Assembly (NCBI GenBank): GCA_030526005.1
Contig: JAUNDP010000016.1
Span: 4,103 to 53,006, forward strand
DNA: 48,904 nucleotides
Reading direction: 5' to 3'
DNA from: Eubacteriales bacterium
GTDB lineage: Bacteria; Bacillota; Clostridia; Lachnospirales; Lachnospiraceae
Below the pieces are notes generated by a model. The model was not told the origin of the DNA. It was given only the letters and a program-made list of their open reading frames with translations, and searched no databases. The stretch's first letter is position 1. Every line of letters begins with the position of its first letter. Made by a program: the position numbers and the translations under genes. This document shows, in pieces, positions 1-48,904 of this stretch.

Positions 1-164
1 TCCAGATAATCTGGTGTAAAGTAGCGATATACTGCATATGCAATACCTGCAACCGCTGCTACTGCTCCAACTACTGCCAGAACCCAAACCACTTTATTTT
101 TCTTTTTGTTTTTCTCTTCATCTTTCTTTTGCAAAGCAGCTAAAAGCTCTTCAATTTTGTTCAT
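1..164 (-). CDS. Small single-pass membrane protein, N-terminal part (runs off window)
   Basis: The visible 54 residues start MNKIEELLAALQKKDEE, continue with a lysine-rich stretch, then one hydrophobic segment (about residues 26-46, VVWVLAVVGAVAAVAG) followed by YRYFTPDYL, where the window ends. A ribosome site (AAGGACG) precedes the ATG at 164. The arrangement, a short charged cytoplasmic helix followed by one membrane span, is typical of small hypothetical membrane proteins in Lachnospiraceae. I cannot assign a function. It lies 80 bp downstream of pcrA on the same strand and could be read from the same transcript. Confidence 0.6.
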   Translation of the reverse strand, partial: MNKIEELLAALQKKDEEKNKKKNKVVWVLAVVGAVAAVAGIAYAVYRYFTPDYL

Positions 165-244
165 TTTCACACGTCCTTTCTACATTTTCTTTTGTCTAGT
201 ATACCACTAACAAGCAATTTTTACTATTAAAAATTAATAAATTT

Positions 245-2467
245 TTATAGTTTCTTTAGTTTTGCAAATGCTGCGTACATTTTCTTTACGCCTGCCTTTT
301 CAAAATTCACAGTGACGGCGTAATCTCTTCCCCCGTCTTCAATTTTTTCTACCAGACCGACTCCGTATTTTATATGTTTTACCGTATCGCCTTCCTGATA
401 GCCCAGTTTGCTTTTCTCCTGTTTTTCCAGATTTTTCGGTATAAAGACTTTCTGCTCAAACGCCTGTCTTGCCTTCAGATATGCCGCCTGTTTCACCGTT
501 TCTTTTTCTTCTCTCGTCATCTGAACACGTTTTCTCTCTCCCCCGATTTCCATCAGTTCTTCTGGAATTTCTTTTAAAAATCTGGAAGGACGGCTGTACT
601 GTGTCTCCCCATGTACCATTCTCTGCTGAGCGCTCATCATCGTCAATTCCTGCATGGCTCTTGTAATCCCCACATAGCAAAGGCGACGCTCTTCTTCCAG
701 ATCTGTCGGGTCTTCTGACATGATTGTCATATAACTTGGGAACAGTCCTTCTTCCATTCCCGCTATGTAGACATATGGGAATTCCAGACCTTTTGCGCTG
801 TGCAGCGTCATCATCACCACATAATCGCTTTCCTCATCAAAATTGTCGATATCCGCCACAAGAGCTACTTCTTCCAGAAACTCAGACAGATTCGGATGTT
901 CCGCACTCTCATCGTATGATGCTGCTTTATTGATCAACTCATCCAAGTTTTCCAGTCTTGCCAGCGCCTCGTCGGTTCTTTCTGCACGCAATTCTTCCAG
1001 ATACCCCGTCTTGTCCAGAATATCTTCAATCAGCTCTTTCACAGATAAAATCTCTGCCTTGCTTCTCATTGACTGGATCAATGTGACAAATGCCACAATT
1101 TTTGAGGTGCCGCGTCCAAGTCCTGGAATTTGCTCTGCATAGCGCAGTGCATCATAAAAGCTCATTCCTTTTTCCTGCGCATATTCCTGTACTCTCAACA
1201 GCGTTGTCGCTCCGATTCCTCGTTTGGGCACATTAATAATTCTTCGGATTGCCAGATCATCTCTTCCATTTTCAATCGTTTTTAAATATGCTAAGATATC
1301 TTTGATTTCTTTTCGAGCATAAAAGTTGATGCCGCCGATAATCTTATATGGTATATTAGAATTCAAAAATTTTTCTTCAAATATACGAGACTGTGCATTT
1401 GTTCGATATAAAACAGCAAAATCTTTGTAGGCGGCGTTCTCACATTCCACTTTTCTTTTCACACACGCAGTCACATAATCTGCTTCTTCAAAACTGTTTA
1501 AGAATTGTTTATATTTTACCTTTTCTCCCACTTCATTCTGAGTCCACAGTTTTTTCTGTTTTCTGCCCACATTATTCTTAATCACTTCGTTTGCCACATT
1601 TAAAATGTTCTGTGTGGATCGATAATTTTGTTCCAGTTTAATTGTTTTTGTATCTGGAAATACTTTTTCAAAATTTAAAATATTCTGGATATTTGCCCCT
1701 CTGAACTTGTAGATCGACTGGTCGTCATCTCCAACTACACATAAGTTTTTATATTTTTGGGCAAGCAGGCTGACAAACTGAAACTGTGCCGTATTGGTAT
1801 CCTGATATTCATCAATCATTATGTAGCGGAAGCGTTCCTGGTAAGATTCCAGGATATCTGGATTTTTCTGCAGCAATTCAACTGCTTTCATCAAAAGATC
1901 ATCAAAATCAAGCGCATTATTTCGCATCAGCTCTTTTTGATATTCATAATATACCTGTGCCACTCTCTTTTTATAATAGTCTCCGCCTACTGTCTTTTCA
2001 TATTTTTCCGGCGTCAGCAGTTCATTTTTTGCACAGGAAATAGCCGCAAGAAAGCTTTTTTCTTTATACAGTTTTGTATCAATCTCCAGACGCTTAAAAA
2101 TTTCTTTCATAATGGATTTCTGGTCATCTGTATCATAGATCGTAAAACGATTTCCATATCCCAGTCGGTCAATATATCTTCTTAAGATGCGCACGCAAGT
2201 AGAATGAAACGTGGCAACCCAGATCTGCTCCGCGCCAAAGCCAACCAGCTTATTCACGCGTTCTCTCATTTCTCCTGCTGCCTTGTTTGTAAATGTAATT
2301 GCCATGATATTCCACGGATTTATATCTTTTTCTTCAATCAAATATGCGATTCTATGCGTCAGCACTCTTGTTTTTCCGGACCCGGCTCCTGCAAGAATTA
2401 AAAGAGGTCCCTCTGTGTGATAGACAGCTTCTTGCTGTCTATCGTTTAATGTGTCATATATACTCAT
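245..2467 (-). CDS. pcrA: ATP-dependent DNA helicase PcrA/UvrD (superfamily 1A)
   Basis: This is a 3'-to-5' DNA helicase for repair and for clearing stalled replication or transcription complexes. All SF1A motifs are visible: Walker A GAGSGKT at about residues 27-33, the motif II box IDEYQDT, the QSIYKFRGA box, the TLHSAKGLEFPYV box and the CYVGITRA arginine-finger box. The C-terminus carries the small GDTVKHIKYGVG domain that ends Gram-positive PcrA and contacts RNA polymerase in known members. At 740 residues it has the usual PcrA length. I start it at the ATG at 2467, behind AAAGGTG. An in-frame upstream extension of 22 codons has no ribosome site and a non-conserved sequence. A near-consensus promoter lies at 2505-2533. 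Confidence 0.95.
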   Translation of the reverse strand: MSIYDTLNDRQQEAVYHTEGPLLILAGAGSGKTRVLTHRIAYLIEEKDINPWNIMAITFTNKAAGEMRERVNKLVGFGAEQIWVATFHSTCVRILRRYIDRLGYGNRFTIYDTDDQKSIMKEIFKRLEIDTKLYKEKSFLAAISCAKNELLTPEKYEKTVGGDYYKKRVAQVYYEYQKELMRNNALDFDDLLMKAVELLQKNPDILESYQERFRYIMIDEYQDTNTAQFQFVSLLAQKYKNLCVVGDDDQSIYKFRGANIQNILNFEKVFPDTKTIKLEQNYRSTQNILNVANEVIKNNVGRKQKKLWTQNEVGEKVKYKQFLNSFEEADYVTACVKRKVECENAAYKDFAVLYRTNAQSRIFEEKFLNSNIPYKIIGGINFYARKEIKDILAYLKTIENGRDDLAIRRIINVPKRGIGATTLLRVQEYAQEKGMSFYDALRYAEQIPGLGRGTSKIVAFVTLIQSMRSKAEILSVKELIEDILDKTGYLEELRAERTDEALARLENLDELINKAASYDESAEHPNLSEFLEEVALVADIDNFDEESDYVVMMTLHSAKGLEFPYVYIAGMEEGLFPSYMTIMSEDPTDLEEERRLCYVGITRAMQELTMMSAQQRMVHGETQYSRPSRFLKEIPEELMEIGGERKRVQMTREEKETVKQAAYLKARQAFEQKVFIPKNLEKQEKSKLGYQEGDTVKHIKYGVGLVEKIEDGGRDYAVTVNFEKAGVKKMYAAFAKLKKL

Positions 2468-2504
2468 GTTTCTCACCTTTCTTTTCTCATTCACTGGAAT
2501 TTTA

Positions 2505-2533
2505 ATTATAGCGCAACTCCATCTTTCTGTCAC
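2505..2533 (-). promoter_or_regulatory. Promoter of pcrA
   Basis: On the minus strand GTGACA (2528-2533) and TATAAT (2505-2510) are separated by 17 bp. This puts the transcript start about 30 bases before the pcrA ATG. It diverges from the promoter at 2566-2594. Confidence 0.7.
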
Positions 2534-2565
2534 GCAAAAATCTCCTTTTTCCTGTCAAAAACCTC

Positions 2566-2594
2566 TTGTCATCTAGTATTAAAAACTATATAAT
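2566..2594 (+). promoter_or_regulatory. Promoter of the DUF1836 gene
   Basis: TTGTCA (2566-2571), a 17-bp spacer and TATAAT (2589-2594) form a strong vegetative-type promoter. The leader would be only about 15 nt, with the ribosome site at its very 5' end. Confidence 0.75.
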
Positions 2595-2614
2595 GTAATG
2601 AAGAGGTGATAAAA

Positions 2615-3223
2615 ATGAAAATAGATACACAAGATATGATATCCAGTATTCTGGACAGTATTTCCAGAATTGATTATATTAAGCCGGAAGAAATCCCAGG
2701 CATTGATTTGTATATGGATCAGGTCACAACTTTCATGGAAAAAAATTTAAAATCTTCAAAACGCTATGAGTCAGATAAAATTTTGACAAAAACCATGATC
2801 AACAATTATGCAAAAAATAATTTACTTCCTCCGCCATTGAAGAAAAAATATTCCAAAGAGCACGTTTTGCTTCTGATCTTTATCTATTATTTTAAGGGGA
2901 TTCTCTCTTTTAATGACATTCAGGCACTGCTTAATCCAATCACTGAGAAATATTTCCAGTCTGACAGTTCCTATCAGCTGGAGGATATCTATCGCGAAGT
3001 CTTCCGTCTGGAAAAAGATCAGGTTGAAAAGTTAAAAGAGGACTTGATGAAAGAATATAATATATCATGTTCTACTTTCTCTGATGCTCCGGAGGAAGAT
3101 CAAAAGATGCTGCACCATTTTGCTTTTATCTGTCTTCTCAGTTTTGATGTCTATGTCAAAAAACAGCTGATTGAAAAATTAATCGACTGTCAGGTTTCTT
3201 CCCAGGATCATCCAAAAAAATAA
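2615..3223 (+). CDS. DUF1836 domain protein (MerR-like putative regulator)
   Basis: The protein has 202 residues. The core (about residues 15-130) matches the DUF1836 family: a SKRYESDKILTKTMINNYAKNNLLPPP block that resembles a MerR-type helix-turn-helix and wing, followed by SKEHVLLLIFIYYFKGILSFNDIQALL. Members are thought to be transcription factors of unknown target. The start is the ATG at 2615 behind AAGAGGTG; the in-frame GTG at 2606 lies inside that ribosome site and is rejected. It is monocistronic, divergent from pcrA, and ends at a strong terminator shared with the convergent yerC-like gene. Confidence 0.85.
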   Translation: MKIDTQDMISSILDSISRIDYIKPEEIPGIDLYMDQVTTFMEKNLKSSKRYESDKILTKTMINNYAKNNLLPPPLKKKYSKEHVLLLIFIYYFKGILSFNDIQALLNPITEKYFQSDSSYQLEDIYREVFRLEKDQVEKLKEDLMKEYNISCSTFSDAPEEDQKMLHHFAFICLLSFDVYVKKQLIEKLIDCQVSSQDHPKK

Positions 3224-3245
3224 GTATTCTTTTATAATGAAAACA

Positions 3246-3308
3246 TCGAAAGATTGCCGTACAAATCAGAATTGTTTCTGCATCTGTCCGGCAATCTTTC
3301 GACATTTT
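3246..3308. terminator. Bidirectional intrinsic terminator
   Basis: A perfect 14-bp stem (3246-3259 with 3289-3302) encloses a 29-nt loop. It is followed by CATTTTTT on the plus strand and by TGTTTTC on the minus strand. It separates the convergent DUF1836 and YerC-like genes. Confidence 0.8.
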
Positions 3309-3349
3309 TTATCCCCCATTATTTTCTCAATCTTGCGTATTTTATTTCA

Positions 3350-3655
3350 TTATTTTTTCTCTTCGTTCTTGTCTTCCAGTCTGTTGAATACCATTTCATA
3401 TCCATCATTTCCATAATTTAAGGAACGGTTCACACGGCTGATTGTGGCAGTAGACGCCCCCGTCTTTTCTGCAATCTCTAAATAGGTCTTACGTTCTCTC
3501 AGCATTTTTGCCACTTCAAAACGCTGAGATAAGGATAACAGCTCATTGACTGTACATACGTCTTCAAAAAATAAATAGCACTCCTCTTTGTTCTTTAAAT
3601 TTAAAATCGCTTCAAACAAATTATCTACTGCTTCTGTTCTTATTTTTTTACTCAT
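3350..3655 (-). CDS. YerC/YecD family TrpR-related transcriptional regulator
   Basis: This 101-residue protein matches the TrpR-like YerC/YecD family of Firmicutes. It has an N-terminal helical part (FEAILNLKNKEECYLFFEDVCT), the conserved block NELLSLSQRFEVAKMLRERKTY, then a helix-turn-helix (LEIAEKTGASTATISRVNRSL) and the tail NYGNDGYEMVF. Homologues bind DNA, but the ligand is not known and the trp repressor pocket is not conserved. A purine-rich ribosome site precedes the ATG. It may form a two-gene unit with the PHP phosphatase gene upstream (76-bp gap). Confidence 0.9.
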   Translation of the reverse strand: MSKKIRTEAVDNLFEAILNLKNKEECYLFFEDVCTVNELLSLSQRFEVAKMLRERKTYLEIAEKTGASTATISRVNRSLNYGNDGYEMVFNRLEDKNEEKK

Positions 3656-3731
3656 TTCTCTGCCTTTCTGCTTTCATTTTATATCTGTATTTTATCACAT
3701 TAAAGATGCGCTGTAAAGAAATTTACTTATT

Positions 3732-4451
3732 TTATCTTTTATAATAATTCAGATATTTTTTTATTTCCTCCACAGAGCGGTTTACAATTAATTCTTCTGG
3801 AAAATCAACTGCTTTGAGCACAGAATCACAGTAACAGTGATTTCCTATATCATCCATCCAATGTGCATCGCTGTTTATGACAATCGGAACCTTATATTCT
3901 TTACACAATTTCAGCATTTCAAGATCATTTGGAAGCGGATTCTCTCTTCCTCCTTCCGGATTCAATGAATTATTATTTAATTCCAAAAGCACATGATATT
4001 CTTTTGCTCCTTTTACAAGCGCTTCATAGTCAATCGGATATCTGCTGTCATCCGGATGACCGATGACATTAACATATGGATTCTCCATCGCCTTTAAATA
4101 TGCTCTCGTATTTTCTTCCTTTGTTCCCGGTTTCAGACATGGTATATGAAGACTTGCAATAACAAGATCCATTTTCTTTAGAATTCCTTCCCGCAGATCC
4201 AGTTTCCCGTTATAGTTCACGATATTAACTTCTGTCCCAAATAAAACGGTGATTCCATACATGGAACGCTTTAATATTTTCAGATTTAAAAAATAAAATT
4301 CATGGCAAGTCCCCGGCATCGCAGGCGCATGTTCTGTAATTCCAAGCAGTTCCATCCCTTTTTCTGATGCTGCTTTCGCCATTTCTGTAATTGTATTGTA
4401 CGCATGACCGCTTGCCAGAGTATGTGTATGGATATCTAATACATTTTTCAA
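3732..4451 (-). CDS. PHP-domain phosphatase, YcdX type
   Basis: This 239-residue PHP-superfamily metal-dependent phosphoesterase shows the expected metal ligands: DIHTHT (about residues 6-11), TEHAP (38-42), the Glu of GTEVN, a conserved SLHIP, a GHPD box and NSDAHW near residue 193. YcdX-type members hydrolyse small phosphate esters; the physiological substrate is not known. The only start with a good ribosome site is TTG at 4451 (AAGGAG with 6-7 nt spacing), giving MKNVLDIHTHT. No ATG lies nearby in frame. Confidence 0.85.
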   Translation of the reverse strand: MKNVLDIHTHTLASGHAYNTITEMAKAASEKGMELLGITEHAPAMPGTCHEFYFLNLKILKRSMYGITVLFGTEVNIVNYNGKLDLREGILKKMDLVIASLHIPCLKPGTKEENTRAYLKAMENPYVNVIGHPDDSRYPIDYEALVKGAKEYHVLLELNNNSLNPEGGRENPLPNDLEMLKLCKEYKVPIVINSDAHWMDDIGNHCYCDSVLKAVDFPEELIVNRSVEEIKKYLNYYKR

Positions 4452-4798
4452 ATTAATCTCCTTCTTTCTGTCTCACCTATCCTTGTCGGATGCTCTGCGA
4501 TAGACGCCGAATTTTTATCCGTAATGTGAGAGCGCCTTAAATTTTAAAAATATTTTTTGAGCTTTCTTTTTTATTATATCACAAAATACTTCCGATCACC
4601 ATTTTTGTCCGCTTTCTATTTTTTTATCATTTCAGCTTTCAGAGACTATGGTTTCTGTCAGCCAATGTTGTTCACTTATCAAGAAAATCTCCTTCTAAAA
4701 ATCTCATCTTTTGATAATTCCTTATATTTTGCTGGCAATCTTCCTCTTAATTTGGTATAATTCGTTTGTAATAACCTATATTGAACGGAGGATAAACA
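4452..4798. other. Intergenic region between divergent PHP and ferredoxin genes
   Basis: This 347-bp AT-rich stretch holds no convincing gene. Its left end carries the TTG-start ribosome site of the PHP gene and its right end an extended -10 promoter for the ferredoxin. A 67-codon plus-strand frame inside it has no ribosome site and a low-complexity hydrophobic translation, so I do not call it. Confidence 0.6.
4753..4761 (+). promoter_or_regulatory. Extended -10 promoter of the ferredoxin gene
   Basis: TGGTATAAT at 4753-4761 gives an extended -10 element. There is no good -35 at 17 bp; a TTGCTG lies 21 bp upstream. The transcript would begin about 30 bases before the ferredoxin ATG. Confidence 0.55.
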
Positions 4799-5188
4799 AT
4801 GAAAAAATTAGTACTTACAGACAAAACAGCATGTAAAGCTTGCCTGGCATGTGTAGATGCCTGCTCCAACGCATTTTACAAAGAATTCGATCCTGATAAA
4901 TCCTGCATCCGCATCAACGCAAAAGAAGATGGAAGTCCAAAACCTGCTCTGTGTCTCCAGTGCGGAAAATGTGCAAAAGTCTGTGAAGCTGGCGCAATCA
5001 CACAGAATGCAAAAGGCGTTTACATGATCAACAAGAAAAAATGTACACACTGCGGAAAATGTGTGGAAGTCTGTCCAACAGGTGTTATGGTAAAAGTATC
5101 TGAGGAAGCAGCTCCTTCTAAATGTATTGCCTGCGGTATCTGTGCAAAAGCTTGTCCAATGGGCATTCTGGAAATCAAAGAATCATAA
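4799..5188 (+). CDS. Four-cluster [4Fe-4S] ferredoxin-type protein
   Basis: This 129-residue soluble iron-sulfur protein has four CxxCxxCxxxC motifs in a row: CKACLACVDAC (from residue 12), CLQCGKCAKVC, CTHCGKCVEVC and CIACGICAKAC, the last two followed by Pro. Its probable role is cytoplasmic electron transfer, as either a free ferredoxin or a subunit of an oxidoreductase. There is no partner enzyme next to it, so the redox partner cannot be named. The ribosome site GGAGG precedes the ATG with good spacing. It is monocistronic, between an extended -10 promoter and a strong terminator. HycB-type subunits have the same motif pattern but are longer. Confidence 0.9.
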   Translation: MKKLVLTDKTACKACLACVDACSNAFYKEFDPDKSCIRINAKEDGSPKPALCLQCGKCAKVCEAGAITQNAKGVYMINKKKCTHCGKCVEVCPTGVMVKVSEEAAPSKCIACGICAKACPMGILEIKES

Positions 5189-5258
5189 TTTTTAATTTTG
5201 ACCAGAAAAAGAGACGCCTCTTTTAAAAATATGTCAAAAGAAAATGTTGTAAAAAATG

Positions 5259-5306
5259 AAAATCGCTATGTAAATGATCAGCCGTTTACATAGCGATTTT
5301 TGTTTT
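5259..5306 (+). terminator. Intrinsic terminator after the ferredoxin gene
   Basis: A perfect 16-bp stem (5259-5274 with 5285-5300) with a 10-nt loop runs into TTTTTGTTTT. A weaker AT-rich hairpin (about 5207-5224) lies just before it. Confidence 0.85.
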
Positions 5307-5410
5307 GATTATTAAAAAGACATCTGCACTCTTTTCTTTCTGTTTCGTATAATAATAGTATCGAATCAAGAGAACTTTTTTCTCGCTTATAAGAAAGGAT
5401 GAAAGATTGC

Positions 5411-6412
5411 ATGAAGAAAAAAATCGGTATTTTACTTCTCGCCTCGCTGTTTCTCTTTTCAGGCTCTGCTGCGCTTGCCTCTGAATCTGAAGAGAAGCTT
5501 ACTCCTGTCACTCTGAACGAAGTTGCTCACTCTATTTTCTATGCCCCGCAATATGCCGCAATCGAGCTGGGATATTTTGAAGAAGAAGGTCTGGATCTGG
5601 AACTTGTGACCGGATATGGAGCTGACAAAACGATGACTGCTGTTTTATCCGGAAATGCTGATATCGGATTTATGGGAGCGGAATCTTCTGTCTATGCTTA
5701 CAATCAGGGGGCTGATGATTATGTAGTCAATTTTGCCCAGCTGACACAGAGGGCTGGAAATTTTATTGTTGCCAGAAATCCAATGCCTGATTTTAAATGG
5801 GAGGATTTAAAAGGGAAAAATATTCTGGGTGGTCGAAAAGGCGGTATGCCACAGATGGTATTTGAATATATTCTGAAAAAACATGATATCGACCCTTTAT
5901 ACGATCTTTCGATTGATCAAAGTATTGATTTTGGTTCTACTGCCACTGCTTTTTCCGGTGGAAAAGGAGACTTTACGGTAGAGTTTGAACCGTCTGCCAC
6001 TGCCTTAGAGCAGGAAGGCGTCGGATATGTCGTCGCATCATGCGGCGTAGAGTCCGGATACGTTCCATATACCGCATACAGTGCAAAGCGCAGTTATCTG
6101 GAAGATCATCCTGACATTATTCAACGCTTTACAAATGCTCTCCAAAAGGGTATGGACTATGTCAACACGCATTCCCCTCGTCAGATTGCCACTGTCATTC
6201 AAAAACAGTTCCCTGAAAATGATCTGGAGACAATTATCACAATCGTGACACGATATAAAGAACAGGATACCTGGAAGGAAAATCTTATTTTTGAAGAAGA
6301 CAGCTTTTTGCTGCTTCAGGAAATTTTAAAAAGCGCCGGTGAGCTGGATGAGATGGTTTCCTACGACGCGCTCATCTCAACACAGTTTGCTGAAAATGCT
6401 CTGAAAAATTAA
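5411..6412 (+). CDS. NMT1/THI5-like ABC transporter substrate-binding protein (orphan)
   Basis: This 333-residue exported binding protein has a signal peptide (KKKIGILLLASLFLFSGSAALAS) with no lipobox cysteine. The mature part is NMT1/SsuA-like: the HSIFYAPQYAAIELGYFEEEG opening, a GADKTMTAVLSGNADIGFMG ligand-pocket block, and LKGKNILGGRKGGMP. Family members bind thiamine precursors, taurine/sulfonates, nitrate or aromatic compounds; the ligand cannot be read from sequence. No permease or ATPase gene lies beside it, since the next gene is convergent. The start is uncertain: the ATG at 5399 abuts AAGAAAGG, and the ATG at 5411 sits 12 nt from it, giving a cleaner signal peptide. A TATAAT at 5348-5353 is the likely -10. 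Confidence 0.85.
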   Translation: MKKKIGILLLASLFLFSGSAALASESEEKLTPVTLNEVAHSIFYAPQYAAIELGYFEEEGLDLELVTGYGADKTMTAVLSGNADIGFMGAESSVYAYNQGADDYVVNFAQLTQRAGNFIVARNPMPDFKWEDLKGKNILGGRKGGMPQMVFEYILKKHDIDPLYDLSIDQSIDFGSTATAFSGGKGDFTVEFEPSATALEQEGVGYVVASCGVESGYVPYTAYSAKRSYLEDHPDIIQRFTNALQKGMDYVNTHSPRQIATVIQKQFPENDLETIITIVTRYKEQDTWKENLIFEEDSFLLLQEILKSAGELDEMVSYDALISTQFAENALKN

Positions 6413-6429
6413 TTTTTTTCTATTTCAAT

Positions 6430-6555
6430 GAAATCAATTTTTTCTTGCTCAGCCCCCATTGATCTGTTGATCTTAAACTGCCTGTCATCTAAAGATAATG
6501 GGCTTATAAAGGCCGACGCCCTTATAAAATTATCTGAGCAAGAAAAAATGATTTC
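6430..6555. repeat. Large imperfect inverted repeat between convergent genes
   Basis: Arms 6430-6452 and 6534-6555 (23 and 22 nt) are complementary except for one extra A. They enclose 81 nt that contain further self-complementary parts (around 6499-6530, with two TTATAA copies flanking GG/CC). The right arm is followed by a T-rich run on the plus strand. It can act as a two-way terminator for the binding-protein and kinase genes, but is longer than needed for that. A miniature inverted-repeat element or a structured RNA is possible. Confidence 0.6.
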
Positions 6556-6577
6556 TTTTTCTTCTGTTTTTCCATTT

Positions 6578-7996
6578 CTATGCCGCTGGAATTCGAATCC
6601 AAAATTCTGCTCCATTTTCTGTATTGTTGACTCCGCATTGTCCATTATGAGCCTGAACGATATCTTTTACAATATAAAGTCCAAGCCCTACTCTGCTTTC
6701 ATTTCCCGTCTGTCTCTCCAGCTGAATAAACTTTTCCCATATTTTTTCTTTCTCCGTTACTTTTTCTCCTTCATTGTAAACAGAAAGATACAGATCTTCT
6801 CCTTCTTTTCTGAGAGAAAGTTTTACTTCTTTTCCTGTTTTTGTATGATTGTACGCATTCATCATATAATTTCCGACTGCCTGTTCTATCTGCCCTGTAT
6901 CTGCTTTTGCATAACATTTCGATTCAATCTGCGAGACCACTTTAATTTTTTTAGTTGAAAACCATGCTTCATATTTTGGAATTAGATTCCATATCAGTTT
7001 TGAAATATCCTGACGCTCCATCTCCTGCTGTTTTCTCTTATTTTCCAAAAAAGAATTTCCCAAAAGCTGACTGAGCATATGACTCATCTTTTCAATTTCT
7101 TCCATGATGGATTCATAATAATATTCCTTTTTTGACTCATCATATTGGAGCATCTGTACCTGACTTGAAATAATTGCAAGGGGAGTCTTCAGTTCATGCG
7201 TTACATTCGTCACAAATGTTTTTCTCATATCTTCAAACTGAGCCATGTCTCTGTTTTTCTTCATCAGGAGATAATTATAGTTGCTCAGTTCATTCATGTC
7301 TTTCTGAATTTTCTCCGCCATATGATTAATATTGCACGCCAGGCACCCCAGCTCATCTTCCGATACTGGTACCTTTACCCGCACTGAAAAATCATTTTCT
7401 GCAATTTTTTTTGTGACGCGGTTCATTTCTTCAATCGGTTTTACAATTCTGACGGATGCAATATAGGCAAAAATACCGCCCAGAACAATCAGAATCAGCA
7501 ATACATATGCCAGAAAATGGCTGGCATATGCCACGCTTTTGCGAATAATATCCGTATCTTCATAAATGTATACATAATAGGTTTTTCCTTTCTGCTGCAT
7601 TTTTCCCCTGAGGATAATTTTCGTTCCGGTCTCTTCTTCATCTAATTCTGCTTTTGCATCTTCCCTGTACATTTCCATCTCTTTTTTCATCTTATTGCGC
7701 ATAATCCGTTCTTTCGTCTTACTGCCGGAAACGTATACAGTTTGAAACGACTCGTCACAGATCATCACAAAAAAGCTTTCTGCCTCATATTTTTTGAAAA
7801 AAGAATGTTCTTCCAGAAGTTCATCCTCCATCTCCATCGTCTGCAAAGTCTGAAAGGCTTCATTCATTACTTTTTTCTTTTTCGCTACATACAGATCTTC
7901 AGCGAAAAAATAGTAAGTCAGGCTTGTTCCTCCCACAACCAACAATAAAAAAATGCAAAAAGAAATCACCGCTTTATTTCGCAGTTTCTTAAACAT
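6578..7996 (-). CDS. Sensor histidine kinase (HAMP-HisKA-HATPase)
   Basis: This 472-residue membrane sensor kinase has TM1 at about residues 7-30, an extracellular sensing domain (about 32-155), TM2 (about 158-180), then HAMP with the IVKPIEEMN linker, and HisKA with VTHELKTPLA (phospho-acceptor His about 267). The ATPase domain has the N box (NYMMNAYNHT), a degenerate D box and GLGLYIVKDIV. The start is the ATG at 7996 behind GAGGTGGG, overlapping the end of the response-regulator gene by 8 nt, so the two are translationally coupled. The signal is not evident; no target operon is adjacent. Confidence 0.93.
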   Translation of the reverse strand: MFKKLRNKAVISFCIFLLLVVGGTSLTYYFFAEDLYVAKKKKVMNEAFQTLQTMEMEDELLEEHSFFKKYEAESFFVMICDESFQTVYVSGSKTKERIMRNKMKKEMEMYREDAKAELDEEETGTKIILRGKMQQKGKTYYVYIYEDTDIIRKSVAYASHFLAYVLLILIVLGGIFAYIASVRIVKPIEEMNRVTKKIAENDFSVRVKVPVSEDELGCLACNINHMAEKIQKDMNELSNYNYLLMKKNRDMAQFEDMRKTFVTNVTHELKTPLAIISSQVQMLQYDESKKEYYYESIMEEIEKMSHMLSQLLGNSFLENKRKQQEMERQDISKLIWNLIPKYEAWFSTKKIKVVSQIESKCYAKADTGQIEQAVGNYMMNAYNHTKTGKEVKLSLRKEGEDLYLSVYNEGEKVTEKEKIWEKFIQLERQTGNESRVGLGLYIVKDIVQAHNGQCGVNNTENGAEFWIRIPAA

Positions 7997-8678
7997 ATCC
8001 CACCTCAAATCGATATCCTACTCCATAAACAGACTGAATATATGGCGCACGTTCTGTCATTTTCTTTCTCAGTTGTTTCACAACCGTGTCCACTGTCCGT
8101 ATGTCTCCACTATAGTCAAATCCCCAAACTGCATTTAAAATAGACTCTCTTGACAGAACAATATTTTCATTCTCGATAAAATACAGCAACAAATCATATT
8201 CTTTCGGAGTCATCACTAAAAGTTCTCCATCCAGATATACTTTCCGATACTCTTTTTCAATCTGGATTTTTCCCCGCTCGATTTTTTCTCCTCTTTTCCT
8301 GTTGTTCCGTCTGAGCAGCGCCTCCATATGAGCTCTCAGAACTTTCAGCAGAAACGGCTTTGTGATATAATTGTCTGCTCCATTTTCCAATCCTTCCAGC
8401 TGTTCCTCCTCGGATTCTCTGGCTGTAAGCATAATAATCGGTACATCAGAATACTCTCGAATCTGTTTTAAAACATCATATCCGTCTACTTTTGGAAGCA
8501 TTCCGTCAAGCAAAATCAAGTCTATTTTCTGATTATTTGAAAAATAAATATCAAGCGCCTCCTGACCGTCTCTCGCTTCCATCACGTCAAATCCTGTTGC
8601 CTGCAAAAAATCTTCCAATGTCCTTCGCAGCTTTTCATCATCTTCCACCAATAAAATGATATACTTTTCTTTTTCCAT
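7989..8678 (-). CDS. OmpR/PhoB-family response regulator
   Basis: This 229-residue regulator has a receiver domain with the acidic pair at residues 13-14, phospho-acceptor Asp58 (LILLDGMLP) and Lys107 (ITKPF). A winged-helix DNA-binding domain follows, with TPKEYDLLLYFIEN and VDTVVKQLRKKM as recognition region, ending in YGVGYRFEV. It is the partner of the overlapping kinase gene downstream. The pair makes a standard regulator-then-kinase operon. Confidence 0.95.
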   Translation of the reverse strand: MEKEKYIILLVEDDEKLRRTLEDFLQATGFDVMEARDGQEALDIYFSNNQKIDLILLDGMLPKVDGYDVLKQIREYSDVPIIMLTARESEEEQLEGLENGADNYITKPFLLKVLRAHMEALLRRNNRKRGEKIERGKIQIEKEYRKVYLDGELLVMTPKEYDLLLYFIENENIVLSRESILNAVWGFDYSGDIRTVDTVVKQLRKKMTERAPYIQSVYGVGYRFEVGYV

Positions 8679-8724
8679 ACTTTATTGTTCTCCAATTTTC
8701 TTCCATCTGATAAGACTCTGTCCA

Positions 8725-9594
8725 TCAACATTTAAATTTCGCTCTGATTTTCTTTTCTCCTTCCAGCAGACGTCTCTTCATCGTACTTTCCTCTTCTCCT
8801 ATCATCTCCTGAAAGTAATGCCACTCATCATAAATTCCCTGCCCATGAAAAACGTGGTATGCTCCTGCATCGCTTCCAAGAGCCATCGTCACATTTCGAT
8901 CCCACGCCCTTTTTATCTGCTGCGCATTGATCTCATATATTTTTTGGATGACGCGGTCATCGCAACGCCCGCTGCCTTCTAAATTTTTTACAGTTGCAAC
9001 CGTAGGAACCCACACCGTACCATGTTCTCTCATAGCCTCAATGGCTTCTTCTCCAATATAGTTTCCGTGTTCCACGCTGTCAATTCCCTCTTCTGCCGCA
9101 ATTTTTACGGTCTCATTTCCATTTACATGCCCCATAACTGCAAATCCTTCATCGTGCGCAATCGCAATCATCTCATGAATTTCCTCTCTCATAAGAGCAG
9201 AGCTTGTCAAAACTCCGACTTCATGAAAGTCCACAATCCCAGTCAACATGATTTTAATAAAATCTCCCTTTTGCCTCTTCACTTCTTTTACGAGCATTTT
9301 GTACTCTTTCCGATCAGAAAATCCTCTGCCTACAATTTTTCCATAATGTCCTTGCTTGTGAATTGCGAAAACAGGCGTTCTGTAGTCAATCCCATATTCA
9401 GAGGCAATCTCCTTCGCCTTTTTTGAGACTCCAAGTGCATCCCCTCCATCGCGCAGAAAGAATACTTCTCTTTCCCTGTAAATCTCCAGGCACGCTCTGA
9501 CAGCATCCTCCTGAACTCCTTTTTCATGAATTGACACTGCCTCTTTATAATTTTTTCCATCCATAATCAAATGTGCGTGACATTCTCCAAACAT
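8725..9594 (-). CDS. Amidohydrolase-family protein
   Basis: This 289-residue protein has the metal-dependent amidohydrolase fold. It shows the HxH motif (CHAHL, residues 5-9), a Lys in FIKIMLTG (probable carboxylated bridging lysine), the GHVNG and VEHGNYI histidines and an LGSDAG aspartate. These fit imidazolonepropionase/prolidase-like enzymes that hydrolyse cyclic amides or peptides. At 289 residues it is shorter than classic members (around 400) and lacks the small N-terminal beta-sandwich, beginning directly at the first metal motif, as in a clostridial subfamily. The ribosome site is weak. Substrate unknown. Confidence 0.8.
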   Translation of the reverse strand: MFGECHAHLIMDGKNYKEAVSIHEKGVQEDAVRACLEIYREREVFFLRDGGDALGVSKKAKEIASEYGIDYRTPVFAIHKQGHYGKIVGRGFSDRKEYKMLVKEVKRQKGDFIKIMLTGIVDFHEVGVLTSSALMREEIHEMIAIAHDEGFAVMGHVNGNETVKIAAEEGIDSVEHGNYIGEEAIEAMREHGTVWVPTVATVKNLEGSGRCDDRVIQKIYEINAQQIKRAWDRNVTMALGSDAGAYHVFHGQGIYDEWHYFQEMIGEEESTMKRRLLEGEKKIRAKFKC

Positions 9595-9675
9595 TTCGCC
9601 ATCTTCTTTCTTTTCAGATCTTCCCCGTGTCTAATTTATTACTTTTTTTATACATCCCTTTTATTCTATCATAAA

Positions 9676-9733
9676 TGCCAAAAAGATCCATATTCTTTTC
9701 ACCTTTCCAGATGATAACGAATATGAATCTTTT
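9676..9733 (-). terminator. Intrinsic terminator after the HAD phosphatase gene
   Basis: Arms 9719-9733 and 9681-9695 pair over 15 bp with one mismatch, and the minus-strand 3' arm ends in TTTTT. It lies just past the stop of the HAD gene. Confidence 0.65.
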
Positions 9734-9755
9734 GTACAATTTTTATATTTTTCTT

Positions 9756-10427
9756 TTAGATGATGTCTTCTGGAAGCAGCATTCTTTGCAGTTCTTCCAC
9801 TGTCTCTGCAATCATGACAGCTCCTGCTTTTTCCAGTTCGCCTTCCTCGGCATAGCCGAATCGAACGCCGATTCCGTCCAGTCCACAATTTTTCGCCCCT
9901 AAAATATCATGTTTTCGATCTCCGATCATGACGGCTTCTTTGGAACCTTTTTCCAGCCCCAATCGCTTCAGTGTCTCCAGGATAACCTCCTGTTTCTCAT
10001 CTCTTGTTCCGTCCAGCTCACTTCCAACGACAACATCAAAATAAGAATCGAGCTCATATTTTTTTAAGATCTGTTCTGCAAACACCCATGGTTTTGAGGT
10101 GGAAAGGGCCATAACTTTGCCTGCCCCTTTCAGTCTTTCCAGCATTGGAATAATTCCTGGCAGAACGCTGTTCTCAAATTTGCCAACCGTTGAAAAGCGC
10201 TCTCTGTATTTTTCAACTGCTTTCTCTGCATCCGCCTCACTCATTCCATAAAAGTTCTGGAAAGATTCTCGAAGCGGCGGTCCGATAAAGCAGATCAGCT
10301 CATCCAGGCTTTTCACCTCTATTCCGAAACTTTGCAATGCATACTGTACGCATCGTGTGATTCCTTCTTTCGGATCTGTCAATGTCCCGTCCAGATCAAA
10401 CAGCAAATAGTTATATTGCTTTTTCAC
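9756..10427 (-). CDS. HAD-family hydrolase, phosphoglycolate phosphatase-like
   Basis: This 223-residue HAD subfamily IA phosphatase has motif I DLDGTLTD (catalytic Asp pair at about residues 10 and 12), an alpha-helical C1 cap, motif II ALSTSKP, a Lys in EKQEVI, and motif IV MIGDRKHDILGAKNCG. The closest named types are Gph/PpaX-like phosphatases; some members act on nucleotides. The start codon is GTG at 10427 behind AGGAGG. It sits 17 bp after nrdD on the same strand, so it is probably co-transcribed with it, which would fit a nucleotide-related role but does not prove it. Confidence 0.9.
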   Translation of the reverse strand: MKKQYNYLLFDLDGTLTDPKEGITRCVQYALQSFGIEVKSLDELICFIGPPLRESFQNFYGMSEADAEKAVEKYRERFSTVGKFENSVLPGIIPMLERLKGAGKVMALSTSKPWVFAEQILKKYELDSYFDVVVGSELDGTRDEKQEVILETLKRLGLEKGSKEAVMIGDRKHDILGAKNCGLDGIGVRFGYAEEGELEKAGAVMIAETVEELQRMLLPEDII

Positions 10428-10444
10428 TGTTTTTCCTCCTGCTT

Positions 10445-12577
10445 CTACATCGATTTTCTCTCTGCAATCTCAGCCATTTTCGCCTCATTTAACCGTGTAT
10501 CTCCATGGACACGGCTGTAAGACAGATATCCGTTCATGCGGTCAATTTTTGTCAGGTTTTTTGATCCGCATACAGGACATACATCCATTTCCAGCTCCTG
10601 ATGACCGCAGTCATCGCAATAGGCCAGAGATAAATTCACCCCTTCGTAGTATCCAAGCGCCATTGCTCTGCGAATCAGGCTCTTGATCGCCTCAATATTA
10701 TAATCAATCGGATAGCGCACATATTGAATTTTTCCGCCATTGCACAGTTCCCAGAATCTTCCTTCCAGATCCTGTTTCTCAATCGGCGTCAGATTCTCTG
10801 TCACATGGCAGTGGAAACTGTTGCTCACATATGGACGATCCGACACATTTTCCACGATTCCAAATTTCTTTCTGAACTGTTCTACCTGAAGACCGCAAAG
10901 ACTCTCAGCTGGTGTTCCATAAATAGCATACAGATGACCATCTTCTTCTTTAAACTGTGTCACCTTATCATTGATATAAGTCAGCACTTCAAGTGCAAAC
11001 TGTCCATCTTCTGCAATCGATTTGCCATTGTACAGTTCCTGCAGCTCGTTCAGCGCAGTAATTCCAAAAGATGCCGTCATCGGTTTCAAAAGCGGCTTGA
11101 TTTTCTCAGACGGTTTCAGATGACCGCCATAAAATCCACCTTCACAATAAGCAAGAGGATTTGTGGATGCTTTCATCTCTCCCAGATACTCATACGTACG
11201 AATATGCAGATTTCGGATCATCTCCAGATAATAGTCAAGCACTTCATAGAAATCTCTGCTCTCTGATCTAGATTTCGCCAGAATCATCGGCAGATGAAGA
11301 CTGACTGCGCCTATATTAAATCTTCCTACAAATACAGGGGAATCCTGCTCATCAGCCGGGTACATTCCGCCTCTTTCATACCAAGGACTTAAAAATGCAC
11401 GGCATCCCATCGGGCTGATCACTTTTCCATATCGTTTGTACATACTGGCAATATACCCTTTGCCGCTCATGGACAGCCAGTCCGGATACATTGTCTTTGC
11501 AGAACATTCAACGCCTTCCTCAAAAACATCTTCATTTATTTTTCCGGCTCCGTGAATATTTTCATCATATAAAAATACAATTTTCGGAAACAGAACCGGT
11601 TTTCTGTTATTTGGTTTTCCCTGACCTTTTCTGTGAACCTGAAGCAGGGAGATCGACGCCATTTTTTCAAATTCTGATGTGCCAAGTCCCAGTGTGACTG
11701 TCACAAAAGGATAATCCCCTCTTGAGGAACCGACAGTATTCAATTTATATTCAATTCCCTGCCATCCCTGTTCAAAGTCTCGTCTTATTTTATCATACGC
11801 ATACTGCTGCGCCTGTTCTTCATATCCTTCCCATTCCGGCCGTCCATACTTTTTAAACTCTTCCACATAGCGATGAAAACTCTTTTCTGCATATGGTGCA
11901 AGTACCTTATCGACCTCCGGAACAGTAAAGCCGCCGTACTGCTGGGCAGCCGTGCTTAAAATGATATCCCCCATCACATCAAAAGCCGTATCCAGTGACT
12001 TTGGCTCATTGTACCAGACATTTCCCATCTCAAATCCGCCTTTTAAGACGTTTGCAATGTCAAACAGGCAGCAGTTCATTGTGTCAAGACGCGCAGACTG
12101 GTCATGGATGTAGATATATCCATCTTTACATGCCTGAAGTTCACTTCGTGTCATAAAAAATTTACGATAAAGATTTTTATTCAGCTCATTAAAAATCAGG
12201 CTTCTCTTCGTTGCGACAAGAGCGCTGTCCGTATTTGCATTGCTCTTATCTCCTATGTAGCGGATAGACTGACTTTTTGTATATACATCGTCCATCATAT
12301 GAATAAAGTCTTGTTTATAATTGCGGTAGTCGCGATAGCTCTTTGCCACATTCGGATTGACATGCTCCAAAGCGCCTTCTACAATGTTGTGCATCTCCGG
12401 AATAGAAATTCCTTCCTTATGCATCTGTTCTGCACGTTCTTTTGCGAATGTGCAGATATATTGAATCTCATCATCTGAAAATTTGTATAAGATACGTGCG
12501 GCCGACTTATTGACCGCTGCAATAATCTTTTCTATATTAAATTCCTCTCTCGTCCCATCTTTTTTGATTACATACAT
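10445..12577 (-). CDS. nrdD: Anaerobic ribonucleoside-triphosphate reductase (class III)
   Basis: This 710-residue oxygen-sensitive glycyl-radical enzyme makes dNTPs from NTPs without oxygen. It begins with an ATP-cone allosteric domain (MYVIKKDGTREEFNIEKI, about residues 1-95). The catalytic barrel follows, and the C-terminus has a zinc site (CDDC with CPVC) and the radical loop RMNGYLSYSR with Gly683. The activating radical-SAM enzyme NrdG is not adjacent in this window. The ATG at 12577 has AAAGGAG nine bases upstream. A promoter and an AT-rich inverted repeat lie in front. Confidence 0.97.
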   Translation of the reverse strand: MYVIKKDGTREEFNIEKIIAAVNKSAARILYKFSDDEIQYICTFAKERAEQMHKEGISIPEMHNIVEGALEHVNPNVAKSYRDYRNYKQDFIHMMDDVYTKSQSIRYIGDKSNANTDSALVATKRSLIFNELNKNLYRKFFMTRSELQACKDGYIYIHDQSARLDTMNCCLFDIANVLKGGFEMGNVWYNEPKSLDTAFDVMGDIILSTAAQQYGGFTVPEVDKVLAPYAEKSFHRYVEEFKKYGRPEWEGYEEQAQQYAYDKIRRDFEQGWQGIEYKLNTVGSSRGDYPFVTVTLGLGTSEFEKMASISLLQVHRKGQGKPNNRKPVLFPKIVFLYDENIHGAGKINEDVFEEGVECSAKTMYPDWLSMSGKGYIASMYKRYGKVISPMGCRAFLSPWYERGGMYPADEQDSPVFVGRFNIGAVSLHLPMILAKSRSESRDFYEVLDYYLEMIRNLHIRTYEYLGEMKASTNPLAYCEGGFYGGHLKPSEKIKPLLKPMTASFGITALNELQELYNGKSIAEDGQFALEVLTYINDKVTQFKEEDGHLYAIYGTPAESLCGLQVEQFRKKFGIVENVSDRPYVSNSFHCHVTENLTPIEKQDLEGRFWELCNGGKIQYVRYPIDYNIEAIKSLIRRAMALGYYEGVNLSLAYCDDCGHQELEMDVCPVCGSKNLTKIDRMNGYLSYSRVHGDTRLNEAKMAEIAERKSM

Positions 12578-12650
12578 TGCAGCTTTCTCCTTTACCAGAT
12601 GTTGTATCTATTTTTTATATATCGTTATTTTTTAACAATATGTAGATCCT

Positions 12651-12679
12651 AGTATATACCTAAATTCCTGTTTCGTAAA
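12651..12679 (-). promoter_or_regulatory. Promoter of nrdD with downstream AT-rich dyad
   Basis: On the minus strand TTTACG (12674-12679) and TATACT (12651-12656) are 17 bp apart. Just downstream, 12619-12627 and 12633-12641 form a 9-bp dyad with one mismatch. It does not match the NrdR box well enough to be called one. Confidence 0.55.
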
Positions 12680-12697
12680 GAGAAATTTTTTGTACTT

Positions 12698-14059
12698 TTA
12701 CCTTGTGATGTTCCGCACCCACTTTCCTGTGCGGTAACGCCATGTGCTGAACGGGATCTTTAAAAGCTCATCGCTCATCAAGATCATATAAACTACAAGC
12801 GGTGGAAATTTCAGCCAAAATGCAGCGATAGATCCCACCACAAGACAGAATCCCCAAAGCATACCGACATCAATATACAATCCGAATTTTGTATCTCCTC
12901 CTGCTCGGAAAATGCCAACAATCATCGTACAGTTATACGATTGTGCCAGTGCAAAATATGCCATGACAAACATCATCACATTCAGATAACTTTTTGCCTG
13001 ATCGCTCAGATTCATATTTGCCTGCACAAATGGTGAAATCATTAAGATTAATGCGCCTCCTGCCGCGCCGACGATGACTGCAAGTTTGATAAACCGTTTG
13101 CTGTAAAGACGTGCAAAATTTTCTTTTCCCTCTCCGATCGCCTTTCCGATTACAATCGCAGTTGCGTTTGACAGACCAAAGCTGATGACCATTGCCAGCT
13201 GACGCACGACTTGTGCTACGGAGTTTGCCGCAACCATGGAGCTTCCCAGATGTCCGATGACAGCCGTCAGCATGGAGGTGCCTGTTCCCCAGAGCAATTC
13301 ATTGATTAATACTGGCATCGCAAATACCAGAAAATCTTTCTGCAGCTTTTTGTCTCTCACAAATAAGTCCTTGATTTGAAAGCGAACTTCTTTGTTTTTA
13401 AATTTAGCATACCACATCACAATAGCAAATTCTGTGACTCTTGCAACAAGTGTACCGATCGCCGCTCCACGGATTCCCAATGCCGGACATCCAAACAGCC
13501 CGAAGATAAAAATACTGTTTAAGACAATATTGACAACAAGCGAGATCGAATATACAACAGTTGAAATGATCACACGTTCCACACTTCTCATCAGGTTCAG
13601 ATAAACCATGGTAATTGCTGTAAAAATATAAGAGATTCCTACAATTTTTAAGTAAGACACACCAGCCTCAATGACTTCCGGTTCCGATGTAAAAATCTTC
13701 ATAATCGGATATGGAATGGTATACACGGCCACTGTAAACAAGATCCCTACAAAAATCGCAATCCGCATTGCCATTCCCAATACTTTCTCTATTGTTCTCG
13801 TATCTCTTTTGCCCCAGTACTGGGCTGTCAAAACAGCTGCCCCTGATGTCAGTCCGAAAAAGATCAGGGACATGATAAACATCACCTGACCTGCCAGTGA
13901 AGATGCGGACAGAGCAGTTTCTCCAACCTTGCCGAGCATAATAACATCGGCAGACTGAACTCCCACATTGATTAAGTTCTGCAGCGCCATCGGCAGTACA
14001 AGCGTACACACCATCCGATAAAACTGTTTCTTTTCCTCTTTACTGTTTAATTCTACCAT
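12698..14059 (-). CDS. MATE-family multidrug/cation exporter
   Basis: This 453-residue polytopic membrane protein has about twelve hydrophobic segments. It opens with FYRMVCTLVLPMALQNLINVGVQSADVIMLGKVG, the standard MATE N-terminal block, and repeats the pattern in the second half (FAMPVLINELLWGTGTSMLTAVIGHLG). MATE proteins export drugs or metabolites using Na+ or H+ gradients; the substrate is not predictable. I start it at the ATG at 14059, the usual MATE start, although the nearest ribosome-like sequence (AAGGA) is about 13 nt away. The longer in-frame extension would run through the upstream terminator hairpin and is rejected. Confidence 0.9.
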   Translation of the reverse strand: MVELNSKEEKKQFYRMVCTLVLPMALQNLINVGVQSADVIMLGKVGETALSASSLAGQVMFIMSLIFFGLTSGAAVLTAQYWGKRDTRTIEKVLGMAMRIAIFVGILFTVAVYTIPYPIMKIFTSEPEVIEAGVSYLKIVGISYIFTAITMVYLNLMRSVERVIISTVVYSISLVVNIVLNSIFIFGLFGCPALGIRGAAIGTLVARVTEFAIVMWYAKFKNKEVRFQIKDLFVRDKKLQKDFLVFAMPVLINELLWGTGTSMLTAVIGHLGSSMVAANSVAQVVRQLAMVISFGLSNATAIVIGKAIGEGKENFARLYSKRFIKLAVIVGAAGGALILMISPFVQANMNLSDQAKSYLNVMMFVMAYFALAQSYNCTMIVGIFRAGGDTKFGLYIDVGMLWGFCLVVGSIAAFWLKFPPLVVYMILMSDELLKIPFSTWRYRTGKWVRNITR

Positions 14060-14112
14060 TCTTTTTTCTGTATCCTTCCCTTTCCTACTGTATTTTGAAA
14101 TTTTTACAATAG

Positions 14113-14151
14113 AAAAGACTGCAGCCAGTTTCTCTGGCTCAACAGCCTTTT
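14113..14151 (-). terminator. Hairpin terminator between the lipoprotein deacetylase and MATE genes
   Basis: An imperfect stem-loop has an inner AGCCAG/CTGGCT stem around AGAAA and an outer AAAAGG/CTTTT-type extension. It lies 36 bp past the deacetylase stop. The T-run is poor, so read-through into the MATE gene is possible. Confidence 0.5.
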
Positions 14152-14186
14152 CCTTTCTCGTATTATATTTTCTTAAATACGATCTG

Positions 14187-15512
14187 TCAAGTAAACGCCG
14201 GACGCGAAGGATCCAGTATTTCGGCCGGATCAAAGAATTCTTTCTGATACTCTCCATTGTGATACAGATTGTATCCATCGAAATTTCTTCTGCTCTGACG
14301 CATATAATTTCCTTCTATCGACAAGAATTCATTTGTCCCCCAAACGCCGCAGAAATATTGAAAGCCTGCTTCTCGGAGCAGATCCAGTTTCTCACTCGGA
14401 TATTCTACTTCTGATCCATACGGATAGATGAAAATATCGGTCTCGCCCACAAGACTTTCTACCTCTGCTTTCCACTGCTGAATGTCCTCCAACGTACTGT
14501 TTTCATCAATGATTCCAAAATCATCATGTCCATAACTGTGACTGGCAATCTCCCATCCTGTCTCCCGCAGCCGTTTTGCAATTGCTCTCACCTGCTCGCA
14601 GTCTTCCTCATACGTCTCGGAATCTTTCTGATTTGTCCGATAACCAAACGCTCCCTCATATCCTGTCTCTCCTACAATGCCCTTGGCGCCTCGCAGTGAA
14701 AAATCCGGATGCTGTTTCACAAATTCATCCAGAATCGGAATGACATCATAATTTCCAATCAGCTCATTTCCCTCTGCATCTATGTACAAATTTTTCACAT
14801 CCCCGTTTTCATCCAGCACAAGTCGCTGGGCAAATCCGTCATTTTTCATATAATCATAATAATTGATATCATCCAGCGAGAGAACAAATGGGATCTTTCC
14901 CTTTGGCACAGAAGGATAATTCTGTACGAGCGTCACCTCTCCTGTCTCCTCATCGACAACCTCCTCCACAAGCTCATGGATATTGATCAGGACATATCCC
15001 CTCTCATACATACTCTCCATCATTGCTTCAAATTCCTCTGTCGTCGTCATCCAGTAATTGTATCCTTCTTCCATCGCATCGCCGTCAAAAGCTCGCTCTG
15101 TATCTACAATCAAAGAATGAAAAAAAATGTGGGGGATTGGTCCTGTGTATACTTCCATCTCACTTTGCCCCTTTTGGCATTCCACTTTCGCCTCAATGAC
15201 CCGAATATCTTTTTCATTTTCTTCCGGTACAGAATTTAAAGCTTCCATTGCTTTTTCATAGTCCATGCTGTCTATATACTCCTGAGCATCTCCAAGTGTT
15301 GCCAGAAGCGCATTTTCTTTTTCCTCTTCGATCTTTTGCAGCTGCTGTTCCGCCTTCATTTTTGGTGTTTCCACCGGTTCGTTGTTTTCATACATTCCGG
15401 TTGTCCCGATCGCCTCCGCAATCTGATTATTTAACTTTGCCTTGCTGCATCCTGACAGCAAAAACATACATAACGCTGTCATCGCGCCAGCCATCATTCG
15501 TCTCCCTTTCAC
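14187..15512 (-). CDS. Lipoprotein polysaccharide deacetylase (NodB-like)
   Basis: This 441-residue exported protein has a signal peptide ending in the lipobox LLSGC, so it is probably anchored to the membrane outer face. A helical, acidic region (about residues 25-110, SMDYEKAMEALNSVPEE, TPR-like) precedes the NodB domain. The catalytic features are LSLDDINYY (FDDG-like), the SHSYGHDD histidine box, and the IYPYGSE and YFCGVWGTN segments. It probably trims N-acetyl groups from peptidoglycan or another surface glycan. The preferred start is GTG at 15512 (GGAG with AGGAG upstream); two ATG codons 15-18 nt downstream are alternatives. It has its own promoter and a long structured leader. Confidence 0.85.
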   Translation of the reverse strand: MKGRRMMAGAMTALCMFLLSGCSKAKLNNQIAEAIGTTGMYENNEPVETPKMKAEQQLQKIEEEKENALLATLGDAQEYIDSMDYEKAMEALNSVPEENEKDIRVIEAKVECQKGQSEMEVYTGPIPHIFFHSLIVDTERAFDGDAMEEGYNYWMTTTEEFEAMMESMYERGYVLINIHELVEEVVDEETGEVTLVQNYPSVPKGKIPFVLSLDDINYYDYMKNDGFAQRLVLDENGDVKNLYIDAEGNELIGNYDVIPILDEFVKQHPDFSLRGAKGIVGETGYEGAFGYRTNQKDSETYEEDCEQVRAIAKRLRETGWEIASHSYGHDDFGIIDENSTLEDIQQWKAEVESLVGETDIFIYPYGSEVEYPSEKLDLLREAGFQYFCGVWGTNEFLSIEGNYMRQSRRNFDGYNLYHNGEYQKEFFDPAEILDPSRPAFT

Positions 15513-15696
15513 CCTGCTTTCTCCTCTCCAAATTGTTCCGATATCATTTCTTTTATCCCTCATAATCTGCCAGGCAAAACCTCTCGCCACATGAAAAAGT
15601 AAACTTCTGTCTTTTTATTCTGCTGATCCTGTTTTAACACTCCCCATAGCGAAAGCAAGGGGGTTTACGACGTATGTGATAAACCCTCTTTTTGTT
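15513..15696. ncRNA. Structured leader / possible small RNA upstream of the lipoprotein deacetylase
   Basis: The interval holds no gene but two strong hairpins: a GGGTTTA/TAAACCC stem (15661-15667 with 15680-15686), and CCCC/GGGG (15642-15645 with 15659-15662) around an inner GC-GAAA-GC. Read on the minus strand they begin the roughly 178-nt leader of the deacetylase mRNA. Read on the plus strand the first becomes a GNRA-capped hairpin and the second a terminator followed by TCTTTTTG. I match it to no known riboswitch and cannot decide the functional strand; a plus-strand promoter is not obvious. Confidence 0.35.
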
Positions 15697-15725
15697 ATTA
15701 TATCCAAATTTTTCGCCAAATACAA
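15697..15725 (-). promoter_or_regulatory. Promoter of the lipoprotein deacetylase gene
   Basis: On the minus strand TTGTAT (15720-15725) and TATAAT (15697-15702) are spaced by 17 bp. The predicted start lies right before the first leader hairpin. Confidence 0.6.
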
Positions 15726-15819
15726 CCCTGTTTCCTCTATTTTCGCCATAGTCCGACTTTTTTCTTTTAGATCTATTTTACTTTATTTCTTTACCATATC
15801 ATCAATTTAATATTTTTCC

Positions 15820-15848
15820 TTGGCAAAATAGCACTTTATTGATATAAT
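15820..15848 (+). promoter_or_regulatory. Promoter of asnA
   Basis: TTGGCA (15820-15825), 17 bp, TATAAT (15843-15848). The mRNA leader is only about 28 nt, so no T-box or riboswitch can lie between this promoter and asnA. Confidence 0.75.
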
Positions 15849-15882
15849 AGGAAAATATTATGAAGAAGGAAGGATGAGATCT

Positions 15883-16893
15883 ATGGAAACTTTTTGTATT
15901 CCAAGTGGCTATCAGTCACAGCTGAACCTGCACGATACACAGGTTGCAATCAAAACCGTCAAAGACTTTTTTCAAAAGTCTATTTCTGATAATCTGAATC
16001 TGCTGCGTGTTTCCGCACCACTTTTTGTGACACCGCAGTCCGGATTAAATGATAACTTAAACGGTGTGGAACGTCCCGTCTCTTTCGGCATCAAAGAACA
16101 AAATGATGCACCTGCTGAGATTGTCCATTCTCTTGCAAAATGGAAACGGTATGCCTTAAAGAAATATGGGTTTTCCTACGGAGAAGGACTGTACACCGAC
16201 ATGAGTGCAATCCGCCGTGACGAGGATACCGACAATATTCATTCTATCTATGTAGACCAGTGGGATTGGGAAAAAATCATAAAAAAAGAAGAACGCAGTG
16301 AAGAGACATTAAAAGACATTGTGCGCAAGGTATATAAATCTTTAAAAAAGACCGAAAAATATATGGCTATCCAATATGATTACATTGAAGAGATTCTGCC
16401 AAAAGAAATCTTTTTTATCACAGCTCAGGAACTGGAAAATCTGTATCCTGACTGTACTCCAAAAGAACGGGAATATAAAATTGCAAAGTTAAAAGGAGCT
16501 GTATTTATCATGCAGATCGGAGGAACACTCGCCTCCGGTGAAAAACACGATGGCCGCGCTCCTGATTATGATGACTGGAACTTAAACGGAGATATCATTG
16601 TATATTATCCGGTGCTTGATATTGCTCTTGAACTTTCTTCCATGGGAATCCGCGTCGATGAAGATTCTTTGGCAAAACAGCTTTCTTTAAGCGGATGTGA
16701 AGACCGCAGAGAACTGCCGTTTCAGAAAGCAGTCTTAAATGGTGAACTTCCTTATACGGTCGGCGGCGGAATCGGTCAGTCGCGTATCTGTATGTTCTTT
16801 CTCAGAAAAGCCCATATCGGTGAAGTACAAGCTTCTCTTTGGCCGGATCACGTTGTAGAACTGGCTGAAAAAAATGGCATTCACCTGTTGTAA
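15883..16893 (+). CDS. asnA: Aspartate-ammonia ligase (asparagine synthetase A)
   Basis: This 336-residue cytoplasmic enzyme makes asparagine from aspartate, ammonia and ATP. It is a class II aminoacyl-tRNA synthetase-like fold with the AsnA hallmarks LLRVSAPLFV, GLNDNLNGVERPV, AKWKRYAL, GLYTDMSAIRRDE with HSIYVDQWDWE, and the C-terminal GGGIGQSRICMFFL. Length is normal (about 330). Start: ATG at 15883 with AGGAAGG nine bases upstream; the in-frame ATG at 15874 lies on the ribosome site. It is monocistronic and convergent with dapL. Confidence 0.97.
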   Translation: METFCIPSGYQSQLNLHDTQVAIKTVKDFFQKSISDNLNLLRVSAPLFVTPQSGLNDNLNGVERPVSFGIKEQNDAPAEIVHSLAKWKRYALKKYGFSYGEGLYTDMSAIRRDEDTDNIHSIYVDQWDWEKIIKKEERSEETLKDIVRKVYKSLKKTEKYMAIQYDYIEEILPKEIFFITAQELENLYPDCTPKEREYKIAKLKGAVFIMQIGGTLASGEKHDGRAPDYDDWNLNGDIIVYYPVLDIALELSSMGIRVDEDSLAKQLSLSGCEDRRELPFQKAVLNGELPYTVGGGIGQSRICMFFLRKAHIGEVQASLWPDHVVELAEKNGIHLL

Positions 16894-16894
16894 T

Positions 16895-16940
16895 AAAAAA
16901 AGCTGCCGCACTAAGGTAAAAACTTAATGCGGCAGTCTCT
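16895..16940. terminator. Bidirectional terminator between asnA and dapL
   Basis: A 13-bp stem with one mismatch (16903-16915 with 16923-16935) and a 7-nt loop. The minus-strand side runs into CTTTTTTT, a strong terminator for dapL; the plus-strand T-run is weaker. Confidence 0.8.
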
Positions 16941-16957
16941 TCTGATTAAAATTTTGT

Positions 16958-18175
16958 TTAAAAACTTCTTTTTATTCTTTCAACTGCCTCAACTGTATTT
17001 TCATACGTTCCAAATCCGGTCAAACGGAAGTATCCTTCTCCTCCCGGTCCAAATCCAGATCCTGGTGTTCCAACTACATTTGCTTTTTCCAGAAGAAAAT
17101 CAAAAAACTGCCATGATGTCATCTGATCTGGTGTCTTCAGCCAGATATATGGTGCATTCACTCCTCCTGATACCTTAAATCCTATGTTTTTTAATCCTTC
17201 CAAAATCACATTTGCATTACGCATATAATATGCAATCTGTTTTTTGATTTGTTCTTCACCTTTCTCCGTATAAACAGCTTCGCCTGCTCTTTGAATAATA
17301 TAAGGCGCTCCATTATATTTTGTCCCATGGCGTCTCGCCCACAAACTATGCAGAGCCACGCCACCTCGAACCAATTCTTTTGGAATCACCGTATATCCTA
17401 AACGCATTCCTGTAAAGCCTGCATTTTTTGAAAAAGATTTCAACTCAATCGCGCATGTCTGAGCTCCTTCACATTCATAAATCGAATGTGGAATCTCTTC
17501 TTCTGTAATATACGCTTCATATGCGGCATCATAAATAATGACTGCTCCTGTCTTATTCGCATAATTCACCCAAATCTGAAGCTCATTTTTTGTAATTGCC
17601 GATCCAGTTGGATTATTTGGAAAACAAAGATAAATCAAATCTGGCGCTTCTTTTGGCAATTCAGGAATAAAATGATTGTCTTCCCTGCATGGCAGATAAA
17701 TTACATCACTCCATCGCTCTGTCTCTTTTTGATATATTCCGGCTCTTCCAGCCATCACATTTGTGTCCACATAGACTGGATATACTGGATCACAGACAGC
17801 GATTTTATTTTCTATCGAAAAAATTTCCTGGATATTTCCAGAATTGCTTTTTGCTCCGTCCGAAATAAAAATTTCATCCGCATTAATTTGACAGTTTCTG
17901 GCCTTATAATCTTTTTCTGCAATCACATTGCGTAAAAACTCATATCCCAGATCCGGAGCATATCCATGAAACCCTTCTTTTCTTCCCATCTCATCTACCG
18001 CTTTATGTACAGCTTCAATGACAGCCGGCGCAATCGGCAATGTCACATCTCCTATTCCCAGTCGTATCAATCGGCTTTCTTTATGGGATTTTTCAAAAAT
18101 ACTTACTTTTTTTGCAATCTCAGAAAATAAATAGTTTCCAGGAAGTTTCAAAAAATTGTCATTTATTTTTACCAT
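16958..18175 (-). CDS. dapL: LL-diaminopimelate aminotransferase
   Basis: This 405-residue PLP enzyme (fold type I) converts tetrahydrodipicolinate directly to LL-diaminopimelate with glutamate as amino donor. It shows the DapL opening INDNFLKLPGNYLFSEIA, the IGDVTLPI substrate block, the FPNNPTGS asparagine box, IYDAAYEAYI, and the Schiff-base Lys250 in SFSKNAGFTG. It follows dapF by 34 bp with its own ribosome site (GGAGG), so the two form an operon that makes meso-diaminopimelate for cell wall and lysine. Confidence 0.97.
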   Translation of the reverse strand: MVKINDNFLKLPGNYLFSEIAKKVSIFEKSHKESRLIRLGIGDVTLPIAPAVIEAVHKAVDEMGRKEGFHGYAPDLGYEFLRNVIAEKDYKARNCQINADEIFISDGAKSNSGNIQEIFSIENKIAVCDPVYPVYVDTNVMAGRAGIYQKETERWSDVIYLPCREDNHFIPELPKEAPDLIYLCFPNNPTGSAITKNELQIWVNYANKTGAVIIYDAAYEAYITEEEIPHSIYECEGAQTCAIELKSFSKNAGFTGMRLGYTVIPKELVRGGVALHSLWARRHGTKYNGAPYIIQRAGEAVYTEKGEEQIKKQIAYYMRNANVILEGLKNIGFKVSGGVNAPYIWLKTPDQMTSWQFFDFLLEKANVVGTPGSGFGPGGEGYFRLTGFGTYENTVEAVERIKRSF

Positions 18176-18209
18176 TTCTCTTTCCTCCGTTTCTATCTTC
18201 TTTCAATGT

Positions 18210-19043
18210 TTAGAATTGGATCTCTCCGTCAAAGACAACCTCTGCAGGTCCTGTCATAAAGACATGGTTTGTCTTTTCATCCCATAAAATCTGCAGATCT
18301 CCCCCCAGAAGACGGATTGTCACACTTCTCTTTGTATATCCGTTTAAAGCAGATGCAACTGCTACGGCGCACGCACCTGTTCCACAGGCAAGTGTCTCGC
18401 CGGAGCCTCGCTCCCACACCCTCATTTCTACGGTATTTTGATCCAGCACACGGCAAAATTCCGTGTTGACACGGTCAGGAAAACAAGCATGGTGTTCAAA
18501 TTCAGGTCCGATCTCTTCTATATTCAGATTCTTTATGTCTTCCATATAGACCACTCCATGAGGATTTCCCATAGAAACGGCTGTGATCCCATACGTCTTT
18601 CCTCCTATTTCAACCGGTTCGTTCACCCATGTTTTCTTCTCAGAAACAACAGGGATCTTTTCCGTCTCAAAAACAGGTTCTCCCATATCTACTGTCACAT
18701 TCCTTGCTTTGCCGTCTTTGATATCCAGCTCTAATGTCTTAATTCCAGCGCCTGTAGCAACCGTAAGCGTTGTTTTTTTCACAATCCCATAATCATATAC
18801 ATACTTTGCGACACAGCGGATTCCATTTCCGCACATTGTTCCTTTACTTCCGTCTGCATTGTACATTTCCATCTCGCAGTCTGCGATCTGCGACGGCTTA
18901 ATCAAAATTAAGCCGTCCGATCCGATTCCAAAGTGACGGTCACTCACCTTTTGGGCTGTCTCAGATGGATTTTCCACAGTCTCTTCAAAACAGTTTACAT
19001 ATACATAATCGTTTCCTATTCCCTGCATTTTTGTAAATTTCAT
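18210..19043 (-). CDS. dapF: Diaminopimelate epimerase
   Basis: This 277-residue enzyme interconverts LL- and meso-diaminopimelate with a two-cysteine, cofactor-free mechanism. Both catalytic cysteines are present: Cys71 in MCGNGIRCVAKY and Cys220 in ACGTGACAV. The N-terminus MKFTKMQGIGNDYVYV is canonical and fixes the start at the ATG at 19043 behind AGGAGGG. It is first in an operon with dapL, the step that supplies its substrate. Confidence 0.97.
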   Translation of the reverse strand: MKFTKMQGIGNDYVYVNCFEETVENPSETAQKVSDRHFGIGSDGLILIKPSQIADCEMEMYNADGSKGTMCGNGIRCVAKYVYDYGIVKKTTLTVATGAGIKTLELDIKDGKARNVTVDMGEPVFETEKIPVVSEKKTWVNEPVEIGGKTYGITAVSMGNPHGVVYMEDIKNLNIEEIGPEFEHHACFPDRVNTEFCRVLDQNTVEMRVWERGSGETLACGTGACAVAVASALNGYTKRSVTIRLLGGDLQILWDEKTNHVFMTGPAEVVFDGEIQF

Positions 19044-19141
19044 AATTTTATCCCTCCTGTACGTACTTCTTTCATTATGATGAAGCAAGAGCTTTCCACT
19101 TTCAAACCATTTACATGCTAAACAGCAAAAACAGACGCTAT

Positions 19142-19693
19142 TTATCCCATAAATTTATTCAGGCTGAAAATCATCTGTGCCGTCTCCAAAAGACTATTTC
19201 CGCTGTCCATACTGCATTTTTGCAGATAGCGGTGCGCTTCTTCCTCTGTCATATGATTTCTGTCCATCAAAAGTTCTTTTGCCTCTTTCAGTAATCTTTT
19301 TTCTTCTTCTGTACGTTCTTTCTTTTTCTTATTTTTTTTCTTTTTTCTCAAAAAACCAGCGGTGATCATCTCCACTGTATTGATCAGATCATTTACCCTA
19401 AGCGGTGTGCTCAGCGCTACGACATCCCCCTGGCTGTAATCACTTAAAACCTGTTTTGATGCAACCAGAATCATCTCAAAATCGGGCGGCAGATCTTCTC
19501 TTAACTCGGAATAAATCATATCATTCACCCGATATCCGCATATTACCAGTCCTTCGCCTAACTGATCTGCATAGCTAAGTGCCTGGATTCCGCTTGTACA
19601 GACTGCTGCCGCAGGATATCCTGCCCGCTGCAGAATGTTTCGGATGTTCTTTGCATCCTCCAGCTTTGAAAACACGATGATAGCAGATACCAT
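19142..19693 (-). CDS. ANTAR-domain RNA-binding response regulator
   Basis: This 183-residue protein has an N-terminal receiver-like domain (about residues 1-110, VSAIIVFSKLEDAKNIRNILQRAG...), but the usual phospho-acceptor aspartate position reads LVICGYRVND, so phosphorylation is doubtful. A lysine-rich linker leads to a C-terminal ANTAR helical domain (EEKRLLKEAKELLMDRNHMTEEEAHRYLQKCSMDSGNSLLETAQMI). ANTAR proteins bind paired hairpins in mRNA leaders and prevent transcription termination. It starts at the ATG at 19693 (GGAAAGGAG at 6-nt spacing), 33 bp after glnA. Probable role: antitermination of nitrogen genes including glnA. Confidence 0.9.
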   Translation of the reverse strand: MVSAIIVFSKLEDAKNIRNILQRAGYPAAAVCTSGIQALSYADQLGEGLVICGYRVNDMIYSELREDLPPDFEMILVASKQVLSDYSQGDVVALSTPLRVNDLINTVEMITAGFLRKKKKNKKKKERTEEEKRLLKEAKELLMDRNHMTEEEAHRYLQKCSMDSGNSLLETAQMIFSLNKFMG

Positions 19694-19726
19694 TCGCATC
19701 TCCTTTCCTTTTTGCACATACCATGA

Positions 19727-21058
19727 TCAGATCTTGTACAGATATTGCTCAATCTCCCAATTTGTCACAAAATTTATGTATTCTTCCCATTCCTTCTGTT
19801 TTGCCTGCTGATATTTTTTTAAAATATGATTTCCCAGCACTTCACAGACAAGAGGATCTTTTTCCATTTCAATCAAAGCTTCTTTTAAACTCAGAGGCAT
19901 GGTTTCGATCCCTTCTTTTTTTCGTTCCTGTTCCGTCATTTCAAAAATATTTCCTTTAGCCAGCTTTGGCGGACTTATCTTATTTTTTATTCCATCGATC
20001 CCTGCCGCCAGACATAAAGCGATTGTCAGATAGGGGTTGGCAGATGGGTCCGGACTTCGAAGCTCCACTCTGCTTGCCATCCCTCTTGCTGAAGGAATAC
20101 GGATCAGAGGACTTCTATTATTCTCTGCCCATGCGATATAGCGGGGAGCATCATATCCGGAAGTCAGACGCTTATAGGAATTTACAAGTGGATTTGTGAC
20201 TGCGGTGATCGCTTTGCAATGCCGGATGAGTCCCCCGATAAAGTAATATGCCTCCTCACTCAGGCCGGCTTTTCCGTTCGGGTCGTCAAAAATATTTTTT
20301 CCATCTCGGAACAAAGACATATGGGTGTGCATTCCAGAACCGTGATGTTCCATCCGTGGCTTTGGCATAAAAGTAGCATGTAATCCATGGCGCCTTGCCA
20401 CCATCTTCACAGCCAGCTTAAATGTCATAATATTGTCCGCTGTATTTAAAGCTTTATCATAGCGAAAGTCAATCTCATGCTGTGCCGGCGCTTTCTCATG
20501 ATAGGAACCTAAGATCTCAAATCCCATTTCTTCTAAAGTTAATACCATATCCCGTCTGGCATTTTCCCCAAAGTCAACCGGTCCCAGTTCAAAATATCCT
20601 GCTTTTTCTGTTGTCGTATTTGTCGGCTTCCCTTCATTGTCCATAGGATACAGGAAAAATTCACATTCAGGTCCTACATAGAATTCATATCCCATTTCTT
20701 GCGCTTCTCTTAGCACTCTTTTTAAGATCTGCCTGGAATCACCCTCAAATGGTTCCTTGTTTGACCGATAGACATCACAGATAAAACGTGCCACTTTTCC
20801 CTGTTGAGGACGCCATGGAAAAATTGTAAAGGTATCCAGATCCGGGTACAAATACATATCGGATTCTTCGATTCCTACAAATCCGTCAATCGACGCACCA
20901 TCAAACACAATTCTGTTTTCCAGCGCTTTTTCAAGCTGACTCGATGTAATTGCAATATTTTTCAGTGTTCCGAACACATCTGTAAACTGCAGTCGGATAA
21001 ATTCTACGTCTTCCTCTTCCACAAGCTTTAAAATATCCTGTTTTGTATAATGTTGCAT
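19727..21058 (-). CDS. glnA: Glutamine synthetase type I
   Basis: This 443-residue enzyme makes glutamine from glutamate, ammonia and ATP. Core motifs are FTDVFGTLKN and FDGASIDGFVGIEESD, the metal-site glutamates (GPECEFFLY), HATFMPKPRMEHHGSGMHTHMSL, the ATP-site NRSPLIRIP, and RVELRSPDPSANPYL. Length and sequence are of the GSI-alpha Firmicutes type without an adenylylation signature. The start is the ATG at 21058 (AAGGAG at 8 nt). It is followed by the ANTAR gene and preceded by a terminator in its own leader, so expression should depend on antitermination. Confidence 0.97.
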   Translation of the reverse strand: MQHYTKQDILKLVEEEDVEFIRLQFTDVFGTLKNIAITSSQLEKALENRIVFDGASIDGFVGIEESDMYLYPDLDTFTIFPWRPQQGKVARFICDVYRSNKEPFEGDSRQILKRVLREAQEMGYEFYVGPECEFFLYPMDNEGKPTNTTTEKAGYFELGPVDFGENARRDMVLTLEEMGFEILGSYHEKAPAQHEIDFRYDKALNTADNIMTFKLAVKMVARRHGLHATFMPKPRMEHHGSGMHTHMSLFRDGKNIFDDPNGKAGLSEEAYYFIGGLIRHCKAITAVTNPLVNSYKRLTSGYDAPRYIAWAENNRSPLIRIPSARGMASRVELRSPDPSANPYLTIALCLAAGIDGIKNKISPPKLAKGNIFEMTEQERKKEGIETMPLSLKEALIEMEKDPLVCEVLGNHILKKYQQAKQKEWEEYINFVTNWEIEQYLYKI

Positions 21059-21083
21059 TTCTGCGCTCCTTGTCCTTTTTAAA

Positions 21084-21126
21084 ATCAAAAAAAGGCGTTC
21101 TTTCCCTGTCTTCGAAGAACGCCTTT
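21084..21126 (-). terminator. Leader terminator (attenuator) of glnA
   Basis: A perfect 12-bp stem (21115-21126 with 21091-21102) and 12-nt loop is followed on the minus strand by TTTTTTTGATTTT. It lies between the glnA promoter (21139-21167) and the glnA start codon, so glnA mRNA is made only by read-through. An AAAATC before the stem can also pair with GATTTT after it. Confidence 0.8.
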
Positions 21127-21138
21127 GCTCTGATTTTT

Positions 21139-21167
21139 ATCATAACAGGGGGATTTCTTTTTGTCAA
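21139..21167 (-). promoter_or_regulatory. Promoter of glnA
   Basis: On the minus strand a consensus TTGACA (21162-21167), 17-bp spacer and TATGAT (21139-21144). The start site falls only a few bases before the attenuator stem. Confidence 0.8.
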
Positions 21168-21172
21168 TCCCC
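21149..21172. repeat. Inverted repeat overlapping the glnA -35 region
   Basis: GGGGATT (21149-21155) and AATCCCC (21166-21172) are perfect inverted arms with a 10-nt centre; the second arm overlaps the -35 hexamer. No T-run follows, so it is more likely a protein-binding site than a terminator. Confidence 0.45.
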
Positions 21173-21196
21173 TCTGCTGAAATACTGCGAAAATCC

Positions 21197-21802
21197 CTAT
21201 AAGAGTTCTGCGCTTGATAAAGATTCCAGCAAGAGATAAATCATCTGCTCATCGTCCGTATAGGCAGATGCTTCCAGATACTCGTCTTTCTGATACAACT
21301 GAAAAGAAATCGCATAGCGATAGATTTCTTCCTCTGTCTCTGGAAATTCCAGAATAGTCCTGATAACGGTCTGTTCTTCTGAAACTTCTGTCTCAAATTC
21401 AAGCACTTCGATTTCCTCTTCTACCATACGCTGCATCTCTTCTTCATCCTCTGGAATCTCTTCCGGGCGAATCTGTGCTGTCTCTCCTGAAAAAATCTGA
21501 AATTCTATCCTGTTTTCTCCCGACACAAAACGGCATTCATATCCCTGATTGCCCTCCTGATCGACCTTCCAGCTGCTGTCCGGCAGATAAAAGGACATGG
21601 TCATACTTTCCGATGAAGTCCAGATCCCATTTTTTTCCAGATATTCCTTTGCTTCCTCTTTTTTTTCTTCTTTCTCTTTTTCTTCTTTTGCCATAGTTTT
21701 CTGCGTCTGTGTCTCCGTCATCTCTTCTGCATCAGCTTGCACAGCACAGATGCTGACCATGCCTGCCACTGCCAAAAGCATTATACTCTGCCTGATCTTC
21801 AT
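21197..21802 (-). CDS. Secreted acidic protein of unknown function
   Basis: This 201-residue protein has a clear signal peptide (KIRQSIMLLAVAGMVSICAVQADA), a charged low-complexity linker rich in Glu/Lys (about residues 28-55), then a mixed alpha/beta domain (SMTMSFYLPDSSWKVDQEGNQ ... YRYAISFQLYQKDEYLEASAY). I recognise no family; the layout suggests an extracytoplasmic domain tethered by a flexible linker, without lipobox or LPXTG anchor. The ribosome site AGAGGAG is good. It lies directly upstream of the glnA promoter and is probably a separate unit. Confidence 0.7.
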   Translation of the reverse strand: MKIRQSIMLLAVAGMVSICAVQADAEEMTETQTQKTMAKEEKEKEEKKEEAKEYLEKNGIWTSSESMTMSFYLPDSSWKVDQEGNQGYECRFVSGENRIEFQIFSGETAQIRPEEIPEDEEEMQRMVEEEIEVLEFETEVSEEQTVIRTILEFPETEEEIYRYAISFQLYQKDEYLEASAYTDDEQMIYLLLESLSSAELL

Positions 21803-22010
21803 TTTTATTTTCTCCTCTCGTATAGCCGGTCATTTTCATTTCTTTCTCTCTGGATTTTATATTTTTTCCCCACAGAATGCAAGCCAAATTTCATTTTTGT
21901 TACCTTTCTTTCCTATTTCAGTATCTAAAGGCTGTTTTCTTTCTCATCCATAAACTGTTTCATAAAATTTAAAGTTGTTTAACGCTCCACGCTCTTTTCA
22001 TGTCAGGCAG

Positions 22011-22549
22011 TCAGCTCTCGATCAGTTCTGAGACAGGCACAATCTGAAATCCTTTTTTCTGAATTTCTAAAATCATCTGTTCCAGACTGTCCGCCGTATA
22101 TTTTGCTCCATTGTGCAGCAGAATAATCGCTCCGTTTTTCAGCTCTCTGTGCTCGCAGACGGTTTGAATGATGCTTTCCATCCCATAATCTTTCCAGTCA
22201 AGTGAATCGACAGACCATTGAATCGGATAATATCCGCACTTTGTTACATTCTCAATCGTTTCATTGTCATACTCTCCATTCGGAAAGCGAAACAGATTCA
22301 TCTCTGCCCCTGTCAATGCTTTTACTTTCTGATGGACTTCCATGATTTCTCTGCGGCATTCTTCTTCACCTAATCCTTTCATATTTTTATAATGTTCACT
22401 GTAATTTCCAAGATCATGATCTGCTTGCGCTATCTTTTTGACTTCCTTTGGATATTTGCTGACCCATTCTCCTGTCACAAAAAAAGTTGCTTTTATATTA
22501 TGCTTTTCCAGAATGTCTAAAATCCTCTGTGTCTCTTCGTTCCCCCACC
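22011..22549 (-). pseudogene. PdaB-like polysaccharide deacetylase, C-terminal fragment
   Basis: This fragment begins at WGNEETQRILDILEKHNIKATFFVTGEWV and runs to the family C-terminus (GAIILLHNGAKYTADSLEQMI ... VPVSELIES). It is the NodB domain of a sporulation-type deacetylase minus its first catalytic motif; the matching N-terminal part, ending FSFDAA, lies at 24287-24506 on the same strand. An in-frame ATG at 22568 would allow a shorter product that still lacks the catalytic Asp. The histidine box also looks eroded (NYSEHYKNM where HSxxHP is usual, FRFPNGEY for FRPPYGxY), which fits decay or an inactive branch. Confidence 0.8.
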
Positions 22550-22615
22550 GCGGAGGTTTCATGCGCATATTTTATTGTTTCCTGACTTGTCCTAAAATGC
22601 GATCTCCTTTTATAT

Positions 22616-22825
22616 CTATCTGATTTTTTCATCTTTCGTGTCTGTTTCCAAAAAAATCTGCACAATCGTGCGAATCATTTCTTCTTTTGAAATTTTCCCC
22701 TGAAAAGTTCGCTTTACTGTATATTCTTTTTTATATCTTGATAAATTTTCTTCTTTTTCTGCGCAAAAATGGGGCTTGATCTCTTTGTTTGTTTTCAAAT
22801 CTTTGCTTTCATTTTTTATTTTCAC
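22616..22825 (-). CDS. Small charged protein inside the inserted segment
   Basis: A 69-residue ORF with GTG start at 22825 and a good ribosome site (GCAGGTG, 6 nt). The C-terminal half (KKEYTVKRTFQGKISKEEMIRTIVQIFLETD) resembles the small proteins often found beside recombinase genes in clostridial mobile elements (xxYxVxRxFxGxxxxEExxxxIV pattern). This likeness is from memory and weak. The N-terminal half is lysine-rich and unconserved in appearance. Function unknown. Confidence 0.45.
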   Translation of the reverse strand: MKIKNESKDLKTNKEIKPHFCAEKEENLSRYKKEYTVKRTFQGKISKEEMIRTIVQIFLETDTKDEKIR

Positions 22826-22877
22826 TTAAAACACCTGCCTTTTTCAGTTCTTGTATAAACATACTTTTTGTTTTACC

Positions 22878-22906
22878 TTGCCTTTTTTTATGAAGAAAGA
22901 TATAAT
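22878..22906 (+). promoter_or_regulatory. Promoter of the threonine/serine exporter operon
   Basis: TTGCCT (22878-22883), 17 bp, TATAAT (22901-22906), inside the inserted segment. Confidence 0.65.
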
Positions 22907-22946
22907 AAGATCAGTTTTATTTAGAATTTGGAGGATAACAAAATTT

Positions 22947-23744
22947 ATGAAATCCGATTCAAAAAAACCGGAAGTTATTGATTATCATCTTGTTGCAGAC
23001 ACCGCTATGCTGGCAGGGGAAATGATGTTAGTTGCCGGTGCGGAGACGTATCGTGTAGAGGACACGATCAGCCGGATTTTAAAAACAACAAATTTTGCCA
23101 GATGCGATGCTTTTGTCGTCACAACCGGCATCATGCTGACACTTGAGGACTGGCAGATCGGCACGATCAGCTTAAACCGCCGTGTCGGTGAAAAGCAGAC
23201 AAATCTCGGAAATATTGAGAAGATCAATGATATTTCCAGAAAATACTGCAGCGGAGAACTTACCTTAAAAGAGACCTTTCATCAATTAAAACACATGAAC
23301 TCTGTCTCTTATCCAGATTGGCTGACATACATTGCCCTCGTCTTGTGTTCTTCCTGCTTTGCAGTCATTTTAGGGGGAACGGCCACAGAATTCTGGGTCG
23401 CCGGATTCAACGGTCTTTTTATTGTTTTAGGCCGCATGATCAATAAAAAGTTGAAATTAAACAGTTTTGTATTAAATCTGTTTACCAGTTATCTGATCGC
23501 TTTTTCCAGTTTTTTCTTTCAGTCCACTGTCTTTCCCAAACTGCTTCTGGAACCTCTGATTGCCGGTTCTGTCATGGTTCTTTTGCCTGGAATGGCAATG
23601 ACTACGGGGATACGCGATACGTTGGAAGGCGATTTTATGTCTGGCAGTGCAAGAATGATTGAAGCTTTCGTTATCGCTGCTTCTATCGCTGTCGGCATCG
23701 GTGTGGGACTTTCAAGCTGTTCCGCTTTCTTTTCTTTTTTTTAG
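22947..23744 (+). CDS. Threonine/serine exporter ThrE, N-terminal-type subunit (DUF1212)
   Basis: This 265-residue protein is the first half of a split ThrE-type amino-acid exporter. A cytosolic domain comes first (LAGEMMLVAGAETYRVEDTISRILK, FVVTTGIMLTLED, RRVGEKQTNLGNIEKINDISR), followed by five hydrophobic segments (from about residue 120: WLTYIALVLCSSCFAVILGGTATEF onward). The start is the ATG at 22947, the first after GGAGG (12-nt spacing); an upstream in-frame extension overlaps the promoter. It pairs with the following small membrane gene, as in many Firmicutes. Confidence 0.88.
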   Translation: MKSDSKKPEVIDYHLVADTAMLAGEMMLVAGAETYRVEDTISRILKTTNFARCDAFVVTTGIMLTLEDWQIGTISLNRRVGEKQTNLGNIEKINDISRKYCSGELTLKETFHQLKHMNSVSYPDWLTYIALVLCSSCFAVILGGTATEFWVAGFNGLFIVLGRMINKKLKLNSFVLNLFTSYLIAFSSFFFQSTVFPKLLLEPLIAGSVMVLLPGMAMTTGIRDTLEGDFMSGSARMIEAFVIAASIAVGIGVGLSSCSAFFSFF

Positions 23745-23780
23745 AAAAAAATTTTATTTAATCAGGAGGAACTATCTTTG

Positions 23781-24227
23781 ATGATATTCGTTCATGCGAT
23801 TGGGTCTTACTGTGCCGTAATTGCATTTTGTATTATTCTTTGCGTACCAAAAAAGTATCTGAATCTCTCCGGCATTGTCGGCGCTGTCGGATGGCTGATC
23901 TACACATGGATGACAGATCACAGCTTTAATGAGATGCTTAATATGTTTCTTGCGGCACTTATCGTCTCTGTGATGTCGCATATCTTCGCACGCTGGAAGA
24001 AAGCGCCTGTCACTTTGTTTTTAATTCCGGGGCTGCTTCCGCTCGTTCCTGGGATCGGAATGTATCGAATGGTCTATTATTTTTTGCTGGAAGACAATGG
24101 CGGTTCTATGGCTTCTTATTATTTTGTCTATACACTTCAGATGGCCGGTATGATTGCCATCGCAATTTTTATCACAGACACCTTTTTTAAAGCGTTCTTC
24201 CGCCTGAAAAATACTGCTGCGAAATAG
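23781..24227 (+). CDS. Threonine/serine exporter, small subunit (ThrE_2/DUF3815)
   Basis: This 148-residue protein has about four membrane spans and the block SHIFARWKKAPVTLFLIPGLLPLVPGIGMYRM, typical of the C-terminal ThrE domain. With the preceding gene it would rebuild a full ThrE exporter for threonine/serine. The gap is 36 bp, with AGGAGG present; a TTG codon at 23778 directly before the ATG is an alternative start with slightly better spacing. It ends in a terminator that overlaps the stop codon. Confidence 0.88.
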   Translation: MIFVHAIGSYCAVIAFCIILCVPKKYLNLSGIVGAVGWLIYTWMTDHSFNEMLNMFLAALIVSVMSHIFARWKKAPVTLFLIPGLLPLVPGIGMYRMVYYFLLEDNGGSMASYYFVYTLQMAGMIAIAIFITDTFFKAFFRLKNTAAK

Positions 24228-24262
24228 ATATCTCCTGTCTGTTGAGCAGCAGTTCTTTTTTT
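24213..24262 (+). terminator. Terminator of the exporter operon
   Basis: A perfect 8-bp stem (24213-24220 with 24246-24253) contains the stop codon in its loop and is followed by TCTTTTTTT. Confidence 0.65.
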
Positions 24263-24286
24263 GCCACCTCTATCTTCCTCCTCCGC

Positions 24287-24506
24287 ACGCTGCGTCAAAA
24301 CTGAATGATACTTTTGGCTGTTGCGTATCGACGCGGCAGATTGGAAATTTTTCGTCTCTGATTCTGGCGCTCGCCGGAATACTGCCGGTTTCTTTCTCTC
24401 CTCCCAGGTAATATATTCCGCTGAAAAACAAAAGCAGGCACAGTCCCAAGAGCCCTGCTCCTCTGAATCTGTACAAAATCTGATCTGTTTTCTTTTCTTT
24501 TTCCAT
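24287..24506 (-). pseudogene. PdaB-like polysaccharide deacetylase, N-terminal fragment
   Basis: Start at the ATG at 24506 (GGGAG upstream). It encodes a short cytoplasmic tail, one membrane span (GAGLLGLCLLLFFSGIYYLGG), a linker (FPICRVDTQQPKVSFSFDAA) and then stops being deacetylase-like exactly where the inverted repeat begins; the frame continues only six codons (CGGGR-stop at 24270). PKVSFSFDAAWGNEETQ is how the intact family reads across this point, and the WGNEETQ part is found at 22549 downward. The membrane-anchored sporulation deacetylase is therefore disrupted. Confidence 0.8.
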
Positions 24507-24645
24507 GTTCCTCTCCCTGCCTCTCCTCTTTTTCACAGTCTGCCCAGAGCCTTTCTAATCCACACAGCGACAGACTTTTTCTTTTTTAACCAGTTTATGA
24601 TTTTTGTTTTAAAACAGAACTATCCTTTTTCTTTTCCTATTTCCA

Positions 24646-24654
24646 TGGTATACT
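24646..24654 (+). promoter_or_regulatory. Extended -10 promoter of the EEP-family gene
   Basis: TGGTATACT at 24646-24654, with only a T-rich sequence at the -35 position. Confidence 0.45.
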
Positions 24655-24707
24655 GAAAAAAAGACACAATATGGTGTCCCTAATTTAAAAATGAGAGAGG
24701 AATGGGT

Positions 24708-25790
24708 ATGAAATTTTTGAAAATTGCAGGAAAAATCCTGCTTATTCTTGTTATTCTTATTGTTTTGTATGCACTGTATGTGATTCTGACGTATCATCGA
24801 ATTGAAGATAACCTTCTGTTAGAAATTCACCCGCCTGTCACACAGGAAAATTCAGATGATACCGTTCAGCTAAATACGGATTATCGTATCATCAGCTATA
24901 ATATTGGCTTTGGCGCATATTCCCCTGATTTCACATTTTTTATGGATGGAGGAAAAAGTTCTGTTGCCAAAAGCCGGGACAGCGTGATCGAGCTTGTCAC
25001 AGGCGCCGCCAAAACCGCACAGAAGGAGAATGTAGATTTTGCGATTTTTGAGGAAGTTGATCTTGATTCTACACGAAGTCATCATGTCAATCAGATTGAT
25101 CTTTTATCACAGTCGTTTGCAGATTACTATTACCAGTATTCCATCAACTATGATTCTGCATTTTTGATGGTTCCTCCATGGGAACCGCATGGAAAATCTT
25201 TGTCTTCTCTTGCTTTTTATTCTCGCTTTCCGATTACTTCTGCCATTCGACGCAGTTTTCCGATCGCTTCAGGCTTTTCCAAATTTCTCGATCTCGACCG
25301 GTGTTATTCTGTATCCAGAATTCCTGTCTCTGACGGAAAGGAGCTTTGTATTTATTCTGTCCATATGTCCGCATATGGAAATGATGCTTCCGTAAGAGAA
25401 GGACAGATGAAAATGCTGATGGAAGACATGAAAACAGAGAGAGCGCTTGGAAATTATATCGTTTGCGGGGGTGATTTTAATCACAATATGAATAAAAGCG
25501 CAGAAGAAGACGACTCCACTCCTTCCTGGGCGCATCCCTTCCCGCGTGAATATCTGCCGGATAGCTTTGTAAATGTTATGGATCTGCTCCCGGAAGAGGT
25601 TCAGCAAAACATGGCAAAGAGTTCCAGAAATACAGACATTCCATATGATCCGAAACAATCTTTTGTCGTAACGCTTGATGGTTTTTTAATCTCTGATAAT
25701 ATCGTCTGCAAAGATTTTGAGATCTTAGACACAGGATTTGCCTATTCTGATCATAACCCTGTTGTAATGACTTTTGAATTGATATCCTAA
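24708..25790 (+). CDS. Membrane-anchored endonuclease/exonuclease/phosphatase-family protein
   Basis: This 360-residue protein has one N-terminal membrane span (about residues 6-28) and an EEP (DNase I/sphingomyelinase-like) domain. Visible catalytic features are RIISYNIGFG (metal Asn), FEEVDLDS (Glu), SVHMSAYG (His), CGGDFNHN (Asp and Asn) and the terminal SDHNPVVM (Asp-His). The substrate could be nucleic acid, phospholipid or another phosphodiester; the extracytoplasmic location suggested by the span disfavours DNA repair. The start is the ATG at 24708 behind AGAGAGGA. It is monocistronic. Confidence 0.88.
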   Translation: MKFLKIAGKILLILVILIVLYALYVILTYHRIEDNLLLEIHPPVTQENSDDTVQLNTDYRIISYNIGFGAYSPDFTFFMDGGKSSVAKSRDSVIELVTGAAKTAQKENVDFAIFEEVDLDSTRSHHVNQIDLLSQSFADYYYQYSINYDSAFLMVPPWEPHGKSLSSLAFYSRFPITSAIRRSFPIASGFSKFLDLDRCYSVSRIPVSDGKELCIYSVHMSAYGNDASVREGQMKMLMEDMKTERALGNYIVCGGDFNHNMNKSAEEDDSTPSWAHPFPREYLPDSFVNVMDLLPEEVQQNMAKSSRNTDIPYDPKQSFVVTLDGFLISDNIVCKDFEILDTGFAYSDHNPVVMTFELIS

Positions 25791-25793
25791 AGG

Positions 25794-25837
25794 AAAAAAT
25801 GGCGGTAAGCTTCTTGTCTTTCCGCCATTTTTTCTGT
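25794..25837. terminator. Bidirectional terminator between the EEP gene and sbcC
   Basis: A perfect 12-bp stem (25794-25805 with 25822-25833) with A- and T-runs at both ends serves the convergent EEP and sbcC genes. Confidence 0.85.
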
Positions 25838-25844
25838 TTTATAC

Positions 25845-28800
25845 TCAGTTTTCTTTCACCGTGATGGAACTGCCGTTTATTGTTTTTGTCAGCTCTACTT
25901 TTTTGTTAATTCTTTCTTTCAATTCGCTGACGTGCGAGATAATACCTACCATGCGATTTTCACCGCTGAGGTCTGTCAGCACTTTCACTGCCTGTTCCAG
26001 CGAATTGAGATCAAGAGATCCGAATCCCTCGTCAATAAATACGGCATCCACATCAATTCCCCCGGCATAGCCTTGTATCACATCAGACAGACCGAGCGCC
26101 AGAGCAAGAGCAGCCTGAAACGATTCGCCTCCTGAGAGTGATTCCACAGAACGCTCTTTTCCCGTATAATAGTCCATAATCTCTAAATCGAGCCCTGTCG
26201 CTCTCCTGTTGTCACCAGCATGTTCCATACAGCGCAGTTCATACTGTCCGCCTGACATTTTGCAAAAACGATGGTTTGCTTTCTGTACCACCTGCCGAAA
26301 ATAAAATCTTTGCACATACTGTTCAAATGCCAGTTTTTCCCTGCCACTTAATTTGCCATTTGCCGTGTCCGATAATTCTTTATATTTTCCATACAGACAG
26401 CGGTCTCTTTTCTGCTTTTGAGTGAGATTTTTGATTTCCCTTTGAATCTCGCAGTTTCTTTCGACACGCATTAAAATATTATGATAGTTATCCTGGCATC
26501 TCTGTTTTTCTTTTTCTGTCTCTTCCACCTTGCGCTCCAGTTCAGAAACATCTTTTCGCTCCTCGCTACAAAGCTGCTCTTCCATCGCCTTGATCGCTGC
26601 ATTCAGATCGTTTTTTCTTCTCTCTCTTTTTTTCAGCAAATCCTCCAGTTTTTCTATCTCTTCCTCACTCTTTAAAGCCTCCCGATAGCGCTCCTCTGTC
26701 TGAAAGCCCTGATTATTATATGCTAAAATCCAGCTTTGTTTATAATAATCGGCGCTTTCCACTTGCTTTTTGTACTGTATCATTTTTGCTTCCAGTACTG
26801 TCTGAAGTCGGATCTGTTCTTCCTTTTGCATCTGCTGTCTCTCTTGAACTTCTTTTATTTTATGGCAGGACTGCTCCACTTCTTGTTTCAGACACCTAAT
26901 CTGTTCTTCCTCATTCTCCTGCATTTCTTCGATATTCGGATATTTCTTTTCGATCTCATCCAATCCTTGCTGGCACATCCATATCTTTTTGTCATATTCA
27001 TTTTCCTGTTTTTCTGCCTCTTTTTCTTCTTGCTGGAGTTTTATTATCTCCTCTGAAATTTCCAGTATCCGTTCATGTGCCCGCTTTTTTTTCGCCCGTC
27101 TCTCTTCATACTTCTCTTTCTGACTCTTTTTCTCATCCAAAAGCTCTTTGTTTTTTCTTTCCAGACGTTTCAGCTTTTCCAAATATATTTCCGTTTTTTC
27201 CTCTGTTTCTGGTTTTGTCTTTTTTTCTTTTTTCAGATCTTCCTGAATCTCATCTGAGTCGACAGAAATTGAATATTCTCCTCTCTTTTCCTCTTCTTCT
27301 CTTGAGATTTCCGTTGTCAGCGCATCCAGTCTTTTCAAAAATGTGGCCTTTTTATTCTCATATTCTGTCTTTTTCTTTTCGTAAGCCGTCTTTTTTTCAT
27401 ATAGTTCTTCTATTTTTTTCTCATTTTCTTCTCGGAGTTGTTTCCATTCTTCCTCTGTCACAGCAGAATGTATACTCTTGGCTTTATTGGGATGATGCGT
27501 TGATCCGCATACAGGACACGGTTTCTCTTCTTCCAGTTTTTCCGCAAGAATAGATGCCAGATTTCCAAAAAAGAGATTTTGTGTCTCCTGAAATTTTTCA
27601 TTTTGTTCTTTCCAGCATTCTCTTTCTTTTTCATAATCTTTTTGCAGTTTTTTTTCTATTTTCCAGATATGATCCAGTTCTCGTTCTTCTTTCCAGAGCT
27701 GCCAGATCTCTTTTTGCTTCTTTTCTAATTCTTCAATCTTTATCAGGCAGATCTTTTCTGTCGCCTCAATTCCTTCCTCTTCTTTTTCATATCGTATCTT
27801 TTCCTGCTGCTCAGCCAATAAATTTTCTTGTTTTTTTACAGCTTCTTCTCTCTTTGTCTGACAGCTTTCTCTTTGTTTCATCCACTCCTTTTTTTCTTCG
27901 TTTAACTTTCTTTTTCTTTCCCGAAATGGTTTTTTCTCTTCAAATTCTGAAATCTGTCTTTCCTTTTTTTCTAAATTGGGAATCTCCCGTTCCCAGCGCT
28001 GTTTTTCTTCTTCCAGTTTTTCCTGTATGAAACGTGCCTGTCTCAGTTCTCTTTCCTGCTCTTCTATCTGCTGTTTGAACTCTCTTTGTTTTTCTTTTTC
28101 TTCTTTCCATCTCTTTTCCAGCGGCAAAACGCATCGAAATGCCTTTTTTGCTGCTGTTACAATCTCATTTAAATTTTGCTTTTCTTCTTCCCTTGCCAGT
28201 TCTTCCAGCTCTTCTCTTGTTTTCTGAACAGTTAAAAATGTCTCTTCTTCAAAACGCACACGTTCCAGTTCTTTTTGCTGTCTCTGAAATTCCTTCTCTA
28301 TCTCCTTCAGGCTTTTTTCTGCCTTTTTTTCCTGTTCTCTCTCCCATGTCACAAGATGGTTCAGCCATTCTTCCGTTTCCTCTGTCTTTTTTTCTCTTCT
28401 GCTCTCCAAAAGCTGTTCCATCTGCAAAAAATCATCCTCTTCTTTGATTCCCTGCATGATCCGAAGCAAATCCTGATCTTGTTCTTTACACTTTTGGGCA
28501 TATTCCCTTTCTTTTTCTGACAGTTTCTGCTGGAGAGATTCAAATGCTTCCGTCTCAAATACTTTTCGCAATATTTCTCCACGCTCTTTGCTCTTTGCAG
28601 TCAGCAGCGACAAAAACTCTCCCTGTGCAATCATTGCCACCTGCTTAAACTGTTTTCTGTCAATCCCAAGCAATTCCTGGATCGCTTCGCCAACCTGACT
28701 TACACCACTTACCACTGTTCCATCTGCATATTCCAGCACTGCTTCGGGCTTCTCTTTTACCATCTTCTGTCCACGCTTTGCCGGTCTTTCATATTTCGGA

Positions 28801-29084
28801 TTTCTCTTTATACAGTATCTTTTCCCCTTCTGCAAAAAGGTCATTTCCACAAACGTCTTCGTCTCTCTATCTGCATAGCCGCTTCTAAATCCCTCCGATG
28901 AGCGCCATTCTCCGCTTGCTTCCCCGTAAAGAGCAAAAGAAATCGCATCAAAAATTGTCGTTTTTCCAGATCCCGTATCTCCTGTAACTAAAAAGACGCC
29001 ATCCAGTCCCTCTTTTTCAAAATCAATTTCTTCTCTGTCCGCAAAAGGGCCAAATCCGCTCATCACTAATTTTAATGGTTTCAT
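25845..29084 (-). CDS. sbcC: DNA repair exonuclease subunit SbcC (Rad50-like)
   Basis: This 1079-residue SMC-like ATPase acts with SbcD to open and trim DNA hairpins and blocked ends. Walker A GDTGSGKT lies at residues 35-42, then long Glu/Lys-rich coiled coils (about 190-900) broken by the zinc hook CPVCGSTHHP. The C-terminal lobe has the signature SLSGGESFQAALALALGLS and Walker B DAVFIDEGFGSLD. It begins one base after the sbcD stop codon, so the two are translationally coupled. Confidence 0.96.
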   Translation of the reverse strand: MKPLKLVMSGFGPFADREEIDFEKEGLDGVFLVTGDTGSGKTTIFDAISFALYGEASGEWRSSEGFRSGYADRETKTFVEMTFLQKGKRYCIKRNPKYERPAKRGQKMVKEKPEAVLEYADGTVVSGVSQVGEAIQELLGIDRKQFKQVAMIAQGEFLSLLTAKSKERGEILRKVFETEAFESLQQKLSEKEREYAQKCKEQDQDLLRIMQGIKEEDDFLQMEQLLESRREKKTEETEEWLNHLVTWEREQEKKAEKSLKEIEKEFQRQQKELERVRFEEETFLTVQKTREELEELAREEEKQNLNEIVTAAKKAFRCVLPLEKRWKEEKEKQREFKQQIEEQERELRQARFIQEKLEEEKQRWEREIPNLEKKERQISEFEEKKPFRERKRKLNEEKKEWMKQRESCQTKREEAVKKQENLLAEQQEKIRYEKEEEGIEATEKICLIKIEELEKKQKEIWQLWKEERELDHIWKIEKKLQKDYEKERECWKEQNEKFQETQNLFFGNLASILAEKLEEEKPCPVCGSTHHPNKAKSIHSAVTEEEWKQLREENEKKIEELYEKKTAYEKKKTEYENKKATFLKRLDALTTEISREEEEKRGEYSISVDSDEIQEDLKKEKKTKPETEEKTEIYLEKLKRLERKNKELLDEKKSQKEKYEERRAKKKRAHERILEISEEIIKLQQEEKEAEKQENEYDKKIWMCQQGLDEIEKKYPNIEEMQENEEEQIRCLKQEVEQSCHKIKEVQERQQMQKEEQIRLQTVLEAKMIQYKKQVESADYYKQSWILAYNNQGFQTEERYREALKSEEEIEKLEDLLKKRERRKNDLNAAIKAMEEQLCSEERKDVSELERKVEETEKEKQRCQDNYHNILMRVERNCEIQREIKNLTQKQKRDRCLYGKYKELSDTANGKLSGREKLAFEQYVQRFYFRQVVQKANHRFCKMSGGQYELRCMEHAGDNRRATGLDLEIMDYYTGKERSVESLSGGESFQAALALALGLSDVIQGYAGGIDVDAVFIDEGFGSLDLNSLEQAVKVLTDLSGENRMVGIISHVSELKERINKKVELTKTINGSSITVKEN

Positions 29085-29085
29085 C

Positions 29086-30219
29086 TTAAATCTCCCCTCC
29101 TTCCAGAATTGTCTTTACCCATCTGCTCTGTTCTTCATCCATCTCCCTGTCATTCTGTCGTTCAAAAAATTCTGCAAATAAAGTAAAGGCATCTTTTTCT
29201 TCAATCTCCTCCAGATGATCCGTCTCTGCCTCCATCTTTGTTCTCGTATTTTCAAATTCTAATCTCAAAATATTCGGATAGATTTTACGAATCTCATCGA
29301 GCGGCGCATACAATTCTCTTTCATCTGTCAGAATCACACGCACATAATCTTCCTGATTTCCTCTCTTATAATGATCTGGATTTAGAATCTCATTCAGGGG
29401 GCCTTTTAAAATGCGCAGATCTCGAAGCGGCATGAGAGGAATCAGCTCTATTTCGATCTCTCCTTTTTCTCTGATCTCAAAGAATACTGCCGATTTTTTC
29501 TGTCTGCTCTCTGAAAAAGAATATTTCAGAGGAGATCCGCTGTAACGCACCGTCTCTCTTCCGACTTTCTGCGCTCCGTGAAGATGGCCAAGCGCAACAT
29601 AGTCAAATTTCTCAAAAAGAGAAACATCCACTCGATCCAGTCCTCCGATAGATAACTGTTCCGAATCGCACGTCTGAGGGCTCCATTCCCCTTTTGTCAC
29701 AAACTGGTGCGCCACTAAGATATTCCTTTTTCCTTCCTCAAACCGAACGCTTTCCAGCGCTCTGCACACTGCTTCCTGATAGCTCTTTACTTCACCATAC
29801 CATGGCTTTACCATAGAAGGTTTCAAAAATGGCATCAGATATACAAAAAGTTCTCCGTATTGATCTGTTATCTTAATTTTCCTTAGTTCTCCTTCAAATG
29901 TCCCTGCGACATGAATGTTCTGCTCTGCAAAAATCTGATCTCCAAACTGAATTCTCTGTGCGGAGTCATGATTTCCGCTAATAAAAAAAACCTGCTTTTT
30001 CATTTCATGCAGGCTGTTTAAAAATTGATTAAAAAGTGTCACTCCACTTTCTATCGGCACATTTTTGTCATAGATATCCCCGGCAATCAAGACGCCGTCC
30101 GGCTGATACTTCTCCACAATCTCCAAAATCTGCTGCAAGATCCATCTCTGATCTTCCAGCATTGAATATCCATGAATTCTTTTTCCGATATGTAAATCAG
30201 ACAGATGTAAAAATTTCAC
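29086..30219 (-). CDS. sbcD: DNA repair exonuclease subunit SbcD (Mre11-like)
   Basis: This 377-residue metallophosphoesterase nuclease partners SbcC. The five phosphoesterase motifs are visible: DLHIGKR, AGDIYDKN, SGNHDS, AHQFVTKG and ALGHLHG. Start: GTG at 30219 (VKFLHLSDLHIG) behind AGAGGAGG; the longer frame has no ribosome site. It follows the AlgX-like gene by 28 bp on the same strand, so some read-through from the acetylation genes is possible, although the functions are unrelated. Confidence 0.95.
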   Translation of the reverse strand: MKFLHLSDLHIGKRIHGYSMLEDQRWILQQILEIVEKYQPDGVLIAGDIYDKNVPIESGVTLFNQFLNSLHEMKKQVFFISGNHDSAQRIQFGDQIFAEQNIHVAGTFEGELRKIKITDQYGELFVYLMPFLKPSMVKPWYGEVKSYQEAVCRALESVRFEEGKRNILVAHQFVTKGEWSPQTCDSEQLSIGGLDRVDVSLFEKFDYVALGHLHGAQKVGRETVRYSGSPLKYSFSESRQKKSAVFFEIREKGEIEIELIPLMPLRDLRILKGPLNEILNPDHYKRGNQEDYVRVILTDERELYAPLDEIRKIYPNILRLEFENTRTKMEAETDHLEEIEEKDAFTLFAEFFERQNDREMDEEQSRWVKTILEGGEI

Positions 30220-30247
30220 TGTATTCCTCCTCTGTTTTTTCTCTGTT

Positions 30248-31333
30248 TTATCCGATCGAGACAAAGCGCACATTGTCCCATACGAACTCATCCATCTCTC
30301 CTGTGTAACGCTCCACATATTCCAAAATAACAAGATCCGGCTTTTTCTGTTCCAGCATTCCCATATTTTGGCTGTCTCTGTGGCAATAAGTCACTTCCTC
30401 AAATTCCGCCTGAAGGCATGGCAAAAAGGAGACGCCAAAAGAATCCCCTATCAAAAATATACTTTCTTCTATTTTTTTACCTTTTTTTTCTGGAATAATT
30501 TCATAGCTTTCTTCATCGTAAAATTTCCCATCCATTCCAACCATTCTGGAAAGGTCATTATAATTGGGATCTTTTCTCTCAAGCTGTATCCTCTTGAATT
30601 CCTGATCTGACAGATCTCTTTTTTTCTTTCCATAAATCTGTTCCATGAGAACTTGGGTCCCGATAAAGGCGCCTTTTTGATTCCAATGGGTATCATTCTT
30701 ATAATAGATCATCTCCGTCTGGGCTGCTTCACACAATTCTTTTTTCGGATAAATTACAGGGATATCCGTCATCTCTCTTAAATATTCCACCAGCAGGTCT
30801 GTCCTGTTTTTTTCATTCACTTTCTGAATTGTGTCCGGCAGATATTGGGAGTAGACTTCTTCTTTATTCGGAGCGATAAAAATAGCAAGTTCAATTCCTT
30901 TTTTCTGGAGAATCTGCTGAAAATGACGCATATTCCATGCGGTTCTCTGCATTTCTTCCTCTGAATACTGCTTTTCTCCTTTGTAATCCGCTATAGGATC
31001 GCCATCTGTTGTTGTCTTGTAAAATAGCCAGTCTTCTTTCCCTAAAAGTACTTGATTAGAAGCAAAATCTCCCGTCAGATAATATTTCATATTGCTGTCC
31101 AGAGCGGAAAAATATTTTCTGAATGCCAGATGACTGTTCCAAGCCTCGTCACTTTTTTCAATTACAGCTGTCATCTTTTTAGCCAGATCTTCATGCCGCA
31201 CTGCTTCATTGGAGATCTCATCCTGAATTTCAGGGAAATGCCGAATCAAAGTCATTGCTCCGGTACCTGCCAGAATTCCAAGTGCGCAGACAGATATCAC
31301 ACAATTTCTAATAAAAAGCGGTTCTTTTTTCAT
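30248..31333 (-). CDS. AlgX/AlgJ-like (DHHW family) O-acetyltransferase partner
   Basis: This 361-residue protein has an N-terminal membrane anchor (FIRNCVISVCALGILAGTGAMTLI) and an extracytoplasmic SGNH-hydrolase-like domain. Diagnostic parts are KEDWLFYK, FIAPNKEEVYSQYLP, the catalytic Asp-His box NDTHWNQKGA and the Ser block LIGDSFGVSFLP. Such proteins work with an MBOAT membrane acyltransferase, here the gene 10 bp upstream, to put O-acetyl groups on an exported glycan or wall polymer. The ribosome site GGAG is present. Confidence 0.87.
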   Translation of the reverse strand: MKKEPLFIRNCVISVCALGILAGTGAMTLIRHFPEIQDEISNEAVRHEDLAKKMTAVIEKSDEAWNSHLAFRKYFSALDSNMKYYLTGDFASNQVLLGKEDWLFYKTTTDGDPIADYKGEKQYSEEEMQRTAWNMRHFQQILQKKGIELAIFIAPNKEEVYSQYLPDTIQKVNEKNRTDLLVEYLREMTDIPVIYPKKELCEAAQTEMIYYKNDTHWNQKGAFIGTQVLMEQIYGKKKRDLSDQEFKRIQLERKDPNYNDLSRMVGMDGKFYDEESYEIIPEKKGKKIEESIFLIGDSFGVSFLPCLQAEFEEVTYCHRDSQNMGMLEQKKPDLVILEYVERYTGEMDEFVWDNVRFVSIG

Positions 31334-31343
31334 GCCTAATCTC

Positions 31344-32735
31344 CTAAAAATTAAAATAAATAAACGGATTATAAGAAGTGTTTACCACTTCGCTCACAGC
31401 AAAGATAAAAATAAGGATTGTCATCAGACCGTAGATCAGATTCCACCATCTCTTATCTTTCTTTTTTAATTCCAGTTTGGAAAGAATCGGAGTGGAACCA
31501 ATGATCCCAATCACCACAAAAATCAAATTTCCAATCGGAAGCGCTTCCCAAGCTGTCTGGCTTACTCCATTGCCACCTGCCATTGCCTTCAAATATAAAA
31601 ATGCCTCCTGAACACTGTCTGCACGGAAAAAGACCCATCCAATCAAAACACAAAGCAATGTATAAATATGACTGAATTTTCCCAATTTCTTCGGAAAGTC
31701 TGTCATATGCTCAATGAAAAGCAAGACAAAGTAAAAAATTCCCCAGATCAAAAATGTCCAGTTTGCCCCGTGCCATAATCCTGTCAATGCCCAGACAAGA
31801 AAAAGATTTCTCACCATACGAATTTTCTTTTTTGTCCTGCTTCCGCCCAGCGGAATATAAACATAATCTCGAAACCAGGTGCTCAGAGAAATATGCCATC
31901 TTCTCCAGAAATCCTGGATGGAACTGGCGATGTATGGATAGTTAAAGTTTTCCAGAAAATGAAAGCCGAACATCCTTCCAAGTCCGATTGCCATGTCAGA
32001 ATATCCTGAAAAGTCAAAATAAATCTGGATTGCATAAGAAATAATGCCGATCCATGCTGCTCCTGCTGACAGACCTGACGGATCTGCGAAGCAAGCATCC
32101 GCCAGTATCGCCGCATTGTTTGCAATCAATACTTTTTTTCCGAGTCCCCAGATCAGGCGTGTCACGCCCTCCGTAAAATCACGGGCATTTTCCTGCCTGT
32201 TTTCAATTTCCCATGAGATTGTCTCATATCTCACAATAGGACCTGCTATCAGCTGTGGAAAAAATGTAATATAAAGACCTACATTAAGCGGATTTCTCTG
32301 TACTTCTCCCTTTTGCCGATATACATCGACTACATAGGAGATTGCCTGAAACGTATAAAATGAAATTCCAATCGGCAGATAAATATTTGGAATATTCCAG
32401 TCCTGTCCTGTCAGCATCATCACATTTTCGCAGAAAAATCTCAGATATTTAAATAAAAACAAAACTGCAATATTAAAAATCCCTGCCAGAATAACCGGCA
32501 TTTTTTCATACGGAGTATCCCGGAAATTTTCTACAAAGATTCCTAACAGATAATTAACACTGATCGAAAGCAGCATCAAAATAACGTAGACCGGCTCGCC
32601 CCAGGCATAAAAAAATACGCTTGCTATCAATAGAAATATATTCTGAAACATTCTGTTTTGTATTATCGGATTATAATAGATGATCAGTACAACCGGTAAA
32701 AAAAGGAATAAAAATGTAGCAGAGGAAAATAGCAT
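31344..32735 (-). CDS. MBOAT-family membrane O-acyltransferase (AlgI/PatA-like)
   Basis: This 463-residue multi-span protein has the standard MBOAT core: NYLLGIFVENFRD, YLPIGISFYTFQAISYVVDVYR, FFPQLIAGPIVRY, YFDFSGYSDMAIGLGRMFGF, NFNYPYIASSIQDFWRRWHISLSTWFRDYVYIPLGG and the catalytic histidine in LTGLWHGANWTF. It moves acyl (probably acetyl) groups across the membrane to the AlgX-like partner encoded downstream. No glycan-synthesis genes lie next to it, so the acceptor is unknown. The ribosome site (GGGAG) is about 12 nt from the ATG. Confidence 0.94.
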   Translation of the reverse strand: MLFSSATFLFLFLPVVLIIYYNPIIQNRMFQNIFLLIASVFFYAWGEPVYVILMLLSISVNYLLGIFVENFRDTPYEKMPVILAGIFNIAVLFLFKYLRFFCENVMMLTGQDWNIPNIYLPIGISFYTFQAISYVVDVYRQKGEVQRNPLNVGLYITFFPQLIAGPIVRYETISWEIENRQENARDFTEGVTRLIWGLGKKVLIANNAAILADACFADPSGLSAGAAWIGIISYAIQIYFDFSGYSDMAIGLGRMFGFHFLENFNYPYIASSIQDFWRRWHISLSTWFRDYVYIPLGGSRTKKKIRMVRNLFLVWALTGLWHGANWTFLIWGIFYFVLLFIEHMTDFPKKLGKFSHIYTLLCVLIGWVFFRADSVQEAFLYLKAMAGGNGVSQTAWEALPIGNLIFVVIGIIGSTPILSKLELKKKDKRWWNLIYGLMTILIFIFAVSEVVNTSYNPFIYFNF

Positions 32736-32908
32736 ACCGCATACTTCTCCCTTCTCATGTATTTTTATTTTATTATAAACGTATTTGTACTGCGATGCAA
32801 GAAAAAAGCAGTATCACGGATATCTGTTCACAGAAACTATGTTCTTTTTCCATGATACATATCGCTGAAAATTCCTTCCTGCCGTATCTACTTTCTGAAA
32901 TTCCTATC

Positions 32909-33949
32909 TTATTTTTCTGAAAACATTTCTTTTGCTTCTTCTTCTCCGACCAGATCGTCTTCATTTGCAATTTCGATCTCCTCGCTCCATTGCGCCACAT
33001 CATAATTAAACTTCTCTTCCGCAATCAGCTCTGTCAGTTCTTCTCTGTACAGCTCTATTCCCGCCCAGTCTTCACGGAATGCTTTTTTCATAAAAATAAT
33101 CTGATGATACTGTGCCTCATCGTCAAAGCAGACAATCTCATCCTCAGGCGCTTCTTTCAGTTTTTTCTTAAATCCAGTTGAAAGGCTTGAATTGCTGTCT
33201 AAAAATAAAGTCTCCAGACAAATATCAGAGTAAGAACTGCTGATCCCTGCTGCCTGCAGTTCTTTTTCTCCATTGACTTCTCTGATCAAATCTTCCATAT
33301 TTTCTCCGCTCTCCAGCCGTTCTTTATACTCTTCGTAGACAGCATCGGTATCCATCCATGCGTCTTTCTCTGACTCTTCTGCATTTTCATCGAGAGGCTG
33401 CGTGTATGGAACAGCAATATACTGTACCAGACTTCCATGTTCTTCAATGTAAGAAGCCATCTCTTTCTGTGTCACTTCTTCTTTTAACGCCTCTCTTTCC
33501 TGAACATACAACTTGCTCATCTTGTTGCTGTTTTCCAAAATGTGGGCAAAGTCATCCTCTGTAATCTCATATTCTGCATAATATCTTCCATATCCCAGTT
33601 CATTCCAGTAACGTTCTACCGTAAAATCGATCGTCTCTTTCTCTTCCTCTGTCAGCTCCATTTTCTGTTCTTCAAACTGCTGTTCCACTGCAAGATATTC
33701 TTTTGTATAGGATTTCGCTGTCTCTGTAATCCACTCCTCAGCACTTCTTCCTTCTATCTCGTGTTCCCAGATATCTGTTTTGCCGCCATTGATTTTGCAG
33801 GCATCATCGTATGCCTGCACTAAAAACCAGGAATAAATCCCATCTGATATTTCATTGCTGTCTTTTGCCATTGCATTTCCTGTCATCATACATCCTGTCA
33901 CCATGAGCATTGCTGTCTGACATATCCGCTTTTTTATTTTTGTTTTCAT
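32909..33949 (-). CDS. Exported SurA/PrsA-like foldase (distant)
   Basis: This 346-residue exported protein has a signal peptide (KTKIKKRICQTAMLMVTGCMMTGNAMA; one Cys but a poor lipobox), a long helical acidic domain, and a C-terminal half that follows the parvulin layout (LVQYIAVPYTQ ... YKERLESGENMEDLIREVN ... LKEAPEDEIVCFDDEAQYHQIIFMKKA). It lacks the GGxLG centre of active prolyl isomerases, so a chaperone role is more likely. It is the last gene after a GHKL kinase (42-bp gap) in what looks like a four-gene operon. Similarity to the proteins at 36101 and 42506 is in layout, with weak sequence match. Confidence 0.65.
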   Translation of the reverse strand: MKTKIKKRICQTAMLMVTGCMMTGNAMAKDSNEISDGIYSWFLVQAYDDACKINGGKTDIWEHEIEGRSAEEWITETAKSYTKEYLAVEQQFEEQKMELTEEEKETIDFTVERYWNELGYGRYYAEYEITEDDFAHILENSNKMSKLYVQEREALKEEVTQKEMASYIEEHGSLVQYIAVPYTQPLDENAEESEKDAWMDTDAVYEEYKERLESGENMEDLIREVNGEKELQAAGISSSYSDICLETLFLDSNSSLSTGFKKKLKEAPEDEIVCFDDEAQYHQIIFMKKAFREDWAGIELYREELTELIAEEKFNYDVAQWSEEIEIANEDDLVGEEEAKEMFSEK

Positions 33950-33991
33950 CGTTTCTCCTTTTTGTTATCTTCTGTTGAAACAAAATATTTT

Positions 33992-35344
33992 TTATTCGTC
34001 CATCAATAAAATACTTGTTTTCAATGAGTGGTTTGTTCCTTCTGTCTCATACATTCCGTCATATGATTTTACAATATTTTTTATAATCTTAATCCCAAGT
34101 CCATGAAGCTGTGTATTTTTTTTACTTGTCTCAAACTCTGGGTTTTGCTGCAGAATATTTCCATCTGTTGAATTTTCTATTTCTATTTTCAAATATGCTT
34201 TCTTTCTCATCAGACGCAGATGGATCTCTCCGTTCTTCACTTTGGAAGCCGCCTCAATCGCATTGTCACATAGATTGGAAAGGAGTGCGTTAAAATCGTA
34301 AATCTGCACTTTTCCGCTCTTATTCGATGCCACATCCATCTGGGCTTCAATTTGAAAGCGCACGCCTTCCTTTTGAGCCATCTTCTGTTTTTGATTCAAG
34401 ACAAGATTGATGCTGTTATTTTTCGTATAGGGAATAATTTCCATCTGCTCTACAGGAAATTGATGAAGTTTTTCCAGATAATGATGAAGCTCTTCATAAT
34501 TTTGATCTACAACAAGAGCATCCATACAAAACAGATGCGATTTATAATCATGACGGAACTGTCTGAGCGTTTTTTGCATATCCTCCATCTGACTTAAATA
34601 ATCTTCCTGTGCCTTGATCCATGTCTCCTGCACAGCTGTCACTTTATTGATTTCTCCTATTTTTATACTCAGACTGATCATATAGTAACAGATCATCGGC
34701 ACAATAATACAAAAGACAGATAAAATCATCCCCTGCGTCAAAGCTTGTCTGTCATTCTCAGGTGTCTGTTTTATATATTCCAGAATCATATAATCTGTGA
34801 CGCATACGCCCGCCATGAAATACCAGTAACCATTCATAATCCTGGCATTCATGCGCATCACATCAATCATTAAAATTCGCATGACAAAGAACAAAACTCC
34901 CTTCAGAATGATTCTGCGAAATAAGAATAAAAGTTTCCACAAATCCATGCTGATCAAAAAATTGTCCGCCAGATAATGGCTCGTATAGACAGCCAGATTC
35001 TCAAGAGAAAACATCATTGTAAAGAAAATCAGACAGATTAAGGCCTTAATCATCAATTTCCCGTGGAAAAAAATACATGCATACAGAAATGGAAATAATA
35101 CCATCACTAAAACATAAGAATAGAAGTTATTATTCATGATCAGATCTGTCAGAAACAACACTGCCGCAAACAGGCTTCCCACTGCTACTAGCTGCTTTTT
35201 TGAACGGTATGATTTCTTTTTCGGCTCAAAAAAATTTTGTATTAAATAGATAAATAAAAAAGCGTCTAAAAACTGCCCAATAATATGAATGATCTGTATA
35301 TCGGGCAGCCAAAACAAAGAAACCGTATTTCTGATGTCCACCAT
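33992..35344 (-). CDS. GHKL-domain sensor histidine kinase (AgrC-like), copy 1
   Basis: This 450-residue protein has about six N-terminal membrane spans (to residue 225), a coiled linker, then the AgrC-type phospho-acceptor box RQFRHDYKSHL (His about 265), the N box LLSNLCDNAIEAA and the G box HGLGIKIIKNIVKSYDG. Kinases of this type usually sense peptides. No agrB or agrD-like gene is visible nearby. The start is the ATG at 35344 behind AGGTGG; the GTG at 35356 directly follows the regulator's stop codon. It follows the LytTR regulator gene with almost no gap. Confidence 0.93.
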   Translation of the reverse strand: MVDIRNTVSLFWLPDIQIIHIIGQFLDAFLFIYLIQNFFEPKKKSYRSKKQLVAVGSLFAAVLFLTDLIMNNNFYSYVLVMVLFPFLYACIFFHGKLMIKALICLIFFTMMFSLENLAVYTSHYLADNFLISMDLWKLLFLFRRIILKGVLFFVMRILMIDVMRMNARIMNGYWYFMAGVCVTDYMILEYIKQTPENDRQALTQGMILSVFCIIVPMICYYMISLSIKIGEINKVTAVQETWIKAQEDYLSQMEDMQKTLRQFRHDYKSHLFCMDALVVDQNYEELHHYLEKLHQFPVEQMEIIPYTKNNSINLVLNQKQKMAQKEGVRFQIEAQMDVASNKSGKVQIYDFNALLSNLCDNAIEAASKVKNGEIHLRLMRKKAYLKIEIENSTDGNILQQNPEFETSKKNTQLHGLGIKIIKNIVKSYDGMYETEGTNHSLKTSILLMDE

Positions 35345-35356
35345 TATTCTTTCCAC

Positions 35357-36073
35357 CTAGCTTTCCTGACAAAATCTTTTTTTGACTTCCGCTACTTTGC
35401 TCCGACTCAGCGGAAGTTCTTGTCCACCATCTAAGATTACTTTATTATATTTGATCGCATAGATTGCATGCAAGTTGACCAAAAAAGATTTATGAATCCG
35501 GATAAAATAGTGTTCTTCCAACATCTTTTCCATATCAGAAAGCGTATTTCTGATAAAAAATCCTCCCTCTTTTGTGACAATATTCACATACTTATCCTTT
35601 GCCTCCAAATAGAGGGTATCTTTTAAGGAAATCTCATGTGGATGTCCTAACTCGTCATAGATTTTACAGACTTCTTCCTCTGTCTCCTGATACATACCAC
35701 TCAAATCGCAGATTGTCCTGTCCAAATCTTCCTCAAATTTGCTTTTCCGAATAAAGGAAAATGGATGTACTAAAAAGCTGTCAAATACATATTCTTCTTT
35801 TGCTGACACAAAGATAATGACCGCTTTTTCCTGTACCTGCAAAATCATCTTTGCGAACTCCAGCCCATTGATTTTTGGCATATCGACATCCAAAAAATAA
35901 ATGGTATATTCTTTTTTTCTCTGCAGATCTCTCCAAAGCAAATCGGGAGAAGTATATTCTCTCGTCTCAACAGAGATGCGATATTTTTGAAATACCTCAT
36001 AAATTCTGCGCGCTAAATAGGGAAGTATCTCTTTTTCGTCATCGCAAATTGCAACTGATATTTTTTCTTTCAT
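35357..36073 (-). CDS. LytTR-family response regulator, copy 1
   Basis: This 238-residue protein has a receiver domain with acidic residues CDDE near residue 10 and phospho-acceptor Asp62 (YFLDVDMPKING), and a C-terminal LytTR DNA-binding domain (LYLEAKDKYVNIVTKEGG ... MEKMLEEHYFIRIHKSFLVNLHAI ... LPLSRSKVAEVKKRF). Partner of the following kinase. The gene is 27 bp downstream of the SurA-like gene, in the same orientation. Confidence 0.95.
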   Translation of the reverse strand: MKEKISVAICDDEKEILPYLARRIYEVFQKYRISVETREYTSPDLLWRDLQRKKEYTIYFLDVDMPKINGLEFAKMILQVQEKAVIIFVSAKEEYVFDSFLVHPFSFIRKSKFEEDLDRTICDLSGMYQETEEEVCKIYDELGHPHEISLKDTLYLEAKDKYVNIVTKEGGFFIRNTLSDMEKMLEEHYFIRIHKSFLVNLHAIYAIKYNKVILDGGQELPLSRSKVAEVKKRFCQES

Positions 36074-36100
36074 CCGATACTCATCCTATCAATCACTTTT

Positions 36101-37186
36101 TTATTCTTCACTCCATTGTTTTAAAGCCTTTCTAAACGCATCGTCTGCTTTTTTGCGGTATAAAATCAGCTGCAGTTTCTTCTGCATCGGATCATTAAAC
36201 GGAAGCGCTCCTGCCGGAGTATCTGATTCATAGCGGAACAGATATACGCCGTTGCTACAGGCAATCGGATCTGTGATCTCTCCTTTTTCCTGTATTGCCA
36301 TCACTGCTTCAATGACCGGTTTTTCCCAGAAAATACTGTCTTTATGAATGTTCCATCCTGTTTTTTTATCTGCGCTGTATTTTTCAATCAGATCCTCAAA
36401 TGGTATTCCCTGTTCATACTCCTCTTTTATCTTCTGTGCGGTCTCCTGAACACTGGTCACAATTTCTGTTTGGATCTTTTTCGCTTTTTCTTCATCCACT
36501 TCTTTCTTTGACGCTCCATTTTTTTCATACAGAAGACTTTTCAGTTCATTTTGTTTTTGCTCATCTCCCTCAAGACGGATATGTGTCACAAATCGGTATC
36601 CCTGAGGAACATAATAAGCTACATCTCCAAATCTTGCGAGAACTCTTTCATATTCTGGAATATTTTGCGCAAATATCTTTTCATCTCTTGCTGTCAGATG
36701 GTCATACATCTGTCTGATCTCTTCTGCAGATACTTTGATTCCCTGCGCTGTGTATTCCTGAACACGGCTGAACACTTCCTGATTCATCATAGCAGCTGCC
36801 AGCGGTTCGCTGTTTGCAAATCCTCTTTGCGCCATATATTCTCTTGCCTTTTTTTCCGCTTCTTCTGCTGTCATCTTTGGATTTTGCTTTACTAATAAAG
36901 TACGGCACTCCTGATATGCTTGATTCCATTGTCTCTTTGCGATTTCTTCCAGTTTCTCTTTCTGTTCTTTCGTAAACTGGTCCAGCTTCAGTTCTTTCGC
37001 CTTTAAATGTGCAATCTTCATCTGAATCATCATTTCCTGTGCCTGTGTTTTTAACTGCTCTTCTTCCTGTTCTGTGATTGGTGCACGTCTCTGTCTTTGA
37101 TATACTCTTTTTAAGTATTTCTTACACATTTCCACATCTGATTCATAAATTTTCTGTCCTTTTACGATTGCTGCCACTTTTTTCAT
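36101..37186 (-). CDS. SurA/parvulin-like foldase without signal peptide
   Basis: This 361-residue protein has a helical SurA_N-type region (about residues 1-150) and a parvulin-like region (GYRFVTHIRLEGDEQKQNEL ... EYEQGIPFEDLIEKYSADKKTGWNIHKDSIFW ... GEITDPIACSNGVYLFRYESD). The sequence is clearly related to the exported protein at 42506-43774 over nearly the whole length, but starts at the position corresponding to that protein's mature N-terminus: no signal peptide, MKKVAAIVKGQKIY. It should be cytoplasmic unless exported by another route. It opens an operon with the LytTR/GHKL pair. The ribosome site AAGGAG is good. Confidence 0.8.
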   Translation of the reverse strand: MKKVAAIVKGQKIYESDVEMCKKYLKRVYQRQRRAPITEQEEEQLKTQAQEMMIQMKIAHLKAKELKLDQFTKEQKEKLEEIAKRQWNQAYQECRTLLVKQNPKMTAEEAEKKAREYMAQRGFANSEPLAAAMMNQEVFSRVQEYTAQGIKVSAEEIRQMYDHLTARDEKIFAQNIPEYERVLARFGDVAYYVPQGYRFVTHIRLEGDEQKQNELKSLLYEKNGASKKEVDEEKAKKIQTEIVTSVQETAQKIKEEYEQGIPFEDLIEKYSADKKTGWNIHKDSIFWEKPVIEAVMAIQEKGEITDPIACSNGVYLFRYESDTPAGALPFNDPMQKKLQLILYRKKADDAFRKALKQWSEE

Positions 37187-37223
37187 AATATGTTATCTCC
37201 TTTTCTGTCCATCCAGTGATGTT

Positions 37224-37251
37224 TTGATTTTTTCTGTTTTTTTGATATAAT
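37224..37251 (+). promoter_or_regulatory. Promoter of GHKL kinase copy 2
   Basis: TTGATT (37224-37229), 16 bp, TATAAT (37246-37251), in the divergent region between the SurA-like gene and this kinase. Confidence 0.6.
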
Positions 37252-37318
37252 AAATTGAAGAAAATTATAATAATTTCGTCGCGATGGCGATGCTGCATAG
37301 ATGGGAGGAATAAAATTT

Positions 37319-38659
37319 ATGAATAAATGGATATTTTTTATTGCAGACATTTTGTCTCTTTTTTTAATGTGTAAAACTTTATTTGCTTCTCACCCGAATC
37401 ATAAAAAATGGGTAAAAAATCTGATTGCCTGCCGCCATGGTATTTTTCTTTTTTTGTGCGGCATCTACTTTTTTTATAACTACTTTCAGTCTGTCACATT
37501 TCAGGTCAATACCTTTTTATATCCATCTATTCTTATTTTGTATGCTTTGCTTTTTTTGGATGAAAATTTTTTTGCCTGTCTCTCTCAAGTTTTGCTTTTT
37601 GTATCCATCAAATCCATTTTGCCCGCTTTGTTTGGAGGAGTCACCAGTTTTTTAGATAACACTCCTTTTTTCTCCTCCATCGCATCCCTTTTTCATCTTT
37701 CGGAATATGGAGTAACTTCTTTTTCCTATGATTTTTCAACTCGGCTGCTGCCATCCCTGTCGATGATTGGATTTTATTTTTATCTCACCCATTTTTCTGT
37801 AAATGATACGGACAATCTGCCGTTTTCCTATTGGATGACACTTGGATTTACCTCAATTTTCGGTATTATCTGGTCACTTTGTTCCTTTCCTGAATATTTT
37901 GCTCCTGAATATGCAACCTTTATCCGTTGTACCGTTTCTTTTGGTCTTCTTACAATCAATCTGATGATATATTATCTTTTTTACCGCATCACGATACAGC
38001 ATAAAGAAAATTTGGAATTAAAGGTACTCCAGCAGAGAATCTCTCTTGACAATGCTTCCAATCAGGAAATGAATCAGCTGTATCTGAATCTGCGCAAAAT
38101 GCGCCATGATCTGCTGAATCACATCGGGATCATGGACAGTCTTCTAAAAGAAAAGCATTATGATGAGCTTCAAGATTATTTTTTCTCTGTCCAAAAGAAA
38201 GAATATCCCGTTCTTCATTATCTGGAAACAGGAAATATTGCAGTGAATGCTCTGCTAAATCGAAAAATTCATATCATTCATGAACTCGGCATTGAAATTC
38301 ATGCCAAAGTTCTCGTACCTGCTCAGAGCAACGTCGAAGATACCGATCTATGTACGATTCTCGGAAATCTTCTCGACAATGCTTTTGAAGCAGTTCAGAC
38401 TATAAAATATGGCGCTATTGATCTGTCATCGGAACCGCGCGCCGGTTATCTTCTCATCCAGATTACCAATACCATAAAAGAAGATCCTTTAAAATCAAAT
38501 CCTCTTCTTTCCTCCACAAAAGGAAGTTCTCCTTTTCATGGTCTGGGGCTGAAAATTGTCAAAAACACCGTTGAAAAATATGATGGTATGTTTTCTATTG
38601 ACACAAAAGAATTCCATTTTTCTGTAAAAATCATGCTTCCTCTTACAGACTGCCACTGA
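37319..38659 (+). CDS. GHKL-domain sensor histidine kinase (AgrC-like), copy 2
   Basis: This 446-residue protein has about six membrane spans up to residue 225, then RKMRHDLLNHIGIMDSLL (His about 263), the N box ILGNLLDNAFEAVQ and GLGLKIVKNTVEKYDG. It has the same architecture as copy 1, with similar cytoplasmic half but divergent membrane half, suggesting different signals. Start: ATG at 37319, ten bases after GGGAGG. The regulator gene lies 255 bp downstream with its own promoter. Confidence 0.93.
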   Translation: MNKWIFFIADILSLFLMCKTLFASHPNHKKWVKNLIACRHGIFLFLCGIYFFYNYFQSVTFQVNTFLYPSILILYALLFLDENFFACLSQVLLFVSIKSILPALFGGVTSFLDNTPFFSSIASLFHLSEYGVTSFSYDFSTRLLPSLSMIGFYFYLTHFSVNDTDNLPFSYWMTLGFTSIFGIIWSLCSFPEYFAPEYATFIRCTVSFGLLTINLMIYYLFYRITIQHKENLELKVLQQRISLDNASNQEMNQLYLNLRKMRHDLLNHIGIMDSLLKEKHYDELQDYFFSVQKKEYPVLHYLETGNIAVNALLNRKIHIIHELGIEIHAKVLVPAQSNVEDTDLCTILGNLLDNAFEAVQTIKYGAIDLSSEPRAGYLLIQITNTIKEDPLKSNPLLSSTKGSSPFHGLGLKIVKNTVEKYDGMFSIDTKEFHFSVKIMLPLTDCH

Positions 38660-38837
38660 TATTTTTGATATTCTTAATCTCATTCTCTGCCCTTGAACTT
38701 TATTTTAATCATTTCTTCTTAAACATGGTAATATTTTATTTATTTTTTGTCAACATCCAACAAAGCATTCCATATATTTCCGATAAAAAATGATAATTAT
38801 ATCAAAAAAATTCGTATGGATTGTTTCATTTTGTTCA

Positions 38838-38846
38838 TGTTATAAT
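38838..38846 (+). promoter_or_regulatory. Extended -10 promoter of LytTR regulator copy 2
   Basis: TGTTATAAT at 38838-38846 lies 68 bp before the regulator start. The 255-bp gap from the kinase gene holds no other gene that I can support. Confidence 0.5.
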
Positions 38847-38914
38847 AATAAGAATTGATTAAATTTGCATCAGATCCGCGCCTGCTCTGTGCAAATATAA
38901 GGAGGAAAACTTTT

Positions 38915-39634
38915 ATGTATTTTAAAGTTGCAATTTGCGATGATGAAAAGGCTGCGCTTGAATATATCTCTCAGGCAATACAGCCTCTCTTTGCTAACCT
39001 TCGCCATACCGTATCTGTCGATTGCTTTTCAAGAAGCCAGCAGCTTTTGGAAGTTCTGCAGTCCGGCAGTAAATATCATATGTATTTTCTGGATATTGAA
39101 ATGCCCTCTGTAAATGGCATTGAGCTGGGTGATTTTATTAATCGTTATCATCAGGATTCTCTTTATAATATTATTTATATCTCAAATCGTCTCGAAAAAG
39201 TATTTGATACCTTTCGTGTGGCTCCCCTTCGATTTATACGCAAACAATACTTTTACGAAGAAATTCAGGAGGCTGTCAGCGCTTCCATTTCTTATATTAT
39301 ACAGAATACGAAAGATATGATTTCCTTTGAGACAGAAAATGGTCTTCTCTCCCTGCCTCTTCAGAATATTTTATATATTGAGTCCAACAATAAATCTCAG
39401 CTCGTTGTGACAGCTCAAAATACATATACCGTTCTTTCTTCTTTAAATAAGTTAGAAGCAGATCTGGCTGACAGGGGGTTCATACGCATTCATCGCTGTT
39501 ACCTTTTAAATTATTGCCATATCTATCTGATTCAGCAAGACTGTGTTCTGCTGGACAATCACACTTCCATCCCGATCAGCAAAAAGCGACGGAAAGAAGT
39601 AAAGGAAGCTTTTTTATTTTTTTCTCTCTCATGA
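38915..39634 (+). CDS. LytTR-family response regulator, copy 2
   Basis: This 239-residue protein has a receiver domain with CDDE (residues 8-11) and phospho-acceptor Asp60 (YFLDIEMPSVNGIEL), and a LytTR domain (ILYIESNNKSQLVVTAQNTYTVLSSLNKLEADLADRGFIRIHRCYLLNYCHI ... IPISKKRRKEVKEAF). The start is the ATG at 38915 with AGGAGG nine bases upstream. It is likely the partner of kinase copy 2, though transcribed from its own promoter. Confidence 0.94.
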   Translation: MYFKVAICDDEKAALEYISQAIQPLFANLRHTVSVDCFSRSQQLLEVLQSGSKYHMYFLDIEMPSVNGIELGDFINRYHQDSLYNIIYISNRLEKVFDTFRVAPLRFIRKQYFYEEIQEAVSASISYIIQNTKDMISFETENGLLSLPLQNILYIESNNKSQLVVTAQNTYTVLSSLNKLEADLADRGFIRIHRCYLLNYCHIYLIQQDCVLLDNHTSIPISKKRRKEVKEAFLFFSLS

Positions 39635-39714
39635 TAATTTTTTACCCTCTGTCAATCAAACGTTTTTCCTTTTATTGCTGTAGGTTACGATCTCAGCCCA
39701 TATAAAAAGCTTAA

Positions 39715-39756
39715 AAACTGCGGGGAAATCTCTATTCCCCGCAGTTTCTTTATTTC
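39715..39756. terminator. Bidirectional terminator between LytTR copy 2 and the GH3 gene
   Basis: A perfect 13-bp stem (39715-39727 with 39735-39747) with a 7-nt loop and T-rich flanks on both strands. Confidence 0.8.
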
Positions 39757-39797
39757 TTTGTCTCTTTCTTTGTGATTCTTTTTTTGAAAGTATCAGA

Positions 39798-42170
39798 CTA
39801 TTTTACATATTTTTCGGTACGCTCATCCTGAATCTGTCCGGACCAGTTCAGACCAAATCCAAAGTCATACGTATTTCCTGCTTCATCTACATAGCATTCC
39901 ATATCCTGTCCGACATCTTCAAACTGTTCTTCCACTGTCTTCATATCAATCGGCTGCTGGTTCGGCAATAAACCGGACGGTTCTGTCACACCTGCCAGAA
40001 TTTCTACTGCCGCCTGATCTGTGATGCTGTATCCTACTAAGATTACATCTGCCAATGGTTCTACTTCAGACCAAACCATAGGATTGGATACTCTCATGTA
40101 AACAGCCACTGGTTTGTCTCCCATTGCTTCTTTCGTCTCTTTTAACAGATCTAACATATCTGCATTTGCAGCTGTAACGGTCTTTCCTTTATAAGAACGG
40201 TTCTCCACATCGTCTGTGTAGACAACTTCGCCTGTCTCAGAGCTGATAAATTCTGCTCCAGGATCACTTGCCAGAGACTGTTCTCTTGCATATTCTGCCG
40301 TATATTCGCCATACTGTAATGTGATTGGCAGATATCCGTTTCCGCCTGATGCCTTGTCTTCTTCGCTGTATCCCGTTCCGCCATTTGGAGCCTCCATGCC
40401 GACAAGTGCAAAGTCTGCCTCTTTCGGATCATCTGTCACATTGTAATATTTTTCCAGAACAGATTTCGTAACAGTAGCTCTTGTCTCTTCTGTTGTTTCG
40501 CCTGTCCAGCGGTTATAGCTTACATAGGTATATTCCGGAACGTATACCGTCATTTTTTCTGCTGCTTCATCGTATTTCTTAACAAAATTATTTTCATTTT
40601 TCAGCATGACAACTGATTTCAGCTGTGCATTGTATCCTGCTTCCATGAACTCTGCATTTCCAACGATTTCTGCTGACTGATCCGGATCTAAGTATGGATC
40701 TTCAAACAGTCCTGCGTTGAAGATATTTGTCAGCAGTCTTCTTGCTGATTCCGCAAATCTTGCATCTGCAAATACCTGTCCATGTTCTTCAACCATCATA
40801 TCATATGCTTCCATGATCGGCCCTTTGTCATTGTTTCCGCCGAACTGGTCAACGCCTGCCATCAGAACTTTGTAATGGCGCTCTGCCACTGTCAGATCTT
40901 CCACTCCCCAAGGAGTTGTTCCGAAAGAGTTGTCATGAGGAGCATCTTTTGTGATTCCCCAGTCGGTACATACAACGCCGTCATAATTATATTTTCCGCG
41001 CAGCAACTCGTTAATCATATAGTTGCTGTAAGAGTTTCCAACATTTTCTCCGCTTTCATTCTGCTCGTAAGAAATAGTATAGTAAGGCATAACTGCAGAT
41101 GCCATTCCCGTGCCGCCTTCGAGATTAAATGCGCCATTTACAAATACATCAATATGTTCCTGGATATTATTTCCTGGATAAACAGCAAATTTTCCAAATC
41201 CATAATGAGCATCTCGTCCGCTTTCACCAGAACCGCCGCCTGGCCAGTGCTTTACCATCGCATTGACAGAGTCGTTTCCCCATCCATTTTCACTGCCTTT
41301 TGTCGTCTGGAATCCATCTACATATGCTCTTGCCATATCTGTTGACAGCGCTGAATTTTCACTGAATGTTCCATTTACACGCCCCCATCTTGGGTCAGTG
41401 GAAAGGTCTACCTGTGGTGATAATGCAGTAGCGATACCAAGCGCTCTGTATTCTTTTGATACGATTTCTCCATGCTGTTTTACGATTTCAGGATCAAATG
41501 TTGCCGCTAATCCGATCATGGACGGCCAAAGAGAAATGTCTCCTGTATTTCCAATATTATATTCCAATGCCATGGAAGAACTTGCAGAGTTTCTCGGGTC
41601 AGAACTGTTATTTGCCGGAATACCATATCCTACGCCTTCTACCATTGCCTGTACATTATTTGACCATTTTGCTGCAATTTCAGGAGATGCCACGGTTGTC
41701 ACAAGAACATGACGCAGATTGTTGTCAACCAAAGCTTCCTCTGTACCTTCTGCAACTGCTTCTTCTGTAACTGCAGTATGGGAACTGTAAAGCATTAAGC
41801 CTGCAATCGCTTCGATTCCTTCACGTCCGTCTGAAACCATCAGATCAGCTAGCCCCTGTGCTCTTGTCTTTGTATCCAGACGCCAGTCCTCATAAGTGTC
41901 AAGTTCTCCATTGCGGTTTAAATCTTTAAATGCAAATCCGTCGTCTTCCAAAAGTGTCATGCCAGATTCATTTGAAAAGCTCAGTTTTTTTCCATCTTCC
42001 TGAGTCACAACCGAGAATCCTTTTCCCGTATCTGTCACTTCATACTTTTTCGCTGAATCTGCGCTTGCTTCTGCTGCAAATGTCCCCATAGCCATACTGG
42101 ATGCCAACATAGCTGTCGTTGCTGCGAATGCGATTCCTCTGTTCAGTTTCTTTTTCATGCTTCTTTTCAT
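39798..42170 (-). CDS. Secreted glycoside hydrolase family 3 protein
   Basis: This 790-residue exported enzyme has a signal peptide (about residues 1-34, ending AMGTFAAEA), an EF-hand-like loop (DLNRNGELDTYEDW, residues 83-96), then the GH3 barrel with LSPQVDLSTDPRWGR, the KHWPGGG pair (Lys307-His308) and nucleophile Asp403 in GVVCTDWG, followed by the C-terminal sandwich domain (VYMRVSNPMVWSEVEPLADVILVGY). Likely a beta-glucosidase/beta-xylosidase-type exo-enzyme; the exact sugar is not readable. No membrane anchor is seen at the C-terminus. The start is the ATG at 42170 (GGAGG, 7 nt). No sugar transporter is adjacent. Confidence 0.92.
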   Translation of the reverse strand: MKRSMKKKLNRGIAFAATTAMLASSMAMGTFAAEASADSAKKYEVTDTGKGFSVVTQEDGKKLSFSNESGMTLLEDDGFAFKDLNRNGELDTYEDWRLDTKTRAQGLADLMVSDGREGIEAIAGLMLYSSHTAVTEEAVAEGTEEALVDNNLRHVLVTTVASPEIAAKWSNNVQAMVEGVGYGIPANNSSDPRNSASSSMALEYNIGNTGDISLWPSMIGLAATFDPEIVKQHGEIVSKEYRALGIATALSPQVDLSTDPRWGRVNGTFSENSALSTDMARAYVDGFQTTKGSENGWGNDSVNAMVKHWPGGGSGESGRDAHYGFGKFAVYPGNNIQEHIDVFVNGAFNLEGGTGMASAVMPYYTISYEQNESGENVGNSYSNYMINELLRGKYNYDGVVCTDWGITKDAPHDNSFGTTPWGVEDLTVAERHYKVLMAGVDQFGGNNDKGPIMEAYDMMVEEHGQVFADARFAESARRLLTNIFNAGLFEDPYLDPDQSAEIVGNAEFMEAGYNAQLKSVVMLKNENNFVKKYDEAAEKMTVYVPEYTYVSYNRWTGETTEETRATVTKSVLEKYYNVTDDPKEADFALVGMEAPNGGTGYSEEDKASGGNGYLPITLQYGEYTAEYAREQSLASDPGAEFISSETGEVVYTDDVENRSYKGKTVTAANADMLDLLKETKEAMGDKPVAVYMRVSNPMVWSEVEPLADVILVGYSITDQAAVEILAGVTEPSGLLPNQQPIDMKTVEEQFEDVGQDMECYVDEAGNTYDFGFGLNWSGQIQDERTEKYVK

Positions 42171-42505
42171 ATACCTACCTCCTGTTTTTTTGTTTAAAGC
42201 CCCTCCAAATCTTTGACTCAGATGTAATTTCATTTTATCACATCTTTGTATATTTTCCATATGTTTTTCTTGGATCATTCATTATTTTTCTTATTTTTGT
42301 CTAATTTTCTTTATTTTTTCAATCATTTTTTATATATTTTTAATAGTTAATTCCATATTTTTTTAATTTCAGATTCATCTGCCTTTATTCTATATAAAAA
42401 GGTCCTTGCAAAATATCTTTTTTTCTTTTGCAAAGACCTTTTTATCTATTTCATCTTAATTTAAATTTCTATCTTATTTTTTACTTTACATTTTGTGGCT
42501 GTCTT
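42171..42505. other. Intergenic region between the exported foldase and GH3 genes
   Basis: The 335-bp AT-rich region holds the leader and probable promoter of the GH3 gene (a minus-strand TGATAAAAT around 42234-42242 could be an extended -10) and the terminator of the foldase gene. No gene seen. Confidence 0.5.
42396..42443. terminator. Bidirectional terminator after the exported foldase gene
   Basis: An 18-bp stem with one mismatch (42396-42413 with 42426-42443), A-run and T-run at its two ends, 12-nt loop. Confidence 0.75.
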
Positions 42506-43774
42506 CTATCCTATATACTGAATATCATATTCTCCAGCCCACTCATGGATCATGGATGAGAATTTCTCATTTTGCGCCTGAGAAAGCAATTCCGCATGGA
42601 GATTTTCTTTTAATGTGTCAGTGTATTCAATCGGTCCACCCTTAATATCAGAATCATAATATAAGATATAAACACCATCTGCACACACTACTGGTTCACT
42701 GATTTCTCCAATCTTTTCAACTGCCATCGCTGTATCTACGAAATCTTTATCCCAGAAAATACTGTCTTTATGTACGCTGTATCCGATATAATTTGTGTCA
42801 GAAGCATCTGCACTGTATTCTTTCATCAAATCTTCAAATGATTCTTTCTCTTTAAATTTGGTTTCGATTTCATCCACGGTATCCTGCACATCAGACAGAA
42901 TTTCATCCTTTAATTGCTGGATTTCTTTTTCCTGCTGCGCATTTGCCGCGGTAGCGTCTGCTGCTGTTGCCTCAGAATACATCAGTTCCTGAAGTTCTCC
43001 TAATTTTTCTTCATCTGCATCCAGACGAATATGATTAAAATAACGATATCCCTCCGGAATATAATAAGAAGCATTTGAGCCATATGCTGCAATCGCCTGC
43101 TCATACAAAGGAACATTGTCCGCAAAAGATTCCTGATCTAAAGCTACATATTCCTCATAAGTCTCTTTTACTTCTTCCTCTGACACAGATACATCTGCAA
43201 TACAATATTCCTGCAGACGACGAAATACTTCATCATTTTTCAGCTGTTCAAACAACAGATCGCTTGTGGCATATCCATACTGAGCCATTGTTTCTTTTGC
43301 TTTCTCTTCTGCATCTTTTTCTTCCAGCGAAGCATCCTGTGCCATATACAGGGATTTGTAAATCTCAAATGACTCATCCCACTGTTCCTGTGCCTGTTTT
43401 TTTAACTCTTCCAATTCTTCTTCGGTAAATTCATCCAGATTCAGTTCCTGTGCTTTTAGTTCTGTAATTCTAAGCTGAACCAGCATATTCATAGCGGTAT
43501 CTACAATGTGATTCTGAACCGTTTCATCTGTCGTATCATATCCGCTGCTTTGATACTGCTGTAAAATATATTGTGTCATCGCCACCAGTTCAGACTGATA
43601 AATTTCTTCTCCTTCCACAGTTGCCATCACTGGATCTTTTTCTGCCTCTGCGCTTTTTTCTGATGTCGCCTCTGTTGTTTTCTCTGTCTCCTGACTTTCT
43701 GCTGACACTGCAGTTCCTGTAAAGATCATGCCTGTTGCAAGCACACATGCAAGCATTCTCATTCTTTTTTTCAT
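42506..43774 (-). CDS. Exported SurA/parvulin-like foldase
   Basis: This 422-residue protein has a signal peptide (KKRMRMLACVLATGMIFTGTAVSAES), a Thr/Glu/Ala-rich linker, a SurA_N-like helical region beginning VMATVEGEEIYQSEL, and a parvulin-like region (YRYFNHIRLDADEEKLGEL ... KEKESFEDLMKEYSADASDTNYIGYSVHKDSIFWDKDFVDTAMAV ... GEISEPVVCADGVYILYYDSD). Probable chaperone/isomerase for exported proteins outside the membrane. It is a close relative of the signal-less protein at 36101-37186. The ribosome site GGAGG is present. Separate transcription unit. Confidence 0.88.
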   Translation of the reverse strand: MKKRMRMLACVLATGMIFTGTAVSAESQETEKTTEATSEKSAEAEKDPVMATVEGEEIYQSELVAMTQYILQQYQSSGYDTTDETVQNHIVDTAMNMLVQLRITELKAQELNLDEFTEEELEELKKQAQEQWDESFEIYKSLYMAQDASLEEKDAEEKAKETMAQYGYATSDLLFEQLKNDEVFRRLQEYCIADVSVSEEEVKETYEEYVALDQESFADNVPLYEQAIAAYGSNASYYIPEGYRYFNHIRLDADEEKLGELQELMYSEATAADATAANAQQEKEIQQLKDEILSDVQDTVDEIETKFKEKESFEDLMKEYSADASDTNYIGYSVHKDSIFWDKDFVDTAMAVEKIGEISEPVVCADGVYILYYDSDIKGGPIEYTDTLKENLHAELLSQAQNEKFSSMIHEWAGEYDIQYIG

Positions 43775-44108
43775 CCTAAATACCTCCGTTATCAGAGTTG
43801 TCCTCTCTCTTTTTTTCTATTTCACATTTTACCTCTTTTCTTTTTGTTATTCCATACAATTTTTTCTCATATATGTTGGATTTTTATTAATTTTTTCTAC
43901 TTTTTATTTTTTTCCAAAAATTTTTTTGACGTTTTTTACAATTTTCTATTTTCTTCATCCATCAAATGCTCTCTTACGCTATCCTCTTTTTTGTGTCTTA
44001 TATACTCAATTTTTCTTTTATTTCTCTAATATTTTCTATCATTTTTTCTTTTCCATTAAGCTCTCCCCCTGCCCTTTCGCACTTTTTTAATGAAATTGTA
44101 TATTTTTT
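43775..44108. other. AT-rich intergenic region with a possible remnant of a divergent gene
   Basis: The part next to the foldase gene is its leader. Around 44000-44075 the minus strand has GGGGGAGAGC followed by an ATG that is stopped after a few codons (MEKKK), then short frames reading MIENIREIKEKLSI and REHLMDEENRKL. This may be the eroded start of a small regulator gene, but no family can be named. Nothing else seen. Confidence 0.3.
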
Positions 44109-44158
44109 ATATTGACCGCATGGTCTATTAAATATATAATAGACCATGCGGTCAATAT
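44109..44158. repeat. 50-nt palindrome (operator) over the RelQ-like/antiporter promoter
   Basis: Perfect 22-bp inverted arms (44109-44130 and 44137-44158) with a 6-nt AT centre. Each arm contains its own imperfect dyad, GACCGCATGGTC (44114-44125) and GACCATGCGGTC (44142-44153), 28 bp apart centre to centre. It covers the whole promoter from -35 to just past the start site, so a bound repressor would block it. The paired dyads look like TetR-family operators; this is an inference. Confidence 0.75.
44112..44140 (+). promoter_or_regulatory. Promoter of the RelQ-like/antiporter operon
   Basis: TTGACC (44112-44117), 17 bp, TATAAT (44135-44140), entirely inside the palindrome. Because of the symmetry the minus strand also has TTGACC with a TTTAAT at 17 bp, so transcription could be divergent. 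Confidence 0.75.
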
Positions 44159-44183
44159 TTAATCTTTTCTGCAATAAACGTTT

Positions 44184-44208
44184 AAGCATTAAAAAAGATG
44201 CTTTTTCA
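44184..44208 (+). terminator. Weak hairpin with T-run in the leader
   Basis: AAGCAT/ATGCTT (44184-44189 with 44198-44203) followed by TTTC, about 95 bases before the first start codon. Too weak to call an attenuator with certainty. Confidence 0.3.
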
Positions 44209-44296
44209 GAAACATTGAGAACAGACGATCTAACAAAAAAATCAAAAAAATCGAATTTCATGCCGTATCATATTATAAAACAACAGGAGGAATAGG

Positions 44297-44680
44297 ATGG
44301 ATTACAGTGAAAAAAATGTTACTTTTGATAAGCTAATTACTTTAGAAGAGCCTCAAAAATTTATTGAATCAGCTTATCCTTTCATGAAGCTGATGATGCA
44401 GTATCAATGCGCCATGCTGGAAGTTCAAACAAAATTTGAAGTGTTGAACCAGCAGCTTTCTCTTGAAAGTGATAGGAATCCTATTGAGTCTATCTCCTGC
44501 CGTCTAAAAAAGCCAATCAGCATTATTGAAAAACTGAAACGAAAAAATCTTGGTCAAAAAGCGGCAGATATTTTAGAAAAGCTACGCGTCTGTGCAGAAG
44601 GGATTCATTCTCTTGATCTGCAGATGCAGGAAATCGGAGAATTTATAGCGCTGCACCGCAGAGAGGAGTCGAAAGAATGA
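44297..44680 (+). CDS. RelQ-like protein lacking the (p)ppGpp synthetase core
   Basis: This 127-residue protein joins two parts that flank the catalytic domain in small alarmone synthetases (RelQ/YjbM type). Residues 28-85 (FMKLMMQYQCAMLEVQTKFEVL ... NPIESISCRLKKPISIIEKLKRKNLG) match the N-terminal helices; residues 86-120 (QKAADILEKLRVCAEGIHSLDLQMQEIGEFIA) match the C-terminal helix pair that makes the oligomer. The central RelA_SpoT region (about 100 residues with the GYRSLH and EIQxRT motifs) is absent, so it cannot make (p)ppGpp. The frame is open, with a good AGGAGG, and its stop overlaps the antiporter start (ATGA). Function unknown; it could regulate the antiporter or bind a full-length RelQ. 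Confidence 0.75.
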   Translation: MDYSEKNVTFDKLITLEEPQKFIESAYPFMKLMMQYQCAMLEVQTKFEVLNQQLSLESDRNPIESISCRLKKPISIIEKLKRKNLGQKAADILEKLRVCAEGIHSLDLQMQEIGEFIALHRREESKE

Positions 44681-45930
44681 TTTTACAAATTTTAAAACTG
44701 CTGATTGCCATCCTTCTTGCTTTTCTATCAGGAAAACTTATATCAAAATTAAAACTGCCCTCCATTCTTGGATGGCTGATTGCCGGAATGATTTTGGGAC
44801 CTCATGCTCTTTCATTGATAAATCAAGATCTTCTGGATGCTTCATGGTACCAGTCTTCCATACACGTTCTCGAATGTGCTGTTGGTCTTATGATCGGCAC
44901 AGAACTTGTCTGGAAAAAATTAAAACGTTCCGGAAAATCTATTATTATTACGACGCTTACACAGTCGCTCGGAACATTTTTAACTGTATCACTTGTATTT
45001 GGAATTGTGTTTTATTTTTCAGAAATTCCACTTTATCTGGCATTTATTTTTGGAGGAATTGCACTTGCGACAGCCCCTGCCCCTGCTCTGTCCATCGTCC
45101 GTGAATTTCAGACAGATGGCCCTGTTACAAAAACATTGATTCCTATGGCTGCTTTAGATGATATTGTTGGATGTGTCGTATTTTTTACTACTATTGCTAT
45201 TATAGCCGGTAATCTTTCCGCCGGGCATCTCCCTGCCTATATGATTGCTCTTGTGGTAATCCTCCCTCTTGTAATTGGAGCGGCTGTAGGAGTTCCTGCC
45301 GGATTTCTGTTAAAAAAAGAAAGAAGTGTTCCTGTGACACTGGCAATTTTAATTGGAATGATTTTTGTTGCTTCTATTGTTGGATTTTTCTTTAACAATT
45401 ATATTATGCCTTCCCCTGTTTTAAACTTCATGCTGATCGGAATGGCTTTTTCTGCTGTATTTTCAAATATAGTCAGTGAATCTCGACTGGAACAGATCAT
45501 GAAATCTTTCAATCCGATTCTTAATGTGGCAATGATTGTCGTGATTCTGAATCTGGGTGCTCCTCTGAATTATCATTTAATTCTTGGGGCCGGACTTTTT
45601 ACCGTAATTTATATTGCCGCTCGAGCTTTTGGAAAATATTTTGGCGCTTATTTTGGTGCATCAATCACGAAATCTCCTGAGACAGTCAAAAAATATCTGG
45701 GATTTACTCTTTTGCCTCATTCAGGAGTTTCCCTTGTGTTTACAGGAATTGCTGTTTCTGTGCTGTCTTCCTCTGTTCCTGAATATGCTGAGATTATTCA
45801 AGGAACGATTGCTGCCGCTGCTGTAATTAATGAAATTATTGCTGTTGTTGCTGCAAAAAAAGGATTTGAATGGGCAGGGGAATTTTCTTCTCACTCATCT
45901 CAAAAGGACAGTGAAATTTTATCTGTGTAA
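44677..45930 (+). CDS. Cation:proton antiporter (CPA/Kef-type)
   Basis: This 417-residue protein has eleven to twelve membrane spans. Family features are LSGKLISKLKLPSILGWLIAGMILGPHAL at the N-terminus, the GGIALATAPAPALSIVREFQTDGPVTKTLIPMAALDDIVGCVVF block carrying the ion-site Asp pair, and the C-terminal GFTLLPHSGVSLVFTGIAV. No TrkA-N regulatory domain is attached. It probably exchanges Na+ or K+ for H+. It overlaps the preceding RelQ-like gene by 4 nt, so the two are translationally coupled, and is controlled from the palindromic promoter. Confidence 0.92.
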   Translation: MILQILKLLIAILLAFLSGKLISKLKLPSILGWLIAGMILGPHALSLINQDLLDASWYQSSIHVLECAVGLMIGTELVWKKLKRSGKSIIITTLTQSLGTFLTVSLVFGIVFYFSEIPLYLAFIFGGIALATAPAPALSIVREFQTDGPVTKTLIPMAALDDIVGCVVFFTTIAIIAGNLSAGHLPAYMIALVVILPLVIGAAVGVPAGFLLKKERSVPVTLAILIGMIFVASIVGFFFNNYIMPSPVLNFMLIGMAFSAVFSNIVSESRLEQIMKSFNPILNVAMIVVILNLGAPLNYHLILGAGLFTVIYIAARAFGKYFGAYFGASITKSPETVKKYLGFTLLPHSGVSLVFTGIAVSVLSSSVPEYAEIIQGTIAAAAVINEIIAVVAAKKGFEWAGEFSSHSSQKDSEILSV

Positions 45931-45973
45931 GTCATGGAAATCAAAAATATAAACATATCATCTCAGAGTCAGA

Positions 45974-46010
45974 GAAGGAGCTGTGGAAAAACAGCTCCTT
46001 CTTATTTTTA
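45974..46010 (+). terminator. Terminator after the antiporter gene
   Basis: A perfect 11-bp stem (45974-45984 with 45991-46001) with a 6-nt loop, followed by TTATTTTTA. Confidence 0.8.
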
Positions 46011-46050
46011 ATCATATTTTTCAATTTTTTATTACTTTTTCTTTTTTTAT

Positions 46051-46824
46051 TTAATTTCCACATTCAATGCTGATCTGATTAAACTGCTCCAGGATCTGTT
46101 CTACTTTTATATTCTTCTTTTCTTCTCCTGCCACGTCCATCACTGCTTTTCCCTGATGCATCATCAGCAATCGATCCCCATATTCCACCGCATAGCGCAG
46201 GTTATGTGTTACCATGATTGTAGTCAGTTTCTTTTCCTGAACAATTTTTCCTGTCAATTCCATAATACGTTCTGCTGTCTTGGGGTCCAGTGCCGCTGTA
46301 TGTTCATCCAGAATCAAAAAATCGATCGGTGTCATAGTGGACATCACAAGGGACATGGCCTGTCTCTGCCCCCCTGAGAGGTTGCCTACCTTGATATCCA
46401 TCTTTTCCTCCAGTCCCAAATTGAGCTGCCGAAGACATTCTTTATAATAGCCGATTCTCTGCTTATTTGTTCCGCGTGTCAGACCGAAAAATTTTCCTTT
46501 ATTGTCTGCCATCGCCATATTTTCCAAGATCGTCATGTTCGGACACGTTCCCATTGCCGGATTTTGATATACCCTTCCAATTCTCTTTAAACGCTTATAT
46601 TCTTTTTCGCGCGTAATATCATGACCGTCAATCAAAATTTTTCCGTCATCGAGATCTATACTGCCGCAAATCAAATTTAACATAGACGTTTTTCCCGATC
46701 CATTGCTGCCGACTACGGATACAAACTGCCCTTCCTGTATGGTAAGATTAAAATCTTCAAACAGACACATTTCATTGACCGTTCCCGGATTGTAATATTT
46801 CTGAATATGTTTTAACTCAAGCAT
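46051..46824 (-). CDS. ABC transporter ATP-binding protein (TrpZ-type)
   Basis: This 257-residue ABC ATPase has Walker A GSNGSGKTS (residues 39-47), a Q loop at RVYQNPAMGTCPNMTI, signature NLSGGQRQAMSL, Walker B DFLILDEHTAALDP and the switch His in MVTHNLRYA. It drives uptake with the permease and binding protein encoded upstream; the trio has the TrpX-TrpY-TrpZ layout. It overlaps the permease gene by 8 nt. Confidence 0.93.
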   Translation of the reverse strand: MLELKHIQKYYNPGTVNEMCLFEDFNLTIQEGQFVSVVGSNGSGKTSMLNLICGSIDLDDGKILIDGHDITREKEYKRLKRIGRVYQNPAMGTCPNMTILENMAMADNKGKFFGLTRGTNKQRIGYYKECLRQLNLGLEEKMDIKVGNLSGGQRQAMSLVMSTMTPIDFLILDEHTAALDPKTAERIMELTGKIVQEKKLTTIMVTHNLRYAVEYGDRLLMMHQGKAVMDVAGEEKKNIKVEQILEQFNQISIECGN

Positions 46825-47698
46825 GACTTTTCACCTTCCTTTTTCGATCCATACTGACAACCAGGATCAGCAAAAATAGCGCTGCTGTAATCAGTTTCAT
46901 CGCCTGCGGGTCAAAAAACTTGATGGCGAGCGCCACACAGCCTTTATATAAAATCGCTCCGATAAATACCGCTGTTGTTGTCTTTACTTTTGGTATCTTT
47001 TTAAATAATGCGGTTCCGATGATTACACTGGCAAGTCCAATCACCATGGACCCCGTCCCGCTTGAAATATCGAATACTCTTTGTTCCTGGCAGAAAACGC
47101 ATCCGCTCAATGCTACCAGTCCATTTGCAATCGCCAGTCCTAAAATTTTAACATTTCCCTTATCTTTGGCAAGAGAAGTCACCAAATTATCATTGTCTCC
47201 AACTGCACGCAGCAGATATCCAGATTTTGTCTTTAAATACAGATCGAGCAAAATTTTGCTGAGCAATACGACTGCCAGAATCAGCAAAAGTTTCACATAG
47301 ACCGGAATTTTTTCTCCAAATATACCGCTAAGAGCTGCATTTTTAAACATGGTATCTTTTGAGAACAACGGCACATTGTTTGTCCCTGCGATTTCCAGAT
47401 TAATAGTATACAGAGCCGTCATCATAATAATTCCTGAGAGCAAATCCCGGACTTTACATTTGACATGAATCAGACCGGTGCAAGTTCCTGCTGCTGCTCC
47501 TGCCAGAAAAGAAATCGGAAGTGTCAAATAAGGATTGACTCCTCTTGTGATGAGCGCAGCTGTGACAGCTGCTCCCAGTGGGAAACTTCCATCCACAGTC
47601 AAATCTGGAAAATCTAATATTTTATAGGTAATATAAACTCCTAATGCAAGGATTCCATAGATCAATCCCTGCTCTATTACGGTAAGCAAAAAATCCAT
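46817..47698 (-). CDS. ABC transporter permease (TrpY-type, BPD_transp_2)
   Basis: This 293-residue permease has about eight to nine membrane spans. It starts MDFLLTVIEQGLIYGILALGVYITYKILDFPDLTVDGSFPLGAAV, the characteristic opening of permeases paired with ABC_sub_bind proteins, and has the coupling region GYLLRAVGDNDNLVTSLAKDKGNVKILGLAIANGL. It probably imports an aromatic or other small ligand, with tryptophan the best-known case. It lies 41 bp after the binding-protein gene. Confidence 0.93.
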   Translation of the reverse strand: MDFLLTVIEQGLIYGILALGVYITYKILDFPDLTVDGSFPLGAAVTAALITRGVNPYLTLPISFLAGAAAGTCTGLIHVKCKVRDLLSGIIMMTALYTINLEIAGTNNVPLFSKDTMFKNAALSGIFGEKIPVYVKLLLILAVVLLSKILLDLYLKTKSGYLLRAVGDNDNLVTSLAKDKGNVKILGLAIANGLVALSGCVFCQEQRVFDISSGTGSMVIGLASVIIGTALFKKIPKVKTTTAVFIGAILYKGCVALAIKFFDPQAMKLITAALFLLILVVSMDRKRKVKSHA

Positions 47699-47739
47699 TT
47701 CTCTTTCCTCCGTCTCCTCTTGCCAGTTTTTTTCTTATC

Positions 47740-48744
47740 CTATTCTGACAGGATCTCCGTAAAAATCTCTGCGGCACGTTCGTTCATCTCTTCCGGAATG
47801 GTGATTCCTAAATTTTCTGCCGCTGCACTATTGATATACAGGCTGCTCTCTGTCAAAAGTTCGTACGGTGTCTCCTCCGCTTTTAATTCCCCTTTTAAAA
47901 TCTTTGCTGCCATTCTTCCCGTATCTTTTCCAAGATTCACATAATCCAGACCTTCTGCCGCTACACATCCCAGTTTTACCTGTTCGATCTCACTTCCGAA
48001 CACTGGGACATTCTGTTCATTCGCCTGATCTAAAATTGCCGGCAGAGAGCTGACAACTGTATTATCTGTCAGATTTGTCAGGCAATCTACTTTGTCAAGC
48101 AGATCTACTGCAGCCAGTGGAATCTCAGATGTATTTGTGATCCCAGCCGTCTCAATCTCAAATCCGTATTCGGATGCCAGTTCTTCATATTGTGCAATGC
48201 TGTAAACAGAATTTGCCTCGCTTGTTGTATATAAAATACCGATTGTCTCTGCATCCGGCATCAGCTCTCGGATCATTTTCAGCTGTGCTTCAACTGGCAG
48301 CTGATCGCTCGTTCCTGTCACAGCGCCGACCGGATTTCCATTCTCATCGGCAAGTTCTGCCTCTTCTGGATTTGTGACAGCAGTGTAAATAACAGGAATT
48401 TCAGAGTCTATCGCCACATTATATGCCGCCTGAGCGCTCGGCGTTGCAATCGCACAGATCAGATCTACACCGTCTGAGACAAAACTCTGAGCAATCTGTG
48501 CTGTCGTTCCCATGTCAGACGCTGCATTGTTGACTTTTATTGTCAAATTCTTTCCTTCCTCAATTCCTTCTTCTTTTAATCCTTCTAAAAATCCCTCACG
48601 GCAGTTGTCTAAAGATCCATGCTCTGCAAATTGAGAAATTCCAATCGTGTACGAATCCTTCTCCGCATTTGCTGTCATTGTCATTCCTAAAACGCTTGCT
48701 ACTGCTAACATACTTCCCATCATCATTGCCATTTTCTTTTTCAT
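47740..48744 (-). CDS. ABC transporter substrate-binding protein (TrpX-type, ABC_sub_bind)
   Basis: This 334-residue exported protein has a signal peptide (KKKMAMMMGSMLAVASVLGMTMTANAEK; no lipobox cysteine). The mature part follows the ABC_sub_bind fold: YTIGISQFAEHGSLDNCREGFLEGLKEEG, SDGVDLICAIATPSAQAAYN, PVIYTAVTNPEEA, and TDNTVVSSLPAILDQANEQNVPVFGSE. First gene of the uptake operon. The ATG at 48744 has AAGGAG eight bases upstream. The usual promoter/leader position is occupied by the end of a group II intron, so its control region lies beyond the window. No T-box is visible in the remaining 36 bases. Confidence 0.93.
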   Translation of the reverse strand: MKKKMAMMMGSMLAVASVLGMTMTANAEKDSYTIGISQFAEHGSLDNCREGFLEGLKEEGIEEGKNLTIKVNNAASDMGTTAQIAQSFVSDGVDLICAIATPSAQAAYNVAIDSEIPVIYTAVTNPEEAELADENGNPVGAVTGTSDQLPVEAQLKMIRELMPDAETIGILYTTSEANSVYSIAQYEELASEYGFEIETAGITNTSEIPLAAVDLLDKVDCLTNLTDNTVVSSLPAILDQANEQNVPVFGSEIEQVKLGCVAAEGLDYVNLGKDTGRMAAKILKGELKAEETPYELLTESSLYINSAAAENLGITIPEEMNERAAEIFTEILSE

Positions 48745-48779
48745 CTTTTTTTCTCCTTTTCCTTTGTTTTAATTAATTA

Positions 48780-48904
48780 ATCGGGTAGGAGGTAAATAAT
48801 TAATTTATTTACCGTCCTCCCACACCACCGTACATACGGTTCCGTATACGGCGGTTCCTTAGTTTTCACAAACTACCAGATAATAGTCAAGCATGGACGT
48901 ATAT
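48780..48904 (-). mobile_element. Group II intron, 3' end (domains V and VI; runs off window)
   Basis: On the minus strand 48824-48855 folds as a domain V: a 9-bp lower stem with one G-U pair, a 2-nt bulge on the 3' side, a short upper stem and a 4-nt loop. Next, 48783-48821 folds as a domain VI: GGG/CCC, AGGA/TCCT and a 9-bp stem, with an unpaired A at 48786 in the branch-point position. The intron would end near 48780, about 36 bases before the TrpX-type start codon. The GTACGGTGGTGTG-type sequence is characteristic of bacterial group II introns. Confidence 0.8.
48859..48904 (-). CDS. Probable C-terminus of the intron-encoded reverse transcriptase/maturase (partial)
   Basis: The last 14 codons of a frame entering from beyond the window read YTSMLDYYLVVCEN and stop at 48859-48861, just before domain V, which is where maturase frames of many bacterial group II introns end. 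Only position supports the call. Confidence 0.4.
   Translation of the reverse strand, partial: YTSMLDYYLVVCEN

Follow-up and report, generated by a model that had tools for sequence, protein, structure and literature searches.

The 127-residue open reading frame directly upstream of a cation/proton antiporter gene in the analysed window, a 48,904-nucleotide stretch of a Lachnospiraceae draft genome, is a real in-frame deletion derivative, observed once, of a RelP-like small alarmone synthetase (SAS) gene. Judged from sequence comparison, it is probably the remnant of an accessory gene of a TetR-type antiporter operon that was inactivated by deletion of its catalytic core, with the frame kept or tolerated by translational coupling, and a selected function of the 127-residue protein as such is improbable. 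The features of the operon are compiled in Table 1.

Table 1. Features of the antiporter operon, in positions of the window
Feature	Position	Strand	Remarks
Near-perfect palindrome, 50 bp, two GACC....GGTC sites	44109..44158	+	25-nt arms, 96% complementary
Open reading frame, 127 residues, ATG start	44297-44680	+	Clean frame; GGAGG upstream
N-terminal part, RelP/RelQ-type SAS, residues 1-85	44297..44551	+	Profile, PDB, tblastn, alignments
Predicted deletion junction, codons 83-86, AAA AAT CTT GGT	44543..44554	+	104 codons short compared with full-length homologues
Synthetase C-terminal part, residues 86-127 with stop; includes a ribosome-site-like stretch (GAGGAG) ahead of the antiporter	44552..44680	+	
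CPA2-type cation/proton antiporter, 417 residues	44677..45930	+	Pfam PF00999 at residues 13-362, E 3.4e-21; start overlaps the upstream stop
Terminator-like hairpin after the antiporter	45972..46003	+	One of three sites of this type in the region, against 1.7 expected from shuffles

The 127-residue protein retrieved 12 loci from the genome collection, the four closest of which (L041, Blautia sp. XA-2221; L042, a Lachnospiraceae MAG; L043, B. caecimuris; L044, Parablautia sp. Marseille-Q6255) are 69-77% identical in the N-terminal part. L041-L043 are the closest relatives with an open frame, 229-231 residues long and with both catalytic motifs. Homology of both ends to one such full-length gene places the window frame, by descent, among the RelP/RelQ small alarmone synthetases. 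Residues 31-88 match the NCBIfam model NF053588 (YjbM-type GTP diphosphokinase) with an E value of 1.3e-7, far below the cut-off of the model, as are four full-length controls as well, residues 17-94 match solved RelP/RelQ chains in a PDB sequence search (best E 1.8e-5), and tblastn aligns residues 75-122 with the C-terminal end of the full-length L041-L043 (53-61% identity, E 9e-10 to 1e-11). Upon alignment with the full-length relatives, besides small differences at both protein ends, a single large gap of 104 columns opens after R82, with K83-N84-L85-G86 as the junction residues. The preliminary description of this DNA had recognized SAS N- and C-terminal segments joined without the catalytic core in a clean frame, the stop of which overlaps the antiporter start. 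Both observations are borne out, the former by profile, tblastn, alignments and the absence of the catalytic motifs, the latter by the TGA that overlaps the antiporter ATG at 44677 (ATGA). The two ends are, however, not fused, as had been worded there, but brought together by a deletion inside one gene according to the alignment.

The motifs GYRSxH and ExQxRT define the RelP/RelQ small alarmone synthetases. When searched for with loosened patterns, both are present in all 47 full-length rows (among which one gene appears twice, and before which nine rows had been skipped by length and three loci, namely window copies and a duplicate, excluded by name) and both are missing from the 127-residue protein. 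Likewise, the Pfam domain RelA_SpoT (PF04607) gives no match to this protein at E<=10 and is recovered in four full-length controls with E values of 6e-28 to 4e-35. With the whole domain lost, the product is not expected to make (p)ppGpp. A deep alignment of 47 sequences (A1) matched the window protein's C-terminal part to the core and was discarded as misaligned; tblastn and the alignments with close relatives agree on the C-terminus. Another candidate, L006 (206 residues), aligned to residues 16-124, yet carries both catalytic motifs and is no core-less case.

Regarding the type of synthetase, the preliminary description had named RelQ, of which the SAS ancestry stands, but not the assignment, as the parent, tested as the L043 gene, is nearer to RelP/YwaC by PDB sequence score (E 4e-50 to 7e-50, versus E around 4e-32 for RelQ/YjbM). 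With RelP/YwaC (SAS2; 6EWZ, 6FGJ and 6FGK), the window protein has the N- and C-terminal segments in common, but is devoid of the core with GYRSxH and ExQxRT. The entries 6EWZ and 6FGJ, labelled GTP pyrophosphokinase in the database, we take to be RelP of S. aureus. RelQ/YjbM (SAS1) is of the same enzyme family, as seen in the NF053588 match, but the parent scores lower against the YjbM chains and the core is again what the window protein is missing. The host genome encodes at least three intact SAS genes; the host gene nearest to YjbM (L004, E 6e-61) is located elsewhere in the genome, and the closest intact host SAS shows 42% identity over residues 11-97 of the window protein.

At the junction, the short A-rich sequence AAAAAT.TTGA is common to the N-terminal edge in L044 and the C-terminal edge in L041. 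A deletion by slippage between repeats can only be inferred, because no one relative carries both edges. The same edges bear on the concern that two distant parts of a normal gene were joined by an assembly error, for which the genome, a draft of 68 contigs, leaves some room. The edge similarity comprises, however, about ten bases pieced together from different relatives, and usual assembly overlaps are longer than about ten bases, which makes an artificial junction highly improbable.

The distribution of the core-less form has been assessed in several overlapping draws of genomes, the counts of which are not summed. Among 299 family genomes, where a frame of more than 200 residues was counted as full length and the motifs were checked in the 47 rows only, 145 matches at E<=1e-12 included three open frames of less than 200 residues, namely that of the window and those of G075 and G256; the latter two were rejected as further core-less cases, G075 being cut at a contig end and G256 frameshifted. 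A 202-residue frame with internal stops (G297:C25:41245) was encountered in the same survey. In the genus of L044 (47 genomes), 24 matches at E<=1e-14 are shorter than 200 residues only in the broken gene of L044 itself and in one gene at a contig start, while the three matches at E<=1e-24 in the genus of L043 (64 genomes) are the L041-L043 genes. An order-wide draw of 392 genomes gave, besides that of the window, 25 genomes with a match at E<=1e-20, all in open frames of 223-286 residues. The two other genomes of the same genus as the host possess SAS genes that reach at most 41% identity in the part that matches, and an antiporter at E<=1e-90 is absent from both. As to mobile copies, five plasmid and five phage-collection records match the N-terminal part only, and viral contigs gave no match. 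A deletion of a normal gene in one lineage, which the preliminary description had set against its own proposal of a selected scaffold, is largely what these genomes display: the L041-L043 genes are full length, that of L044 is frameshifted and no second core-less copy was found across the family, genus and order-wide draws.

The Na_H_Exchanger domain (PF00999) covers most of the antiporter, and NCBIfam TIGR00932 matches below its cut-off. A same-locus relative is L044 of Parablautia, where, as in the window, an operator-like palindrome is located upstream and a synthetase gene stands directly before the antiporter, which is 78% identical to that of the window. In contrast to the window operon, which is devoid of an adjacent TetR gene and of the synthetase core, the L044 locus starts with a TetR gene (5355-5984) and harbours a full-length synthetase gene (L044:5956-6700) with a frameshift, whereby the open frame is limited to 154 residues and homology resumes in another frame. 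Thus, both genomes found with a synthetase directly before this antiporter have lost the synthetase. Within 397 family genomes, a close antiporter (E<=1e-90) is encoded in 28, the host genome included, at 29 places, for which flanks of about 1.5 kb were considered, a contig end truncating some of the loci. A TetR of the L044 type, as detected by tblastn, accompanies 21 of those 29 antiporter loci, upstream on the same strand in 20 and downstream in L062, versus SAS genes in two, the window and L081. In L081, an intact synthetase is located further upstream, with an opposite-strand gene that looks like TetR by eye in between. By these frequencies, TetR plus antiporter is the usual cassette and the synthetase an occasional extra. 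The survey of the gene preceding CPA antiporters that the preliminary description had proposed returned, for the close antiporter relatives, mostly loci devoid of SAS. The family cassettes share the antiporter and, in part, the two-site palindrome with the window, but 27 of 29 loci gave no SAS hit, some of them being truncated at contig ends, and TetR, adjacent in most, does not stand beside the window operon.

The palindrome upstream of the 127-residue frame is a probable TetR-type operator/promoter, as suggested by its sequence. It overlaps a TTGACC-17-TATAAT promoter-like match (11/12), with promoter-like sites not commoner in the region than in shuffles, and scores as terminator-like too. 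Its 12-mer is present in two copies in the window, where a mean of 0.08 was expected and one of 100 shuffles had two; no other exact copy exists in the genome. Upstream of TetR, the best palindrome is a two-site element in eight of 22 loci (L044, L056, L061, L064, L073, L074, L075 and L079), and in the remaining 14 it is one site alone, a pair of lesser strength or another type of element. The window keeps a putative two-site palindromic operator in the absence of an adjacent TetR, of which neither a match nor a remnant was found in window positions 43781-44300. The nearest TetR homologue of the host is encoded on contig 18 (G000:C18:44517; 50% identity to the L044 TetR, TetR_N by Pfam); upstream of it, there is only a half-site-like TTGACTCTATAGTC stretch with 25 of 46 positions matching, which is probably not the same operator.

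Can the clean frame be taken as an indication of selection? In the two other frames, the C-terminal part runs into stops at 44576 and 44616, which leave distances of 101 and 61 bases to the antiporter start codon (44677), so that the in-frame deletion preserves the coupling to the antiporter. As coupling is kept and an in-frame outcome is expected in one of three cases by chance, the clean frame can be explained without a function of the protein. A related explanation holds that the frame has been selected as a translated leader, which couples ribosome flow to the antiporter irrespective of the protein sequence. The ATGA overlap and the GAGGAG ribosome-site-like stretch inside the frame are consistent with such a role, as is the finding that translation extends to the antiporter start in no frame but the observed one, although this is no proof with a chance of one in three in the absence of selection. 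On the other hand, 27 of 29 antiporter loci show no SAS gene, and the RNA at the start of the antiporter gene does not fold more strongly than shuffled sequence (z 0.94 and -1.05). Coupling is also not essential, because the broken frame of L044 stops 277 bases upstream of its antiporter, and a leader leaves the retained protein residues described below unexplained. A selected leader is considered unlikely.

Constraint on the protein was assessed with a home-made codon model (109 codons, seven sequences, two topologies). Over all 109 codons, the window branch has an omega of 0.23, which is not significantly different from the background value of 0.02 (LRT 2.29; second topology 2.76), and omega 1 is not rejected for the window branch (LRT 0.15; 0.25). 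For the N-terminal part alone, the window branch lies above the background (LRT 5.26; 5.75), with an estimate that ran to the upper bound and omega 1 not rejected, while the C-terminal part alone leans to constraint (omega 0.09, LRT against omega 1 of 2.99). The window and L044 branches jointly are equal to the background and reject omega 1 (LRT 65.7 and 8.4 for the two topologies). Of the control branches, L043 does not reject omega 1 either and L041 departs from the background in the other direction (N-terminal part, LRT 7.36). The codon result, a weak and mixed test, may thus lean to relaxed constraint for the N-terminal part only. Of the columns that do not vary among seven full-length relatives, the window protein keeps 34 of 34, and of those where at least six of the seven agree, 45 of 48; with a frame devoid of stops, a good ribosome site and all 34 invariant residues retained, no decay is visible.

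Structure prediction, as proposed in the preliminary description, gave an AlphaFold monomer of the fragment alone, built with the 8-sequence alignment A2 as the sole alignment, that has no confident overall fold (mean pLDDT 65, pTM 0.36) and no match in the PDB at E<=0.001 (best E 3.0). The model comprises helices at residues 19-57, 73-82 and 87-126, with a block of pLDDT 76-80 over residues 91-120.

These data are relevant for the suggestion that the fragment has been selected as a non-enzymatic SAS protein, the interface helices of which would assemble with intact RelP/RelQ-type enzymes and thereby reduce or divert the activity of these in a dominant-negative manner, with expression tied to the antiporter operon. 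In the RelP/RelQ tetramer, the medial interface involves alpha1 and the lateral one alpha5/alpha6 (PMC5794853), and, judging from the alignments, the window protein would retain these interface helices. Three intact SAS partners in the genome, the 34 retained invariant residues, the lean of the C-terminal codons to constraint and the long model helices 19-57 and 87-126 are compatible with such a role. Opposed to it are the singleton status among the genomes drawn, the fold that is not confident and the N-terminal codons with their lean to relaxed constraint. Mixed assembly with the host SAS is doubtful, because the closest intact host enzyme is only 42% identical over the matched residues, and no dominant-negative case of this kind was found among the open-licence papers searched; nor did titles and abstract openings, among the matches listed, report a synthetase combined with an antiporter, an operon, TetR, a dominant-negative effect or truncation. 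Selection of a dominant-negative fragment is rated as quite unlikely. The wider proposal of the preliminary description, selection for a non-enzymatic scaffold or an antiporter subunit, finds no support in a singleton with a frameshifted counterpart in L044 and no confident fold.

The preferred reading of the frame as an inactivated accessory gene can be pictured as follows. The parent synthetase would have been an accessory gene of an antiporter operon of the TetR type with the order operator-promoter, TetR, synthetase and antiporter, as in Parablautia. In this lineage, the in-frame loss of 104 codons, visible in the alignment, removed the catalytic core, possibly via a slip between the short A-rich repeats, and the related TetR on another contig may act in trans. 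What is left of the frame has probably been tolerated, or retained, as ribosomes would run from it into the overlapping antiporter start. The locus then exemplifies how an enzyme gene within an operon is lost through in-frame deletion, and it cautions against reading a clean frame as proof of selection if a gene overlaps the next one. The position of the synthetase directly before a cation/proton antiporter in two genomes, broken in both, hints at a past tie between alarmone synthesis and ion stress in these bacteria. That a recently born core-less fragment inserts its interface helices into intact RelP/RelQ-type enzymes and lowers alarmone synthesis when the antiporter operon is on is very improbable, but, if it were true that the fragment inhibits intact enzymes, alarmone levels would be adjusted there by a novel mechanism.

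Other features have been observed alongside. In two Blautia-type genomes, a frame of 92-101 residues (L042:5666-5971 and L043:5684-5962) is located immediately 5' of the synthetase orthologue and carries a STNGGGENSP-LEGEDDFYELFFAGL tail that is nearly identical in both. A response-regulator receiver domain is combined with a complete SAS domain in one protein of two Lachnospiraceae MAGs (L047:5509-6642 and L049:1796-2878; Pfam Response_reg and RelA_SpoT), possibly a two-component-controlled alarmone synthetase; the one paper that the literature search listed deals with another subject, judging by its title. In the window, a group II intron end (48780-48856, minus strand; Rfam RF00029) at the right border is the sole Rfam match. 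Two proteins encoded on the minus strand at 36101-37186 and 42506-43774, which look alike by eye and of which the latter has a PPIC-type rotamase match and the former no Pfam match, are located near a gene for a family 3 glycosyl hydrolase and near regulators that look, by eye, like LytTR.
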